Positions 1 to 64,000 of a DNA stretch of 64,000 nucleotides are shown here, piece after piece (the stretch's first letter is position 1; the number at the start of each line of letters is the position of its first letter). The stretch is from Desulfosudis oleivorans Hxd3. Lineage in GTDB: Bacteria > Desulfobacterota > Desulfobacteria > Desulfobacterales > Desulfosudaceae. The stretch covers positions 747,001 through 811,000 of the forward strand of contig NC_009943.1 in assembly GCF_000018405.1 (NCBI RefSeq). The letters are read 5' to 3'. The notes beneath the pieces were generated by a model, which saw nothing but the letters and a program-made list of their open reading frames with translations, was not told where the DNA came from and did not search any database. The position numbers and the translations under genes are program-made.

Positions 1-138
1 CTGCTGCTGTTTGTGCTGATCGCCGGTCGCCTGGTGGACCCCCTGGGGTTGATCGCCGGGCTCTCCGTTGTGGTGGCAAGCATGTTCCTGGCAACCCTTT
101 TTGCGATAAAAAAACTCATCTTCAAGGAGGCGATATAA
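1..138 (+). CDS. atpI: ATP synthase subunit I-like protein, C-terminal part
   Basis: The window opens inside this gene; only the last 45 codons are present, ending with TAA at 136-138. The visible part is hydrophobic (two membrane-like stretches split by a short polar turn containing GRLVDP) and ends in a basic tail, KKLIFKEAI. AtpI-type proteins are small membrane proteins encoded just ahead of the F0 subunits and help assemble the c ring. The assignment rests mostly on position: the next gene, atpB, starts two bases after this stop and its ribosome binding site AAGGAGG lies inside this gene. The N-terminus cannot be assessed. Confidence 0.7.
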   Translation: MLLFVLIAGRLVDPLGLIAGLSVVVASMFLATLFAIKKLIFKEAI

Positions 139-139
139 G

Positions 140-829
140 GTGGAGCATCCCTATCTGTTTTTCGTAAAGCTGTTTGAGGCCCTGGGGTTTGAGCATTTTG
201 CTCATACCAGCGTACACATTATTTACACATGGGTGGTCATGGCCCTGCTGATCACGCTGGGTGTTCTGGGGGCGCGCAACATTCAGATCGTGCCCACGAA
301 AATGCAGAATTTTCTCGAGGTGTTGATCTCCGGCATCGAAGAGTTCATGGTGAGCGTTACCGGCGAAGAGGGCCGGTGGTTTTTCCCGCTGGCAGGGACC
401 ATTGCTATCTTCATTGCCGTTTCCAACCTGATCGGCCTGGTGCCGGGCTTTTTCCCGCCCACGGCCAGTATTAACACCCCCCTGGCCTGTGCTATCGTGG
501 TGTTCGTGTTTACCCATTTTATCGGCATCAAGTATCATGGCCCCAAGTATATCAAACACTTTCTCGGGCCGGTCTGGTGGCTGGCGCCCCTGATCTTTCC
601 CATTGAAATCATCGGCCATCTGGCCCGGGTGCTCTCCCTGACCTTCCGTCTCTTTGGCAACATGATGGGCCATGAGTCGGTGCTGGTGATTCTGTTCATG
701 CTGGGCGGCGCCTTTTTCGCGCCCCTGCCCATCATGGCCCTGGGTATTTTTGTGGCCTTTGTGCAGGCATTCGTGTTTTTCCTGCTCTCCGTCATGTATT
801 TCGCCGGCGCCATGGAGCATGCCCACTGA
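140..829 (+). CDS. atpB: F0F1 ATP synthase subunit a
   Basis: Membrane stator subunit that forms the ion half-channels facing the c ring. The 229-residue product has five to six hydrophobic helices and the family signature SLTFRLFGNM, with the essential arginine at residue 170, followed by a conserved C-terminal helix pair. The start is a GTG, preceded by AAGGAGG at a good distance inside the end of atpI. It lies between atpI and atpE, and no F1 gene follows: a terminator comes right after atpE, so the F0 genes form their own operon here, as in many Desulfobacterota. Confidence 0.96.
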   Translation: MEHPYLFFVKLFEALGFEHFAHTSVHIIYTWVVMALLITLGVLGARNIQIVPTKMQNFLEVLISGIEEFMVSVTGEEGRWFFPLAGTIAIFIAVSNLIGLVPGFFPPTASINTPLACAIVVFVFTHFIGIKYHGPKYIKHFLGPVWWLAPLIFPIEIIGHLARVLSLTFRLFGNMMGHESVLVILFMLGGAFFAPLPIMALGIFVAFVQAFVFFLLSVMYFAGAMEHAH

Positions 830-923
830 TTATTTGAAGTCTGTGAACAACAACTCGGTTGTTTTCATATCGGCAAAAGGAAGAAGCAATTATCAATCGT
901 TATTTTGAAGGAGGAAAGAGGAA

Positions 924-1214
924 ATGGAAGCTGAAGCCTTAAAATTTTTTATCGCGTGTGTGACAGCGGCTGGTTTTGGAATCGCCATCGCGGCGTTTGG
1001 TTGCGGCATCGGCCAGGGTCTTGGCCTGAAGGCGGCGGCCGAAGGCGTTGCCCGCAATCCCGAAGCATCCGGTAAGATCACCGTGACCATGCTCATCGGT
1101 CTGGCCATGATCGAGTCGCTCTGTATTTACGCGCTGGTCGTTGCCCTGATCCTGATCTTTGCGTCCCCCATGACGGCAACGGTTACCGGTCTGCTGACAG
1201 GTGCCGGTCACTAA
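924..1214 (+). CDS. atpE: F0F1 ATP synthase subunit c (sodium-type ligands)
   Basis: Proteolipid that forms the rotating c ring. The 96 residues make two transmembrane helices joined by a polar loop with the family motif ARNPEA. The ion-binding carboxylate is Glu64 in helix 2, followed by Ser65; helix 1 has Gln31 in GIGQG. Gln/Glu/Ser is the ligand set of the sodium-driven Ilyobacter tartaricus and Propionigenium modestum c subunits (Q32, E65, S66); proton-type rings usually have Ala or another residue after the Glu. The next ligand, Thr67 in Ilyobacter, is Leu66 here. Sodium coupling is therefore an inference. The ATG is preceded by AAGGAGG at 908-914. Confidence 0.97.
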
Positions 1215-1240
1215 GCAGTAAGCAGTAAAGTTTTAAAAAC

Positions 1241-1273
1241 AAAAAAGGGCCGCGCGTTTCGCGCGGCCCTTTT
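1241..1273 (+). terminator. Rho-independent terminator of the F0 operon
   Basis: A perfect 10-bp stem, GGGCCGCGCG at 1247-1256 with its complement at 1260-1269, has a TTT loop and is followed by TTTT. An A-run precedes it. It lies 33 bases after the atpE stop. Confidence 0.93.
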
Positions 1274-1285
1274 GCGTTTGTTCGT

Positions 1286-1470
1286 GTACTTTTCTTTAGA
1301 AGAAAAGTACCAAAAGAATCGCCCCTGGCAGCTTGGCCACGCCAAAGCGTGGCTTCCCTGGCTCAAATAATTTTTCGGCGCGAAAATGAACTCACTCGCC
1401 TTCGGCTCGTTCAAACAGCATTGCCGCTTTTTCCGAAAAATCATTCTCGCTTCAGCGGCGCTGCAATGGG
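1286..1470 (+). repeat. Dispersed palindromic intergenic element, copy 1
   Basis: Starts with the palindrome GTACTTTTCTT-tag-AAGAAAAGTAC (1286-1310) and ends near GCGCTGCAATGGG. The same modules (ACCAAAAGAA, CAGCTTGGCC, TTTTTCGGCGCG, CCTTCGGC, TTCAAACAGC, CGCTTTTTCCGAAAA, GGCGCTGCAATGGG) recur in partial form at 37370-37507 and inverted at 40430-40609. Short open frames inside are by-products of the repeat, not genes. Confidence 0.85.
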
Positions 1471-1670
1471 GTATACAGCAGGTATGCGTCCCTTTTTGCG
1501 GGTGACACTGGCAGCTCGTCTGCCAGTGCCCGAAGGGCAAGAGGCCTATTAGATTATCCTGGGCAATGCGAACAAATCAACGTGCTGCCTCTTGTGCTGC
1601 GCACCTCGGCCCTTTTGCGTTTTATGGATAAGAGGCATTGAGGAGAGAAAATAATCCGAAATCAAAATCC

Positions 1671-1784
1671 GCTTCGTGTTCTTCCAAATCTTCGTGATCT
1701 TCGTGTTGAAAAACCCTGTCGACGCCATCGGCCGGCCGCTTTTTAACACGAAGAACGCGAAGGGCACGAAGCACACGAAGGAGG
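1671..1784. repeat. Inverted CTTCGTG/CACGAAG repeat next to uvrA
   Basis: The left arm (1671-1714) contains CTTCGTG three times and ends GTTGAAAA. The right arm (1741-1784) starts TTTTTAACACGAAG and repeats CACGAAG or CGCGAAG. The two arms fold back on each other around a GC-rich centre, GGCCGGCCG. The 1274-1787 gap holds this element and the palindromic element before it; I see no gene in it. The element may end uvrA transcripts but has no clean U-run. Confidence 0.7.
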
Positions 1785-1787
1785 AAG

Positions 1788-4619
1788 TCACAGAACTTTT
1801 TTCAGGAACTCTCCGGTGTAGGATCCCTTGATCCGGGCAAGCGCTTCGGGCGGGCCGCATCCCACCACCCGGCCGCCGCCGTCTCCGCCTTCGGGGCCCA
1901 GGTCGATAATGTAGTCCGCGTGTTTGATCACGTCCAGGTTGTGCTCGATGACGATCACGGTGTTACCGGCATCCACCAGCCGGTCCAGCACCCCCAGCAG
2001 GCACTTGATGTCGTGAATGTGCAACCCGGTGGTGGGCTCGTCCAGAAAATAGACGGTCTTGCCGGTGCTGCGCTTGCTCAGCTCCCGGGAGAGTTTGATC
2101 CGCTGGGCCTCGCCGCCGGACAGGGTGGTGGCCGCCTGGCCCAGGTGAATGTAGCCCAGGCCCACGTCGATGAGGGTGGCCAGCTTGGCCTTGATGGCCG
2201 GAATATTTTCAAAAAAAGCCATGGCCTGGTTGACGGTCATGTCCAGCACGTCGGCGATATTTTTCCCCTTGTACCGAACATCCAGGGTCTCCCGGTTGTA
2301 GCGCCGGCCCCTGCACACGTCACAGGCCACGAACACGTCCGGCAGAAAGTGCATCTCGATTTTGATAATGCCGTCCCCGTCGCATGCCTCGCACCGGCCT
2401 CCCTTGACGTTGAAGCTGAACCGTCCCGGCGCGTATCCCCGGGCCCGGGCGTCCGGAGTGTTGGCAAACAGCTCCCGGATAAAGGTGAACACCCCGGTGT
2501 AGGTGGCCGGGTTGGAGCGGGGGGTCCGGCCGATGGGAGACTGGTCGATGTGAATCACCTTGTCGATGTGCTCGGTCCCTGACAGGTCATCATGTTTTCC
2601 TGCCGGGGCCTTGGCCTGGTAGACCTTTCTGGCCAGGGCCTGGTAGAGGGTGTCTAACACCAGGGTGGACTTGCCGGACCCGGACACGCCGGTGACGCAG
2701 GTCAGGGTGGACAGGGGAAAGGCCACATCGACCCGTTGCAGGTTGTTCTGGGCCGCACCGGTCAGGCCCAGCACCTGTTTGCCGATGGGCCGCCGTTTTT
2801 TCGGGGTGGGAATGGTGTCCCGGCCTGAAAAATAGCGGCCGGTCAGGGATTTTTCGTCTTTTAACAGCTGTTCCGGGGACCCGGAAAAGATCACCTCGCC
2901 GCCCCGCATGCCCGCGCCCGGCCCCATGTCCACCACGTGGTCGGCCTGAAGAATGGTTTCCTGGTCATGCTCCACCACCAGCACGGTGTTGCCCAGGTCC
3001 CGCATTTTCATCAGCGAGGCCAGAAGCCGCAGGTTGTCCCGCTGGTGCAGGCCGATGCTGGGCTCGTCCAACACGTAAAGCACGCCGGTGAGCTTGGAGC
3101 CGATCTGGGTGGCCAGTCGAATGCGCTGGCTCTCGCCGCCGGACAGGGTGGCCGCGCCCCGGTCCAGGGTCAGGTAGGTCAGGCCCACATCGGCCAGAAA
3201 CCCCAGCCGGTCCCCGATCTCCTTCAGAATGGGGGTCGCGATCACCCGGTCTTTTCCCGTCAGTGAAAGGGTCGCAAAAAAATCTTTCGCCTGGCCAACG
3301 GATAGCCCGGTGATCCGGGCAATGGTTTTTCCCCCAACGGTCACGGCACTGGCCCCCTTGTTCAGCCGGGTGCCGTTGCATTCGTCGCAGACCCGGAAAT
3401 TCATGTACTGTTTGATGTCCTCCCTTGCCCAGTTGGAGTCGGTTTCCAGGTACCGCCGCTGAAGATTGGGAATTACCCCCTCAAAGGGCCGCCGGGAGAC
3501 GATGCGCCGTCCGTTGCGTTCGGTATAAAAAGGGATCTCCTCGTCGCCGGACCCGTAGAGCAGTACCTGCCGAAAGGCTTCCGGGAGCTTTTTGTAAGGG
3601 GTATAAATGTCTATCCGGTAGTGGGCGGTAAGGGCTTCGAGAAATTCGGCAAACTGCACCGAGTTGCGGTTGGCCCACGGCGCCACGGCGCCGTTGCGCA
3701 GTGAGAGGCCGGGGTCGGGCACGACCAGGTCCGGGTCCAGTTCGGTTACTGATCCCAGACCGTCGCACTTGGGACAGGCCCCCTGGGGCGAGTTGAAGGA
3801 GAAGCCGGCCGGTGTGAACTCCGGATAGCTGATGCCGCATCTGGGACAGGCCGCCTTTTCACTGAACAGCAGGGTGTTGACGGTCTGTTTTGCGTGGCTG
3901 TCCAGCACCTCCACGATGACGGTGCCATCGGACTTGGACAGGGCCAGTTCAAGAGAGTCGGCCAGCCGCTTGGCCATACCCTCCTTGATACGCAGCCGGT
4001 CGGCCACCACCTCAATGGTGTGCTTTTTGTTCTTGTTCAGCTTGCGCACCGTCTCGATGTCGGTGATCTCGCCGTTGACGCGAACCCTTGCAAACCCCTC
4101 CTTTTTCAGTCCGGCCAGCAGTTTTTCATGACTTCCCTTCTGGCCGGTGACCAGTGGGGCCAGGATCAGGATGGCGGCGCCTTCCTCCAGGGCCGTCACC
4201 TGGTCGATAATCTGGTCGATGGTCTGGGAAGAGATGGGGTCGCCGCACTGGTGGCAGTGGGGCCGCCCGCACCGGGCAAAGAGCAGCCGCAGGTAGTCAT
4301 ACACCTCGGTGACGGTGCCCACGGTGGAGCGCGGATTGTGGCTGGCTGTTTTCTGCTCAATGGCAATGGCCGGCGACAGCCCCTCGATCAGGTCCACGTC
4401 GGGCTTGTCCATCTTGCCCAGAAACTGGCGGGCATAGGTGGAGAGCGACTCCACGTAACGGCGCTGGCCTTCGGCGTAAAGAGTGTCAAAGGCCAGGGAA
4501 GACTTGCCCGAGCCGGACAGGCCGGTGATCACCACCAGCCTGTTGCGCGGCAGGTCCACATCAATATTTTTCAGGTTGTGCTGTCGCGCTCCGCGAATGA
4601 GAATGGCATCAGATATCAT
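1788..4619 (-). CDS. uvrA: UvrABC excinuclease subunit A
   Basis: DNA-damage recognition ATPase of nucleotide excision repair, acting as a dimer that loads UvrB. The 943 residues match the usual length. Two ABC-type ATPase halves are visible: Walker [10 protein letters not shown] near residue 31 and GVSGSGKST near 640, and signature motifs [12 protein letters not shown] and [12 protein letters not shown]. Zinc modules are present: CPRC...CPKC in the first half and CEAC...CDVC in the second, plus CGRPHCHQC in the UvrB-binding region. The gene is monocistronic; the next gene upstream, pdxA, is 115 bases away across a hexamer repeat. No sign of damage. Confidence 0.98.
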
Positions 4620-4662
4620 TTTGGTCTTTTTAATTAAATTGTGATGTTGCTGTTATTAGTGT

Positions 4663-4699
4663 ATCGAAATCGGGATCGCTATCGGGATCGAAATCGAAA
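4663..4699. repeat. ATCGGGATCGAAATCG hexamer repeat, copy 1
   Basis: Short tandem array built from ATCGAA, ATCGGG and ATCGCT hexamers in the uvrA-pdxA gap. Related arrays occur at 40755-40785, 41488-41597 and 60787-60820. Confidence 0.7.
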
Positions 4700-4734
4700 A
4701 ACATGTATGCCGTAAAATTTTTTCGGCCTGGCCA

Positions 4735-5751
4735 TCAGGCGGCAGGGCGTTTTCCCAGGCAGGCCGCCTGGTCGATGGCCATGTCGATGGCCGCGGTCAG
4801 GCTGCGGCAGTCGGCCCGGCCCGTTCCGGCAATATCGTAGGCCGTGCCGTGGTCCACCGATGTGCGGATAATGGGCAGGCCCAGGGTGGTGTTAACCCCG
4901 TCCTCGAAGTGAAGCAGCTTGAAGGGGATCAACCCCTGGTCGTGATACATGCACACCACCGCGTCAAAGTCGCCGGCCGCGGCCTTGACAAACACGGTGT
5001 CCGGCGGCCAGGGGCCGGTAATGGCCGCTTCTGTTTTCCGCCGGGCCGCCTCAATGGCCGGGGTGATCAGCCGGGCCTCCTCGTCGCCGAACAGCCCGCC
5101 CTCCCCGGCGTGGGGATTTAAGCCGGCCACGGCGACACGCGGCGCGTTCATGCCGAACCGCTGCTTCAGGCTTTCCACTGTCAGGAGAATGGTGTCGGCA
5201 ATGGCATCCACCGACAGCAGTCCGGGGACATTTTGAAGGGCTGTGTGAATGGTCACCAGCACCACCCGCAGCCGGTTGCCGGCCAGCATCATGGCATACC
5301 GGTTCGTGCCGGTGCGCATGGCCAGCATCTCGGTGTGGCCGGCAAACGCGCTGCCCGCCATTTTCAGGGCCTCCTTGTTGATGGGGCAGGTGACCATGGC
5401 GGAGATGGCCCCGGCCATGGCCATGTCCACGGCCGTGGTGATCCAGGCCTCCATGGCACCACCGGTTTCCGGTGTGGGCTCTCCCCAGGTGACAGGGGAA
5501 AGGGGCGGGGCCGGACTGAACATGCTGATGGTGCCGGGCCGGTAAACGCCGGTTTCCGGGGTGTCGGTCATGTGAATCACCGGCGCGTAACCGGCAACCG
5601 CCATGGCCTGGCCCAAAACGCCGGGGTCTCCGATCACCAGGGGCCGGCACTTTTCGTAAACCGACGTTCCAGCCAGTGCCGTCAAGATAATTTCCGGGCC
5701 TATGCCGACAGGATCGCCCATGGTGATACCGATCAGGGGGCGAGGGTTCAT
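4735..5751 (-). CDS. pdxA: 4-hydroxythreonine-4-phosphate dehydrogenase
   Basis: Oxidises 4-phosphohydroxy-L-threonine in the DXP-dependent pyridoxal phosphate pathway. The open frame runs up to 5910, but the family begins at MNPRPLIGITMGDPVGIGPE, so I place the start at the ATG at 5749-5751, giving 338 residues, the usual size. Metal-binding histidines are visible in VTIHTAL (169), NPHAGEGG (214) and MYHDQG (270), and a substrate-contact His in GHTEML (139). Close relatives (PdxA2 types) act on other hydroxy-acid phosphates, so the exact substrate is not proven. No other vitamin B6 gene is nearby. Confidence 0.93.
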   Translation of the reverse strand: MNPRPLIGITMGDPVGIGPEIILTALAGTSVYEKCRPLVIGDPGVLGQAMAVAGYAPVIHMTDTPETGVYRPGTISMFSPAPPLSPVTWGEPTPETGGAMEAWITTAVDMAMAGAISAMVTCPINKEALKMAGSAFAGHTEMLAMRTGTNRYAMMLAGNRLRVVLVTIHTALQNVPGLLSVDAIADTILLTVESLKQRFGMNAPRVAVAGLNPHAGEGGLFGDEEARLITPAIEAARRKTEAAITGPWPPDTVFVKAAAGDFDAVVCMYHDQGLIPFKLLHFEDGVNTTLGLPIIRTSVDHGTAYDIAGTGRADCRSLTAAIDMAIDQAACLGKRPAA

Positions 5752-5821
5752 TGGTTCAATCCTTTTTACATGAAAACCGAACACTGAAAAATTAAATATT
5801 GTACTACCGGAGGAGGGTTTT

Positions 5822-6709
5822 TTAAACTGTTTTGTCCCAGGAAAAGTCAAGGGGCTCTTCAGCGGGATCGGCGGGCAGGGGCCTTTCAAAAATTGCCGTA
5901 CATACGGCATTCAGCATGTTCAGTCGCTGCTTCAGGTCACCCGTATCAACCGCCAGCAGGCCCCGCCCCCCTTGCATCATCAGGGTTTCCATGTTGTTTT
6001 GCGCCATCTGTTTTTCCAGCCGGGCCGCCCGGAAAAGGGTTTGCAGGCAGGCGGCCTGTTCGGCTGCCAGTGCCGCAAACAGGTCGCTTTCCGCCCCCGG
6101 CCTTTCCAGAATGTGAAGCAGCAGGCGCAGATGGGAAAAAAACAGGGACATGTCGGTCGCGGGAAACCGCGGGACAAAAGCCCGCACAAGGGGAGCCGCC
6201 GGCCCGGTCAGGTCAACCCGGCAGCCCCGAAGGATCGCCATTACGGCCAGCCGGTCTTCCCGCCTGTGCAGGGCTTTTTTTATGGACTCGCAAAGCCCTG
6301 GATCGATGGGTTTTGACAGGTTCAGCCCGCAAACCAGGCGTTTGGCCGCCGGCCTTGGCACGGTACAGGGAATTTTGCCCCTGGCGTCTGAAAACAGCAG
6401 GGCCGTTGGAATGGTTTCCGGAAGCCCGTCCAATAAGGCCCGGCTGTCGACGGAGATACCGGGCCGGTCGGCCAGGCAGGCTTCAACAGCCTGCCGGATA
6501 GAATCGTCCGGCGCGATTACCAGGTCCAGCACCAGGGCCGCCGCGTCGCTGTCCGGCAGGGAAAACAGGTCCAGCAGGTCTTTTCGGCCGGGACAGCCCA
6601 ACGTGGAGTCGATAAAGTGGGCTGCGTCCGCGTCGACGGCAAAGCCTGTTTCAAACAGTTTCAACAGGGTCCGGGCCACTTCCCTGCTGTATGTCAGGTC
6701 TTTATCCAT
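5822..6709 (-). CDS. Hypothetical protein of unknown function
   Basis: A 295-residue protein that I do not recognise. It is cytoplasmic, with no signal peptide or membrane span, and mostly helical with a moderate excess of Leu and Ala. Cysteines (in STLGCPG, KIPCTV and others) do not form an obvious metal site. Its start lies 9 bases after the stop of the upstream DHH-CBS gene (6719), so the two are probably cotranscribed; pdxA follows after a 70-base gap. Codon use and GC match the neighbours, arguing for a resident gene. Confidence 0.75.
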   Translation of the reverse strand: MDKDLTYSREVARTLLKLFETGFAVDADAAHFIDSTLGCPGRKDLLDLFSLPDSDAAALVLDLVIAPDDSIRQAVEACLADRPGISVDSRALLDGLPETIPTALLFSDARGKIPCTVPRPAAKRLVCGLNLSKPIDPGLCESIKKALHRREDRLAVMAILRGCRVDLTGPAAPLVRAFVPRFPATDMSLFFSHLRLLLHILERPGAESDLFAALAAEQAACLQTLFRAARLEKQMAQNNMETLMMQGGRGLLAVDTGDLKQRLNMLNAVCTAIFERPLPADPAEEPLDFSWDKTV

Positions 6710-6718
6710 GGGAGACTG

Positions 6719-8017
6719 TTATTCAGGCAGCTGGTCGTAATAGTACAGCATGGCGTCGGACCGGGTGAAGATGCCGATCACCTTGCCGTCCCTCAGCACC
6801 GGGAGCCGGCCCACGTCATGTTTGACCAGCAGCCGGGCCGCCTTGGGGACCGCCATGTCCGGCGGCGCGGTGACGATGTTGGTGGCCATAAAGGCCTTGA
6901 CCGGCATCTCCCACTGGGCCGCCTTTTTGATCTTGTTGGCATCCCGCACCGAAATAATGCCCACCAGCTGTTCGGCTTCCATCACCGGCATACCCGATAT
7001 CTTTTTTTGTTTGAGCGTGGCAGCCGCCTCCTTCATGGTGGCCGAGGCCTCAATCGTTTCCACGGGAAAGCTCATGAGATCCCCGATGTGCACGGCGGAT
7101 CGCTGGCTGTTCCGGATCAGCTCCAGCACCCACTCCTTTACACCGGTGGTGCCCACGTCCTTTAACATGGCCGATGCCGCCGCCGGCCGGCCCCCGCCGC
7201 CCATGATCCGCATGATCTGGCCCACGTCCAGGGAGTCAACGCCGCTTCGGGCGATCACCACGCACCGTTTTTTCTCCGGTTCGTTGAAGATGCCAAAGGC
7301 GGCGTCCACGTTCAGAATATCCCGGTACATGTGCACCACCAGGGAGAGGCCCTGGGTGTGGCCGGCCAGGTCCATTTCGCAGATGCTGATCCGGTGGCCG
7401 TCCACATTGATCCGTTCCGCCTTCTGCAGCATCTCGAACAGCACCTCCTTCTGCCGGGCTCCGTAGGACTGGCGCAGAAAGTTTTCCAGCACGTTCAGAT
7501 CGGCCTTGCAGTCCAGCAGGTGGGCAGCGGCCCGGGCGTCCCTGGATGTTGTGGCGGGAAAGGTCAGGTTGCCCGTGTCCTCGTAAATACCGGCCATAAA
7601 AAGGGTGGCCTGGATCGGGGAAATGTCGATGCCTTCCGCCGCAAACCGCTCCACAAACAGGGTGGTGCAGGCACCCACCGACTCCTGTACCACCTGGCTG
7701 GCGGTAATGTCGGAGGGTACGCCGTGATGGTCCCAGACATGAATGTCGATATTCGGCCTTTTTTCAAGAACGCTCAGCCGGTCCAGCCGCTTCCACTGGT
7801 TGGTGTCCGTCACCACCAGCCGGGTCACCGCGTCCATATCCACATCCTTGTAAGAGTGAATGGCAAACAGGTCCTTGTGAATGGACAGAAACGCCGAGAC
7901 ATTGGTATTGACCCGTGTGGGCAGCACCATGAGGGCTTCAGGGTAGTACAGGCCGGCCGCCACCAGAGAGGCCAGCGCGTCAAAATCGGTGGTATTATGG
8001 GTGGTAACCACGTCCAT
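6719..8017 (-). CDS. DHH-DHHA1 phosphoesterase with a CBS pair
   Basis: 432 residues. The N-terminal DHH phosphoesterase domain shows TDFDALAS, VTDTN and WDHHG. The DHHA1 part has MGGGGRPAAASAML, a variant of the usual GGGH motif. Two CBS domains follow from about residue 310 (HIGDLMSFPVETI and MATNIVTAPPDMAV). The architecture matches the N-terminal part of the CBS-DHH fusion CCA-adding enzymes of Desulfobacterota and Aquificae, but the poly(A) polymerase-type nucleotidyltransferase module is absent: the protein stops right after the second CBS domain. Likely role: hydrolysis of a small phosphodiester or short oligonucleotide, gated by an adenine nucleotide bound to the CBS pair. That is inference. 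Confidence 0.85.
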   Translation of the reverse strand: MDVVTTHNTTDFDALASLVAAGLYYPEALMVLPTRVNTNVSAFLSIHKDLFAIHSYKDVDMDAVTRLVVTDTNQWKRLDRLSVLEKRPNIDIHVWDHHGVPSDITASQVVQESVGACTTLFVERFAAEGIDISPIQATLFMAGIYEDTGNLTFPATTSRDARAAAHLLDCKADLNVLENFLRQSYGARQKEVLFEMLQKAERINVDGHRISICEMDLAGHTQGLSLVVHMYRDILNVDAAFGIFNEPEKKRCVVIARSGVDSLDVGQIMRIMGGGGRPAAASAMLKDVGTTGVKEWVLELIRNSQRSAVHIGDLMSFPVETIEASATMKEAAATLKQKKISGMPVMEAEQLVGIISVRDANKIKKAAQWEMPVKAFMATNIVTAPPDMAVPKAARLLVKHDVGRLPVLRDGKVIGIFTRSDAMLYYYDQLPE

Positions 8018-8152
8018 GGTCTTTCCCTTTCTTGACAGGCGATGTCAGTTCCTTTGCCCACGAGCCGGGTACGGAATTCCGGATCAGCGGTTATCAGGCT
8101 CTATTTTATCGCAAAAGGGATTTCATAAGAAGGAATAAACGGCTTACCCGGC

Positions 8153-8204
8153 TGGTGCCCCCGGCAGGAATCGGACCTGCGGCACATGGATTAGGAATCC
8201 ATTG
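8153..8204 (-). other. Displaced 3' half of tRNA-Arg (attL)
   Basis: A 52-base stretch matches the 3' part of the tRNA-Arg(CCT) gene at 16401-16452, including the encoded CCA, with three mismatches. Two are a compensating pair in the T stem (GCAGG/CCTGC against GCAAG/CTTGC); the third changes the T loop from TTCGA to TCCGA. The rest of the tRNA is missing. This is the original 3' end pushed away when the element supplied its own copy. The last 27 bases (8178-8204) are identical to 16426-16452 and contain the crossover region. Confidence 0.93.
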
Positions 8205-8311
8205 GACACCATTTTTATTTTTTTGTATTATGTCATAAATACCTTGACATTATTATTTATTTCGCTTATTTTGTTTGTAATCGTTTGGCAAAAATTAGGG
8301 GGTTTAAGCTG

Positions 8312-8336
8312 CATGTGGTCCCCCTATGGTCCCCCC
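8312..8336 (+). repeat. 25-bp direct repeat, left copy (probable integrase arm site)
   Basis: Identical to 16330-16354. It contains two tandem TGGTCCCCC units 11 bp apart. It lies 107 bases inside the left core; the right copy lies 71 bases inside the right core. In the circular form the two would flank the attachment core in the same orientation, as arm-type integrase sites do. Confidence 0.8.
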
Positions 8337-8360
8337 CAAAAAGATGGAAAGGTCAATAAA

Positions 8361-9506
8361 ATGGCAATATTGATAAGGTGTATAGCCTGCAAGACAGAGA
8401 CAAAATTGACGGCAAAGAAGTGTCCTGGGTGTGGCGCGGCCTTCCCTGTCCGGAATAAAACCTATAAAGTCACAGTCAAACATGGCGGCAAAAAGAAAAC
8501 CAAACTGGTGGATAACCTGGACCTTGCCCGTGAAATTGAAACCAAACTCAAACATGATATTACACGAGGCACATTCCACCTGCAAACACAAAAACAGGCA
8601 CCGACCCTTGATGCGTTTTGGGATAAAGACTACTTGCCCTGGATACGGTCAAATAAAAAAAGCTGGTATGAGGATGCCATTAACTATCAAACCCACCTGG
8701 CCCCGAAACTCGGTCAGAAGCGACTGGATGCCATAACACAGCTTGACATTGAACGGCTGTTGTCTGGTTTGCGTAAAGGCACAAGCAAGCGCGGCAAGCC
8801 ATACGCGGCGGCCACCATCAAACATCAAATCGTTTTGTTGACCAGAATGTTTAATGTGGCGGCCAGATGGGGGAAATACACTGGCCCGAATCCCTGCAAG
8901 CTGATTGCAAAACCCCGGCTGAACAACCAGAAAACCGGCTTTCTGACCGATGATGAATTGACCCGTTTGCTTGATGTTCTGGAACAGTGGCCTGACCGGA
9001 TGTCGGCGGGGTTTATTGCCTTCCTGCTTCACACCGGATTAAGGCGCGGCGAACTGTTCCGGCTGACCTGGCAGGATGTCAATATGGATCGGCAAACCCT
9101 GACCGTTAGAGACCCCAAAGGCGGCAGGGATACGGTCTTGCCGTTATCTGAAAAAGCCATTGATGCCCTGAACAGCCTGCCACGGGAACATGAGACGCCA
9201 TTTGTTTTTTATGGCAGAAACGGCGCACAAAGAGCCGATTTCCGGCACCCCTGGTATAGAATCAAGCAGGCGGCGGCCCTGCCTGAAGGCTTCCGGCTCC
9301 ACGATCTGCGGCACCACTTTGCAAGCGCCCTGGTGTCTGCTGGTACGAACCTTTACACCGTTCAGGCCTTGCTGACCCATAAAAGCGCGGCCATGACGCA
9401 ACGGTATGCCCACTTAAGCGATCAAGCCTTAAGGGATGCGGTGAAACTGTCGGATGACCTGTCAAAGAAGGCCACAAGCGACACAAAGGCGATGAAACGT
9501 GGATAA
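8361..9506 (+). CDS. int: Tyrosine-type integrase with N-terminal zinc ribbon
   Basis: Site-specific recombinase of the element. An upstream open frame exists to 8202, but the ATG at 8361 has GGAAAGG in front and starts a clean domain, giving 381 residues. Order: zinc ribbon (C7-x2-C10-x10-C21-x2-C24), an arm-binding domain (KTYKVTVKHGGKK), a SAM-like core-binding domain, then the catalytic domain with R228 (HTGLRRGE), H314 and R317 (HDLRHHFAS), H340 (LLTHKS) and nucleophile Y349 (RYAHL). All catalytic residues are present, so it is probably active. It lies 157 bases from the tRNA fragment, the standard place for a tRNA-targeting integrase, and overlaps the next gene by 8 bases. Confidence 0.95.
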   Translation: MAILIRCIACKTETKLTAKKCPGCGAAFPVRNKTYKVTVKHGGKKKTKLVDNLDLAREIETKLKHDITRGTFHLQTQKQAPTLDAFWDKDYLPWIRSNKKSWYEDAINYQTHLAPKLGQKRLDAITQLDIERLLSGLRKGTSKRGKPYAAATIKHQIVLLTRMFNVAARWGKYTGPNPCKLIAKPRLNNQKTGFLTDDELTRLLDVLEQWPDRMSAGFIAFLLHTGLRRGELFRLTWQDVNMDRQTLTVRDPKGGRDTVLPLSEKAIDALNSLPREHETPFVFYGRNGAQRADFRHPWYRIKQAAALPEGFRLHDLRHHFASALVSAGTNLYTVQALLTHKSAAMTQRYAHLSDQALRDAVKLSDDLSKKATSDTKAMKRG

Positions 9507-10419
9507 ACTGAACAAACCCTTGAGACTTGTCAAGGTAGGACAATGGTTAGAAGATTTTTTAGACCCTGACGCCAAACCATTTCGGTTCAAAAAGCTGGCG
9601 CAACAGGCAATCAGGGATTACAACCTTAAATTTAAATTATCTGATGATGATATAACCATCCAATATTTTAAGGAAACTCTTGGTAAAGGCAACAGTGACA
9701 ACGAGTCGATTATAAAGAAAATTATTAATAATTATAGTCAGCTCGATACCTCAAGCATTGATAACGCATTCGGCCTGTGGAGTAAGATCGCCGTTAAAAG
9801 ATGCTCGGAGGGACCATTGAGCGTCAGGGGGACGATAGGAAACATCCTTGCATATCTTGAAAAATTAAACAAAGCAAACATCTCTTGGAATCACCCTGAC
9901 GCTGAAGGACCATTACCATTCTTATGCTTCTTTGATCCATCACAACCACCGGGACGTGAAGCTGGTGTGATCATACCGGAGATTCCGCATGCGATTTACA
10001 AGGTAAACCGAGGATTAAATATCCTTCTGCCGCAAGAAGGCCTGTTCAGTAAGGCCCTGGAATTAAACAACGAAGGGTTATTGTTGCGACACACCGTAAT
10101 AAACCCCGATACAAAGGAGACTAAAATAGAATCGGACCTAGATTTTCTTTACCCCCGTGGATTGAGCCCTAATTCTGTTTTTAGGTTTGGAGAAGTCACA
10201 AGAAACAACGCTTTAATGGGAGATATTGAAGAAAGATTCCCCTCAATCTTCCCTTGGGGTCCTGTTGCCGCCAGGTATTTTATAGATTTTTTATTGAAGG
10301 GCGGCCAATCCCGTTTCCTCCCATGTGAACACTGCGGACGTTTTACTTTTATCAAACGTAAAGGCAAGCGGTTTTGCTCTGATAGTTGCCGCGTCCGGTC
10401 AAGCAAACAAAATCTCTGA
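9499..10419 (+). CDS. Element-borne protein with C-terminal CGNR-like zinc finger
   Basis: 306 residues, GTG start overlapping the integrase stop, so translated from the same message. The C-terminus carries CEHCGRF...KGKRFCSDSCRVRSSKQ, a treble-clef-like zinc finger similar to the CGNR finger that closes ABATE-type proteins. The N-terminal 270 residues are Lys, Asn and Ile rich and I do not recognise them. The base composition is clearly more AT-rich than the flanking chromosome, which fits acquired DNA. Nucleic-acid binding is likely from the finger; a regulatory role beside the integrase is a guess. Confidence 0.8.
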   Translation: MDKLNKPLRLVKVGQWLEDFLDPDAKPFRFKKLAQQAIRDYNLKFKLSDDDITIQYFKETLGKGNSDNESIIKKIINNYSQLDTSSIDNAFGLWSKIAVKRCSEGPLSVRGTIGNILAYLEKLNKANISWNHPDAEGPLPFLCFFDPSQPPGREAGVIIPEIPHAIYKVNRGLNILLPQEGLFSKALELNNEGLLLRHTVINPDTKETKIESDLDFLYPRGLSPNSVFRFGEVTRNNALMGDIEERFPSIFPWGPVAARYFIDFLLKGGQSRFLPCEHCGRFTFIKRKGKRFCSDSCRVRSSKQNL

Positions 10420-10636
10420 TTTATTATGTATTTTTCAAACACTCCCCCTTTTCCGATAAATCACAATTATATAAATATTTGTTTTTAAATATTATTACGC
10501 TTATTTTTAAATAATAGGCAAATAACCGTAATAATTGAATAATCTGCATTTTTTGCTTGTGCTGTCCATTTTCAGGGGATATGTTCCAGTCAAGGATAAA
10601 GTAATTTTTAATTAACCCGACTTGAAAGGAATTAGC
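10420..10636. other. AT-rich spacer ahead of the excisionase-like gene
   Basis: About 200 bases, very AT-rich in 10460-10560, with short inverted stretches such as AAATATTTG...TTTTTAAATA. No gene was seen. Such AT-rich DNA could hold a promoter or a DNA-unwinding region; nothing in it is decisive. Confidence 0.4.
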
Positions 10637-10852
10637 ATGAAGATGTTACCGGCGAAAAAGGCGATTGACAGTGGCGCGGTTCCCTATGCCTTGAACACTC
10701 TTTACAAATGGCATTCGATGAAACAGCACCCGGCCATGGTTTTCAAGGTCAACGGCACTCTTATGGTGGACCTTGATGAATACGAAAACATGGCGATCCG
10801 GGCGCGGGATGCTCACGTTAAAAACGCTGAAAGGATGGCCACCATTGACTGA
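10637..10852 (+). CDS. Excisionase/AlpA-like small DNA-binding protein
   Basis: 71 residues. The frame could start at a TTG at 10622, but the ATG at 10637 follows AAAGGA at a good distance. The layout (AIDSGAVPYALNTLYKWHS, then VFKVNGTLMVDLDEYENM) is that of small MerR-fold excisionases and AlpA-type regulators: a helix-turn-helix with a tryptophan after the recognition helix, then a beta-wing and a conserved hydrophobic-Asp stretch. In small integrative elements such proteins set the direction of recombination or switch on integrase genes. Function is inferred from the fold pattern and its place in an element with an integrase. Confidence 0.7.
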   Translation: MKMLPAKKAIDSGAVPYALNTLYKWHSMKQHPAMVFKVNGTLMVDLDEYENMAIRARDAHVKNAERMATID

Positions 10853-11162
10853 AAGAACGCTATTGACCCCCGGCCAGGCGGCCAGAAAGTTTTGCCTTGC
10901 CTGTGTGGGTAGTGCTTCCGATGTGCGGCAATGCGGTGGGGATGAATTAACCGGCGGCGGTTCATGTCCACTTTTCCCCCATCGCAGGGGTAAAGGCCGG
11001 CCATCGGTGAAAACGATCCGGCAGGAGTGTATGGCCTGCATGTGCAATAGTCCGAAACTTGTCCGCGAATGTGGGAACATGGCTTGTAGCCTTTGGCCGT
11101 TCCGCATGGCGAAAAACCCGAACATGGTCCGGCGCAAAAACATGGTTGAACAGGGGGGCTAG
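10845..11162 (+). CDS. Cysteine-rich protein with two tandem metal-binding modules
   Basis: About 105 residues from a TTG at 10845 that overlaps the stop of the previous gene and has AAAGG in front; an in-frame ATG at 10809 is an alternative. Two copies of a module are visible: CLACVGSASDVRQC...CPLFPHRRG and CMACMCNSPKLVREC...CSLWPFRMAKNP. Each reads C-x2-C, a VRxC or VREC step, then C-x-L-x-P-x-R, so each can hold a metal with four cysteines. I recall similar Cys-rich proteins in phages and islands of this bacterial group but know no function. Confidence 0.7.
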   Translation: MTERTLLTPGQAARKFCLACVGSASDVRQCGGDELTGGGSCPLFPHRRGKGRPSVKTIRQECMACMCNSPKLVRECGNMACSLWPFRMAKNPNMVRRKNMVEQGG

Positions 11163-11230
11163 AAGGGGTTTTTTGCTTCCAAGATGAACGATCCGAACGC
11201 AAGGCAAGGAGAAGTATAGCCTGAAAAAAC

Positions 11231-11264
11231 GAAAGGCCATTTCCGGGCGGGAAAACGGCCTTTC
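11231..11264. other. Long hairpin in front of the Rep-like gene
   Basis: The outer stem GAAAGGCC (11231-11238) pairs with GGCCTTTC (11257-11264), and the inner TTTCC pairs with GGAAA. The ribosome binding site of the next gene follows at once. On the minus strand the hairpin is followed by GTTTTTTC, so it could terminate leftward transcription; on the plus strand it has no U-run and may act as an attenuator. Confidence 0.6.
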
Positions 11265-11278
11265 AAAAAGGATAAGTT

Positions 11279-11809
11279 ATGAAGGATAATATATCAATCC
11301 GGCCTAAAGGTCAAGGCAGGTATCCAAAGCCGTTTGACTATCGGCCACGGCCTGGGGGTTTTTATTGGGAAAGGATGCTTTACCAGAGTCCGGCTTATTG
11401 CTCACTTACCGCAACCGGCCATATGGTTTTGACGGCCTTGCTTGATGCTCGAATATTCAATAACGTCAAAATTAACGGCAAGAAAGAAAGGATTCTGGTA
11501 AATGGAGACAGCCTGACCTTGCCATATAAGAAACTTATGGATGTTTATTTTATGAATATGGCGGGCATTACACGGGGCATTGACGACGTTCTGGCAAAGG
11601 GGCTTGCAAAACTAGTGCATCAGGGCGGCGGCGGCAAACACGATCAAAGCGTCTTTGCCCTGGCCGAAGATTATTTGAGGTGGACCCCTGGCGTGGTCTT
11701 CTACAAACGGCCCAAAGTGATAAGGCGTGGTTTCCAAGACCCGGCGAACCAGCGCCATAGGAAAAATTCACGCTCACAAAATGATAGACTTATACGCATT
11801 GCAAAATGA
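11279..11809 (+). CDS. Winged-helix, replication-initiator-like protein
   Basis: 176 residues, ATG after AAAAGGA. Residues 45-125 (SLTATGHMVLTALLDAR, SLTLPYKKLMD, ITRGIDDVLAKGLAKLVHQ, SVFALAEDYLRW) follow the pattern of plasmid and phage replication proteins with a winged helix that chooses one of several repeats to bind. The C-terminus is short and basic. Repeats with the core ACAAAATGATAGACT begin inside its last codons and continue beyond the stop, the typical place for binding sites of such a protein. No primase or helicase domain is seen, so it would need host enzymes. The call is from pattern only. Confidence 0.55.
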   Translation: MKDNISIRPKGQGRYPKPFDYRPRPGGFYWERMLYQSPAYCSLTATGHMVLTALLDARIFNNVKINGKKERILVNGDSLTLPYKKLMDVYFMNMAGITRGIDDVLAKGLAKLVHQGGGGKHDQSVFALAEDYLRWTPGVVFYKRPKVIRRGFQDPANQRHRKNSRSQNDRLIRIAK

Positions 11810-11849
11810 TAGACTAAAAAAACCGGATACGCTCACAAAACGATAGACT
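11776..11849 (+). repeat. Iteron-like repeats, three copies
   Basis: Copies at 11776-11790 (ACAAAATGATAGACT), 11801-11815 (GCAAAATGATAGACT) and 11835-11849 (ACAAAACGATAGACT), starts 25 and 34 bases apart. The first overlaps the end of the Rep-like gene. The first and third are preceded by CGCTC. Confidence 0.75.
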
Positions 11850-12079
11850 ATAAATTTTCCCGTATTCGTGCAAACGTAACACCGGCAAGCCTTGGAACAA
11901 ACAAACGCCCCATAGCCATTTTAGGCTTTAGTCTAACAAAACATAATGCACTTACATGATATACCATGCTTCTGGGCAATCTTGTTTTGCTTTCGGCTTT
12001 GCGCTTTTGGGCGGGTGGCGCTTCCAAGAAACACAAAAAAGAGGATTCGGCGCGGTGCGGCCCGGAACCCGGACCAGTG

Positions 12080-12143
12080 GCCCGGGAAAGAGTCTTTTCC
12101 CACTATAAAGAAACCCAGTGGTTTTCCGGCACTATAAAAAAGG
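12080..12143 (+). repeat. Direct-repeat cluster A (CACTATAAA units)
   Basis: A GGGAAA...TTTCCC inverted repeat (12084-12101) is followed by CACTATAAAGAAACCCAGTG and then GGTTTTCCGGCACTATAAAA. The whole block is repeated, slightly changed, at 13719-13783. The 11810-12270 gap holds this cluster and the iteron-like copies; I see no convincing gene in it. Confidence 0.75.
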
Positions 12144-12270
12144 GTCAAAAATCTGGGCAAGCCGGATTAGAGAGCGTATGATTATTTTAAACCTGCAAAG
12201 CTAATCACAGCCAGCCACTATCACCGCTTGATCAAGGACCCGACGTTCAACAATGAAGAGGAGGTAGCCA

Positions 12271-12426
12271 ATGCCATCCGAACATCGTCCGACGGAGAAG
12301 GAGCAGAAGAAGCCCTTCACTGCCATAAGAATGAGAATACAGTTTCTGGGCAACGAGGGAAGACACCTCCAGGATACCGAACTGAACCTAAAAGGAGCGA
12401 AGTTTTACGTCAGGGAAAAACGGTAG
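12271..12426 (+). CDS. Small basic protein, 51 residues
   Basis: A short frame opening MPSEHRPTEKEQKKPFTAIR and ending FYVREKR. It is supported by an excellent ribosome binding site, GAGGAGG at 12258-12264, 6 bases before the ATG. The product is highly charged, strongly basic at both ends and without cysteine. A longer open frame overlaps in another phase (12228-12464) but has only a TTG start and no such site. I do not recognise the family. Size and position between iteron-like clusters suggest an element-specific regulator, without proof. Confidence 0.6.
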   Translation: MPSEHRPTEKEQKKPFTAIRMRIQFLGNEGRHLQDTELNLKGAKFYVREKR

Positions 12427-12460
12427 ACCGTGACGCCTATCTTGCCACCCCGAAAGGCCA

Positions 12461-13621
12461 TTAGAATTTGCGCAACTCGTCCAAAAATCGGTCCATGGCA
12501 GATGATAGCGCGAACTCTATCTCCAAAACCTCAACTTCATAATCTAAAGCTTTCACTTCGTATTGTCCTTTCGCCAATTCTATCTTTGGTAACCTTATAC
12601 AATGGTTAATCTCTTCGCCCGGTTCAGTTATTATATCGGTCTCATAAACTCCTGAACCAACAATAGAACTCCGCCCTTTAATCCTTACATTAATTGAACA
12701 TTGAAATCTATTAACCGTTCGGGAACTATTGTTTTCAATCTTTATCCATAAAGGGTACCCCTTCCCACATTCATCAGCATAAGACACATACGCTTTTATA
12801 TTTTTTCTTGATACATATTCATGTTGATATACATATATTAAAAAACATATGAACAAGGAAACTATTGCAGTGATTATAAATCCAATTATTTTAAAAGCAC
12901 GCTGCAGCGCTGATTTTTTTTCTATTTGCGGTGTTTCTTGGGTCAAAGTAGAGTCCGATACCTTTTTTTGCTCACCCCCCTTTTTTCCCATTCTGAGTTT
13001 TGCATAATTAATCGCATCTTCAAGTGTTGTATATTTGTGCGGGCCGAAATAATAATGAGTACCGTCATAAATAATTCCATAATAGGCTTTTAACTCATCA
13101 TTTGTCTGGGGATTGGGGGGATTGGACCCCATGACTTTATCTGCTTGATAGCGGGACTGCGATGTTGAATAATCGTCAGTTGAGCTACTAGCTGCCTGGC
13201 CGACTATCGGTATAATCGGTTCGCTGTTCGTTTCAATCAGGATTTCACCGGCAAGTGGGTCGGGACCATATTTATTATTACCAGAAGTGCCACGAAGAAA
13301 CCCATTTTCGATAAGCATCCAAACCGGTCCAATAACCGGGATGAAATTGACAAAAATCCACAAGCCAGATTTGTTCCGATCCTGCCAACGCTTAACCGAT
13401 AAGGCCCAAGCTGGCCAACCGATAAATATTAGGCTAATAAGAAGAATGACGAGCCCACCACTCTCGTCGCTACTTCTGTAGGTTAAAGCGATATCCAAAA
13501 CCACTCCCACCATACCCCCAAGGCACAGAAGAGGAAAACAGTATATCCACCACTGTTTTCTAGTGATCCGGCCTTTAAATGAAAAAAAGAAGCCGAGCCA
13601 ATAATTTTGAGGTGTGCCCAT
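12461..13621 (-). CDS. DUF805 membrane protein with extra C-terminal domains
   Basis: 386 residues. The first 120 are a DUF805 domain: GRITRKQWW, several membrane spans, RWQDRNKSGLW, IPVIGPVW and the closing NKYGPDP. Then come a Ser/Gln-rich linker, a soluble segment (YYGIIYDGTHYYFGP...YTTLEDAINYAKLR), a single membrane span near 240-265 and an extracytoplasmic-looking beta-rich C-terminus. DUF805 proteins normally stop after the first domain, so the rest is unusual. It starts after TGGAGGGG, with a TTGAGC-N16-TATAAA promoter upstream. AT-rich, flanked by near-identical repeat blocks, so probably a cargo gene of the element. Function unknown. Confidence 0.75.
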   Translation of the reverse strand: MGTPQNYWLGFFFSFKGRITRKQWWIYCFPLLCLGGMVGVVLDIALTYRSSDESGGLVILLISLIFIGWPAWALSVKRWQDRNKSGLWIFVNFIPVIGPVWMLIENGFLRGTSGNNKYGPDPLAGEILIETNSEPIIPIVGQAASSSTDDYSTSQSRYQADKVMGSNPPNPQTNDELKAYYGIIYDGTHYYFGPHKYTTLEDAINYAKLRMGKKGGEQKKVSDSTLTQETPQIEKKSALQRAFKIIGFIITAIVSLFICFLIYVYQHEYVSRKNIKAYVSYADECGKGYPLWIKIENNSSRTVNRFQCSINVRIKGRSSIVGSGVYETDIITEPGEEINHCIRLPKIELAKGQYEVKALDYEVEVLEIEFALSSAMDRFLDELRKF

Positions 13622-13639
13622 TTCCCCTCCAGAGGGTAT

Positions 13640-13667
13640 TTTATATTCTTGGAAGAGTTCTGCTCAA
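13640..13667 (-). promoter_or_regulatory. Probable promoter of the DUF805 gene
   Basis: On the minus strand TTGAGC (13667-13662) and TATAAA (13645-13640) are 16 bases apart, ending 18 bases before the ATG. Confidence 0.5.
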
Positions 13668-13721
13668 AACTTACGCTATTCTTCTGGGGAGTCAATAAAA
13701 ATTAGTGCGGTTGTCAAAACC

Positions 13722-13836
13722 GGGAAAAAGAGTTTTTCCCCACTATAAAAAAGCCCAGTAGTTTTCCGGCACTATAAAAAAGGCCGGTAGTTTTCTGACA
13801 CTATAAAAAAGAATTTTCCGTATCCTATAAAAAAGC
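13722..13836 (+). repeat. Direct-repeat cluster B (ACTATAAAAAAG units)
   Basis: A perfect inverted repeat, GGGAAAAA-GAG-TTTTTCCC (13722-13740), is followed by ACTATAAAAAAG at 13742, 13771 and 13800 (29-base period) and a variant CCTATAAAAAAG at 13824. Units also share GTTTTCCGGC or GTTTTCTGAC. The regular phasing suggests protein-binding iterons rather than drift. The 13622-14007 gap contains this array and no convincing gene. Confidence 0.8.
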
Positions 13837-14007
13837 GTCAACCTGAGCAGTAAATACCCTTCGCGTAGCCGTGGTAACCGTACTGATAACTTCACACCGG
13901 GAACCCGATTTTTAACGAGGCAACTTCCTCGCAAGGAGTCCCGGATAGTTTCTCTAAAAACGATAGCTGAGAGGGGTCTTTTGATTCTCAAATCGACGAT
14001 CTTCACT

Positions 14008-14418
14008 TTACCTATAGGCATCATGTAAACCCAGCTCTTCGGGATGGCCGTATTTTTCATTATATTCGTCTATGTAGTTTTCTTGTTTACCCCGTGCATC
14101 TTTAAAAAAATTAGCCTGCCAACAGTTATGATCAGTACCATATTTTGTCTCGTCTGCTGAACTAAAAGGCACAACTTTAACAGTACCAATAGACAACTCG
14201 GTGCTTGTGCCCACCAAATTTTCAAAATACCAGCCTTCATTTCTCATTACTTTCATTATATCTGTGAACACATAATGCGGGAACTTTGACTCAAAGGTGA
14301 GCTTGAAAAACAGCTTCTTGAAAAAGTTCTTAGAATATAAAAGATAAATATAAACGTAATGGTTATTACCATTTTCAATGTCAACAAATGTAAATTTTTT
14401 CAATTCTCCTATATTCAT
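14008..14418 (-). CDS. Hypothetical protein in a two-gene cargo operon
   Basis: 136 residues with no recognised domain, strong start signal AAAGGAGGAGTT before the ATG. Aromatic residues are frequent (Tyr and Phe in the first 60 residues) and the product looks soluble, ending EYNEKYGHPEELGLHDAYR. It follows the small membrane protein gene after only 10 bases, so the two are coexpressed and may act together. AT-rich like the rest of the cargo block. No function can be proposed from sequence alone. Confidence 0.7.
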   Translation of the reverse strand: MNIGELKKFTFVDIENGNNHYVYIYLLYSKNFFKKLFFKLTFESKFPHYVFTDIMKVMRNEGWYFENLVGTSTELSIGTVKVVPFSSADETKYGTDHNCWQANFFKDARGKQENYIDEYNEKYGHPEELGLHDAYR

Positions 14419-14428
14419 AACTCCTCCT

Positions 14429-14698
14429 TTAATCTGCCAAAATCCAAAATATAAATGTTATTATACCGGCTAAAATATATATCGGAGGAGCGATTATGCT
14501 TGAAAATAGATTTACAACAAACCCGGCAAGGCGGCCCCCGACAGTTGCCTCGTCGTCTAATACTTTGAGTTCAAAAAGACTTAGGTCGGCAATTGATTTG
14601 TTTTTATAAAATATTTTTGTGAAGGCCGCAATGATTGCGTATATCAACCCAACACCTACAAATGATATAAAAAAAACTGTTACTGTACTCATTTCCAT
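14429..14698 (-). CDS. Small membrane protein, 89 residues
   Basis: Two hydrophobic stretches (residues about 5-28 and 57-86) separated by a polar, mostly acidic loop (KNKSIADLSLFELKVLDDEAT), predicting an inner-membrane hairpin. The first ATG (14698) and a second at codon 3 are both possible. The 136-residue gene starts 10 bases after its stop. Unknown family; the pairing of a small membrane protein with a soluble partner is common in accessory operons. Confidence 0.68.
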   Translation of the reverse strand: MEMSTVTVFFISFVGVGLIYAIIAAFTKIFYKNKSIADLSLFELKVLDDEATVGGRLAGFVVNLFSSIIAPPIYILAGIITFIFWILAD

Positions 14699-14725
14699 AG
14701 CCTCTTATTTTTTTGTTTTTTATAC

Positions 14726-14815
14726 CCATAACGCTCCGCATAAGCGGTCGCACTGGAGCGCTACGGAATCAGCATCCGGTGAATGCGATCGTTGCACGAT
14801 CTACATTCGTTAGGC
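14726..14815 (-). other. attC-like site downstream of the zinc-ribbon gene
   Basis: Read on the minus strand it starts 3 bases after the 14819 stop with GCCTAAC, a perfect match to the integron R'' box RYYYAAC, and ends with GTTATGG, one mismatch from the R' box GTTRRRY. The ends are complementary with one bulge, and inner hairpins (GATCGT/ACGATC, CGCTCC/GGAGCG) are present. Length 90 fits attC sites. No integron integrase is in the window, so this could be a captured cassette or a chance palindrome. Confidence 0.4.
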
Positions 14816-14818
14816 AAG

Positions 14819-15394
14819 TTACTCCTCACCGAGAAACTCACCCTCTTCGTTCAGTATATAAGTTGACACCCGGAAGTTTATTCGTGGCCCTGAGTGGTCG
14901 TGAATGATCTGCAAATTTCCGCCGCACTCGTGCTTAAAGTCATACGCAATGTTGCTCTCAGAGTCGAACGTTAGCAGAGCGGTTCTGTCAGACCAGCACT
15001 TTAGGCATCTTGCTTTCGGTTTCCGGCTCTTTGCAATTTCAAGCAACCCGCCAAGCTCGGCTATTTCCTCGTTCAGACATTCAAGTTGATACTGCAATTG
15101 TCTTTTCTCTGACCGATGCCGGAAGTTGGAGAGGAAACCGCAATTCAACTCATCCTGATGATGGCGTGCCTCAAGCCGTTCGCGCTCTTTTGAAACCAGT
15201 TCGTCGTGCAACTCTCCTTGATTCATTCTTTCGATATCGGAATAGCTTGCACAGTCGTAACACCATCCTTTGGCACAGCCAGTCTCGATGGCCCTTCCGT
15301 TCGTGGTTTGATATCGAATCCGAATAGGGCGATACACCTCGTATGTTTCGTAGTCGCAACCAGTGCAGACAATCCTTGCTGAATCAATTGACAT
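14819..15394 (-). CDS. Cysteine-rich (zinc-ribbon) coiled-coil protein
   Basis: 191 residues from the ATG at 15394; a TTG five codons upstream overlaps the stop of the preceding gene and is an alternative start. Two Cys pairs near the N-terminus (CTGC, then CAKGWCYDC) and a further set later (CLKCW...HECGG) suggest two zinc ribbons. They flank a charged helical region (about 60-120) that could form a coiled coil. No enzyme motif is seen. It sits in the minus-strand cargo block, with an attC-like palindrome just after its stop. Family not recognised. Confidence 0.65.
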   Translation of the reverse strand: MSIDSARIVCTGCDYETYEVYRPIRIRYQTTNGRAIETGCAKGWCYDCASYSDIERMNQGELHDELVSKERERLEARHHQDELNCGFLSNFRHRSEKRQLQYQLECLNEEIAELGGLLEIAKSRKPKARCLKCWSDRTALLTFDSESNIAYDFKHECGGNLQIIHDHSGPRINFRVSTYILNEEGEFLGEE

Positions 15395-15405
15395 GGCGGT
15401 CTCTC

Positions 15406-16269
15406 TCAATAATCAGAATAGTCGCTTAGGGGGTTTCCGTCATGATTGGTGATTATGACGTAGGCGTTTTCCTGGGGTCTTTTGCGTATCCTCTGTGATA
15501 TGAGGCTTGCGGCGTCACTGTCGCCATTGATTCTGGCTCCGGAGCCGTATAGGTAGCCAGTGGTCGCGTATTTAATCTCCCGGTACGCCTCGAGGCTACC
15601 GGGAACGGTATCACTTTCCGGCTGGAGGGTGATGTCAAATTCGAGTTGTTCTGGTGAGTGTCCTGTCGGCTCATTTACTGCATCACCCGTTTCTTTGGAA
15701 GAATAAACGGCTGGCTGTTCGGATACTCCAGTGTCACCGTCCGGTTTGGCTGGAGCCGCCTCGGTAGACGGCCCTGTAACTGTTTGTGCGCTTGGCACAT
15801 CAGCTTGTTTTGCAGGCTCTGGCGCAGGTGTGGCTTCGGCGGGGGTTACTTCGTCTTGTAGTGGCTCAGTGGTTTCAGGCTTCGCTTTGTCTTCGACATA
15901 TACGATGTCGTCTTTGCCCCCTGGCTTTCCAGAAACGCTGCCAGTTCCCGCATCGTCATAGACTGCGCCCCGGAGCCCTGTCCCCTTCGGGAGTTGTTGC
16001 CTGAGTTTGCGTTTGATTTTTTCGAGTTTTTCATCTGCCACCTCATGGTTTTCGCCAATGGCGTGCGTAAACTGCAAGGTGAGGGCTATCTCCTTGCCTT
16101 TAAATTTGACTCTAATTGGCGTCTTGTCAAGGTTTTTTTGAACTTCTGCAACTGTCGCCTCTATTTCTTCAACGGAATTTCCCTCTAAGGCAAATTCATC
16201 TCCGGATAAATGGAATCCATCGGAATTACCAAGCGGTGTGTTTTCCATGGCTTTTCCGAAAACCCGCAA
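15406..16269 (-). CDS. GGDEF-like protein fragment at the element end
   Basis: The annotated span starts at a TTG, but the frame stays open to a TAG at 16327-16329 that abuts the 25-bp direct repeat. The N-terminal part, GGNVALRVFGKAM...GFHLSGDEFALEG followed by VEEIEATVAEVQ, matches the second half of a GGDEF fold with SGDEF in place of GGDEF; the first half is missing. A long Pro/Ala/Glu linker follows, then a short end (SLISQRIRKRPQENAYVIITN) resembling the start of a JAB/RadC-like domain that breaks off. I read it as a remnant of a large multidomain mobile-element protein truncated at both ends. Enzyme activity is unlikely. Confidence 0.6.
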   Translation of the reverse strand: MRVFGKAMENTPLGNSDGFHLSGDEFALEGNSVEEIEATVAEVQKNLDKTPIRVKFKGKEIALTLQFTHAIGENHEVADEKLEKIKRKLRQQLPKGTGLRGAVYDDAGTGSVSGKPGGKDDIVYVEDKAKPETTEPLQDEVTPAEATPAPEPAKQADVPSAQTVTGPSTEAAPAKPDGDTGVSEQPAVYSSKETGDAVNEPTGHSPEQLEFDITLQPESDTVPGSLEAYREIKYATTGYLYGSGARINGDSDAASLISQRIRKRPQENAYVIITNHDGNPLSDYSDY

Positions 16270-16329
16270 CGCGACATTGCCGCCGGCGTGGGCACTTTTC
16301 CACTCTCCTGTTTCCGGGTCCTGAGCCTA

Positions 16330-16354
16330 CATGTGGTCCCCCTATGGTCCCCCC
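16330..16354 (+). repeat. 25-bp direct repeat, right copy (probable integrase arm site)
   Basis: Identical to 8312-8336 and in the same orientation, 71 bases from the right core at 16426. Confidence 0.8.
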
Positions 16355-16400
16355 GGATAAAAAATGGAATTTATGAAAACGTGTGAAGCCTTGATTTTAC

Positions 16401-16476
16401 TGGTGCCCCCGGCAAGAATCGAACTTGCGGCACATGGATTAGGAATCCATTGCTCTATCCACTGAGCTACGGGGGC
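16401..16476 (-). tRNA. tRNA-Arg, anticodon CCT
   Basis: The minus strand folds into a full cloverleaf: acceptor GCCCCCG/CGGGGGC, D arm GCTC/GAGC, anticodon stem ATGGA/TCCAT with loop TTCCTAA, T arm GCAAG-TTCGATT-CTTGC, and an encoded CCA. The 5' part (16453-16476) is host DNA; the 3' part was supplied by the integrated element and keeps the gene functional. Confidence 0.97.
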
Positions 16477-16629
16477 GCGGGCAGCGGTATCAACGTTTCT
16501 GCTTCCTACCAGAAATGTTGGGCAATATCAACCAGGAAACGCGGGCCGGCATGCCCGGCAGCGGCGGTAAAGGCTAACTCTTAACGCTTTAAATATTTGG
16601 GTAAAGTGCATAAAAAAGCTGGCGGCGGC

Positions 16630-16658
16630 TTGAAAGGAATAATAAACAGTGATATTAT
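16630..16658 (+). promoter_or_regulatory. Sigma-70 promoter for the AAA/DUF4143 gene
   Basis: TTGAAA (16630-16635), 17-base spacer, TATTAT (16653-16658), 30 bases before the ATG at 16689. Confidence 0.65.
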
Positions 16659-16688
16659 CCATGTAAAATAATAATAGGAGTTTTAAAT

Positions 16689-17855
16689 ATGCATGGTTAT
16701 ATCCCCAGGCTTATTGAAACGGATATTCTCCGGTCCCTTGCCCGGTCTCCGGCCGTGGCAATCCTCGGCCCCCGGCAATGCGGGAAATCCACCACTGCCC
16801 GGCAGTTGATTGATCCGGCCACATCGATCTATTTGGATTTGCAGGACCGGGTGGACCGGAACAAGCTTTCTGAGCCGGAACTGTTTTTTGAGCAATACCG
16901 GAGCAGACTGATCTGCCTGGATGAGATTCAGCTGCTGCCGGAATTTTTTTCCGTGCTGCGCTCGGAGATCGACAAGGATCGACGGCCGGGTCGCTTTTTG
17001 ATTTTAGGGTCGGCGTCCCGGGACCTGATCCGGCAGTCAACCGAGTCCCTGGCCGGGCGGATCGCTTATCATGACCTGACGCCCTTTTTGCTGGCGGAAA
17101 TGGTCGGCAAATTGTCGTGGGCGGACCTGTGGCTTCGGGGCGGGTTCCCGGAAAGCGCCCTGGCCCATGACGAGCAGGCCGGTTTTGAATGGCGCCTGGA
17201 TTTTATCCGTACATTCATGGAGCGCGATATCCCGGCCCTGGGATTTAACATTCCGGTGCCGGTGATCGAACGGCTGTGGCTGCTTCTGGCCCACTGCCAC
17301 GGCCAGACCATCAACTACCAGAAACTGGCCGCATCAGCGGACCTGGCCGTGCCGACCCTGAAAAAGTACCTGGCCCTGCTGGAACAGACCTATATGGTCC
17401 GGCTGCTGCCCCCGTTTGCCGCCAATCTTAAAAAACGGCTGGTCAAGTCGCCCAAGGTGTTTCTGACCGACAGCGGTATTCTTCACGCGTTGCTGGATAT
17501 TGAGTCCTATGATTACCTGCTGGCCAACCCAACGGCCGGCGCCTCCTGGGAAGGGTTTGTGATTGAAAATCTTATTGCCCTGCATCCCCGCTGGCGGCCG
17601 TCGTTCTTACGCACCTCCAACGGCGCTGAAATCGACCTGGTGCTGGAGCGGGCCGGGCGATACCATGTTTTTGAATGCAAGCTCTCCAAGGCCCCGCAAC
17701 CCTCCCGTGGCTTTTACGAGCTGGTTGATGGTCTGCGACCCGAAACCGCCTGCGTGGTCGCGCCGGTGGATGAGCCGTTTGAAATAAAAAAAGGGATTTG
17801 GGTCTGTTCGCCCCTGCATTTGATTAAGGAGGAAAAAAAATCGGGGGTGGGATAA
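16689..17855 (+). CDS. AAA-family ATPase with DUF4143 domain
   Basis: 388 residues. The N-terminal P-loop domain (AAA_14 type) has Walker A LGPRQCGKSTT at about 26-36, Walker B LICLDEIQLL, and a sensor-like LILGSASRDL. The C-terminal DUF4143 domain ends in a restriction-endonuclease-like fold with GAEIDLVLE and VFECKLS, where the Asp and the Glu-x-Lys form a PD-(D/E)xK-like set. Such proteins are widespread, often in several copies, and their role is unsettled; links to genome defence or DNA transactions have been suggested. ATG follows TAGGAG. It is the first host-side gene after the tRNA with its own promoter. The 17856-18140 gap shows no gene. Confidence 0.88.
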   Translation: MHGYIPRLIETDILRSLARSPAVAILGPRQCGKSTTARQLIDPATSIYLDLQDRVDRNKLSEPELFFEQYRSRLICLDEIQLLPEFFSVLRSEIDKDRRPGRFLILGSASRDLIRQSTESLAGRIAYHDLTPFLLAEMVGKLSWADLWLRGGFPESALAHDEQAGFEWRLDFIRTFMERDIPALGFNIPVPVIERLWLLLAHCHGQTINYQKLAASADLAVPTLKKYLALLEQTYMVRLLPPFAANLKKRLVKSPKVFLTDSGILHALLDIESYDYLLANPTAGASWEGFVIENLIALHPRWRPSFLRTSNGAEIDLVLERAGRYHVFECKLSKAPQPSRGFYELVDGLRPETACVVAPVDEPFEIKKGIWVCSPLHLIKEEKKSGVG

Positions 17856-18140
17856 GCGCTGTTCCAGAATGGCTATTATTCCTGCTAATGAAAAACAGTC
17901 AGGACTGTTTTTGTTTATGGTGAAAAATAGTCAATATCGGCAGTGGGGAAACACGTTTTTTGTGACCCGGAGGAAAGGGCCGTAAAATTAAAAAGCTTGT
18001 CAACCAAGCCGGTTGTGGCCTATAGTAATTAGACTAAAAATGCACCGGGCCTGTTGGTGTCTACCTGATTTGTGCTTTTCCGTGTTCTGACCGCCCTCAC
18101 ATGTTCCGGCCCTCATCATACATCTCCTTGGGATACATAT

Positions 18141-21100
18141 ATGGACCAGATTCCCGGTTATACCCTGTTTGAAAAAATTGATGAGACACGGACGTCCACG
18201 GTCTACCGGGGCAGGAAAGCCGGTGACGACACCGGCCAAACCGTGATCGTCAAAGTGCTCAACACCGACAGCCCCACCCCCTCGGAAGTGGCCCGTTTTC
18301 GAAGGGAGTATGAGCTGGTCCGGTCACTGGAGGATGCTTCGGTGGTCCGGGTGCTCGACATGGTGGAGCACCACGGCCGCATCGCTCTGGTGGTGGAGGA
18401 TTTTGACGGTGTATCCTTAAAAAAGCAGGCCGCCAGGCAGGCGTTTTCCCTGGAACTGTTTCTGACCACCGGTATTCAGGTGGCCGAGGCCCTGGGAAAA
18501 CTGCACGGGAAAAAGATCGTTCACCGGGACATCAAGCCCCACAATATTCTTCTCAACATAAAAACAAAACAGACCAAGCTCACCGATTTCGGCATCTCAT
18601 CCACTTTAACCCGTGAGGAGCCGGACACCGGAGAGGAAGCAGCCATTGATGGCACCTTTGCCTACATGGCCCCAGAACAGACCGGCCGCATGAACCGGCC
18701 GGTGGGGTATCACACGGACCTCTATGCCCTGGGGGTCACGTTTTACGAACTGCTCACCCAGCGGCTTCCCTTTGATGACATCAGTGATCCCCTGGAGCTG
18801 TTTCACGCTCACATGGCCCGACGTCCGGTGCCGCCGGTGGAGCTTAACGCCGCCATTCCGCCGGTGGTGTCGGATATCGTGATGAAGCTGATGTCCAAAG
18901 AGGCCGAGGACCGGTACCAGAGCAGCTTCGGCCTGGCCCATGACCTGAAAAAATGCCTGGAATTCCTGCGCGCCAACGGACGGGTGGAACGGTTTGACAT
19001 TGCCGCCAGGGACATGTCGGTGGCGTTTGTTATTCCCCGGAAACTGGTGGGCCGGGAAGCGGAAGCAGACCGGCTGGTGGCCCTGTTCCGCCGGGTGGAG
19101 CAGGGGACCAGCCGCCTGGCCGTCATATCCGGTGACACGGGAACGGGCAAGACCTTTCTGGCCGGCCATGTATGCCGGGAGGCCGTGTCGCGCAAGGGGT
19201 TCCTCTGTACCGGGCGGTTTGAGACGCTTCGGGCATCGGTTCCCTACAGCGGTTTTGACGAGGCCTTTCGGGGACTGATCAAGCAGATTCTGTCCCAGTC
19301 CGCGGATCGCATCGCTGCCTGGCGGGAAAACCTGCTGACCTCCCTGGGCGCCAACGCGCAGTTGATGATCAATATTCTTCCCGAACTGGAGCTGCTCATC
19401 GGCCGTCAGCCCGCGCCGCCTGAGCTGGCCGGTGTGGAAGAGGCCCGGCACCGGCTCAACTATGCCTTCAAGCAGTTTGTGCGGGTGTTTGCCAGGGAGA
19501 GCCATCCGCTGACGATCTTTCTGGACGACCTGCACGCCGCCGATCCGGAAAGCCTCTCTTTGCTGAGCCACCTGGCCGGTGAGTCCGACATGGGGGCACT
19601 GTTTATCATTGCCGCGTACCGAAGCGACGCACCCGAGCGGGGCCCGGTGGAATCGATCCTGGAAAAGACGGAATCCAAGGGCGTGCCGGTGGAGCGGGTT
19701 CACCTGGAAGCCTTTACCCCGGGGCAACTCAATGAGTTTATCGCCCTTTTCTTAAGGTGCGGTATGGTGCGGGCTGAGCCCCTGGCCGGCCTGGTATACA
19801 AAAAAACCAATGGTGTCCCTTTTTTCGTCAACCAGTTTTTAAAGACCATTTATGATCAGGGCCTGCTGGAGCTGGATGTGGAAAGGGGCTGGCACTGGAA
19901 GGCCGCCGATATCGACCGGCTTCAGATCACCGACAACGTGATCGAGCTGATGGTCGGCAAGATCTCCGCCCTGGATTCCGGTGCCCGGGAAACACTGCTG
20001 GCCTGCGCCTGCCTGGGAAGCCGGTTCGAGCTGGACATGGCCGCTACCCTTCTGGGGCGGTCCATTGACGAGGTGGTGGCCGACCTGTCCGAGGCCGTGG
20101 CCGCTGACCTGGTCCGGCCCGAAGGCAACCTGTATCTCTTTCAGCATGACAAGATCCGGGAGGCGGCTTACTCCCTGGTGTCGGAAAACGACCGTCCCGG
20201 CCTTCATCTGCGCATCGGCGAGCTGTTGCTCGATACCACCGGCGAGCAGGAGCTGGAGGAGAACCTTTTTCAAATCGTCTACCAGTTCAATTGCGCCCTG
20301 CCCGCCCTTGCCGACCCGGACCGTCGCATGGAAGCGGCCCGCCTCAACATGCGCGCCGGGGAGAAGGCCAGGGCCGCATCCGCCTACACGGCGGCGGCAG
20401 GCTATTTTTCAACCGCCGCGTCCCTGCTGCCGGACAACCGGTGGGAGACCCTGCATGATCTGTCCTGGTCCCTGATGCGGCAGCTGGGGGAGAGCCTGTT
20501 TCTAACCGGTGATCCGGAGGGGGCGAACCGTATTTTTGACGAAATGCTGGCCCACACCACCGACCCCATTGACCGGGCCGAGGTGGACCGGCAGATCGTG
20601 ATGCTTTACACCGCGGTGGACAAGCCGGACAAGGCCATAGAGATTGGGCTGGCGGCCCTGGCCCGCCTGGGGGTCCGGCTTTCCCCCCATGCGGGCAAGC
20701 TTCGCGTGCTGCGGGAACTGGTCCGGTTTCGGCTCACTCAGGGATTCATGCCGGTGGAGGCGGTTTCTAATCTTCCGGTGATGACCGACCGGAAGCAGCG
20801 GGCCATCGCCGCCCTGCTTACCGCCGTGGGCGTGCCCGCCTATTACGCCAACCCCAACCTGTTTGCCGCGTGCATCATCATGGGATGCCGCATGGGTATT
20901 AAGTACGGCCTGCCCGAGTTTGTGGCCTTTGGCCTGATTCCGCTGGGCCTGATTTTCGGCTCCAAGCTGGGATTTCTCCAGTACGGGTACCGCGTGGGCA
21001 AGGTCGGCCTCAAGACCATCAACCGGTTCAACGACACCCCCTCCTTCTGCAAGTCCTATTTCGTGTATGCCTATTTCATCCTGCCCTGGTGCGAGCATGT

Positions 21101-23075
21101 GAAAAACACCATGCACTACCTGTCACTGGCCATCCGTCACGGCATGGAAACCGGGGATGTGATTTTTACCGGCCACAGCATCAATGTCTCCGCGGCCTAC
21201 TCGATGTTCGCCGGGCTTCCCCTGGATGGCGTATTCGAGGCCCACCTTTCCCACAAGGCGTTTCTGGAGCGTCTGGATTCGCCCTTTGTGCTGAACAATT
21301 ACATGGACACCTACGAGATTTTTCTTCAGCTCACCGGCACCGAAAAGAGCACAAAGGAGAACCTTCAGACCCAGTGGAACGACCGGGAAGCCCGGCTTCG
21401 CGCCATTGAGGATGAAAACCTTCAGCTGGGCGTTTTCATCCATTATGCCAAGCGCTGCATGATCATGTTTCTCTTCGGCAACTACCAGCAGTGTTTTGAC
21501 ACCGCTGTCAAGGCAGGGCCCCTGGAAGCGTACGCCATGGGCACGCTGTACGTGGCCCAGGTCTGTTTTTACTGGTGTCTTTCCGCCGCAAAGCTTTACG
21601 ACGAAGCCTCTCCGGCCGGAAAAAAGAAAAACACAAAGGTGATGAAACGGTGCGTCGCCCGGTACCGGGAATGGGAAAAAAGCTGCCCGGAGAATTTCAC
21701 CCACATGGCCTGCCTGATGCGGGCCGAGCAGGCCCGATGCGCCGGAGACACCGGCCGGGCCACGGCCCTGTATCACCAGGCCATGGTCGAGGCCCGAAAG
21801 CACGGCTTTCTGCAGAACCAGGCCCTGGCCGCTGAACTGGCCGCTGATTTTCATTTTGCCAGGGGATATGACGAGTTCGGCAGGGCCTGCGCGGCCGAGG
21901 CCCGGGGTGCCTACGCACGCTGGGGGGCAGCGGCCAAGGTGCGACAGATAGAGCAACGGTATGGCTCGTCCGGGCCCCTGCTGGTGGCCAGAAGTTCCAC
22001 CGGCGGCACTTCCAGCACCATGACCGCCGCGGCCATTGACCTTTCCGCCCTTCGCAAGGCGTTGAAGGCCATTGCCGAGGAACGGATTCATACCAAAATG
22101 GTGGATCGCATCATTCGCGCGGCTGTCGAGTTTGCCGGGGCACAGAAGGGGCTGCTGATTTTTCGCAAGGAGGCACGGGAAGAAGAAGATGCCCAGATGG
22201 CCCTGTTTGTGGAGGCCGAGTGGTCCGTTGGCTCCCGGGATGTGGCGATCATGCAGTCCACGCCGGTGGACCAGAAAGAGACCCTCTCCCACACCGTGGT
22301 CAATTACGTGGCCCGGACCCAGGAGAGCCTGGTGATTCACAACGCCCAGGAGCCCCAGGATATTTTGCCCATGCTTCACTCGGAGGACTATATTCAGGGC
22401 AATGACGTCAAGTCCATTCTCTGCATGCCCATCACCGTAACCACCGACGAGGGGACCGCCCTGATCGGGTTGCTCTATTTTGAAAACAACCTGACCCGCA
22501 ACGCCTTTACCCGGGACCGGATTGAGACCCTGGAGATCATCTCCCTGTCCGCCGCCGGCCGGCTGGAACTTTCCAGAAAAGCGGTCACCGACGGGCTGAC
22601 CGGGCTTTACAACCACGACTATTTTCAGAACATGCTGCAGCAGGAACTGTTGCTGGCCAAGCGCAAGGGCCGGGAGCTTTCCATGATCATGATCGATATC
22701 GATCACTTCAAGCGGTTTAATGACACTTGGGGCCACCAGGCCGGGGACATGGTGCTGCGGGAGGTGGCCGCTGAAATTCGGGAGAGCTGCAGAAGTTCAG
22801 ACGTGGTGGCCCGGTACGGTGGTGAGGAGATGGCCCTGCTGCTTCACGAGACCGGGCCGGAGGCCGCCTTTGCCCTGGCTGAAAAGATCCGCCGCCGCGT
22901 CGAGGCGCTTCGGGTGGAACACGCTCCCGGCGAATATCTTCAGGTGACCATCAGCCTGGGTGTGGCCGGGTTCCCCATTCATGCCAAAAACAAAAAACCC
23001 CTTGTTAAAAAAGCCGATGATGCCTTATATTCTTCGAAGGCCGGCGGGCGCAACATGGTCACTTTAGCGACCTGA
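18141..23075 (+). CDS. Ser/Thr kinase-STAND ATPase-GAF-GGDEF signalling protein
   Basis: 1644 residues from the ATG at 18141 (MDQIPGYTLFEKI); a longer frame from 18072 adds an unlikely leader. Domains in order: protein kinase (1-270) with VIVK lysine, HRDIKPHN (D130) and DFG (D149) but no Gly-rich loop; AAA/STAND ATPase from about 305 with VGRE and Walker A GDTGTGKT near 330-337; a long helical TPR-like region (about 600-1260); GAF (about 1320-1465); and GGDEF with DGLTGLYNHDYF, DIDHFKRFND and GGEEM at 1560-1564. Kinase-ATPase-GAF proteins usually end in a histidine kinase; a diguanylate cyclase output is unusual. GGEEM departs from GGEEF only in the last residue, so cyclase activity is plausible. 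Cytoplasmic. Confidence 0.93.
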   Translation: MDQIPGYTLFEKIDETRTSTVYRGRKAGDDTGQTVIVKVLNTDSPTPSEVARFRREYELVRSLEDASVVRVLDMVEHHGRIALVVEDFDGVSLKKQAARQAFSLELFLTTGIQVAEALGKLHGKKIVHRDIKPHNILLNIKTKQTKLTDFGISSTLTREEPDTGEEAAIDGTFAYMAPEQTGRMNRPVGYHTDLYALGVTFYELLTQRLPFDDISDPLELFHAHMARRPVPPVELNAAIPPVVSDIVMKLMSKEAEDRYQSSFGLAHDLKKCLEFLRANGRVERFDIAARDMSVAFVIPRKLVGREAEADRLVALFRRVEQGTSRLAVISGDTGTGKTFLAGHVCREAVSRKGFLCTGRFETLRASVPYSGFDEAFRGLIKQILSQSADRIAAWRENLLTSLGANAQLMINILPELELLIGRQPAPPELAGVEEARHRLNYAFKQFVRVFARESHPLTIFLDDLHAADPESLSLLSHLAGESDMGALFIIAAYRSDAPERGPVESILEKTESKGVPVERVHLEAFTPGQLNEFIALFLRCGMVRAEPLAGLVYKKTNGVPFFVNQFLKTIYDQGLLELDVERGWHWKAADIDRLQITDNVIELMVGKISALDSGARETLLACACLGSRFELDMAATLLGRSIDEVVADLSEAVAADLVRPEGNLYLFQHDKIREAAYSLVSENDRPGLHLRIGELLLDTTGEQELEENLFQIVYQFNCALPALADPDRRMEAARLNMRAGEKARAASAYTAAAGYFSTAASLLPDNRWETLHDLSWSLMRQLGESLFLTGDPEGANRIFDEMLAHTTDPIDRAEVDRQIVMLYTAVDKPDKAIEIGLAALARLGVRLSPHAGKLRVLRELVRFRLTQGFMPVEAVSNLPVMTDRKQRAIAALLTAVGVPAYYANPNLFAACIIMGCRMGIKYGLPEFVAFGLIPLGLIFGSKLGFLQYGYRVGKVGLKTINRFNDTPSFCKSYFVYAYFILPWCEHVKNTMHYLSLAIRHGMETGDVIFTGHSINVSAAYSMFAGLPLDGVFEAHLSHKAFLERLDSPFVLNNYMDTYEIFLQLTGTEKSTKENLQTQWNDREARLRAIEDENLQLGVFIHYAKRCMIMFLFGNYQQCFDTAVKAGPLEAYAMGTLYVAQVCFYWCLSAAKLYDEASPAGKKKNTKVMKRCVARYREWEKSCPENFTHMACLMRAEQARCAGDTGRATALYHQAMVEARKHGFLQNQALAAELAADFHFARGYDEFGRACAAEARGAYARWGAAAKVRQIEQRYGSSGPLLVARSSTGGTSSTMTAAAIDLSALRKALKAIAEERIHTKMVDRIIRAAVEFAGAQKGLLIFRKEAREEEDAQMALFVEAEWSVGSRDVAIMQSTPVDQKETLSHTVVNYVARTQESLVIHNAQEPQDILPMLHSEDYIQGNDVKSILCMPITVTTDEGTALIGLLYFENNLTRNAFTRDRIETLEIISLSAAGRLELSRKAVTDGLTGLYNHDYFQNMLQQELLLAKRKGRELSMIMIDIDHFKRFNDTWGHQAGDMVLREVAAEIRESCRSSDVVARYGGEEMALLLHETGPEAAFALAEKIRRRVEALRVEHAPGEYLQVTISLGVAGFPIHAKNKKPLVKKADDALYSSKAGGRNMVTLAT

Positions 23076-23131
23076 TGCGTAATCCCGGTTGCCTGCCCGA
23101 ATATTCATCAGAAAAAAAAGGAGGAGATGTA

Positions 23132-23458
23132 ATGATCGACCTTTTGAAAAAAGCCATGTTTGCGGGCATCGGCCTGGCACTGAAAACCAAGGAAGAGGTG
23201 GAGGAGTTCGCCTCCGACCTTGTGCAGCGGGCCGAACTGTCGGAAAACGAGGGCAAAAAGTTCGTCAACGACTTTATGAAGCGATACGATGAGTCCAAAG
23301 AGAAACTGGAGGAAAAAGTGGAGCGCACCGTCCGGGACCTGCTGGCCAAGGCCAATTTCGTGACCCGGGAGGAGATGACCGAAGTCAAAGACGAGATTCA
23401 GCACATGCGCAAAACCCTTTCCATTGAAGATTCTTCCGCCGCCGATGACGATCGGTAA
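23132..23458 (+). CDS. Phasin-like protein
   Basis: 108 residues from the ATG after AAGGAGGAGATGT; the frame upstream to 23075 overlaps the previous stop and lacks a signal. A short hydrophobic start (LLKKAMFAGIGLAL) is followed by long charged helices rich in Glu and Lys with heptad spacing, ending in an acidic tail. This resembles the PhaF/phasin-type regulators annotated near polyhydroxyalkanoate genes. Here it directly precedes an AarF/UbiB gene, a pair I recall from many Desulfobacterota, so a role in membrane or lipid physiology together with that kinase is as likely as granule binding. Confidence 0.78.
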   Translation: MIDLLKKAMFAGIGLALKTKEEVEEFASDLVQRAELSENEGKKFVNDFMKRYDESKEKLEEKVERTVRDLLAKANFVTREEMTEVKDEIQHMRKTLSIEDSSAADDDR

Positions 23459-23464
23459 TATTTG

Positions 23465-25162
23465 ATGCTCAGCATACGCAAAATCGGCATTATCGGCAGG
23501 ACCTACCGCCACCTGAACCGGTATCGTCAGATACTGACCATCTTTTTCAAGTACGGGTTCGGCGAGTTTGTCGAGCTGTTGAAAATCGAGCAGTACCTTG
23601 AAATCGGCATGCAGATGATTTCAAGGCAGCACCGGGAGCAGACCGAGCGGCTCTCCCGGGCCGAACGGGTCCGCATGGCCTTTGAGGAGCTGGGCTCCAC
23701 CTTCATCAAGCTGGGCCAGGTCATGTCCACCCAGCCCGGCCTGATTCCCATCGACCTGGTAAACGAACTGACCCGGCTTCAGGACAATGTTCCGGCCTCC
23801 CCCTTTGACGCCATTTCCGAGGTGTTGCGCGAGGACCTGGGCCGGCCCGTGAATGTGGTGTTCGCCTCTATCGATAAAACCCCCATTGCGTCCGCCTCCA
23901 TTGCCCAGGTCTATTCCGCGGTGCTGCTGACCGGGGAACGGGTGGCGGTCAAGGTGCGGCGGCCGGGCATCAAGAAGACGGTGGAGGCCGACCTGGAGAT
24001 CATGATGTACCTGGCCGGCCTGATGGAGCGCAACATTGAGGAGTTTGCCCCGCACCGGCCGGTCCAGATTGTGGAGGAGTTTGCCCGTGCCCTGGAGCGG
24101 GAGCTGGATTTCACCATCGAGGCCACCAACATCGAGCGGTTCAAACGGCAGTTTTCCGGCGACGAGACCATCCATGTGCCCCGGGTGTTCCGGGAGTACA
24201 CCACCGGCCGGGTCCTGGTAATGGAGCATATCGACGGCATAAAGATATCCGATGTGGCCCGGCTGGAGGCCGAAGGCTACGACAAGAAGCTTCTCACGAA
24301 ACGGGGAACGGACGTCACTTTAAAGCAGGTCTTCAACCACGGCTTTTTTCATGCCGACCCCCATCCGGGCAATATCTTCGTTCTTCCCGGCAACGTGATC
24401 TGCCCCCTGGATTTCGGCCTGGTGGGCAACGTGGCCTTGAAGCACCGGGAGATGTTTGTCGATCTGCTCGACGCCCTGGTCCACCAGAATGTTTCCGACA
24501 CCACCGACGTGCTGCTCAAGCTGGCCATCTGGGACGACGAGCCCAACCGGCTGGCCCTGGAAAGGGACGTGGCCGAGTTCATCGGCCAGCACCTGTACAA
24601 GCCGTTAAAAGAGATGGACCTGGGCAGCCTGCTCCACCACCTGCTGGAGATGCTCACCCGTCACCGGCTGCGCATTCCGCCCAACGTGTTTTTGATGATC
24701 AAGGCCATTGCCACGGTGGAAGGCATCGCCCGCCGGTTGGACCCCGATTTTGACATTATTACCCATGCCACGCCTTTTCTGCGGCGGGTGAAGCTGGCCC
24801 GGTTTTCTCCTTTTCGCATCGCCTCGGCCACAGCCAGAACCGCCGCCGACCTGGGCCGGTTTGCGCGCCAGTTCCCCGGCGAGCTGCTGGACATCACCCG
24901 GATGATAAAGGGAGAAAAGATCGCTTTCCAGATGGAGATCCGGGGGCTCAAGACGCTTTTGTCCACCATGGACCAGGTGAGCAACCGCCTCTCTTTTTCC
25001 ATCATCATCGGGGCACTGCTCATCGGTTCGGCCATGATCATCGCCACCAAGATTCCGCCCCTGGTGTTCGGCATGTCATTGCTGGGCATCATCGGGTTTG
25101 CCGGCGCCGCCATCATGGGCGTGTGGCTGCTGATCGCGATCCTGAGAAAGGGCCGGCTATGA
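23465..25162 (+). CDS. AarF/UbiB-family atypical kinase
   Basis: 565 residues from the ATG at 23465 (a TTG lies one codon upstream). ABC1/ADCK-type features: KxGQ-like FIKLGQVMSTQPGLIP, the AAAS-loop equivalent ASASIAQVYSA, VAVKVRRPG, EVDFTIEA-like ELDFTIEA, HADPHPGNIFVLP and PLDFGLVG. Two hydrophobic helices at the C-terminus (about 500-560) anchor it to the membrane. Family members support quinone biosynthesis or lipid homeostasis through ATPase activity. In a menaquinone-using anaerobe a ubiquinone role is unlikely, so the precise job is open. It starts seven bases after the phasin-like gene. Confidence 0.92.
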   Translation: MLSIRKIGIIGRTYRHLNRYRQILTIFFKYGFGEFVELLKIEQYLEIGMQMISRQHREQTERLSRAERVRMAFEELGSTFIKLGQVMSTQPGLIPIDLVNELTRLQDNVPASPFDAISEVLREDLGRPVNVVFASIDKTPIASASIAQVYSAVLLTGERVAVKVRRPGIKKTVEADLEIMMYLAGLMERNIEEFAPHRPVQIVEEFARALERELDFTIEATNIERFKRQFSGDETIHVPRVFREYTTGRVLVMEHIDGIKISDVARLEAEGYDKKLLTKRGTDVTLKQVFNHGFFHADPHPGNIFVLPGNVICPLDFGLVGNVALKHREMFVDLLDALVHQNVSDTTDVLLKLAIWDDEPNRLALERDVAEFIGQHLYKPLKEMDLGSLLHHLLEMLTRHRLRIPPNVFLMIKAIATVEGIARRLDPDFDIITHATPFLRRVKLARFSPFRIASATARTAADLGRFARQFPGELLDITRMIKGEKIAFQMEIRGLKTLLSTMDQVSNRLSFSIIIGALLIGSAMIIATKIPPLVFGMSLLGIIGFAGAAIMGVWLLIAILRKGRL

Positions 25163-25173
25163 GGGCAATGGGC

Positions 25174-25202
25174 TTGACATGCCCGGAAATATTGCCTAAA
25201 GT
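25174..25202 (+). promoter_or_regulatory. Sigma-70 promoter of the chemotaxis-type transducer gene
   Basis: TTGACA (25174-25179), 17-base spacer, TAAAGT (25197-25202), leaving a leader of about 65 bases before the ATG at 25274. Confidence 0.6.
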
Positions 25203-25273
25203 CTTATGGAACAAGCGGGTTACAGGGCACGGCCACCGGCCGGCTTTTTACATTTTCATACAAGGAGTCAACC

Positions 25274-26551
25274 ATGCTTCCTGAGAGGATAAAACGGGCG
25301 AGTGTTCGTACCAAGCTGCTGCTGCTGGTGATTCCGGTCACCGTGATCATGCTGGGGCTCATGTTTTCCATGAGCAGCTCCGCCGGTGCCTTCTGGGCCC
25401 TGGGCGGCATCATGATCATTTTAAACAGTGTGATTATATGGTTCGTGGCAGGCAGCGTGCTGGGGCCGGTTTACGAGATCATCGAAATCTGCAGGAACAT
25501 GTCGGTGGATATTTTTGAAGCCAGAAGCGACCTCACCGCCCGTGTCCGGGAATTCAACCGCAGCCTGAAGGACTACCCCCACGATGAAAAGGGCCAGGCG
25601 GCCAAGTGGTTCAACAAGTTTATGAAAAAGATTCAGATCATCATGACCGTGGTCCGGGACAAATCAGTGGTGGTGAATGATTCGGCCGGCGGCCTGCTGG
25701 TCCTGACCGAGTCCATGCAGAAGACCGTTGAAAAGAACCGCAACCGCACCAATGCCGTGGCCGGCGCCGCCGAGGAGATGAACGCCAACATGGAATCCGT
25801 GGCCCTGGCCATGGAGCAGGCCTCGTCCAACATCAAGATGGTGGCCACCTCCACCGAGGAGATGACCGCCACCATCGCCGAGGTGGCCCGCAACTCCGAG
25901 AACGCCAGCACCATGACCGAGGGGGCCGTGGCCCAGGCCCAGAAGGCGTCAGACCAGGTGGAAGAGCTGGGCCGGGCGGCCCGGGAGATCGGCGAGGTGC
26001 TGGAGACCATCGCCGAGATTTCCGACCAGACCAACCTGCTGGCCTTAAACGCCACCATCGAGGCGGCCCGGGCCGGCGAATACGGCAAGGGGTTTGCCGT
26101 GGTGGCCAACGAGATCAAGGAGCTGGCCTCGGCCACCTCCGAGGCCACCATGGAGATCAAGAACAAGATCGAGGGCATTCAGAACTCCACGGCCGGCACC
26201 ATCAAGGAGATCAGCCAGATCACCAAGATCATCAACGACGTCAACGAGGTGGTGGCCACCATTGCCACGGCCGTGGAACAGCAGACCACCACCACCCGGG
26301 AAATCGCCAACAACGTGGCCCGGGCCTCCACCGGCATCGGCGAGGTCAATGAGAACGTGGCCCAGTCCTCCATGGTGGCCGCCGAGATCGCCAAAGACAT
26401 TCTGGCCATCGACCAGTCGGCCAGTGAGATCGCGGACAAGACACAGGAGGTCAACACCGGCACGGTCCGTATGCGCGAAGTGACCACTGAGACCGCGAAC
26501 ATGACCTCCCGGTTCATCATCGACCAGCAGGCCGAAGAAGAGATGGTGTAG
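25274..26551 (+). CDS. Methyl-accepting chemotaxis protein without a periplasmic sensor
   Basis: 425 residues, ATG after AAGGAG. Two hydrophobic helices (about 14-34 and 37-62) lie almost back to back, so there is no room for a ligand-binding periplasmic domain. A HAMP-like stretch and a long methyl-accepting coiled coil follow, with the hairpin tip [22 protein letters not shown] and then [15 protein letters not shown]. Repeated Glu-Glu/Glu-Gln sites for methylation are visible. Input may come from the membrane or the short cytoplasmic segment at 65-125. No flagellar or che genes are in the window. Confidence 0.93.
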
Positions 26552-26894
26552 ATCGAAAGCGTTATTCTCCGGGCGTTTCCACCCTGGCCGGGCCTTGCTT
26601 TTTTGCCCAGATAACCCGTGCCATACGCGGGGCAGGCGGAGACCGCCGCGCACCTCTCCCGCACCATGCGTTCTTCCCCGCCTTGACGGGCCCCGCGATT
26701 TTGTATTACCTTAACATCATGTTATGAGTTTTCCGGATATCACATATACGGGTGCCGGGCCGTTGCCGGCACCGGTCCGCTTCTTCTTTTCAACCCATGC
26801 AGTGCGGACACTTTTCGTGGATGAGCGCAGGGCCGGCCGGCCCGGTTCTCTTTCCACGTGCCGGCGTCCGGCACCAGAGACAAGGGAGTGACCC
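26552..26894. other. Intergenic stretch before the sucrose operon
   Basis: About 340 bases between the transducer and the fructokinase gene. No credible gene, no RNA gene and no clean terminator was seen. The second half presumably holds the operon promoter, but no good -35/-10 pair stands out. Confidence 0.4.
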
Positions 26895-27821
26895 ATGGTG
26901 GTGGCTATCGGCGAGGTGTTGTTTGACGTTTTCCCCGAAGACAAGCGGATCGGCGGCGCCCCCTTTAATTTTGCCGTTCACCTGGCAAACATGGGGTTTC
27001 CCGTTCACTTTGTCACCCGGGTGGGAAAGGATGCCAACGGCAGGGCGATTCTGGACCTGATGCACCGGTTCGGGCTGTCCCGCGAGAACGTTCAGATCGA
27101 TCCCGAGTATGCCACCGGCCGGGTCATGGTCCATCCAGAGGCGGACGGGGGCCACCGGTTTGATATTGTTGCGCCGGCAGCCTACGACTACCTGGCGTGC
27201 ACCGATCAAGTCATGGACCTGATGCGCACCCCGCCGGACATGGTCTATTTCGGTACCCTGGCCCAGCGGTCTGAGCAGAGCCGGCAGGCCATGGAAGAGA
27301 TGTTTCAGGCGGCCCCGCCGGAAACCCGGTTTTTCTGCGATATCAACCTTCGACCCGGCGGCTATGACCGGGCAATTGTCGATGGCGCCCTGCAACAGGC
27401 CGACCTGCTGAAGCTCAATGACGCGGAGCTGGCCGTTATCGGAGAGATGTTTGACATTCAAGGGGATACGGAAACCATGATTCGCCGGCTGATGGAAGCC
27501 CGCGGGCTGGTGCTGGTGGCCCTGACCCTGGGCAGCCGGGGCGGCCGGTTGTTTACCCCTGACGATCATGTCCGCATCGACCTGCCGTCCCGGTCCGCCG
27601 GTCCGCCGGTGGTGGACACCGTGGGCGCCGGTGATGCCTTTGCCGCGGTCACGGCCGCCGGGTTCTTGCAGAACCGTCATCTGTCAACCATTCTGGAGGC
27701 AGCCACGGAGTTTGCCGGCCGCATCTGCGGTATTCAGGGCGCGGTGCCCGATTCACCCGATTTTTACAGGCAGGGTCGCCTGCCCGAATTTTTTTACAAA
27801 GACACCGGAGAAAGCCGATGA
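26895..27821 (+). CDS. PfkB-family sugar kinase, probable fructokinase
   Basis: 308 residues, ATG after AAGGGAG. Family motifs: GGAPFNFAVHLANMG near the N-terminus for substrate binding, and the C-terminal DTVGAGDAFAAV, where GAGD contains the catalytic Asp and the anion hole. It is the first gene of an overlapping trio; its stop overlaps the start of the sucrose-phosphate synthase gene (ATGA). In that setting the expected reaction is fructose plus ATP to fructose 6-phosphate, reusing the fructose released by the sucrose phosphorylase two genes on. Substrate is inferred from context. Confidence 0.88.
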   Translation: MVVAIGEVLFDVFPEDKRIGGAPFNFAVHLANMGFPVHFVTRVGKDANGRAILDLMHRFGLSRENVQIDPEYATGRVMVHPEADGGHRFDIVAPAAYDYLACTDQVMDLMRTPPDMVYFGTLAQRSEQSRQAMEEMFQAAPPETRFFCDINLRPGGYDRAIVDGALQQADLLKLNDAELAVIGEMFDIQGDTETMIRRLMEARGLVLVALTLGSRGGRLFTPDDHVRIDLPSRSAGPPVVDTVGAGDAFAAVTAAGFLQNRHLSTILEAATEFAGRICGIQGAVPDSPDFYRQGRLPEFFYKDTGESR

Positions 27822-30025
27822 CAAAACGGGGGCTATATATCCAGATGTTCAGCATTCACGGCCTGGTGCGGGACCGCAACATGGAGATGGGCCGGGACGC
27901 CGATACCGGGGGCCAGGTGTTGTACGTGGTAGAGCTGGCCCGCCACCTGAGCCGGCACAAGGACGTGGAACGGGTGGACCTGCTGACCCGGCGCGTCACG
28001 GACAAGGCGGTTTCCAGTGACTATGCCGAACCGGTGGTGCAGGTCAACGATAAATTCCGCATCGTGCGCATTCCCTGCGGCGGCGGCCGATACCTTCGAA
28101 AGGAGCTGTTGTGGCCCCATCTGGACGAGTACGTGGACAAGACCATTCAGTTCATCCGGTCACAGGACCGGGTGCCGGATATTGTTCACGGTCATTATGC
28201 CGATGCCGGGTACGTGGCGTCCCAGCTGGCCCAGCTGTTTGACATCGGGTTTGTGTTCACCGGTCACTCCCTGGGCCGCCAGAAAAAGGAGCGGCTGCTC
28301 AAGGACGGCATGCGCGAGGCCGATATTATAAAAAAGTACCGCATCGACCACCGCATTCGCGTGGAGGAGGATGTGCTTAAAAGCTGCGACCTGGTGGTGA
28401 CCAGTACGCACCAGGAGGTGGAAAAGCAGTACGGCGCCTACACGGACCACCACCTGCCGGAACGGTTCTGCGTGATTCCGCCGGGTATCGACGTGGACCG
28501 TTTCTATCCCTATTACCACGATATCGCCGGGGACAACGAGCGCACCGAGGCGGCCCTCTTTGCCCGGGCTTCGGTGATCGAGGAGATGAACCGGTTTTTC
28601 ATGCAGCCGGACAAGCCCCTGGTGCTGGCCCTGTCGCGGCCGGACAAGCGCAAGAACATATCCGGCCTGATCCAGGCCTTCGGCTCGGACCGGGAGCTTT
28701 CCTCCATGGCCAACCTGGCGGTATTTGCCGGTATTCGAAAAGACATCACCCGGATGGGCGATAACGAGCAGGACGTGCTGACCATGATGTTGCTCTCCAT
28801 GGACAAGTATGACCTGTACGGCAAGATGGCCATTCCCAAGCAGCACGATTTTGAACACGAGGTGCCCGAGCTTTACCGCATTGCCGCCGAGCGCAAAGGG
28901 GTGTTTGTCAACGTGGCCCTGACCGAACCCTTCGGCCTCACCCTGATCGAGGCCGCGGCCACCGGCCTGCCCCTTGTGGCTACAAAGGACGGCGGGCCCC
29001 GGGATATCATGGCCAACTGCGACTGCGGCCTGCTGGTGGACCCGCTGAACCCGGAGGAGATCAGCGGCGCCATCAAGACCCTTCTCACCCGGCCGGACAC
29101 ATGGAAGCGCTGTTCGCGCAACGGTGTGATGAACGTGCGGAAACACTACACCTGGGAGAGCCACGTGGACCGGTATGTGAAATCCCTGCGCCAGACCTTG
29201 GCCGAGACGGGAAAACAGGGCATGGACGTGGCCCGGCCCTCCAACGCCATCGGCCGGCGCCTGCTGCGGCTGGACCGCTTTCTGATCACCGATATCGACA
29301 ACACACTGGCCGGAGAGGACAACAGCCGGCTGGACGAACTGGTTCGCATTCTTAAGGAGAACCGGAACCGCGTGGGGTTCGGTGTGGCCACGGGCCGAAC
29401 CGTTTCATCGGCCGTGGCCTTTCTCAAGGAACTGGGTGTGGCGCCACCGGATATCGTGATCGCCTCCGTGGGGGCCGAGCTCTATTACGGCCGGGAGCTT
29501 CAATTTTCCAACGGCTGGGCCACTCATATCGCCAAGGGCTGGAACCGGGAGAGAATCGTGGACCTGCTGGCCGACCTGCCGTTTCTGGAGTATCAGCGGG
29601 AAGAGACCCAGCGGGAGTTTAAAATCAGCTACAACATGGCACCGGCAAAGGACCGCATTCCCCTGATCCACGAAATCCTTTCCCGGGAAAAGTGCCGGTA
29701 TACCCTGATCTACTCCCATGAAAAATACCTGGATATCCTTCCCTTCCGGGCCTCAAAAGGCAAGGCGATCCGCTACCTGGCCTACAAGTGGCAGGTGCCG
29801 CTCTCTCATTTTCTGGTGTGCGGGGATTCGGGCAATGACGAGGAGATGCTCCGGGGTGACATTCATGGCGTGGTGGTGGGCAACTACAGCCCGGAACTTA
29901 AGCCGCTTCGGGGCCGCCGCAACGTCTATTTTGCCAAGGCCCCCTGCGCCGCCGGCATTATCGAGGGGCTGGAACATTACCGCTTCCTGGAAAGGGAGGG
30001 CGGTGGAAAAAGGAAAAAGACATGA
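27818..30025 (+). CDS. Sucrose-phosphate synthase fused to sucrose-phosphatase
   Basis: 735 residues. The first 460 are a GT-B glycosyltransferase of family 4 with the sucrose synthase type opening GLYIQMFSIHGLVR...DTGGQVLYVVELAR, HGHYADAGYV and the C-terminal EPFGLTLIEAAATGLPLVAT. Residues from about 480 on form a HAD phosphatase: DIDNTLAG with the nucleophile Asp, VATGRT and CGDSGNDEEML. The fusion can turn UDP- or ADP-glucose plus fructose 6-phosphate into sucrose in one chain. It overlaps fructokinase upstream and sucrose phosphorylase downstream by four bases each. Sucrose is a likely compatible solute or carbon store here. Confidence 0.94.
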   Translation: MTKRGLYIQMFSIHGLVRDRNMEMGRDADTGGQVLYVVELARHLSRHKDVERVDLLTRRVTDKAVSSDYAEPVVQVNDKFRIVRIPCGGGRYLRKELLWPHLDEYVDKTIQFIRSQDRVPDIVHGHYADAGYVASQLAQLFDIGFVFTGHSLGRQKKERLLKDGMREADIIKKYRIDHRIRVEEDVLKSCDLVVTSTHQEVEKQYGAYTDHHLPERFCVIPPGIDVDRFYPYYHDIAGDNERTEAALFARASVIEEMNRFFMQPDKPLVLALSRPDKRKNISGLIQAFGSDRELSSMANLAVFAGIRKDITRMGDNEQDVLTMMLLSMDKYDLYGKMAIPKQHDFEHEVPELYRIAAERKGVFVNVALTEPFGLTLIEAAATGLPLVATKDGGPRDIMANCDCGLLVDPLNPEEISGAIKTLLTRPDTWKRCSRNGVMNVRKHYTWESHVDRYVKSLRQTLAETGKQGMDVARPSNAIGRRLLRLDRFLITDIDNTLAGEDNSRLDELVRILKENRNRVGFGVATGRTVSSAVAFLKELGVAPPDIVIASVGAELYYGRELQFSNGWATHIAKGWNRERIVDLLADLPFLEYQREETQREFKISYNMAPAKDRIPLIHEILSREKCRYTLIYSHEKYLDILPFRASKGKAIRYLAYKWQVPLSHFLVCGDSGNDEEMLRGDIHGVVVGNYSPELKPLRGRRNVYFAKAPCAAGIIEGLEHYRFLEREGGGKRKKT

Positions 30026-31470
30026 CCCTGAGAAACCGGATTCAGGTTATCAGTTACCCGGACAGCCTGGGAAAAAACCTTCAGGAGCTGCACTACGTGT
30101 TGCGCCGCTATTTTGCCGATGCCGCCGGTGGCGTGCATCTGCTTCCCTTTTACCCGTCGTCCGCGGACCGGGGGTTTGCCCCCGTTACCTATTACCAGGT
30201 GGACCCCGCCTTCGGCACCTGGCGTGACATCGAGCTGATTCAGGAGGACTTTGACATCACCATCGACTTCATGGTCAACCACATCTCCCGCCAGTCCAAG
30301 TACGTGGCCGACTTCATTGAAAAGGGAGATAAATCCGAATATGCCGACATGTTCTTGAGTTTCAACAAGCTGGCGCCCGACGGTGAAATCCGCAAGGAAG
30401 ATCTGGACAAGGTCTATACGAGAAAGCCGTCGCCTCCCTATCAGGTGATTGAACGGCCCGACGGTTCACGGGAGACCATCTGGTCCACGTTTGACTACGA
30501 ACAGATCGACGTGGATGTCCAGTCCCCGGTCACCCGGGAGCTGTTCCGGGATTTTCTGATTTTTCTTTCCCGCCGAAAGCCGGAATTTATCCGCATGGAC
30601 GCTTTTGCCTACACCACCATTCGCCTGGGCACCAACTGCTTCTTTGTCGAACCGGAAGTGTGGGAGCTTCTGGAAATGCTGGAGGGGTTTGTCTCCCCCT
30701 TCGGCGTGCAGCTGCTGCCAGAGGTCCACGAGCACTACTCCTACCAGTTGAAGCTGGCTGAAAAAGGCTACTGGGTCTATGACTTTGCCCTGCCCATGCT
30801 GGTGCTGCACACCCTTTATCATCACACCAACAAGCGGCTGCTGCACTGGCTTCGCATCTGTCCCCGCCGGCAGTTCACCACCCTGGACACCCATGACGGC
30901 CTGGGCGTGGTGGACGTGGCCGACCTCATGAGCCAGGAGGAGATCGAGCGCACCGTGGACGGTCTGTATGAAAAGGGTTCCAACATCAAGCGCATCTATT
31001 CCACCGCCGATTACCAGAACCTGGACATCTACCAGGTCAACTGCACCTACTATTCGGCACTGGAGCGCAACGACGACTCCTACCTGGCGGCCCGGACCCT
31101 TCAGTTCTACGCGCCGGGCATTCCTCATGTTTACTACGTGGGGCTGCTGGCCGGGGAAAACGATGTGGCCCTGGTGGAGGCCACCCGGAACGGCCGGGAC
31201 ATCAACCGGCACAATTACACCCTGGACGAAATCGCCGTGGCGGTGGAGCGGGAGGTGGTGCAGCGGCTGATCCGGCTGATGCGGTTTCGCAGCAGCTATC
31301 CCGCCTTTGACGGCGAGCTGGTCATCGAAGAGACACCGGAAAACCGGGTGGCCCTCACGTGGAACATGCCTCCCTATACCACCACGGCCCGGGTGGACCT
31401 GGACAGCTACCGCACCGAGATCACCTTCTGGGATGCCGATACCCGGTCGGAAAAGTCTTTTGTGGTATGA
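30022..31470 (+). CDS. Sucrose phosphorylase (GH13)
   Basis: 482 residues, the usual length. Starts at the ATG overlapping the previous stop. A GH13_18 barrel is visible: ISYPDSLG and LLPFYPSSADRGFAPVTYYQVDP at the front (including the Asp contact region), FMVNHIS, then RMDAFAY with the nucleophile Asp, LLPEVHEH with the acid/base Glu and LDTHDGLGVVD with the stabilising Asp. It converts sucrose and phosphate to glucose 1-phosphate and fructose. A preference for sucrose 6'-phosphate is possible in this subfamily. Together with the two upstream genes it closes a sucrose cycle that conserves the glycosidic bond energy. Confidence 0.94.
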   Translation: MTLRNRIQVISYPDSLGKNLQELHYVLRRYFADAAGGVHLLPFYPSSADRGFAPVTYYQVDPAFGTWRDIELIQEDFDITIDFMVNHISRQSKYVADFIEKGDKSEYADMFLSFNKLAPDGEIRKEDLDKVYTRKPSPPYQVIERPDGSRETIWSTFDYEQIDVDVQSPVTRELFRDFLIFLSRRKPEFIRMDAFAYTTIRLGTNCFFVEPEVWELLEMLEGFVSPFGVQLLPEVHEHYSYQLKLAEKGYWVYDFALPMLVLHTLYHHTNKRLLHWLRICPRRQFTTLDTHDGLGVVDVADLMSQEEIERTVDGLYEKGSNIKRIYSTADYQNLDIYQVNCTYYSALERNDDSYLAARTLQFYAPGIPHVYYVGLLAGENDVALVEATRNGRDINRHNYTLDEIAVAVEREVVQRLIRLMRFRSSYPAFDGELVIEETPENRVALTWNMPPYTTTARVDLDSYRTEITFWDADTRSEKSFVV

Positions 31471-31547
31471 TCCCTGCCGGGGAAACCAGCACCCCGTTTC
31501 CCCCGGGTTGGCTGCCCGGCACTGGAAGATGTATTGACCGGCGTACC

Positions 31548-31570
31548 CCAGGTATATTAAGAATACCTGG
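31548..31570 (+). terminator. Inverted repeat after the sucrose operon
   Basis: CCAGGTAT (31548-31555) and ATACCTGG (31563-31570) form a perfect 8-bp stem with a 7-base loop, 78 bases after the sucrose phosphorylase stop. There is no real U-run, so termination is uncertain; an operator for the next gene is the alternative. Confidence 0.4.
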
Positions 31571-31599
31571 TTAACGATATTTCATAAGGAACATAGATC

Positions 31600-31779
31600 A
31601 TGAACCGTGGCGTTACGATTTTTTTTGTCCGGGCAGTGGTGGGCCTGGTGTTTGCCGTGCTGCTGACCCGGTTTTTTCATCCCGAGATGACCGGGGCCGC
31701 CACCGTGGGCCTGGCCGTTATTATGGTGGGCCTGGCCTACCTGTTTGACTATCTTCGTAACCGGAAGCCCGGCGAATAG
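31600..31779 (+). CDS. Small two-helix membrane protein, 59 residues
   Basis: Opens MNRGVTIFFVRAVVGLVFAV. ATG with AAGGA ten bases upstream. Two hydrophobic helices (about 7-23 and 32-50) with an HPEM turn between them and a basic end, LRNRKPGE. The stop is nine bases before the GTG of selB, so it is probably cotranscribed with selB. It falls below common length cut-offs and is easily missed. Function unknown; small membrane proteins of this type are frequent in Desulfobacterota. Confidence 0.75.
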   Translation: MNRGVTIFFVRAVVGLVFAVLLTRFFHPEMTGAATVGLAVIMVGLAYLFDYLRNRKPGE

Positions 31780-31788
31780 GGAGCACGC

Positions 31789-33699
31789 GTGCGACAGCTG
31801 ATTCTGGGAACCGCCGGCCATATCGATCACGGCAAATCCAGCTTTGTCAAGGCCCTCACCGGCACCGACCCGGACCGTCTCAAGGAGGAGAAGGCCAGGG
31901 GCATCACCATTGAGCTGGGGTTTGCCTCCCTTACCCTTCCCGGCGGCCAGCAGGTGGGCATCGTGGATGTGCCCGGCCATGAAAAGTTCATCAAGAACAT
32001 GGTGGCCGGGGCTTCGGGCATCGACATGGTGGCCATGGTGATCGCCGCCGACGAGGGGGTGATGCCCCAGACCCGGGAACACATGGACATCTGCACCCTG
32101 CTGGGCATTGACCACGGCCTTGTGGTGCTGACCAAGATCGACATGGTGGACGAAGAGATGCTGGAACTGGCCATGGCCGACGTGGAAGACTTTACGCAAA
32201 ACACCTTTCTGGAGGGGGCCCCGGTGCTGCCCGTCTCCGCTGTTACAGGGGAGGGCATTGCCGAGTTTCCCGCGATCCTGGAACGCCTGGCCGCGAATGT
32301 GCCGGACCGCAACCCCACCGACCTGCTGCGCATTCCCATTGACCGGGTTTTTTCCATGAAAGGATTCGGCACGGTGATTACCGGCACCCTGGTGGCCGGC
32401 GCCGTGACCGTGGGTGAAACCGTGGAGCTTTACCCTTTTGACGTCCGGACCAGGGTGCGGGGCCTTCAGGTCCACAACAGCAGCGTGGAGCGGGCCGATG
32501 CCGGCCTGCGCACCGCCATCAACCTTCAGGGCCTGGAAAAAACCGAGATCACCCGCGGCGGCGTGGTGGGCCGGCCGGACCAGCTTTTGCCCACCTATAT
32601 GCTGGACATCTATTTTCACGCGTTGAAGAGCAATGCAAGGCCCATCAAGCACCGTGCCCCGGTGCGGGTCCACTGCGGCACGGCCGAGGTGATGGGCCAG
32701 ATAATCCTGCTGGACCGGGAGACCCTTGATCCCGGCCAGGACACCGTGGTCCAGATTCGGTTAAAGGAGCCGGTGGTGTGCGTCAAGGATGACCGGGTGG
32801 TGGTGCGCAGTTATTCGCCGGTGCGCACCATCGGCGGCGGCCCGGTGTTAAACCCGGTGCCGGTCAAGCACCGGCGCAACGATTCATCCCTGGTAGAGGC
32901 CATCGCAAACCTGGCATCGGCCCCGCCCGAGGCGGTCATCGCCTTTCACTGCGAGCAGGCCGGGTTTCGGGGCGTTTCACTGCCCGCGCTCCGGGTCATG
33001 ACCAACCTTCCGGACAAGGCCCTGACAAGGGCCATGGACGGTTTGCTGTCGGGCCAGACCATTCTGCTGGTGGACCGGGAAAAACAGGTCTATGTTCACA
33101 AAACGCTTTTTGACAAAACCGCTTTTGAGATGCGGGCCATTCTCGACGCATTTCACCGGGACAACCCCTTGAAAAAAGGCATGCCCCGGCAGGACATCAA
33201 ATCCAGGATCGCACGCCGGGCCGGTGACAAGCTGTTTGAGCGGGTGCTGGACCGCATGGTCAAAAAAAAGGAGGTGGTCCAGGATGGCGACACCGTGCAC
33301 CTGTCCGGCCATGCCGTGGCCCTGGCCTCGGACCAGGGGAAAATCAGGGAAGACCTGCTGAACCTGCTGGCCCAAAGCGGCCTTACACCACCCACCCTCA
33401 AGGAGTTGCCCGGGGCCATCGGCACCCAGGATACCGGGGCGGTCCGCGAAGTGCTTTACCTGCTGGTGCAGCAGAAAGACCTGGTAAGGGTCAAGGACGA
33501 TCTTTATTTTAATAGCGCTGTTCTCGAACGCCTTGAATCCGAACTGGTTGATTTTTTAAATAAAAACGGAACAATCGACGCGCCCCGGTTCAAGGAGATG
33601 ACCGGCGCCTCCCGCAAATACACCATCCCGTTGCTGGAATATTTTGACGCGAAAAAGGTGACCATTCGCGTGGGGGACACCCGCAAGCTCAGGCAATGA
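31789..33699 (+). CDS. selB: Selenocysteine-specific elongation factor SelB
   Basis: Delivers Sec-tRNA to UGA codons marked by a SECIS hairpin. 636 residues with a GTG start after AGGGAG. The GTPase domain shows GHIDHGKSS (G1), DVPGHEKF (G3) and TKID (G4); EF-Tu-like beta-barrel domains follow ([15 protein letters not shown]), and the C-terminal third is the set of winged helices that bind the SECIS RNA. Complete and intact. selA, selC and selD are not in the window. A selenoprotein gene is present at 43118-43441, which gives this factor a local client. Confidence 0.97.
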
Positions 33700-33931
33700 C
33701 AAGCAAATCCGCCCCGCCTTGCCCGCGTTTCAATTCGTCAGTATCCATCCATCTGTTATGAGAACACGAAAAATGTTTCCAATCCGGAAAAAGGCCCCTT
33801 TATGGATGGAAACCAATTAGTCCTTAACATTTTACCGGTATTTGTATATTGTGAGGGGGAAAACAAAACCGGGTTACAGACAATCAAAAGGTCCGCCCGG
33901 CAAAGCCGGGTTGTCAAGGAGAGATCGGTTC

Positions 33932-35062
33932 ATGAACGAAGAGAAATTCAGCGCTTATGCGGTGCCACGGGTGGTCGCGGCCGTGGTGATCGTGGCGCTT
34001 GTGGTGTGGGGAACATCTTTTGTCTTAAACTTTCTAAGCCCTGAAAGCGACGACCATGCAGCCGTTGACAGTCATGGCCCGGCTTCCGTTGTCACGGCGG
34101 ACGCCGCCGGTCATGGAGAAACCAGTGCTGTCGTGACGGAGCATGCGACTGATGATGCCGCTGCACCTCCTGCTGCCGTCGATACACACACCCCGGTGGC
34201 CGCGGAAAAAGCCGATAAAAAACGCAAAACCGTGGTCACCACCACGCCGGCCCCTTATGCCCCGGCGTCTGAACACGGGGGCGCGGCCGGCGCGGCCGGT
34301 TCAAAACCCAAAACCAAGGGGCTGGCTTTTGTCAATGCCATGATCAAACCCATGGAATACGAGCTCAGCGAACGGTTCATGGGGTGGCGGCCCAATGATA
34401 TTGTTCAGCCCACCGACAACGTCAATAATTTTCAGCTGGGCGTTCTGGAAGTGACCCGCCGAACCGCGGTGATGCTGGCCGAACGGCTCTCCCGCACCGG
34501 CACCACCGATATTATGGACGAAAATCTGGAACGGGCCATGAACTGGTTCATGGTGGCCGCAGACAGTTACTGGCTTCCTTCCGCTGAAAACAAATACCAG
34601 GAGGGCGTTGAGGAAGTGCGGGCCTATGGCCACAAGCTGACCAGGGGCGAAGCCAGGTTTTTCACCCGTTCGGACAACATCATCCCCCTGTTTAAAACCT
34701 ATGCCGATGTGCTGGGCGGATGCGACGAGAACCTTGTCAAGTCCCATGAGAAAGACGGCAGCCGGGTGAGCACCTTTGCCGCGGATGATTATTTCTATTA
34801 TGCCAAGGGCGTGGCCAGCACCATGCTGGTGATCCTGGAGGCAGTGGCCGAGGATTTTCATGAAACCCTTGAGACCCGGGGTAGCGCGGATACCCTTCAC
34901 CACGCCATCGAGTCCTGTCATCACGCGGCAAACCTGGATCCCCTGATCATTCTGGAAAGCGACCTGGACGGCATTTTTGCCAATCACCGGGCCAACATGG
35001 CGGCCCATATCAGCCATGCCCGGTTCTACCTGGATGTGCTGGTCAACGCGCTGTCCACATAA
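33932..35062 (+). CDS. DUF2333 family protein, membrane anchored
   Basis: 376 residues from the ATG at 33932, preceded by AAGGAGAG; an upstream frame extension lacks a signal. One membrane helix (about 10-32) is followed by a His/Ala/Pro-rich linker (to about 120) and a conserved helical domain starting near MIKPMEYELSERFMGW and including NNFQLGVLEVTRR, NWFMVAADSYWLPSAE and YAKGVASTMLVILEAV. These match the DUF2333 family, whose function is unknown. The domain probably lies in the periplasm. Single gene; the upstream spacer and that of the next gene share TTGTATATTGT. Confidence 0.85.
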   Translation: MNEEKFSAYAVPRVVAAVVIVALVVWGTSFVLNFLSPESDDHAAVDSHGPASVVTADAAGHGETSAVVTEHATDDAAAPPAAVDTHTPVAAEKADKKRKTVVTTTPAPYAPASEHGGAAGAAGSKPKTKGLAFVNAMIKPMEYELSERFMGWRPNDIVQPTDNVNNFQLGVLEVTRRTAVMLAERLSRTGTTDIMDENLERAMNWFMVAADSYWLPSAENKYQEGVEEVRAYGHKLTRGEARFFTRSDNIIPLFKTYADVLGGCDENLVKSHEKDGSRVSTFAADDYFYYAKGVASTMLVILEAVAEDFHETLETRGSADTLHHAIESCHHAANLDPLIILESDLDGIFANHRANMAAHISHARFYLDVLVNALST

Positions 35063-35176
35063 CCGGAATATTTCATGAAATATCCGGGGTAACCGGTCCG
35101 GTTGTATATTGTCTGGTCCGGAAGTATAATGGCACAAGCAGTCAACATTAAAATTCATAACAATGGAGGCGGCAGC

Positions 35177-35773
35177 ATGGTTAAACGTTTATTGATGGTG
35201 GGTCTGTTGGTGGTTTGCATGGCATCAATCGCGTCAGCGGTAACGGTGGGAAAGGTGACCCTCCCGGATTCGATCACCATAGCGGGTGAAAATCTGGTGT
35301 TAAACGGGGCCGGCATTCGGGAAAAAAGGGTGGTGCTGGTAAACGTGGATATTTACGCGGCCGGTCTTTACCTGAAAAGCAAAACCACTGATGCCCAGGC
35401 CATTATCGACGCGGATGAATCCATGGCCCTGAAAATTCAGATCATCTCCAGCCTGATCTCCTCTGAACGGTTTGTCGAGGCCGCGGTGGTAGGCTTTGAG
35501 GAGGCCACCGGCGGCAACACCGCGTCCATTCAAAAAGAGATCGACATGTTCCTGTCGGTGTTTGCCGAGGAGATCAAGCCGGACGACGTGTTTGATATTC
35601 AGTATGTGAAGGGCGTTGGCACCAAGGTTTACAAGAACGGCAAGGCCGAGCCCGAGGTGGTGGTCGCCGGCATGCCCATTAAAAAGGCTCTGTTCGGCAT
35701 CTGGCTGGCGCCGAGAACCGAAAAAGCCATGCAGAACCTGGGCAAGGACCTGCTGGGGATTGCCGGAAAGTAA
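35177..35773 (+). CDS. Secreted chalcone isomerase-like protein
   Basis: 198 residues from the ATG at 35177, after GGAGG. A signal peptide (MVKRLLMVGLLVVCMASIASA) ends near residue 21. The mature part fits the bacterial chalcone-isomerase-like fold: VTLPDSITIAGENLVLNGAGIREK, VDIYAAGLYL, the Lys/Arg-rich turn, and the closing FGIWLAPRTEKAMQNLGKDLLG. Bacterial members are not known to act on chalcones; some bind fatty acids, so transport or sensing of a small hydrophobic ligand in the periplasm is a fair guess. Monocistronic, with a terminator about 170 bases on. Confidence 0.85.
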   Translation: MVKRLLMVGLLVVCMASIASAVTVGKVTLPDSITIAGENLVLNGAGIREKRVVLVNVDIYAAGLYLKSKTTDAQAIIDADESMALKIQIISSLISSERFVEAAVVGFEEATGGNTASIQKEIDMFLSVFAEEIKPDDVFDIQYVKGVGTKVYKNGKAEPEVVVAGMPIKKALFGIWLAPRTEKAMQNLGKDLLGIAGK

Positions 35774-35808
35774 GTTCTGTTGCCTTGCGAAGGTGCCCAG
35801 ACGCATCC

Positions 35809-35919
35809 CCGTCATGAGGAGCAAAGCGCAGTCCGTCATTGCGAGGAGCGCAGCGACGAAGCAATCTCATGGCATGCGTAATGCAGGGGGGATTGCTTTG
35901 CCTTCGGCTCGCAATGACC
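35809..35919. repeat. GTCATTGCGAGGAGC repeat, copy 1
   Basis: Contains GTCATTGCGAGGAGCGCAG...GACGAAGCAATCTC and a reversed arm GATTGCTTTG...GCTCGCAATGAC, forming a large fold-back. The same family is at 36023-36085, 40651-40716, 54051-54157 and 61029-61116. The 35774-36120 gap holds these repeats and a terminator, no gene. Confidence 0.85.
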
Positions 35920-35945
35920 TTTGAAACAGCACTGGAATGAAAACA

Positions 35946-35982
35946 AAAAGGCCCCGCAAGCGAAAAGCATGCGGGGCCTTTT
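35946..35982. terminator. Bidirectional terminator
   Basis: A 13-bp perfect stem, AAAAGGCCCCGCA (35946-35958) with TGCGGGGCCTTTT (35970-35982). An A-run on one side and a T-run on the other let it stop transcripts from both directions. It lies between the convergent chalcone isomerase-like and FKBP genes. Confidence 0.9.
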
Positions 35983-36022
35983 GCTTTCTAAGGCAGAATG
36001 CTCCTTTTGATACGGAATCAAA

Positions 36023-36085
36023 CGTCATTGCGAGGAGCAAAGCGTAGTCCGTCATTGCGAGGAGCGAAGCGACGAAGCAATCTCC
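36023..36085. repeat. GTCATTGCGAGGAGC repeat, copy 2
   Basis: Two tandem partial units: GTCATTGCGAGGAGCAAAGC followed by GTCATTGCGAGGAGCGAAGC and GACGAAGCAATCTCC. It lies just downstream of the FKBP gene. Confidence 0.85.
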
Positions 36086-36120
36086 TTCTTCAGAGTCAAC
36101 CAGAGGTGTCTCCTTCGAAA

Positions 36121-36549
36121 CTAGCTGACTTCCACCACCTCCAGGTCAAAGTACAGGTCTTTGCCGGCCAGGGGATGGTTGGCGTCCAGTGTAACCGTGT
36201 CATCCGTGGCCGCGACAATCTCCACCACAAGGACCTGTCCGTCCGGCTGCTGGGCCTGCAGGCGCTGGCCGACTTCGGTGCTGAGGTTTTCCGGAATCTG
36301 GTCCCGGCCCACCTCCATGACCAGCTCCTCGTGGTAGGCATAGGCCTGGTCGGCCGGGACTTTCTCGGCGGTCTTGGTTTCACCGGCTTTCATGCCGATC
36401 ACCGCCGCCTCGAACCCGGGAATCATCTGTCCCTGCCCGATGGTAAACTCCAGCGGGTCCCGGCCTTCTGACGAATCAAAAATCTCGCCGTTTTCCAGTT
36501 TCCCGGTATAGTGCACTTTTACGGTGTTGCCGTTCTGGGCCTGTGTCAT
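36121..36549 (-). CDS. FKBP-type peptidyl-prolyl isomerase (SlyD-like)
   Basis: 142 residues. Begins with an FKBP strand set (VKVHYTGKLENGEIFDSSEGRDPLEFTIGQGQMIPGFEAAVIGM), followed by an inserted flap domain (AYAYHEELVMEVGRDQIP...) and return to the FKBP fold with VTLDANHPLAGKDLYFDLEVVEV. This is the SlyD/FKBP-with-flap architecture, a cytoplasmic folding helper. The His-rich metal-binding tail of E. coli SlyD is absent. RBS GGAAGACAA precedes the ATG. Transcribed alone towards the shared terminator. Confidence 0.95.
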   Translation of the reverse strand: MTQAQNGNTVKVHYTGKLENGEIFDSSEGRDPLEFTIGQGQMIPGFEAAVIGMKAGETKTAEKVPADQAYAYHEELVMEVGRDQIPENLSTEVGQRLQAQQPDGQVLVVEIVAATDDTVTLDANHPLAGKDLYFDLEVVEVS

Positions 36550-36690
36550 TTGTCTTCCTTTGGTTTTGAGATTGCAATTGCCCCTTTAAGAAAAGAAGAT
36601 GATAAAAAAGACCAACTTCAGAAAAAAAGAGAGCGGGCTTGTAATGAGTACTGCTGATCCCATTGTTGACATTTCCGGCAAAGGGCTGTC

Positions 36691-36726
36691 AATGATAAAA
36701 TGTCATTTTTCGCCCTTTTTATCATT
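36691..36726. other. AATGATAAAA hairpin upstream of brnT
   Basis: AATGATAAAA (36691-36700) and TTTTATCATT (36717-36726) form a perfect 10-bp stem. Just before it, TTGACA (36666) and TGTCAA (36687) repeat the half-sites seen in the brnT promoter. The 36550-36837 stretch contains no convincing gene. Confidence 0.5.
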
Positions 36727-36803
36727 CAAATCGATGTCAAATCACCACGTGCAGGCCGCAAGGGGCTTGTCTGTGGACGCTGGTTGTCTCTATAAGAAGG
36801 GCC

Positions 36804-36831
36804 TTGACATTACACCTATTGTCAATACAAT
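36804..36831 (+). promoter_or_regulatory. brnTA promoter with embedded palindromic operator
   Basis: TTGACA (36804-36809) and TACAAT (36826-36831) are 16 bases apart. TTGACA and TGTCAA (36820-36825) are a perfect inverted repeat that covers the -35 box and spacer, a natural site for an autorepressing antitoxin. The predicted start point falls at or next to the brnT ATG. Confidence 0.7.
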
Positions 36832-36837
36832 GTACAT

Positions 36838-37131
36838 ATGAGCGAGTTACTGTTTGAATGGGACGAACGGAAGGAGCGGGCGAATATTAAAAAGCATGGG
36901 GTTTCTTTTGAGGAAGCCCGCGCTGTTTTTTATGATGTGCATGCCATTCAATATTTCGACCCTGATCATTCAGACAAGGAGGAACGGTTTATTCTGCTCG
37001 GCATCAGTTACAGGCTCAGGGTGCTTGTCGTGTGCCACTGCTTTCGAAAAAGCGATAAAATTATCAGGATCATTTCCGCCAGGAAAGCCGACGGGGATGA
37101 AGAAAATGAATACTGGAGGCACAGATCATGA
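36838..37131 (+). CDS. brnT: BrnT-family RNase toxin
   Basis: Type II toxin; BrnT proteins are RelE-like-fold ribonucleases that stop growth by cutting RNA. 97 residues with the family landmarks FEWDERKERANIKKHGVSFEEARAVF, the acidic YFDPDHSDKEERFILLG and the basic RIISARKAD near the end. There is no Shine-Dalgarno sequence, and the -10 box ends 6 bases before the ATG, so the message may be leaderless. The gene overlaps the antitoxin gene by four bases (ATGA). An ORF-like stretch upstream (36599-36841) is not credible. Confidence 0.92.
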   Translation: MSELLFEWDERKERANIKKHGVSFEEARAVFYDVHAIQYFDPDHSDKEERFILLGISYRLRVLVVCHCFRKSDKIIRIISARKADGDEENEYWRHRS

Positions 37132-37346
37132 GAGACCATTATGATTTTTCCAAAATGAAGGGCCGCAAGAACCCTTATGTAAAGCATCTGAAACAGCCGG
37201 TGACCATGCGCCTGGACCGGGACACGGTCCAGTATTTTAAGACCATGGCCGAGGAGACCGGAATTCCCTACCAGAGCCTGATCAATCTTTACCTTCGGGA
37301 TTGTGCGGCGAACAACAGAAAGCTGCATGCGGAGTGGCTGCCATAG
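37128..37346 (+). CDS. brnA: BrnA-family antitoxin
   Basis: Neutralises BrnT and represses the operon. 72 residues: an N-terminal toxin-wrapping segment (HYDFSKMKGRKNPYVK) and a C-terminal ribbon-helix-helix DNA-binding part (QPVTMRLDRDTVQYFKTMAEETGIPYQSLINLYLRDCA). Dimers of this fold bind palindromes, which fits the TTGACA-N10-TGTCAA repeat in the promoter. Starts at the ATG overlapping the brnT stop. A dispersed palindromic repeat and then an IS follow. Confidence 0.92.
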   Translation: MRDHYDFSKMKGRKNPYVKHLKQPVTMRLDRDTVQYFKTMAEETGIPYQSLINLYLRDCAANNRKLHAEWLP

Positions 37347-37369
37347 GTTACTGCCCTGGCATGATTCGC

Positions 37370-37507
37370 GTACTTTTCTTGGCGCGGGCGATTATGCAGG
37401 GGCAACCGGTGGTTGCCCATCAGTCGGGCGACCGCCGGCCGCCCCTATCCTGTCTGCCCGCTTTTTCCGAAAACAGCATTTGCGCTCGGCTGCGCTGCAA
37501 CGGGCGA
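37370..37507 (+). repeat. Dispersed palindromic intergenic element, copy 2 (partial)
   Basis: Begins GTACTTTTCTTGGCGCGGGC and ends CCGCTTTTTCCGAAAACAGC...GCTGCGCTGCAACGGGC. The middle is replaced by unrelated sequence compared with copies 1 and 3. It lies between brnA and the IS. Confidence 0.75.
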
Positions 37508-37568
37508 GGGGGAGTTTATGCCCAGGTACTCAGTGTAAACTATCGGAGGTCCTTGGCTTTTATAGGTA

Positions 37569-39239
37569 GTGTCCATCCATAAATTGTCGATTTTGGGTCT
37601 TTAATCTGGCACATTTATGAGCAAAATTTTATCACCCCTTATTTTTTGGGGATAAAAAATTATTGAGCAAACAAAATACCACAAAATATCAGTTTTGGGG
37701 AACAGCTATCCCCATGACTTATCAAAATCGTTATGTCGGGGTCCGGTTATGCCAGTTGTTTTCTGGCAACGGTCAGCAAATTTGCCGACACGATCGTTGC
37801 CCAGACATAGCTTTTAAAGGACGGCAGGCCTTTCCACATGCAGCGGTTGAAGCCGAAGGTCCGTTTGAGCCAGGATATCCCGGCCTCGATGCCCGCACGG
37901 AAGCGGCGTAACTGTTTATAAACATAATGGCTGCGACACATATCCAATTCAGACAACCCGCGTTTTTTGGCAAAGCATACGTCTTTGATCTTTTTCTCTT
38001 TGGCTTTGGCCAGGTTGTCTTTGGAGGCAAATCCGCCATCAAGGGCGGCTTTCAGCGGGTAACGATTATAAATCTGATGCTGGCGATCCAGCATGGTCTC
38101 TGTCAGTGTGGTATCGGCCGGGTTGCCTTCAACAATAAGGCAATCAAGGATCAGATTTGATTTGCCGCCGGTCAGACAGACTTTATGTCCGTAATAGGTG
38201 TCCCGGCGGTCTTTGACAATGATGTCCGTATGCGGTTCAAACAAAGAGACGATTTTTTCTGACGACGGAACCTGCTGGTCCTGGAAGACGCGCAGCTCGG
38301 TCTGACGGATCACCTGATCGGTCAGGCGCACAAAGCTCTGCAGTTCAATGGCCAATGCCGTTCTGGAAGGATGGGCCACGGATTGCTCCAGCGCTTTTAC
38401 GGCTGACCTGGCATAGGAGACGCACTGGCGGGTTTTTTTGACAAGGTCTTTGTAAAGGGGCTTTCGGGCTTTTGCGTCACGGGTGTATTGAATCGCCAGC
38501 ATTCGTTTTTTTGCGATCCGCCGGTGGTCATGGAACAAAAGCCTTTGCTTCCCGGTCTCTTGTTGGGCGCGTTCCAATAACCGGGTAATAGCCCGGACGG
38601 CGTCCCACAGAAGGACAGAATCACTCGGCTTATGGATATTGCTTTCAACAACCGTGCAATCAATACGCACCTGACGGCCTTTTTCAATCCCGGCTTCTTC
38701 GGCATGCGCCAGCACCTCCTTGTTGATCAACTGCCAGGTCTCGGCGGACAGGGCTTTGATGTTTTTATGAAGCGTGGATTTTTTAAACCCTTCGTCGGTA
38801 ATGCCGATTCGACAGAAGCGCCGGATGCTCATGGAATCGACCAAATGAAAGGCCAGTTCTTCGTATGTAAAGCCGAACAGGACCTTTACAATGGCGGCTC
38901 GTATCACCTGCTCGGCAGTCATGCCCTGGGCGCCACCTGGCGAGCCGGATGTCGCTTGACTGGGAAGGTCTTGCAAGACGATTTCGTAAATGGTAGATTT
39001 GCTGTCAAGCAACTGACTGATGGCTTCGAGTTCTCTGGCTTGCGGATGATCAATTTCTTGAGGCATGAAGGTCATTTGTTTTTGCCATTTTTTGCGCATT
39101 TTGTATTGGGCTCCTTTTTGTTTTCTGTAGTTATATTGAAAGCTTGGATAACTTTTATATACTACAGCAAGACAAAAAATACCAGTACAAAATGCGCTTT
39201 TTTTATTCTTTACAAGTAGTTATATCTGTGGATGGACAC
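37569..39239 (-). mobile_element. Insertion sequence, 1671 bp, DDE transposase
   Basis: Terminal inverted repeats GTGTCCATCCA (37569-37579) and TGGATGGACAC (39229-39239) enclose one transposase gene. The hexamer TAGGTA is found directly outside on both sides (37563-37568 and 39240-39245) as target duplication; the TA next to each end could alternatively belong to the repeat. Size and a 6-bp duplication are compatible with the ISDol1-type group of ISNCY/IS1202 as I remember it. Complete and recent-looking: removing it restores a natural stop codon in the gene at its right. Confidence 0.88.
37747..39099 (-). CDS. Transposase of the IS
   Basis: 450 residues, uninterrupted. N-terminal helical DNA-binding region (EQVIRAAIVKVLFGFTYEELAFHL). 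The catalytic RNase H-like core has RIDCTVVESNIH (first Asp), AALDGGFASKDNLAKAKEK (second Asp) and RFRAGIEAGISWLKRTFGF (Glu), the arrangement of IS5/IS1182-like DDE enzymes with a long inserted helical segment between the first and second Asp. Starts at the ATG at 39099. No frameshift, so probably functional. Confidence 0.93.
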   Translation of the reverse strand: MRKKWQKQMTFMPQEIDHPQARELEAISQLLDSKSTIYEIVLQDLPSQATSGSPGGAQGMTAEQVIRAAIVKVLFGFTYEELAFHLVDSMSIRRFCRIGITDEGFKKSTLHKNIKALSAETWQLINKEVLAHAEEAGIEKGRQVRIDCTVVESNIHKPSDSVLLWDAVRAITRLLERAQQETGKQRLLFHDHRRIAKKRMLAIQYTRDAKARKPLYKDLVKKTRQCVSYARSAVKALEQSVAHPSRTALAIELQSFVRLTDQVIRQTELRVFQDQQVPSSEKIVSLFEPHTDIIVKDRRDTYYGHKVCLTGGKSNLILDCLIVEGNPADTTLTETMLDRQHQIYNRYPLKAALDGGFASKDNLAKAKEKKIKDVCFAKKRGLSELDMCRSHYVYKQLRRFRAGIEAGISWLKRTFGFNRCMWKGLPSFKSYVWATIVSANLLTVARKQLA

Positions 39240-39701
39240 TAGGTAAGAACTCATAACAAAGCCAAAAGCCGCAGCATACAGGCCACCGAGGCACCAGAGT
39301 GTGACAAGGACTCTTCGGACGGATAGATATCTCAAAACCGGCAGAGTGAAGGCCAGACTCACCAAGTAGACGACGATGAAGAATACACCGTAGCCTGCGC
39401 CCTCACCGCCTATAACTTCTACTAAAATTCCATATCCGATAAACAAGAACGAATACACGGCTACAGCGATATGCTTTATGCGACCAACCGTTAGCCGTTC
39501 AAGAACGAGATAAAGCAACAAGGCTGGGAGAATAAACCATGCTGCTGCCCATCCAACGATGTAGCTGTCGTCGTGTAAGAGAGACTCGTTGAGGACTACA
39601 GCGCAACTCAGCGTGATGACAAAGGCGGTATAACCAAACAGGCCCCCAATCTTCGCAAGTACGCTGATGATGTTGTTAGTCCAAAAATTTATGATCTCCA
39701 T
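39210..39701 (-). CDS. Polytopic membrane protein, C-terminus altered by the IS
   Basis: 163 residues as it stands. Five or so hydrophobic helices and no conserved motif that I know. The last nine residues, VSIHRYNYL, and the stop are encoded by the IS end. Joining the two flanks through the shared TAGGTA gives ...SSYL followed by TAA, so the native protein had 154 residues and the IS hit the stop codon. It overlaps the upstream 176-residue gene by 13 bases, so the two are translationally coupled. AT-rich compared with the flanks. Confidence 0.75.
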   Translation of the reverse strand: MEIINFWTNNIISVLAKIGGLFGYTAFVITLSCAVVLNESLLHDDSYIVGWAAAWFILPALLLYLVLERLTVGRIKHIAVAVYSFLFIGYGILVEVIGGEGAGYGVFFIVVYLVSLAFTLPVLRYLSVRRVLVTLWCLGGLYAAAFGFVMSSYLVSIHRYNYL

Positions 39702-40219
39702 TTTAGCAGCTCTTCATCTCTTGCCCGTTTAAGAGCACCACAGAAGAGCTCAAAATACGGGATGACTACCATTACGACCTCATTTGGTCCATTAATGAGG
39801 AAGCCAGTTCTTTTTGCTTGTGCTTTTGATGATGACATTGCAACCTTACCACTACCGACTTTCATGAAATATCGATGCACCAAGCCATTACGAACGGCAT
39901 CTTTGAAGTAAACGGGCTTCCCTTCAAATATTAGTTTCTCATTTAGGATTTCTTCTGACCCCATGTGCTTAATGAATTGATTGAAACACTCCCAATCTTT
40001 TTTGTTGTTGTCGCCACCGAAGAAAATTTGTCGCCCACAAATTTCTGTATAAGATGCCAACCCTAGTGCCGCTAAATAATTCCCTCCTGTTTGTATAGCA
40101 CCAAGTATGTCATTAACCATACCATTGTACGGCCAAAGTAAGGTGCGCGCAAAAATTCTTATAGAGCTCGAATCTATCTTTCGGCGGATTTCACTAAATC
40201 GACTCACGGCTAAACCCAT
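39689..40219 (-). CDS. Hypothetical protein with HEPN-like RxxxxH motif
   Basis: 176 residues, soluble, not recognised as a named family. Residues about 108-118 read FKDAVRNGLVHRYFMK, in which R-N-G-L-V-H fits the R-x4-6-H motif of HEPN ribonucleases, within a predicted helical setting preceded by another long helix (NDILGAIQTGGNYLAAL). HEPN proteins often act in defence or toxin systems and may pair with membrane partners. The following overlapping gene is a membrane protein. The context (next to a toxin-antitoxin pair, an IS and repeats) is accessory. The HEPN reading is a hypothesis. Confidence 0.6.
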   Translation of the reverse strand: MGLAVSRFSEIRRKIDSSSIRIFARTLLWPYNGMVNDILGAIQTGGNYLAALGLASYTEICGRQIFFGGDNNKKDWECFNQFIKHMGSEEILNEKLIFEGKPVYFKDAVRNGLVHRYFMKVGSGKVAMSSSKAQAKRTGFLINGPNEVVMVVIPYFELFCGALKRARDEELLKWRS

Positions 40220-40429
40220 ATTTTTTAGCGATTAATATTTATTGTGATGTAAACGTCCGTCCCCTCCGGTCTTTTTAGGATACTAGAATTTATTTTGTCG
40301 AAATGTCAACCGGGGATCATGTTATTCATTGTGTGCATCGTGCGATAAAGATCAAGCCCTGACAAGAAAGTGTAGGGCGCAAAGGAAGAATTGTATTATG
40401 ATGGGTGGTCCGGGCAGCCGTTGTTTCCG

Positions 40430-40609
40430 CCCATTGCAGCGCAGCCGAGTGCAAACGGTTTTTTCGGAAGCAGCGGGCAGGCTGTTTGAGCCTGCCGAAG
40501 GCGGGCGAGTTCCTGCCCGCGCCGAAAAAAGCGTTTGCGCGAGGGAAGCCGAAGGCCAAGCTGCGGGGCGCGGTTCTTTTGGTACTTTTCTTACCGCCAA
40601 GAAAAGTAC
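40430..40609 (-). repeat. Dispersed palindromic intergenic element, copy 3 (inverted)
   Basis: Reverse orientation relative to copy 1. It ends with GTACTTTTCTT-accgcc-AAGAAAAGTAC (40582-40609). On the minus strand it reads ACCAAAAGAACCGC, CAGCTTGGCC, TTTTTTCGGCGCG and GGCTGCGCTGCAATGGG, module by module as in copy 1. Long apparent frames across it are repeat artefacts. The 40220-40788 gap contains only repeats. Confidence 0.85.
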
Positions 40610-40650
40610 GCAGATAAGCAGGAAGGTATTTCAGTCAATTTTATTCTGGA

Positions 40651-40716
40651 TTACCCGGTCACGCCGGGTAATGACCCACAGTGCGTTCAAGATTGCTTCG
40701 CTTCGCGCAATGACGC
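40651..40716. repeat. GTCATTGCG-family repeat, copy 3 (degenerate)
   Basis: TACCCGGTCACGCCGGGTA hairpin followed by AATGACCCACAG, then CAAGATTGCTTCGCTTCGCG and CAATGACGCAG, the reverse arm of the family seen at 35809 and 54051. Confidence 0.7.
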
Positions 40717-40754
40717 AGGGGAGTTAAGCCGTCAGGATGCGATCCTGCCGCGTC

Positions 40755-40785
40755 GATCCCGATCCCGATCCCGATTTCGATTTGG
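40755..40785. repeat. GATCCC/GATTTC hexamer repeat, copy 2
   Basis: GATCCC repeated three times followed by GATTTCGATTTGGA, directly at the end of the LysE-family gene. Confidence 0.7.
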
Positions 40786-40788
40786 ATG

Positions 40789-41478
40789 TCAGATGAATGG
40801 CGACACGCCCAGGTATATCCCGAACCCCACCATGAAAAGGCCGCAGCAGGTCAGCATGGCGGCATAAACTTTGGGGTTGAGCTTCTGAACGCCCCAGAAG
40901 GCGAGGGTGGAGACCACCAGGTACCAGGCCAGGTCCCCGGCCTCGTGGCCCAGAAAAAAGGCGGCAAACCCGGCCGGGTTGGCAAAGGAGATTTCAAATT
41001 CGGTCATGAAGGCCAGCCCGATGGTGGCCCACCAGACCCACCAGTAAGGGTTGGCCATGGAGACCAGTGCCCCGCCGGACACCGGGTTTTTCAACAGCCG
41101 CCGGCGCAGGGTGGTGTTTGTTGCGAGAGCGGGCGCGATGTCACTTGTTTCGCCGTTCAGGGCCCCGGGCCGGTGGCGGCGATAAATGTCGCGAATCACG
41201 GAGATGCCGAACCACACCAGCATGGTACCGCCGGCCACGCCGATGATTTTTACGGCCGGCGGGCTGTTTAACACAAAGGAGAACCCGGCCATCAGCAGCA
41301 CGATGATGGCCGCCTCAATGGCGGCATGGCCGGCAATGATCCAGAGGCCCATCAGGTAGCCCCGCCGGCTTTGCGCGGACTGGATGATGGTGTAGGTCAA
41401 AAGCGGTCCCGGCGCCATGGCGCCGGTAAGGGCCACGGCAAAGGAGAGGGATGCGATGGTGAGAAAGGAGGTTTCCAT
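40789..41478 (-). CDS. LysE/RhtB-family amino acid exporter
   Basis: 229 residues with six hydrophobic helices. The family opening is visible: FAVALTGAMAPGPLLTYTI with the conserved PGP, then GYLMGLWIIAGHA, and after the cytoplasmic loop the second half with NPVSGGALVSMANPYWWVWWA. Such proteins export amino acids or related small metabolites using the proton gradient; substrate unknown. The central loop (RRHRPGALNGETSDIAP) is longer than usual. ATG at 41478 after AGAAAGGAGG. Confidence 0.9.
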   Translation of the reverse strand: METSFLTIASLSFAVALTGAMAPGPLLTYTIIQSAQSRRGYLMGLWIIAGHAAIEAAIIVLLMAGFSFVLNSPPAVKIIGVAGGTMLVWFGISVIRDIYRRHRPGALNGETSDIAPALATNTTLRRRLLKNPVSGGALVSMANPYWWVWWATIGLAFMTEFEISFANPAGFAAFFLGHEAGDLAWYLVVSTLAFWGVQKLNPKVYAAMLTCCGLFMVGFGIYLGVSPFI

Positions 41479-41487
41479 TATTTATTG

Positions 41488-41597
41488 AATCGGTATCGGT
41501 ATAGGTATCGGTTCGAACCCCTCACCCCGGCCCTCTCCCAGAGGGAGAGGGAGTTCGCGATTCGATTTCACTCCCGATCCCGATTTCGATAGCGATG
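41488..41597. repeat. Hexamer repeats around a CCCTCTCCC hairpin
   Basis: ATCGGTATCGGTATAGGTATCGG (41489-41511) is followed by the hairpin CCCTCTCCC-AGA-GGGAGAGGG (41531-41551), a palindrome common in many proteobacterial genomes, then TCCCGATCCCGATTTCGATAGCGATG. Confidence 0.75.
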
Positions 41598-41629
41598 ATA
41601 GAGAATTGATAAATGCGCCTGCCGGTTTA

Positions 41630-42172
41630 TCAGAACGTGTCGTTATGGGTGAACTCGCTAATCTCCCTGCGTTTGGGTGCAGACGAGGATTTGGCCGGAT
41701 GGCCCATGGGCACCATGCAGACCACTTCGTATCCTTCGGGCACGTTCAGGACGGTCCGGGTTTTGTCGTGGTCGAACAGGCCCACCACCACGCTGCCCAG
41801 GCCCATGGCGTGGCCGCACAGGCAGAGGTTCTGGCAGGCGATGCCCATGTCAAACATGAACCAGTCGCCGAACTTGGTGGTGACCTGGCCCTTGTAGTAG
41901 CCCGAGCTTTGCAGCTTTGCGCACAGCACAAACACCGCCGGCGCCGCGGTGATCGACTTTGCGGCCGGGTTGCCCTTGAACACGGCCTCGGCCAGTTGCT
42001 CTTTTATCGCCGGGTCCTTGACCACCACCACCTCCCAGCACTGGGTGTTGGCCCAGGAGGGGGCCCATTTTATCGACTCCAGCAGGGTATTGACCATTTC
42101 ATCGGAAAGCGGTGTTGCTTCAAAATGGCGAATGCTGCGACGGTTTTTGATGATCTCCATCAGGTGTTCCAT
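41630..42172 (-). CDS. Nitroreductase-family flavoprotein
   Basis: 180 residues. FMN-binding nitroreductase fold with the opening IKNRRSIRHFEATPLSDEMVNTLLESIKWAPSWANTQCWEVVVV (Arg pair for FMN phosphate), the dimer-interface middle section and CLCGHAMGLGSVVVGLFD near the C-terminus. Catalyses NAD(P)H-dependent reduction of nitro compounds, quinones or similar; substrate unknown. The ATG has an AGGAGG on its upstream side. The enoyl-CoA hydratase-like gene ends 48 bases upstream, so the two may share a message. Confidence 0.93.
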   Translation of the reverse strand: MEHLMEIIKNRRSIRHFEATPLSDEMVNTLLESIKWAPSWANTQCWEVVVVKDPAIKEQLAEAVFKGNPAAKSITAAPAVFVLCAKLQSSGYYKGQVTTKFGDWFMFDMGIACQNLCLCGHAMGLGSVVVGLFDHDKTRTVLNVPEGYEVVCMVPMGHPAKSSSAPKRREISEFTHNDTF

Positions 42173-42219
42173 GGTTGCCTCCTAGTTTGTGGATATGGGC
42201 AGGATCGAAGCCGCGCCTG

Positions 42220-42930
42220 TCAAACCAGGCGCCCTCTTTCGATATACGCCCCATCTTCGTTGTCCATGGCGGCCACAATGTTCCGGTTCATGCGGCGCTT
42301 CATCTCGCCGATCGTCTTGCGGTCCTTGTTGAACTTTTTTGCAAAGGCCATGGCCTCGTTCATCAAGTCGTCTTTGTGACACGCCCTGGTCACGATGTGG
42401 TGCTTTTCGCACTCTTCGGCCGTCATGCGCAGGCCCAGGTACTGCATCTCATTCATTTTGTAAAGGGGAATGGCGGACTCGAGCAGCGCCAGCATGCCCG
42501 GCAGAAAGGGAATGCCCAGGTCCACCTCGGGAAAGCAGAAAAACCCCCGGTCGGACCGCATCACCCGAAAGTCAAAGGCGCAGGCCAGAATGGCGCCGCC
42601 GGCAAAGGCGTGGCCGGAAATGGCGGCAATGGTGATCATGGGGCAGGTGGCCACCCGCTTGAACATGTCGTTCTGCCGGTAGAGAAACTGTTTTACCTCG
42701 TCGGCTTTACCGGCCTGGATCAGGCCGGACAGCCAGTCCAGGTCGATGCCGTTGGAAAAGATTTTCTCGTGGGAGGATGTAACCACAATGGTGCGGGCCT
42801 CGGTTTTGGTCTCGAGCTCGTCGAACACCGAGATAAAGGTGTCGACAAAGTCGAGGTTGAACCGGTTTTCGCCGGTGTTTAACGAAACAACCGCCACTTC
42901 CTTGTCCAGTGTGTAAGTGATATCCGCCAT
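42220..42930 (-). CDS. Enoyl-CoA hydratase/isomerase family protein
   Basis: 236 residues from the ATG at 42930, which follows AAGGAGCAGG; the upstream extension is not needed. Crotonase fold: NLDFVDTF, SNGIDLDWL, the oxyanion-hole region SGHAFAGGAILACAFDFRVM, and FFCFPEVDLGIPFLPGM. A Glu is present in PEVDLG, while the loop after it (PFLPGM) differs from the GGTQRL pattern of true hydratases and resembles delta3,delta2-enoyl-CoA isomerases. I therefore favour an isomerase in fatty acid degradation. No other beta-oxidation gene is adjacent except a thiolase further on. Confidence 0.88.
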   Translation of the reverse strand: MADITYTLDKEVAVVSLNTGENRFNLDFVDTFISVFDELETKTEARTIVVTSSHEKIFSNGIDLDWLSGLIQAGKADEVKQFLYRQNDMFKRVATCPMITIAAISGHAFAGGAILACAFDFRVMRSDRGFFCFPEVDLGIPFLPGMLALLESAIPLYKMNEMQYLGLRMTAEECEKHHIVTRACHKDDLMNEAMAFAKKFNKDRKTIGEMKRRMNRNIVAAMDNEDGAYIERGRLV

Positions 42931-43043
42931 TCCTGCTCCTTCGGTGTCTTGATGTTGATACCGGTGTGTCAAAGCTTTCTCCTACCATGAAGGCGGACAG
43001 CGGTCAACAAGGACGGTCTCTCCCGGCCGGGGTCATGAAACGT

Positions 43044-43083
43044 AAAAGCCCGCTGCCATGCCGAAGCATGACAGCGGGCTTTT
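43044..43083 (-). terminator. Terminator of the selenoprotein gene
   Basis: AAAAGCCCGCTG (43044-43055) pairs with CAGCGGGCTTTT (43072-43083), a 12-bp stem with a 16-base loop; the A-run is a U-run on the minus strand. It can also end the opposite strand. Confidence 0.88.
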
Positions 43084-43117
43084 AATGTGTACTGTCAGGC
43101 CCTTTCGGGCCGGGCGG

Positions 43118-43441
43118 TTAACCGCAGGAGCCGCTGCTGCACGAACCGCCGCAGCTGCCGCCTTTCTGAAGTTCAATGGCAGAGGAAATGGCGAAGCCGA
43201 ACTGGTTGAAGTCAACCTTTACCGGCTGGGCTTTTTCCAGGAAAGCGCTGTCCATGATGAACTGCAGGTCATCCACCTTGTGAACCGTATCCGAATCTTT
43301 TGGCTCATCCAGAGCCATTGCAAAGGATGGGCCGCCTCACCCGCCTTCGTTTAAAAAGATCCGTATGGGTTTTACGTCCTTGCCCTTGAAGTAGTCCAGG
43401 ATCTGCTCCTGGGCCGCAGGCGTGATTTCAATGCCACTCAT
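43118..43441 (-). CDS. HesB/IscA-like selenoprotein (UGA = Sec35)
   Basis: 107 residues if the in-frame TGA at 43337-43339 is read as selenocysteine. The frame opens MSGIEITPAAQEQILDYFKG after AAGGAGG, reaches IFLNEGG-U-GGPSFAMALDE at residue 35, and ends IELQKGGSCGGSCSSGSCG. HesB/IscA proteins carry a conserved Cys here (GGCGGPS), so the TGA sits exactly on the iron-sulfur ligand. Bases after the TGA can form a 9-position stem with one mismatch (GGCCCATCC with GGATGAGCC, 14-base loop), a candidate SECIS. selB lies 10 kb away. HesB-like selenoproteins are a known family. Conventional gene finding would report only a 66-residue fragment from 43318. Confidence 0.9.
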
Positions 43442-43609
43442 GAGAAACCTCCTTCTGGCACCGGATCCCGATGCCGTAAAAGCCGGTATGTTCCCGGCAG
43501 TTTGTCTGCTTTAACAGAGCTGTTGCTATTGCCGTTTTCGTAACCTAATGACGGAACCGCTGTTTGTCAACTCTCTTTTTCCCACCATTACGGTTCCATG
43601 TGATAAAAA

Positions 43610-44137
43610 TTATGCAAGGACTGACAGATACCCTTCATACACCCTGACTGCGTCCGCGGAAAAAAGCGCGAAAATCACCTGTTCGATGGTCCGGTCGGTC
43701 TCAAGAAAGTCGCACACCGTGTCCAACGCGATTCTGCAGGCCTCTTTCATGGGGTAGCCGTACACTCCGCAGCTGACGGCCGGAAAGGCGACCGAGGCCA
43801 GGCCCTGGTCTTTTGCCAGTTTCAGGCTGTTGGTGTAGCAGCCAGCCAGGAGTTTTGCCACACCCGGGTTGGACCGGCTGTAGACCGGCCCCACGGTGTG
43901 GATCACGAATTTTGCCGGCAGCCGGTAGCCCCTGGTGATTTTGGCCTGGCCGGTATCGCATCCGCCCAGGGTTTTGCACTCGGCCAGCAGCTCAGGACCG
44001 GCGGCCCGGTGAATGGCCCCGTCCACGCCGCCCCCGCCCAGCAGGGTCTTGTTGGCGGCATTGACAATGGCATCCACCTCCAGGGTGGTGATGTCCCCCT
44101 GCCATACTTTGAGCCTTGACAGGATCTCTTTTTCCAT
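43610..44137 (-). CDS. Macrodomain protein (O-acetyl-ADP-ribose deacetylase type)
   Basis: 175 residues from the ATG at 44137 (MEKEILSRLKVWQGDIT); an upstream in-frame start at 44206 looks like read-in. Macrodomain landmarks: VDAIVNAANKTLLGGGGVDGAIHRAAG with the catalytic Asn and Asp region, GQAKITRGYRLPAKFVIHTVGP, and the phosphate loop FPAVSCGVYGYPM. Close to the YmdB/MacroD group, which remove acetyl from O-acetyl-ADP-ribose or ADP-ribose from proteins. Stand-alone gene. No ADP-ribosyltransferase or DarT-type toxin is adjacent. Confidence 0.94.
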   Translation of the reverse strand: MEKEILSRLKVWQGDITTLEVDAIVNAANKTLLGGGGVDGAIHRAAGPELLAECKTLGGCDTGQAKITRGYRLPAKFVIHTVGPVYSRSNPGVAKLLAGCYTNSLKLAKDQGLASVAFPAVSCGVYGYPMKEACRIALDTVCDFLETDRTIEQVIFALFSADAVRVYEGYLSVLA

Positions 44138-44277
44138 AGTTTTAGAATTATAACAGAATATTGTAGTTATGGGAAGCGCTATTCGGGCCGGGTGCATCCA
44201 CTCCACCGAATGTTATCCCTGGTTGATAGATAACTATTCTATTTTGTTTTAAATAAAATCCGAAAAGCCAAAGCTGT

Positions 44278-44671
44278 GGCGGCGCCGTAAAATCCTAACC
44301 CGGATATTTCACGAGTTGATTTGGTCGCAGATGCAAGGCGCAGGACGCGAAGCTGTAGTCAATCTACCGCAAGCGGCCTGCAACACAGCAGATGCGGCCA
44401 AGGTGACTCGCCCGAAGGGTGAAATTTTCGACATACAAATTGGCGAAAAAAGCCTCACCCCGCTCATGACAGTTTGTGTTTTGCAAAAACGCCTGAATTT
44501 TGTTGCAACAGACTGTGTTTGATATGAATATTCACTCACGTCGAAAAATTTCATGAAATGTCCGGGTCAAGTTCAAGGCGCACAAGCCCAGAGGAATGAG
44601 GCGTACTGGTCGTACGCCGCAGTGACGAGGGGTGCGTCGCAACACAGAAATTGGGATTTTACGGCGTCGCC
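44278..44671. repeat. Composite inverted repeat, MITE-like
   Basis: The left end GGCGGCGCCGTAAAATCC (44278-44295), followed by CCCGGATATTTCAC, is mirrored at the right by CATGAAATGTCCGGG (44552-44566) and GGGATTTTACGGCGTCGCC (44653-44671). Inside are the hairpin GCGTAC-TGGTC-GTACGC and two GCAACACAG segments. No open frame of substance. The rest of the 44138-44782 gap shows only the hisS promoter. Both parts look like repeat types I associate with Desulfobacterales genomes. Confidence 0.65.
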
Positions 44672-44688
44672 ATATATAATATAAACTA

Positions 44689-44717
44689 TTGACTAAAGAG
44701 GGCCTGCCATATACATT
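44689..44717 (+). promoter_or_regulatory. Sigma-70 promoter of hisS
   Basis: TTGACT (44689-44694), 17-base spacer, TACATT (44712-44717); about 60 bases of leader before the ATG at 44783. Confidence 0.55.
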
Positions 44718-44782
44718 AACCTGATTCATAAAAAGGGATGCGAGAGCACCCTGAAACGCATCGAAAGCATTAAAAAATATAA

Positions 44783-46054
44783 ATGTTACAGTTAATTAAA
44801 GGCTTCAAGGATATTCTGCCCGGTGAGGCGGACCGGTGGCGTCGCATCGAGACACTGGCGGCCGTCACATTTGGTGCCTTTGGTTTTTCCGAGATTCGGC
44901 CCCCGGTGATGGAACGCACCGAGCTGTTCAAGCGAAGCATCGGGGAAGATACTGATATTGTTGAAAAAGAGATGTACACCTTCGAGGACAGGGGCGGCGA
45001 CCTGGTAACATTACGACCGGAGGCCACCGCCTCGGTGGTGCGGGCCTATATTCAGCACAAGCTCTATGCCGACACGCCGGTGGCCAAGCTTTACACCATC
45101 GGCCCCATGTTCCGGCGGGAACGGCCCCAGAAGGGCCGGTACCGGCAGTTTCACCAGATCAATGCCGAGGCCTTTGGCGTGGCCGCGCCCTACATGGACG
45201 CCCAGTTGATCTTCATGCTGATGATCCTGTTTTCAGCCCTTGGCCTGAAAGACACCCGGGTGCACATCAACTCCCTGGGGTGCGCCCAGTGCCGGCCGGC
45301 CTTCAAGCAGCGGCTGCTCTCTTTTTTGGAAGGCCGGAAGGCCGACCTGTGCGAGGACTGCACCCGGCGCATCGATCGCAATCCGCTGCGGGTACTGGAC
45401 TGCAAGGTGGACCGGTGCCGCCATGTGTCGGCCGAGGCGCCGCAGATCACTGATTTTCTCTGCCCCGGCTGTGCCGCTCATTTTGACGAGGTCACCGGCC
45501 TTCTGACGGACCTGGGCGTGGGGTTTGATATCGACAAGCGCCTGGTAAGGGGGCTGGACTACTACACCCGCACCACGTTTGAAGTGCAGACCGACCGGCT
45601 GGGGGCCCAGAGCGCCATTGCCGGCGGCGGCCGGTACGATGACCTGGTGAAGCTGCTGGGCGGGCCGGACCAGCCGGCCGTGGGATTTGCCGTGGGCCTG
45701 GAGCGGCTGGTGGAGCTGGTGGCAATGGAGGAAACCGTGTCCGATGTCGCCCACCTCCGGCTTTTTATCGCGGCCCTGGGCGAGCGTGCCCGGCGCAGGG
45801 CTTTCGGGTGGATGTGCGAGCTCAACCGCCGGGGCTTTGACGTTGAAATGAGCCTGGAGGAGCGGGGCCTGAAAAGCCAGATGAAAACCGCCGACAAGTG
45901 GAACGCCTCCCATGTGCTGATCGTGGGTGACGCCGAAATGGAAACCGGCAGCCTGATTTTGAGAAACATGAAGACAAAGGCGCAGCAGGAGATTCCCCTT
46001 GGGGACGTGCCCGGCGCGCTGATAACGATGATGGACAACAGACAGGAGAACTAA
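44783..46054 (+). CDS. hisS: Histidyl-tRNA synthetase
   Basis: 423 residues, class II synthetase. Motif 1 lies around FSEIRPPVMERTELF, motif 2 is FRRERPQKGRYRQFHQINAEAFG, the histidine-specific loops are LVRGLDYYTRTTFE and GGGRYDDL, and motif 3 is VGFAVGLERL. The C-terminal anticodon-binding domain follows (about 330-423). A Cys-rich insert, CEDCTRRIDRN...CLCPGC-like, is a zinc-ribbon-like feature seen in many bacterial HisRS. The leader has no clear Shine-Dalgarno sequence before ATG. aspS follows after five bases, a common hisS-aspS pair. Confidence 0.97.
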   Translation: MLQLIKGFKDILPGEADRWRRIETLAAVTFGAFGFSEIRPPVMERTELFKRSIGEDTDIVEKEMYTFEDRGGDLVTLRPEATASVVRAYIQHKLYADTPVAKLYTIGPMFRRERPQKGRYRQFHQINAEAFGVAAPYMDAQLIFMLMILFSALGLKDTRVHINSLGCAQCRPAFKQRLLSFLEGRKADLCEDCTRRIDRNPLRVLDCKVDRCRHVSAEAPQITDFLCPGCAAHFDEVTGLLTDLGVGFDIDKRLVRGLDYYTRTTFEVQTDRLGAQSAIAGGGRYDDLVKLLGGPDQPAVGFAVGLERLVELVAMEETVSDVAHLRLFIAALGERARRRAFGWMCELNRRGFDVEMSLEERGLKSQMKTADKWNASHVLIVGDAEMETGSLILRNMKTKAQQEIPLGDVPGALITMMDNRQEN

Positions 46055-46059
46055 AGCAA

Positions 46060-47853
46060 GTGGTTGACACGCTGGGAAATATGAGACGGACCCACACCTG
46101 CAACGAGCTTTCCGCGGCGTCCGCGGGAACCGAGGTGGTGCTGGCCGGCTGGGTGCAGCGTCGCCGGGATCATGGCGGTGTTATTTTTGTAGACCTGCGG
46201 GACCGGGAGGGCATCACCCAGGTGGTGTTTAATCCGGACCGGGAGCCGGCGGTACATGCCAAGGCCCACGATATCCGCAACGAGTACGTGATCTGCGTAA
46301 AGGGCAAGGTGGAAAAGCGGCCCGACGACATGGTCAATCCCAAACTGACCACCGGCGAGATCGAGGTGGCGGCCAGCGAGCTGGCCATTTTAAACACGGC
46401 CAAAACACCGCCCTTCATGGTGGAGGACCGGATCGACGTGTCTGAATCGATCCGGCTCAAGCACCGGTTTGTGGACCTGCGCCGGCCGGCCATGCAGAAA
46501 AACCTTCTGGCCCGTCACCGGGCCGGTATGGCGGCCCGGGAGTTTCTCAACAGCCAGGGCTTTTTAGACATCGAGACCCCGTTTCTTACCCGCAACACGC
46601 CGGAAGGGGCCAGGGACTACCTGGTGCCCAGCCGGGTCAATCCCGGCGCTTTTTACGCCCTTCCCCAGTCTCCCCAGCTCTTCAAGCAGATGCTGATGGT
46701 GGCCGGGTTTGACCGGTATTACCAGATTGTCCGGTGCTTCCGGGACGAGGACCTGCGGGCCGACCGCCAGCCCGAGTTCACCCAGATCGACCTTGAGATG
46801 TCGTTCGTGGGCGAGGAGGATGTGATGGCCATCGGCGAAGGGCTGGTCGCCAACGTGGTCCGTCAGGTTACCGGCGAAGCCGTGGACCTGCCCTTTTCCC
46901 GCATGACCTATGACCAGGCCATGGCCGACTATGGCCTGGACAAGCCCGACCTGCGGTTTGACATGAAACTGGTGGACATCACCGATATCGCGGCCGGGTG
47001 CGGGTTCCAGGTCTTTTCCGGCGCGGTGAAGAACGGCGGTATTGTCAAGGCCTTAAACGCCAAGGGATGCGCCGATTTTACCCGCAAGGAGCTGGACGAC
47101 TACACCGAGTTCGTGGCCATCTACAAGGCCAGGGGCCTGGCCTGGGTCAAGGTGAGGGAGGACGGGTGGCAGTCCCCCATTGCCAAGTTTTTCACCGACG
47201 ACGAAAAGGCGTCCATGGCACAGCGGCTGAACATGGCGGTCGGGGACCTGGTCTTTTTCGGCGCTGATGCCGCGTCCGTTGTCAACGACAGCCTGGGCAA
47301 CCTGAGAAACCGCATCGGCGAACGGCTGGGGCTGGTGGACAAAAACAGGATGTGTTTTCTGTGGGTCACGGACTTCCCCTTTTTCGAGTATGACGAGACC
47401 GAAAAGCGCTACCAGGCCAAGCACCATCCCTTTACCGCGCCCCACGAGGCGGACATGGAACATCTGCACACCGACCCCGAGGCGGTACGCTCCCGGGCCT
47501 ATGACCTGGTGTTGAACGGCACCGAGATCGGCGGCGGCAGCATTCGTATTCATAACCGGCAGGTGCAGGAAAAAATGTTTGAGGCCCTGGGCCTGGCGCC
47601 GGAAGATTACACGGCCAAGTTCGGCTTTCTGCTCGACGCCCTGGATTCCGGGGCCCCGCCCCACGGCGGCATGGCCTTTGGATTCGACCGTCTGGTGATG
47701 CTCCTGTGCGGCGAGTCCTCCATTCGCGAGGTGATCGCGTTTCCCAAGACACAGAAAGCGGCCTGCGCCCTGACCGATGCCCCGTCTCCGGCGGACAAAA
47801 AACAGCTGGATGAACTGTTTATCAAAGTAACAGCGGATATAAACAAGGAGTAA
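46060..47853 (+). CDS. aspS: Aspartyl-tRNA synthetase
   Basis: 597 residues from a GTG at 46060 with AGGAGA ten bases upstream; the ATG at 46081 is an alternative. OB-fold anticodon domain first (VVLAGWVQRRRDHGGVIFVDLRDREG), then the bacterial class II core: IETPFLTRNTPEGARDYLVPSR, motif 2 QIVRCFRDEDLRADRQPEFTQIDLEMSF, the GAD insert, and motif 3 GAPPHGGMAFGFDRLVMLL. Whether it is discriminating for tRNA-Asp or also charges tRNA-Asn cannot be decided from this stretch alone. Cotranscribed with hisS and probably with the thiolase three bases on. Confidence 0.97.
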   Translation: MVDTLGNMRRTHTCNELSAASAGTEVVLAGWVQRRRDHGGVIFVDLRDREGITQVVFNPDREPAVHAKAHDIRNEYVICVKGKVEKRPDDMVNPKLTTGEIEVAASELAILNTAKTPPFMVEDRIDVSESIRLKHRFVDLRRPAMQKNLLARHRAGMAAREFLNSQGFLDIETPFLTRNTPEGARDYLVPSRVNPGAFYALPQSPQLFKQMLMVAGFDRYYQIVRCFRDEDLRADRQPEFTQIDLEMSFVGEEDVMAIGEGLVANVVRQVTGEAVDLPFSRMTYDQAMADYGLDKPDLRFDMKLVDITDIAAGCGFQVFSGAVKNGGIVKALNAKGCADFTRKELDDYTEFVAIYKARGLAWVKVREDGWQSPIAKFFTDDEKASMAQRLNMAVGDLVFFGADAASVVNDSLGNLRNRIGERLGLVDKNRMCFLWVTDFPFFEYDETEKRYQAKHHPFTAPHEADMEHLHTDPEAVRSRAYDLVLNGTEIGGGSIRIHNRQVQEKMFEALGLAPEDYTAKFGFLLDALDSGAPPHGGMAFGFDRLVMLLCGESSIREVIAFPKTQKAACALTDAPSPADKKQLDELFIKVTADINKE

Positions 47854-47856
47854 GGC

Positions 47857-49146
47857 ATGAGAAAAGTAGTGATCGTGGAAGGCGTGCGCACCGCCATCGG
47901 TTCTTTCGGCGGCTCTCTCAAGAGCGTGCCCGTGGTGGACCTGGGTGCCGTGGTGATGCGGGGCGTCCTGAAAAAGGCGGGCCTGCGGCCCGTCACCAGC
48001 GACCTGATGTCCGAGGCGGCACCGGACCGGCTCAGGGACCAGGGGCGTATCGAGTTGGAGAACAAGGCTTACGACTGGGAAGAAGGGGCCGTGCCGGTGG
48101 TGATCGACGAGGTGATCATGGGCAACGTGCTTCAGGCGGGCCAGGGCCAGAACACGGGCCGGCAGGCCATGATCCGGGCCGGCCTGCCCAAGGAGACCCC
48201 GGCCATGACCGTGAACAAGATCTGCGGTTCCGGTCTCAAGGCCGTGGCCCTTGGCGCTTCGGCCATCATGACGGGCCAGGCCGACGTGGTGGTGGCCGGT
48301 GGCCAGGAGAACATGAGCCTGGCGCCCATGGCCCTTCCCAAGGCCCGGTGGGGCCACCGCATGGAGCTTACCGGCGTGGGTGAAGTATACGACCTGATGG
48401 TGTTTGACGGCCTGTACGAGATTTTTTACGGCTACCACATGGGTGTCACCGCCGAGAACATCGCCCGGCTCTACGATATCGGCCGCAAGGAGCAGGACGA
48501 ACTGGGCGTGCTGAGCCACAACCGGGCCAGAAAAGCCATCACCGAGGGCATTTTTGCCCAGGAGATCGTGCCGGTGGTGATGTCCTCGCGCAAGGGGGAC
48601 GTGGTGTTTGACACCGACGAGCGGCCCATGGACACCGACATGGCGAAAATGTCCGGCTTAAAGCCGGTGTTTGCCAAGGACGGCACCGTGACCGCAGGCA
48701 ACGCGTCCGGCATCAACGATGCCGCCGCCGCCGTGATCCTGATGAGCGAGGAAAAGGCAAAGGAGCTGGGCCTGGACGCGTCGGTTTCCATCAAGGGCTT
48801 TGCCGCGGGCGGCCTGGACCCGGCCTACATGGGCCTGGGGCCGGTGCCGGCGGTACGCAGGGTGATGAAAAGCACGGGCATGACCATGGCCGACATGGAG
48901 ATGATCGAGCTCAACGAGGCCTTTGCCTCCCAGGCCATCGGCTGCATGCGGGAGCTGGGCATTGACACGGAAAAGCCCAACGAGCTGGGCAGCGGTATCT
49001 CCCTGGGCCATCCCATCGGCTGCACCGGGGCCCGCCAGACCGTGACGGCCCTGCACCACATGAAGCGAAAGGGTTACACCACCGGCCTGATTTCCATGTG
49101 CATCGGCGGCGGCATGGGCATGGCCATGGTGATTGAAAGACAGTAA
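47857..49146 (+). CDS. Acetyl-CoA acetyltransferase (thiolase) with an insertion
   Basis: 429 residues; typical thiolases have about 390. The nucleophile is Cys123 (NKICGSGLKA), then VAGGQENMS, the C-terminal GHPIGCTGAR with the catalytic His, and CIGGGMG with the second Cys. The first catalytic Cys is about 33 positions later than usual because of an acidic insertion at about 46-80 (TSDLMSEAAPDRLRDQGR...). It condenses two acetyl-CoA or cleaves acetoacetyl-CoA or longer ketoacyl-CoA. Starts three bases after aspS with AAGGAG; a 51-residue membrane protein gene follows. Confidence 0.94.
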   Translation: MRKVVIVEGVRTAIGSFGGSLKSVPVVDLGAVVMRGVLKKAGLRPVTSDLMSEAAPDRLRDQGRIELENKAYDWEEGAVPVVIDEVIMGNVLQAGQGQNTGRQAMIRAGLPKETPAMTVNKICGSGLKAVALGASAIMTGQADVVVAGGQENMSLAPMALPKARWGHRMELTGVGEVYDLMVFDGLYEIFYGYHMGVTAENIARLYDIGRKEQDELGVLSHNRARKAITEGIFAQEIVPVVMSSRKGDVVFDTDERPMDTDMAKMSGLKPVFAKDGTVTAGNASGINDAAAAVILMSEEKAKELGLDASVSIKGFAAGGLDPAYMGLGPVPAVRRVMKSTGMTMADMEMIELNEAFASQAIGCMRELGIDTEKPNELGSGISLGHPIGCTGARQTVTALHHMKRKGYTTGLISMCIGGGMGMAMVIERQ

Positions 49147-49185
49147 TCGCAACAATACATAAAATAAAAATCAAGGAGTAAGGCA

Positions 49186-49341
49186 ATGAGCATTGCAAGA
49201 CTGCTGGGAACAATGGTGGTGTTCGGCGTGCCGGCCATTATCGGCGGCGGTATCGTGTTTCACTTCATGGGCAACTACACGGCGGTGTTTACCTACGAGT
49301 TCATGCTGCTGCTGGCTGCCGGCGGGTTTATCGCCAGATAG
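49186..49341 (+). CDS. Small membrane protein, 51 residues
   Basis: Opens MSIARLLGTMVVFGVPAIIG and ends LLLAAGGFIAR. Strong start signal, AAGGAG at 49173-49178, then ATG eight bases on. Two hydrophobic helices with a short HFMGNYTA connector. It lies 39 bases after the thiolase stop and 78 before gyrA, so it is probably the last gene of the hisS-aspS-thiolase message. Unknown function; too short for routine gene finding. Confidence 0.72.
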   Translation: MSIARLLGTMVVFGVPAIIGGGIVFHFMGNYTAVFTYEFMLLLAAGGFIAR

Positions 49342-49419
49342 GCGGGATAGGCCCGCGCTGTGCGGGAAGGTTATACAATACCGGTATCAAGAGAATAGTT
49401 TTAAAAAGGTGACACACCA

Positions 49420-51912
49420 ATGGAAGAGACCGCTGTTCGCCACGAAGAAATAAGCATCGAAAAAGAGATGCGCAAATCCTACCTGGATTACGCCATGAGC
49501 GTGATCATCGGCCGTGCCCTGCCCGATGTACGGGACGGGCTCAAGCCGGTGCATCGCCGCATCCTTTTTGCCATGCATGAACTGAAGAACGAATGGAACA
49601 AGCCCTACAAGAAATCGGCCCGCGTGGTCGGCGACGTGATCGGCAAGTATCACCCCCACGGCGATACCGCGGTATATGACGCCATTGTGCGCATGGCCCA
49701 GGATTTTTCCATGCGCTACATGCTGGTGGACGGTCAGGGCAACTTCGGCTCCGTGGACGGCGACTCGCCGGCGGCCATGCGGTATACCGAGGTCCGCATG
49801 CAGAAGCTGGCCCACCTGATGCTGGAAGACATCGACAAGGAGACCGTGGATTTAGGCCTCAACTATGACGAGAGTCTCTCAGAACCCCTGGTGCTGCCCT
49901 CCCGGTTGCCGACCCTGCTGATCAACGGATCTTCCGGCATTGCCGTTGGCATGGCCACCAACATTCCGCCCCACAATCTTTCCGAGGTGGCCGACGCCAT
50001 CACGGCCCTGATCGATAACCCCGATATGTCCGTGGAAGCCCTGATGCAGCATGTGCCGGGCCCCGATTTTCCCACCTGCGGCATCATTCACGGCACCGAC
50101 GGCATTGCCGAGGGCTACGCCACGGGCAGGGGCAAGATCCGGGTCCGTGGCCGGGTGTTTGTGGAAAAGGGAAAGGACGACCATGACGAAACCATTGTGG
50201 TTGATGAATTGCCCTACCAGGTGAACAAGGCCCGGCTGATCGAAAAGGTCGCGGAACTGGTCAAGGACAAGGTCATCGACGGCATCCGGTATGTGCGGGA
50301 CGAGTCGGACAAGGAGGGCATGCGCATTGCCATCGGTTTGAAGAGAAACCAGTTTGCCGACGTGGTGATCAACCAGCTCTACAAGCACACTCAGCTGGAA
50401 AACACCTTTGGCATCAACATGCTGGCCGTGGTGAACAACCGGCCCGAGCTGCTGACATTAAAGGAAATCCTCGAGTATTTTATCCTTCACCGCAAGGAGA
50501 TCATTGTCCGGCGGACCCGGTTCGACCTGAGAAAGGCCGAGGAGCGGGCCCATATTTTAGAGGGCCTGAAGATCGCCTTAGACAACCTGGACGAGGTGGT
50601 GGCCCTGATTCGCCGGTCCGCGTCCCCTGCCGAGGCCCGTACCGGCCTGATGGAGCAATTCGGCCTCACCCAGATTCAGGCCCAGGCCATTCTGGACATG
50701 CGCCTGCAGAAACTCACCGGCCTGGAGCGGGAAAAGATTATTGAAGAGTACAAAGAGACCTTAAAGCAGATCGCCTGGTTCAACGAAATTCTGGGCAGCG
50801 AGCGCATCGTGCTGGACCTGATAAAAAAGGAGCTGGCCGATCTCAAGGCCGAATTCGGCGACGAGCGGCGCACCCAGATCATGGGCCAGAAAAAGGAGAT
50901 CCTGCTTGAGGACATGATCGCCAGAGAGGAGATGGTGGTCACCGTCTCCCGTGCCGGCTACATCAAGCGCAACCCCATCACCCTCTATCGGAAGCAGCGC
51001 CGGGGGGGCCGGGGCAAGACCGCCATGGGAACACGGGAAGACGATTTTGTGGACCGCCTGTTCGTGGCATCCTCCCATGATACCTTCCTGTTTTTTACCA
51101 ACCGGGGCCGGGTGTTCTGGCGCAAGGTCTACGAGATTCCCCAGGCCGGCCGGGCCAGCCGGGGTACGGCCATCGTGAACCTGCTTAATTTCAACGAGGG
51201 CGAGGACCTGGCCACGGTGCTCAGTGTGCCGGAATTTTCGCCCGGGCTTTTCGTGCTTATGGCCACCCGGAAGGGTATGGTCAAAAAGACCGATATCATG
51301 GATTACAGCCGGCCCCGTTCCGGCGGGCTCATCGCCCTGGGGCTGGCCGACGGCGATGAACTGATCGCGGTCCGCATCACCGACGGTTCATGGAACGTGT
51401 TTTTGGGCTCGCAAAACGGCAAGTCGGTGCGGTTCCTGGAGTCGGATGTTCGGCCCATGGGCCGCCTGGCCCGGGGCGTAAAAGGCATGACCCTGGAAAA
51501 GGACGATCACGTGGTGGGCATGGAGGTCTTAAGCCACGGCAACACCCTGATGACCATCACGGAGAACGGCTACGGCAAACGGACTGAAATCGACGAATAT
51601 CCCGTCAACCGCCGGGGCGGCAAGGGTGTGATCACCATCAAGACCACCAAGCGCAATGGCAAGGTGGTGGCCATTCTGCTGGTGGAAAACGATGACGAAC
51701 TGATGATCATGACCGACCGGGGCAAGCTGATCCGCATTCCCGTGGGCGGCGTCTCCGTGATCAGCCGCAACACCCAGGGGGTCCGGCTGATCGGCATGGA
51801 AGAGGGCGAAACCGTCACCGGCGCGGCCCGCCTGGCGGAAAAAGAGGACGACGAGAACGACGACAGCGGCGATGACGGGGCGGCTTTGACCAATGGAGAA
51901 GGCGATGAGTAG
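49420..51912 (+). CDS. gyrA: DNA gyrase subunit A
   Basis: 830 residues. Breakage-reunion domain with [30 protein letters not shown], the catalytic Tyr in [10 protein letters not shown], and the helix [19 protein letters not shown], where the quinolone-contact position corresponding to E. coli Ser83 is Thr and Asp87 is kept. Six beta-pinwheel repeats make up the C-terminal domain, including the GyrA box-like QRRGGRGK that marks gyrase rather than topoisomerase IV. An acidic tail ends the protein. gyrB is not in the window. gpsA starts inside its last 20 bases. Confidence 0.97.
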
Positions 51913-52945
51913 CGGCCAGACGGATCTTCGAGTCGCCGTTGTGGGCGCGGGCAGCTGGGGCACGGCCATTGCCCACCTGCTGGCATCCAAGGGGCTTTTT
52001 CCCTTGCTCTGGGCCTATGAGCCGGAGCTGTGCGAGCAGATCGAAAAGGGCCGGGAAAACACGATCTACCTGCCCGGTATTCAGCTGGCCGAGGGAATTT
52101 CCGTGTCCAATGATCTTGGGGCCGTGGTGGCCGACAGGGACATCGTGGTCATGGTGGTGCCTTCTCACCTGACCCGGGACGTGGCGGCCCGGGCGGCGGA
52201 CCACCTGGACGGCCGCACCATTGTGGTGACCGCCTCCAAGGGCATTGAGAACAAGACCCATCTGACCATGACCGGGGTCCTGTCCGAGGTGCTTCCCAAC
52301 ACGCCTGCTGAAAAGATTGCCGTGCTGTCGGGCCCCAGCTTTGCCCGTGAAGTGGCGGCCAACCTGCCCACGGTGGTGGCCGTGGCCTCCACCAGCACGG
52401 AAACGGCCCTGTTTCTGCAGCAGGTGTTTGCCGCGCCCCTGTTCCGGGTTTATACCAATGACGACCCCGTGGGCGTGGAACTCGGCGGGGCGGTCAAGAA
52501 TGTCATTGCCATTGCCTCCGGCGTTTGCGACGGCCTGGGCCTGGGCTTGAGCGCCCGGGCCGCCATGATCACCCGGGGCCTGGCCGAGATGCGGCGCCTG
52601 GGCATGGCCCTGGGCGCCAACCCCCACACCTTTTCCGGCCTGGCCGGCATCGGGGACCTGATTCTGACCTGCACCGGCAGCCTGAGCCGGAACTACACGG
52701 TGGGCAAGAAACTCGGGGAAGGCATGACCATTGATGAGATCCTGGCCTCCATGCGCATGGTGGCCGAAGGGGTAAAAACCGCCAAGTCGGTTTTCAACCT
52801 GTCCAACAAGCGCAACGTGGAGATGCCCATCTGCCACGAGGTGTATCGCATCCTTTACGAGGGGCTGGCTCCGGGAGACGCGGTGCTGCGGCTCATGACC
52901 CGGACATTGAAACACGAGATCGATGACGAGGTGACGGCTTACTGA
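51893..52945 (+). CDS. gpsA: NAD(P)-dependent glycerol-3-phosphate dehydrogenase
   Basis: 350 residues from the ATG at 51893, which overlaps gyrA by 20 bases; a second ATG four codons on (51905) is an alternative. It makes sn-glycerol 3-phosphate for phospholipids. Rossmann motif [14 protein letters not shown], then [19 protein letters not shown], the catalytic Lys in [13 protein letters not shown], and [23 protein letters not shown]. All expected segments are present. The overlap with gyrA suggests translational coupling. Confidence 0.96.
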
Positions 52946-52989
52946 GCCTTTCCTTTTGCTTCGCGGAAAAACAGGCAACGGTCCTGCGC

Positions 52990-53751
52990 ATGACCCAAAC
53001 CACATCCCATAAAGGCACCGGTCACCGGCAGCGGCTGCGGGAGAAGTTTCTGGCCTCGGGTCTTTCCGGCTTTCATGATTATGAAATCATTGAACTGCTG
53101 CTGACCCTGGCCACGCCGCGCAAGGACTGCAAGGCACCGGCCAAGGCGGCCATGGCCGAATTCAAGACCCTTCAGGGCGTGCTCAATGCCGCGCCTGAAG
53201 CGCTCTGCCGGATTGACGGCATCGGCCCGAAAAACCTTTTCGGCATACGGCTGGTCAAGGCCGTGGCCGACCGCTGCCTTGAAAAAGAACTGGTCGGCCG
53301 TCCCCTGTTGGCCAACTCCACCGACCTGCTCAACTATCTCAACCACACCCTTCGGGACCGGCACCGGGAAACCTTTGCCGCGATTTTTATGGACGCCAAA
53401 AACCGGGTGATCGTCGTGGAGACCCTGTCCGAGGGCAGCCTTACCGAAAGCCCGGTCTATCCCCGGGAGGTGGTGGCCCGGGCCCTGGCTCACCATGCCG
53501 CGGCCCTGATCTGCTGCCACAACCATCCCTCCGGCGAGCCCGAACCCTCCCGTCAGGACATTGCCATCACCCGCAAGCTGGTGATGGCGTGCAAGACCAT
53601 GGGCATCACCGTGCATGAGCACATTATCGTGGGCGAGCGGGGTCACTTCAGTTTTGCCGATAACGGGTACATGGCAAAATTTCACCAGGAGGCCGAGTCC
53701 CTTGAGGCCGGCCGGCTTGTCAGCGAGAAGAACGATGCCGGACAATTCTAA
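52990..53751 (+). CDS. radC: RadC-family JAB-domain protein
   Basis: 253 residues. A helix-hairpin-helix type N-terminal region (about 1-90, ending in RIDGIGPKNLFGI) leads into the JAB/MPN metalloprotease-like domain with the zinc motif HNHPSGEPEPSRQD and an upstream Glu in VVETLSEGSL. The RadC role in DNA repair was withdrawn; the family is now treated as JAB-domain proteins linked to mobile DNA or unknown processes. It follows gpsA by 44 bases, and its last codons overlap the next gene. Confidence 0.93.
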   Translation: MTQTTSHKGTGHRQRLREKFLASGLSGFHDYEIIELLLTLATPRKDCKAPAKAAMAEFKTLQGVLNAAPEALCRIDGIGPKNLFGIRLVKAVADRCLEKELVGRPLLANSTDLLNYLNHTLRDRHRETFAAIFMDAKNRVIVVETLSEGSLTESPVYPREVVARALAHHAAALICCHNHPSGEPEPSRQDIAITRKLVMACKTMGITVHEHIIVGERGHFSFADNGYMAKFHQEAESLEAGRLVSEKNDAGQF

Positions 53752-54004
53752 ACAGGCGCCGGAATGTTTCGGCCGGCTGGACATAGTTTTTCCCATGGGA
53801 GAAGACGGGCTGCGCGTTACCCCGGACACCTGCATGGCCTGCGCCTGGAAAACCGAGTGCCTGCGGGCCGCCAGTCAGAGCAGGGACGGCCTTAAACTGG
53901 ATGAGGAAAAAGTCGACCGGGCTTACGCCTCCGGCAACATGGGGTTTTTCGAACGCTGGTCGAAGCGCAAGGCGTTGAAGCGGAAAGAGCAGGAAAAGGA
54001 GTAA
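53735..54004 (+). CDS. Small hypothetical protein with CxxC...C motif
   Basis: 89 residues from the ATG at 53735, which overlaps the radC stop by 17 bases. Contains CMACAWKTECLRAA at about 34-47, which could hold a metal or be a redox site, then a charged helical C-terminus (RWSKRKALKRKEQEKE). Soluble. I do not know the family. Coupling to radC is by overlap only. Confidence 0.7.
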   Translation: MPDNSKQAPECFGRLDIVFPMGEDGLRVTPDTCMACAWKTECLRAASQSRDGLKLDEEKVDRAYASGNMGFFERWSKRKALKRKEQEKE

Positions 54005-54050
54005 GGGGAATTATATTTCCAAAATAAAACGACACGTCTAACCGAAACCG

Positions 54051-54157
54051 TCGTCATTGCGAGGAACAACGCGCCTCCCCGTCATTGCGAGGAGCAACGC
54101 GACGAAGCAATCTCCTACGCATTTGTACAAGATTGCTTCGCTCCGCTCGCAATGACG
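54051..54157. repeat. GTCATTGCGAGGAGC repeat, copy 4
   Basis: GTCATTGCGAGGAACAACGC, then GTCATTGCGAGGAGCAACGC-GACGAAGCAATCTCC, a spacer ACGCATTTGTACAA, then the reverse arm GATTGCTTCGCTCCGCTCGC-AATGACG. It shares the spacer with the copy at 61029-61116. Occupies most of the radC-pgk gap. Confidence 0.88.
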
Positions 54158-54225
54158 TAAGTTGAGTACAAGAGTACGAGCAAGATTATAGAGGAGTAAG
54201 TCCGTATAAACACAGGAGGTGTTTC

Positions 54226-55416
54226 ATGAAATCACTGAAAACCATTGATGTGGCGGGAAAGCGGGTGCTGGTGAGGGTCGACTTTAATGTTCCCCTGGAC
54301 GATCAGCAGCAAATCACCGACGACACGCGCATACAGTCCGCGGTGCCCACCATTGAATACCTGGTGGGTGCCGGCGCAAAGGTTATTGTCTGCTCCCACC
54401 TGGGCCGGCCCAAGGGAAAGCCCGATCCGGTCTTCAGCCTTGCGCCCACAGCCAGGCGGCTGGGCGAACTGCTGGACCGGCCGGTGGAAATGGCCAACAC
54501 CTGCGTGGGGCCGGATGTGGTTTCCCGCATCGCCCGCATGGCGCCGGGCGATGTTCTGATGCTGGAAAACCTTCGTTTTCATCCCGGTGAAGCGAACGAC
54601 GACGACGCTTTTGCCAGGGCGCTTGCCGCGCTCTGCGATGTATATGTGGATGACGCCTTTGCCGTGTCCCACCGGGCCAATGCATCAGTGGATGCCGTGA
54701 CAAAGTATGCGCCGGTGTGCGCGCCCGGTTTCCTGATGGAAAAGGAACTGGGCGCCTTTGGCAAGGCCCTGGAAAATCCGGCCCGGCCCTTTGTGGCCAT
54801 TGTGGGTGGGGCCAAGGTTTCTTCCAAGCTGCCGGCACTGCAGCATCTGCTTCAGGAGGTCGACCGGTTGATTATCGGCGGGGCCATGGCCAATACTTTT
54901 CTGGCGGCCAAAGGGGTGAATGTGGGGAAATCGAAGATCGAGCAGGAGCTGATCGGAGAGGCCAGGTCTGTCATTCGGCAGGCAGCGGAAAAAAAGGTTG
55001 AACTTTTTCTGCCGGTGGATGTGATTGTGGCTGAAAAAATCGATCCCGATGCCGACCGGCAGGCTGTTTCGGTGGACCGGATTCCGGCGGATGCCATGGC
55101 CCTGGATATCGGGCCGGAGACCAGCCGTCTGTTCGGTGATGCCTTAAAAGACGCCAAAACCATTGTATGGAACGGGCCCATGGGCATCTTCGAGATGGAG
55201 GCCTTTGCCGCCGGCACAAAGGCCGTGGCCGCGGCCGTGGCCGATTCGAAGGCGTTCACCGTGGTGGGCGGCGGCGACACGGTTTCCGCGGTGCATGAGG
55301 CGGGCGTGGCCGACCGGATTTCTTATATTTCAACCGGCGGCGGGGCCTTTCTTGAGCTGATGGAGGGAAAAACCCTGCCCGGCGTGGCGGCCCTGGAGCG
55401 AAACCAGCCGGCGTAA
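54226..55416 (+). CDS. pgk: Phosphoglycerate kinase
   Basis: 396 residues, usual size. Glycolytic/gluconeogenic transfer between 1,3-bisphosphoglycerate and ADP. N-terminal substrate domain: VLVRVDFNVPLD, TRIQSAVPTIEYL and SHLGRPKG; middle AVSHRANASVDAV; nucleotide domain: VGGAKVSSKLPAL, WNGPMGIFEMEAFAAGT and VVGGGDTVSAV with STGGGAFLELMEGK. Starts at the ATG with AGGAGG seven bases ahead. No gap, tpi or eno gene beside it. Confidence 0.97.
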   Translation: MKSLKTIDVAGKRVLVRVDFNVPLDDQQQITDDTRIQSAVPTIEYLVGAGAKVIVCSHLGRPKGKPDPVFSLAPTARRLGELLDRPVEMANTCVGPDVVSRIARMAPGDVLMLENLRFHPGEANDDDAFARALAALCDVYVDDAFAVSHRANASVDAVTKYAPVCAPGFLMEKELGAFGKALENPARPFVAIVGGAKVSSKLPALQHLLQEVDRLIIGGAMANTFLAAKGVNVGKSKIEQELIGEARSVIRQAAEKKVELFLPVDVIVAEKIDPDADRQAVSVDRIPADAMALDIGPETSRLFGDALKDAKTIVWNGPMGIFEMEAFAAGTKAVAAAVADSKAFTVVGGGDTVSAVHEAGVADRISYISTGGGAFLELMEGKTLPGVAALERNQPA

Positions 55417-55482
55417 AAACCGGTTCGGTGGCCCTCAACCCCCATATTTTGGCGATTTTTTAAAAAAAGGAGGTTTATTCTG

Positions 55483-55512
55483 TTGACAGCTTCCGGTGGG
55501 ATGCGCTAGAAT
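55483..55512 (+). promoter_or_regulatory. Sigma-70 promoter of the 360-residue hypothetical gene
   Basis: TTGACA (55483-55488), 18-base spacer, TAGAAT (55507-55512), 38 bases before the chosen ATG at 55550. Confidence 0.65.
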
Positions 55513-55549
55513 ACCCAAAAAAATGAAGCTGTTGAGGACAGGAGGGCAC

Positions 55550-56632
55550 ATGTTCCACTGGCGGGTACGGGAAGAGTTGAGCAGTGAGCACCGGCTGCGG
55601 CGCTCCTATTACGAGTTGCTCAGGGACGATCTGGACCAGTTTATCGTGGAGTGCGCCCTGATTGATTCGTATAAAAACTTTAAGAAAAAAAACGAACCCT
55701 ACCCCTTTCCTGAAAAACGGGAGTTCAAGCCCAGGGCCCAGATTCCCAAGACCGAATACGAAAGCCAGAACTCTTTTCTGGTGATGTTTGTGGAAGACAG
55801 CATTCCTGAAAACTACAAGAAGTATATCCGCTTTTTTGACATCAACAAGACCACCAAGACCAACCTGATCGGCTCCAACTCCCTGCCGCTGGACAGTTTT
55901 GACAGGACCCAGAAATACCTTGATTCGGCCCGGTTTTTTAATTTTTTAAAAGACCTGATGTCCCTGGATTACGCCCTGCTGATTCAGCGGGACCCGGCCA
56001 CGACTTCCACCAGCCGTTATGGGGTCACCCATTTTCACGTGCGCATCGACTGGCCCATTGACGAGGCCGCCGAAGACCTGGCCCGCTACCTGCGCTACAT
56101 TTCAAAAGACCTGTATGAAAAAGGGGATGAATACGCCGAGAGCCTTCAGAAAAAGCTGTTTGAATATTACGGCTTTCCCTTCATGGTGGGGGGCAGAAGA
56201 ACCGCTGCCCTGGTGGCGGCCCAGTTCTTAAAACGGCTGCCCTGCATCAGCACTGTGTACGTGGCCAGCAGCGAGGCCCGGTATGTCACCCGCATGTCGG
56301 AACGGGGGATTTACAAGACCGCCCTGGTGAAGCTCTCCAAATCCGTCGTCACCAACCTAGCCAATACCAACAACATGACCCTCAAGGACTTTACCGACAA
56401 TTATGTGATTGCCGCCGAGGGCCGGTCCAGCGTCTGTATCCTTCAGGTGTTTTACATGTTCACCGACCCGGCCAGGGAGCCGGCCGACGGCAAGCTGCGT
56501 ACCCTGAACCCGGCGGCCCCGTGGCTGACCGTGGAAAGTCAGCACATTCTGCCCAAGGACTTTAAGGCCGGCAGAAGAAAGTGCTCCCCTCTGCCCATCA
56601 ATCTGATCTACACGGAATCCAACAATTCATAA
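55550..56632 (+). CDS. Hypothetical protein, 360 residues
   Basis: Start chosen at the ATG at 55550 because AGGAGG lies just upstream; in-frame starts at 55496 and 55523 precede or crowd the predicted promoter. The protein is soluble, rich in Tyr, Phe and charged residues, with no motif I can name. Notable segments are LIGSNSLPLDSFDRTQKYLDS, GVTHFHVRIDWPI and VASSEARYVTRMSERG. No membrane spans or Cys clusters. It lies between pgk and the biotin operon with its own promoter, so a link to biotin is not implied. Confidence 0.78.
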   Translation: MFHWRVREELSSEHRLRRSYYELLRDDLDQFIVECALIDSYKNFKKKNEPYPFPEKREFKPRAQIPKTEYESQNSFLVMFVEDSIPENYKKYIRFFDINKTTKTNLIGSNSLPLDSFDRTQKYLDSARFFNFLKDLMSLDYALLIQRDPATTSTSRYGVTHFHVRIDWPIDEAAEDLARYLRYISKDLYEKGDEYAESLQKKLFEYYGFPFMVGGRRTAALVAAQFLKRLPCISTVYVASSEARYVTRMSERGIYKTALVKLSKSVVTNLANTNNMTLKDFTDNYVIAAEGRSSVCILQVFYMFTDPAREPADGKLRTLNPAAPWLTVESQHILPKDFKAGRRKCSPLPINLIYTESNNS

Positions 56633-56677
56633 CCGTCTGCCATCGCCCGGACCGCGCCGGCCCGGGCAGGAAGTTCC

Positions 56678-57976
56678 ATGCACCACACACAATCCATGCT
56701 AGACTTCGACAGGGCCCACATCTGGCACCCCTACACCTCCATTGGCAACCCCCTGCCGGTCTACCCGGTAAAACGGGCCGAAGGATGCACCCTTTTTCTT
56801 GAAGACGGCCGGGAACTGATTGACGGCATGGCCTCGTGGTGGACCGCCGTTTTCGGCTATAATCATCCGGTACTCAACCGGGCCGTCACCGGCCAGCTTG
56901 AACAGATGGCCCACGTGATGTTCGGGGGCCTGACTCACCGGCCCGCCGTGGAGCTGTGCCGGCGGCTGCTGGGCATCTGCCCGCCCGGCCTTGACGCGGT
57001 GTTTCTGTGCGATTCCGGTTCGGTGTCCGTTGAAGTGGCCATCAAGATGGCCATTCAGTACTGGTCTTCCGTGGGCCGGCCGGAAAAACAGCGGCTGGCA
57101 GCCATCCGTTCCGGGTATCACGGCGACACCCTGGGCGCCATGTCGGTGTGCGATCCGGTCACCGGCATGCACCACCTGTTTTCCGGCATTCTGCCGGCCC
57201 AGCTCTTTGCCGATATGCCCCGGTCTCCGTTTGAAGGTCCCCTGGACGACAGGGACGTGCAAAACCTGGAGCAGCTGCTGGCGGCCCACCACCGGGAGAT
57301 CGCGGCCCTGGTCCTGGAACCGGTGGTGCAGGGGGCCGGGGGCATGCGCTTTTATTCCCCGGCGTACCTGGCCATGGCCCGGCAGTTGTGCGATCAATAC
57401 GAGGTGCTGCTGATCTGCGACGAGATCGCCACCGGGTTCGGCCGCACCGGAAAACTGTTTGCCTGCGAGCATGCCGGTATATCGCCGGACATTCTGTGCG
57501 TGGGCAAGGCCTTAACCGGCGGGTACATGACCCTGGCCGCCACCCTGGCCTCTGAAAAGGTGGCACGCGGCATCTCTTCAGGCGATCCCGGCCTTTTCAT
57601 GCACGGCCCCACCTTCATGGGCAACCCCCTGGCCTGCGCCACGGCTGTTGCCGCCATCGACCTGTTGCACACCTTTGACTGGCAGGCGGCGGTAACGGGA
57701 ATGGAGGCGCGGATGAAACAGGGGCTTGGGCCGTGCGCCGATATGCCGGGCGTCCGTGAGGTGCGGTGCCTGGGCGGCATCGGCGTGGTGGAGACAAAAG
57801 AGCCGGTGGACACGGCCCGGGCCCAGACCCTGTTTGTGGAGCGGGGCGTGTGGGTCCGGCCTTTCGGCCGCCTGATCTATATCATGCCGCCTTACATCAT
57901 CACGCCTGAAGCACTCTCCCGGCTTACCACGGCCATTTGCGAAGTGGTGGCCCTTCTACCGGATTTACAATCATGA
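56678..57976 (+). CDS. bioA: Adenosylmethionine-8-amino-7-oxononanoate aminotransferase
   Basis: 432 residues. PLP enzyme making 7,8-diaminopelargonate with S-adenosylmethionine as amino donor. Family features: HIWHPYTS at the start, [58 protein letters not shown] and the PLP Lys in [24 protein letters not shown] closes the active site. First of four overlapping genes A-F-D-B; bioF starts inside its stop (ATGA). No BirA-type operator was identified. Confidence 0.96.
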
Positions 57977-59126
57977 GCAAGCTTGATTTTGTTGAAGCAG
58001 AACTTGAAAAGCGTCGGGCCGCCAGCAGGCTTCGTACCCTTCGGCCCGTTGCGCCGGCAGACGGGGCCGCGGTGACAATCAACGGGGCCCGGCTGCTCAA
58101 TGTCTGCTCCAACGATTACCTGGGCCTGTCGTGCCACCCGCTTCTTGTCGAACGGGCTCAGGCGTTTGCCGCCCAATGGGGTGCCGGCGCCACCGCCTCC
58201 CGCCTGGTCTGCGGCAACTATACCTGCTTTGACCGGGTGGAAGAAAAACTGGCCCGGCTCAAGCAGACACCGGCCGCCCTGGTGCTGAACTCCGGCTACC
58301 AGGCCAACACCACCCTGCTGCCGGCCCTGTGCGACAGAGATTCGTTGATCCTGTCAGACCGTCTCAACCACAACAGCATTATCATGGGGTGCCGGCTGGC
58401 AAGGTGCGCGGTCACCCTTTTTGACCACAACGACCCGGCCCACCTGGAAAAACTGCTGGTTGAAACCGCAAACAGGGGGTTTTCCCGCAGGCTGATCGTT
58501 ACCGAGTCGGTGTTCAGCATGGACGGCGACTGCTGCGACATGGACGCCCTTGCCGGCCTGGCGCAGGCCCACGACGCCCTGCTCATGGTGGACGAGGCCC
58601 ATGCCACCGGCGTGTTCGGGGAACAGGGCATGGGCCTGACCTGCGGAAAACCCGTTGACGTGGTCATGGGCACCTTTGGCAAGGGGTGCGGCAGCTTCGG
58701 TGCCTATGTGGCCTGTTCGTCGGCCCTGCGCGATTTTTTTGTCAACCGGTGCGCCGGGTTCATCTATTCCACCGGCCTGCCCCCGGCGGTGCTGGGTTCT
58801 ATTGATGCGGCCCTGGACCTGGTGCCGGCCATGGATGCCGAGCGGCAAACCCTGCTGGACAACGCGGCCCATCTTCGCGTCCGCCTGGCCACTTTCGGGT
58901 TTGACACCGGGGCATCCTCTTCCCAGATTCTTCCCGTGATCGTGGGGTCGGAACAGGCGGCCCTTGATCTTTCCCGGTTCCTGGAAGGCCGGGGGTTTCT
59001 GGCAGTGGCCATTCGGCCCCCGTCCGTACCCGAGGCCCAGTCCCGAATCCGCGTTTCACTTTCCGCCCTTCATACCCGCGCCGATGTGGACCGTCTGGCC
59101 GATGCCTTTGGCGCATGGAGGCGGCC

Positions 59127-59130
<4 letters not shown>
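57973..59130 (+). CDS. bioF: 8-amino-7-oxononanoate synthase
   Basis: 385 residues from the ATG at 57973 overlapping the bioA stop; an earlier in-frame start at 57937 is not needed. Alpha-oxoamine synthase joining pimeloyl thioester and alanine. Motifs: [55 protein letters not shown] and the PLP Lys in [14 protein letters not shown], then the small C-terminal domain. Genes for making the pimeloyl precursor (bioC, bioH, bioW or bioI types) are not in the window. Confidence 0.96.
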
Positions 59131-60757
<1,627 letters not shown>

Positions 60758-60786
60758 CGGGCGCTGAAATCAAGGCGGCACATGAG

Positions 60787-60820
60787 TTTCGATCCCGATC
60801 CCGATTTCGATTTCGATGGG
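60787..60820. repeat. GATCCC/GATTTC hexamer repeat, copy 4
   Basis: TTTCGATCCCGATCCCGATT continuing TCGATTTCGATGGG, just after the bioB stop. Same family as 4663, 40755 and 41488. Confidence 0.7.
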
Positions 60821-61028
60821 AGCCCTTTTTGAACATATTGACTGTTTAAATTCCTGTTTTTGAGGATAACGGACCGGTACGAATAAGGTTGAAAAGTTGG
60901 CGGGTCTGTATAATGCTGAAGCCGGACAATAAGGCCATTGCGAATTAAGGTTAAGAATAAGAGCAAGAGTAAAAGGGTGTAGGGGCGAACCTTTGTGTTC
61001 GCCCATCAAGGAGCGCAGCGCTCCCCCC

Positions 61029-61116
61029 GTCATTGCGTAGCGACGAAGCAATCTCCTCCGCATATGTACAAGATTGCTTCGCGGCCCTGTCCCGCCCTGG
61101 CGGGATCGCAATGACG
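61029..61116. repeat. GTCATTGCG-family repeat, copy 5
   Basis: GTCATTGCGTAGCGACGAAG-CAATCTCC, the spacer CGCATATGTACAA, the reverse arm GATTGCTTCGCGG, an inserted palindrome CCCGCCCTGGCGGG, and CGCAATGACG. The spacer matches that of copy 4. Confidence 0.85.
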
Positions 61117-61168
61117 CTTTACATATTTTTACATCATGCCGGACGACTGAACCGGCAGTAGGTTTTGA

Positions 61169-62404
61169 ATGAAAGAAGAATTTTTCAGCGTGGTGACACC
61201 GGAGACGGTGTTTTCCCATATCGAGCGGTTTTCCCCCGTGGCAACCGAACAGGTTCCCCTTGACCGGGCCCTGGGACGGGTGGTGTGCGAGAATATTTGC
61301 GCCGGCGAAAACATTCCGGGATTTGACCGGGCCGTGATGGACGGGTTTGCCGTGCGGGCCGCTTCCACCTTTGGCGCCTCGGAACTCAATCCCGTTTACC
61401 TGGTACTCAAAGGCGCTGTTGTCATGGGCCGGGTGCCGGACCTTGCCGTGGGGCCGGAAGAGGCTGCGGCCATTGCCACCGGCGGCATGCTGCCCCGCGG
61501 CGCGGACAGCGTGGTGCCCAGGGAGTTTACCCAGATGGTGGACGAGACCACGGTGGAGGTGCACAAACCGGTGGCCCCCGGTGCCCACATGGTGGCCGCA
61601 GACGAGGATTTTAAAAAAGCAGACCGTGTCATTGCCAGAGGAACCCGGCTGCGCAGCCAGGAGCTGGGGGTGCTGGCGGCCCTGGGCATCGTGTCCGTGC
61701 CGGTTTACAAAAAGCCGGTGGTGGCTGTTATCCCCACCGGAGACGAGGTGGTGGCCGTGGAAGAAACGCCACCCCCCGGATGCATTCGCGACGTGAACAC
61801 CCACACCCTGGCCGGCCTGGTGACCCAGGCCGGAGGCTTGCCGGTGTTGTATGACCTGGTGTCCGACGACAGGGATGCCCTTCGAAACGTCATGACAACG
61901 GCCCTGGCGGACTGCGACATGGTGCTGCTGTCCGGCGGCAGTTCCGTGGGGGCCCGGGATTTTACCATTGCCGCCATGGAGGACCTGGCCGGGGCCCGCG
62001 TTTTGGTCCACGGCATCGGCATGCGGCCGGGCAAGCCCACCATTCTGGCCGAAGTGGAACAGAAAGCCGTATGGGGCCTGCCCGGACAGGTGGCATCGGC
62101 CATGGTGGTGTTCATGATGATCGTCCGGCCTTTTGTGGAGCATGTCGGCGGCGCGGCAGCGGTGTCGACCCGGCCCGGCCGGCGGGTTGCGGCCCGGCTC
62201 TGGCGCAATGTGCCGTCGGTTTATGGCCGCATCGACTATGTCCGGGTCAAGCTGGTGGAAAAGGAGGATGTTCTGTGGGCCCAGCCGGTTTTTGGGAAAT
62301 CAGGCCTGCTCAACACCATGACCTGGGCCGACGGCGTCATTGAGATCGACGCCGACACCGAAGGCCTCAATGCCGGCGAAACCGTGGGCGTGGTCCTGTT
62401 TTGA
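61169..62404 (+). CDS. moeA: Molybdopterin molybdenumtransferase MoeA
   Basis: 411 residues. Inserts molybdate (or tungstate) into adenylated molybdopterin. MoeA domains in order: ALGRVVCENI, FDRAVMDGFAVRAA with the active Asp, GAVVMGRVPDLAV, GGMLPRGADSVVPREF, the MogA-like domain VAVIPTGDEVV...IRDVNTHTL and LSGGSSVGARDFT, HGIGMRPGKPT and WGLPGQVASAMVVF, and a C-terminal beta domain. A second moeA-type gene follows 91 bases on in the same direction. Two copies may serve two metals or two enzyme sets; that is inference. Confidence 0.95.
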   Translation: MKEEFFSVVTPETVFSHIERFSPVATEQVPLDRALGRVVCENICAGENIPGFDRAVMDGFAVRAASTFGASELNPVYLVLKGAVVMGRVPDLAVGPEEAAAIATGGMLPRGADSVVPREFTQMVDETTVEVHKPVAPGAHMVAADEDFKKADRVIARGTRLRSQELGVLAALGIVSVPVYKKPVVAVIPTGDEVVAVEETPPPGCIRDVNTHTLAGLVTQAGGLPVLYDLVSDDRDALRNVMTTALADCDMVLLSGGSSVGARDFTIAAMEDLAGARVLVHGIGMRPGKPTILAEVEQKAVWGLPGQVASAMVVFMMIVRPFVEHVGGAAAVSTRPGRRVAARLWRNVPSVYGRIDYVRVKLVEKEDVLWAQPVFGKSGLLNTMTWADGVIEIDADTEGLNAGETVGVVLF

Positions 62405-62495
62405 CCGTTTTTTTCGTTTCGATGTGGAAAAACAAAAAAGGCGCTATCCTGATATATTGAAAATTGTTTCAGGCAAAAGTGCAGGAAGATATCAA

Positions 62496-64000
62496 ATGCC
62501 AGACTATTCAACCAACATATACTTAAAGAAAAAAAGCCTCACCGAGGCCCGGACCCTTCTGTTTGAAAAATTTGCGGCCCTTATGAAAACCGCCGCCGCC
62601 GAAACCGTTCCCACGCCAAATGCCGTGGGCCGGGTTTTGGCCCGCGGCGTGCCGGCCCTGCGCTCTTCTCCGGCCCATCACCTGTCCGCCATGGACGGCA
62701 TTGCGGTAAAAGCCGAGCAGACCTTCGGCGCCGGCGAGACCACTCCCAAAACCCTGGCCGTGGGCAGGGAAGCCTTTTTTGTCAACACCGGCAACCTGCT
62801 GCCCGCCGGCACCAATGCCGTGATCATGATCGAGGACGTTCACGTGATTGACGACGCCACGGTGGAGATCCTGGCCCCGTCCTTTCCCTGGCAGTATGTG
62901 CGAAAGGCCGGGGAAGACATCGTGGCCACGGAACTGCTCTTTCCCACCAACCATGTGGTCACCCCCTATTGCGTGGGCGCTTTGCTGGCCGCCGGCGTGA
63001 CATCGGTGTCCGTGCGCAAAAAGCCCCGCGTGCTGATCCTTCCCACCGGCAGTGAGCTGGTGGACTGGGAAGACAAAACAGACCCGGCCGGCCTTGCGCC
63101 GGGAAAGATTCTGGAATCCAACTCCTACATGCTGGGGGCCCTGGTCCGTGCCTGCGGCGCCGAACCGGTGCGCCACCCCATTTTGCCCGATGATCCGGAC
63201 ACCATTGCCCAAGCCCTGAAAAAGGCCGTTGACGACGGCGATTACCAGGCGGTGATGCTGGTCGGCGGCTCATCAGCCGGGGCCAAAGACTATTCATGGA
63301 TCGTGATCGACCGCCTTGGGGAGGTGTTTGTTCACGGCCTGACCATCATGCCGGGAAAGCCCCTGATCATCGGTGCTGTTTCAACGGTGCCGGTGTTCGG
63401 CATGCCCGGCTATCCCGTGTCCGCCGTGGTCTGTTTTGAAGAGCTGGTCCGGCCGTTGCTGTGCCGGATGCAGGGCCTGCCCGTGCCGGTGCGAAAAACC
63501 GTTTCCGCCATCCTGGCAAAAAAGACCGCTTCAAAGCTGGGCGTGGAGGAGTTTCTGCGGGTCAAGCTGGGCAAGGTGGACGACATTGTTATTGCCACCC
63601 AGTTGCCCCGGGGGGCCGGATCGGTCACCTCCCTGGCCGATGCCGACGCCTTTGTGAGAGTGCCGGCATCCACCGAGGGCATGGCCGAGGCCCAGGCCGT
63701 CACCGCCGAGCTGCTGCGGCCCCTGTCCGACATCGAGCAGACCGTGGTGGTGGTGGGCAGCCACGACAACACCCTGGACGTGCTTTCCGACATGATCGCG
63801 GCCCGGGGCCTGGGCTTCAAGCTGGCCTCCACCCACGTGGGCAGCATGGGCGGGCTCATGGCCGTTGCCAGGGGCCGTTGCCACGTGGCCGGCAGCCACC
63901 TGCTGGACGAAAAGACCGGTGAATATAATATTTCCTACATTCAAAAACACCTGGCCGGCATGCCCGTCAAACTGGTCAAGCTGGTCTCCCGGGAACAGGG
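62496..64000 (+). CDS. MoeA-like protein fused to a PBP-like domain, partial
   Basis: Open from the ATG at 62496 (CAGGAAGA in front) to the window edge, 501 codons, no stop. Residues 1 to about 325 are MoeA-like: VGRVLARGVPAL, HHLSAMDGIAVKAE, NTGNLLPAGTNAVIMIED, VLILPTGSELV...ILESNSYML, VGGSSAGAKDYSWIVI, HGLTIMPGKPLIIGA and FGMPGYPVSAVV. From about residue 405 a different fold starts: TVVVVGSHDNTLDVLSDMIAARG, then THVGSMGGLMAVARGRCHVAGSHLLD, a PBP-like domain that binds substrates in related molybdate-linked proteins. This MoeA-PBP fusion is known from anaerobes. It probably senses or buffers molybdate or a cofactor precursor. Confidence 0.88.
   Translation, partial: MPDYSTNIYLKKKSLTEARTLLFEKFAALMKTAAAETVPTPNAVGRVLARGVPALRSSPAHHLSAMDGIAVKAEQTFGAGETTPKTLAVGREAFFVNTGNLLPAGTNAVIMIEDVHVIDDATVEILAPSFPWQYVRKAGEDIVATELLFPTNHVVTPYCVGALLAAGVTSVSVRKKPRVLILPTGSELVDWEDKTDPAGLAPGKILESNSYMLGALVRACGAEPVRHPILPDDPDTIAQALKKAVDDGDYQAVMLVGGSSAGAKDYSWIVIDRLGEVFVHGLTIMPGKPLIIGAVSTVPVFGMPGYPVSAVVCFEELVRPLLCRMQGLPVPVRKTVSAILAKKTASKLGVEEFLRVKLGKVDDIVIATQLPRGAGSVTSLADADAFVRVPASTEGMAEAQAVTAELLRPLSDIEQTVVVVGSHDNTLDVLSDMIAARGLGFKLASTHVGSMGGLMAVARGRCHVAGSHLLDEKTGEYNISYIQKHLAGMPVKLVKLVSREQ

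Follow-up and report, generated by a model that had tools for sequence, protein, structure and literature searches.

A candidate hesB-like selenoprotein gene with an in-frame TGA at codon 35 in Desulfosudis oleivorans Hxd3

A minus-strand frame of Desulfosudis oleivorans Hxd3 that resembles IscA/HesB proteins is interrupted by a TGA, and the question this raises is whether the codon is read as selenocysteine (Sec), as cysteine or as a stop. The frame lies in a 64,000-nucleotide stretch of DNA that was analysed as a whole (the window, whose numbering is used below). An earlier note made from the letters alone had proposed a selenoprotein of the HesB/IscA type in which Sec stands where the first conserved Cys is expected, and the family models, the homologues and the complete Sec machinery of the genome support that proposal. 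The locus at 43441-43118 is probably a functional hesB-like selenoprotein gene with Sec35 (probability roughly 0.9, a value that covers the gene and its Sec codon and leaves the biochemical role aside). This reading draws on the TGA at the first Cys position, the passing score against NF038090, the Sec machinery, homologues whose in-frame stops are TGA only, and a hairpin that is kept in the Sec members of the family but not in the Cys members.

The frame, its homologues and its family

The following features were located at the gene:

43118..43441, minus strand: candidate hesB-like selenoprotein gene, stop codon included, 107 aa, Sec at codon 35
43337..43339, minus strand: in-frame TGA, codon 35, matching the first conserved Cys in IscA/HesB
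43442..43454, minus strand: ribosome-binding site AAGGAGG, read from the sequence, with the ATG 6 nt further on
43118..43160, minus strand: Cys-rich C-terminal tail with Cys97, Cys101 and Cys106, which replaces the CGCG motif of IscA
43046..43080, minus strand: terminator-like hairpin 3' of the gene, AGCCCGCTGTCATGC-TTCG-GCATGGCAGCGGGCT and then TTT; the hairpin is strong and the T-run short

Re-reading of the sequence confirmed the frame that begins at 43441 after AAGGAGG. Translation from 43441 to 43118 on the minus strand gave 107 codons with a single in-frame TGA (codon 35, 43339-43337), and the product reads MSGIEITPAAQEQILDYFKGKDVKPIRIFLNEGG-U35-GGPSFAMALDE...GGSCGGSCSSGSCG, followed by the stop codon. 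The Cys-rich tail (CGGSCSSGSCG) and the hairpin at about 43080-43046 with its T-run were also found as the earlier note described them; the hairpin is absent from the consensus terminator scan, whose rule requires 5 T.

A phylum-wide scan found the hesB family in 220 of 395 genomes, 168 of them over the cut-off. Among the 150 matches listed in that scan, 119 contained one in-frame stop, which was always TGA, and 31 contained none (hand count). Of the 58 nearest genomes 55 had a match covering most of the length. Third-position changes relative to the nearest homologue (L044) made up 26 of 38 downstream of the TGA and 15 of 25 upstream. Because differences from the nearest relatives are mostly at third positions both before and after the TGA, the whole frame is under protein-level constraint. 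This pattern, together with the matches in 55 of the 58 relatives, indicates by sequence comparison that the observed frame with TGA35 is far beyond chance.

Standard ORF calling with table 11 sees only a 66-aa ORF at 43118-43318, as the earlier note had predicted for ordinary annotation, and this view of the locus would suit a decayed hesB gene in which a nonsense mutation leaves at most a 66-residue fragment. However, the ATG at 43318 that starts this ORF has no ribosome-binding site, and the fold would lose its initial strands and helix in such a fragment. The TGA is also common to more than 100 genomes, where it is never TAA or TAG, and protein constraint is found on both sides of it. A nonsense mutation was rejected, and its probability is negligible.

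The best-fitting family model was NF038090 (IscA_HesB_Se), a curated NCBIfam model of the selenoprotein type, at 107.3 bits (cut-off 85). PF01521 (Fe-S_biosyn) scored 30.7 bits, above its gathering cut-off of 26.3, and TIGR01911 (HesB-like selenoprotein) scored 45.2 bits, below its cut-off of 66.35. In a profile alignment residue 35 lines up with the first conserved Cys of both IscA and AQ_1857, in agreement with the earlier placement of the TGA, and the in-frame UGA at this Cys gives U35-G-G-P, the UxGP pattern of HesB-like selenoproteins. An AlphaFold2 model built from 62 homologues had a mean pLDDT of 85.9, with low confidence in the Cys-rich tail, which is probably mobile. The best structural matches of the model were E. 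coli IscA (Z 12.0, rmsd 3.0 over 91 residues) and SufA (Z 11.6).

Compared with HesB-like selenoproteins (NF038090; TIGR01911; Zhang et al. 2006, PMC1794560), the predicted protein is alike in Sec at the first Cys, UxGP, the IscA fold and the Cys-rich tail, and the only difference is that its TIGR01911 score is under the cut-off while NF038090 fits. Descriptions of the family go back to the mid-2000s, with 11 HesB-like selenoproteins, many of them in Deltaproteobacteria, and conversions from Sec to Cys (PMC1794560); its known frequency in Deltaproteobacteria fits the group to which the window gene belongs. A 2026 review lists it with the motif UxGP and no known function (PMC13188914). In Methanococcus maripaludis the HesB-like selenoprotein was identified via mutagenesis and 75Se labelling, its function is given as unclear, and a mutant had no nitrogen-fixation defect (PMC11097638). 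The earlier statement that the family is not new agrees with NF038090 and with these sources, and the window gene is clearly an ordinary addition to a family known in sulfate-reducing bacteria. The gene would add to a cultured sulfate reducer a selenoprotein that is well supported and easy to misannotate; the published genome table (Desulfococcus oleovorans Hxd3), as far as that table goes, seems to give zero selenocysteine proteins for this organism (PMC2702500).

A SECIS-like hairpin after the UGA

Two mutually exclusive structures that share a 3' strand lie downstream of the UGA:

43301..43317, minus strand: SECIS-like hairpin UGGCUC-UGGAU-GAGCCA, with a G in the apical loop and a stem that starts 19 nt after the UGA
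43302..43333, minus strand: alternative stem of the earlier note, GGCCCATCC at 43333-43325 with GGATGAGCC at 43310-43302, 8/9 pairs

The earlier note had offered the longer stem as support for Sec insertion and had proposed a SECIS search and an alignment with Cys homologues. The 8/9 pairing is present as claimed, but comparison of the homologues points to the short hairpin at 43301-43317 as the conserved SECIS-like element. Its core (GGCUC-UGGAU-GAGCC at 43302-43316, 20 nt after the UGA, or nt 24-38 with the U of UGA as 1) has all five pairs intact in 133 of the 136 distinct Sec homologues but in none of the 24 Cys homologues, and since the sequences are relatives that hardly vary this conservation is evidence of constraint, not of covariation. 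Codon choice within the hairpin is similarly fixed. Ala +8 is GCT in 135 of 136 (138/794, or 17%, at other Ala sites in the same genes), Leu +9 is CTG in 134 of 136 (221/753, 29%, at other Leu sites) and Glu +11 is GAG in 134 of 134 (291/858, 34%, at other Glu sites). The Cys homologues do not show this synonymous fixation at the hairpin codons. Bacterial SECIS elements have been described as having a small apical loop with a G and a site just downstream of the UGA (PMC1088965), and the short hairpin appears to fit this description in its loop G, its position and its loss in Cys paralogues. Its near-invariant 15-nt core, which can separate Sec from Cys members, gives a sharper SECIS definition for the hesB family.

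Predicted folding depended on the length of RNA considered and does not by itself pick out the short hairpin. With 45 nt from the UGA the longer stem had a probability of 0.99 and the short hairpin 0.01, with 60 nt the values were 0.58 and 0.42, and in a 71-nt stretch the short hairpin was favoured. Folding z-scores for the SECIS region were weak. An Rfam scan at gathering thresholds returned only a tRNA-Arg, so it gives no RNA-family support in either direction. The longer stem reaches 7 or more pairs in 79 of 136 Sec homologues but 8 or all 9 of its pairs in just 18, against 133 of 136 for the short hairpin. It was dropped as a SECIS candidate on this last count and is probably not the SECIS.

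Under the selenoprotein reading, SelB would bind the short hairpin in the mRNA and bring Sec-tRNA-Sec to UGA35, giving the 107-residue protein, and failed Sec insertion would give a 34-residue peptide.

Some genomes carry neighbouring Sec and Cys copies of hesB (L016, L017, L018, L025, L038, L042, L043, L136), and the Cys copies are without the hairpin. Two Cys-type genes (L153, L155) still carry a portion of the hairpin (GCT CTG GAT/GAC GA), resembling SECIS remnants.

Sec machinery and a second UCA tRNA

The genome is a single contig of 3,944,167 bp, and the window itself holds the gene for the Sec-specific elongation factor, as previously noted:

31789..33699, plus strand: selB, TIGR00475 374 bits; no other SelB in the genome scores above the cut-off

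Elsewhere in the genome are selA (597 bits), a canonical tRNA-Sec (75 bits) and selD, which is itself a Sec gene with its Sec codon in AGUASK (L011:1429-2841). SelA, SelB, SelD and tRNA-Sec are therefore all encoded. The absence of selA, selC or selD had been named beforehand as a reason to reject the selenoprotein reading, and with this complete machinery all three are present. Since 355 of the 395 genomes from the phylum have selA, its co-occurrence with hesB is uninformative; the 6 of 119 genomes with a TGA-hesB and no selA match (hand count) are all multi-contig drafts. Genes for sucrose-phosphate synthase and sucrose phosphorylase lie at 27818-31470, directly upstream of selB.

The genome also carries a second tRNA-Sec-like gene with a UCA anticodon (G000:C1:3561047-3561140; L173:8048-8140, minus strand; RF01852, 54.7 bits). 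Its discriminator base is U73, which is a Cys identity element. Another genome from the same family (G395, L219) also has this tRNA, with a compensatory acceptor pair (C4:G here, T:A in G395). Other relatives have typical selC*-type Cys tRNAs with UCA and a second selB just downstream, and a selC* tRNA-Cys(UCA) with selB* has been described in Desulfobacterales (Mukai et al. 2017, as related in a review, PMC7609411). The genome studied here resembles that system in its second UCA tRNA with U73. However, this tRNA has a 7/5 branch and no bulged 8/4 form, and it has no adjoining selB* or truncated cysS*. No second SelB over the cut-off was found in the genome, and the window SelB shares no more than about 27 to 31% identity with the SelB* proteins of relatives. 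The second tRNA is possibly an opal-reading Cys tRNA without a SelB of its own.

This raises the alternative that the second UCA tRNA (C1:3561047-3561140) inserts Cys at a recoded UGA35, either wholly or when selenium is short. The U73, the retention of this tRNA within the family with its compensatory pair and the clear selC*-type UCA Cys tRNAs beside a second selB in related genomes (system: PMC7609411) all speak for such recoding. On the other hand, many relatives have a TGA-hesB and a canonical tRNA-Sec with no second UCA tRNA found (for example G396 and G397), and because TGA-hesB occurs where only canonical tRNA-Sec was found, Sec is the expected residue at UGA35. The lack of a second SelB and of the bulged 8/4 form, in a tRNA with a 7/5 branch, also counts against recoding as Cys. 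In addition, TGA terminates 27 of 45 long ORFs in the window, so general suppression would be harmful. Recoding as Cys is for these reasons highly improbable. It is likewise very unlikely that UGA35 is ambiguous, read as Sec via SelB and tRNA-Sec and as Cys via the U73 UCA tRNA in low selenium, though if this were true one gene would have a built-in Sec/Cys backup. Given the second UCA tRNA with U73 in the genome, occasional Cys at UGA35 remains a minor alternative to Sec.

One cluster in a related genome (L222:1339-7500) ties the hesB family to a second UGA-decoding set. It contains HdrA-like and MvhD-like genes (named by eye), a Cys-type hesB, a second selB and, some 25 bp past hesB, a selC*-type UCA tRNA. 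Another locus of the present genome (L183:589-2904; G000:C1 near 1392668) encodes a 771-aa fusion of cysteine synthase (PALP, TIGR01136) and cysteinyl-tRNA synthetase, with a normal CysRS elsewhere in the genome.

Possible role of the product and its neighbours

The predicted protein is like the A-type Fe-S proteins IscA, SufA and ErpA in its fold and the position of its first Cys. It differs from them in having Sec for Cys, in lacking isc/suf neighbours and in scoring only 24.4 to 25.0 bits against their equivalog models, far under the cut-offs of 117 to 151. It also differs in its tail (CGGSCSSGSCG), where their C-terminal CGCG ligand motif was not found. On the sequence and the structural model, the somewhat favoured role is that of an A-type protein that uses Sec35 and its mobile Cys tail to bind an Fe-S cluster, iron or some other thiophilic metal. 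Sec35 with Cys97, Cys101 and Cys106 would then be metal ligands like Cys35/99/101 in IscA, and the selenolate might give tighter or redox-linked metal binding under strictly anaerobic conditions. Should Sec35 prove to be a metal ligand, the protein would be an unusual example of selenium coordinating iron or an Fe-S cluster.

Less probable but still plausible is that the same selenoprotein works as a thiol-selenol redox enzyme, or binds mercury or metalloids, in place of carrying Fe-S clusters. Most selenoproteins are redox enzymes, and a selenenylsulfide could form from Sec35 and the three Cys of the tail. No function is known for the family (PMC13188914, PMC11097638), and isc/suf genes are missing from the shared neighbours. 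However, no UxxC or CxxU motif was found beside Sec35, and the IscA fold and the ligand position of the first Cys favour the A-type role.

Two neighbouring genes are shared with homologous loci:

43610..44206, minus strand: macro-domain protein gene, upstream of hesB, a neighbour common to 35 homologous loci
42220..42972, minus strand: enoyl-CoA hydratase family gene, downstream of hesB, common to 18 homologous loci

No isc/suf or other Fe-S assembly genes were recognised among the shared neighbours of the homologous loci, and the neighbourhood was dropped as a functional clue because it offers no hint. The neighbours seen at hesB-like loci were macro-domain, GalE-like and enoyl-CoA hydratase genes, and in many relatives hesB is preceded by a macro-domain gene (43610-44206 in the window, and 35 related loci).
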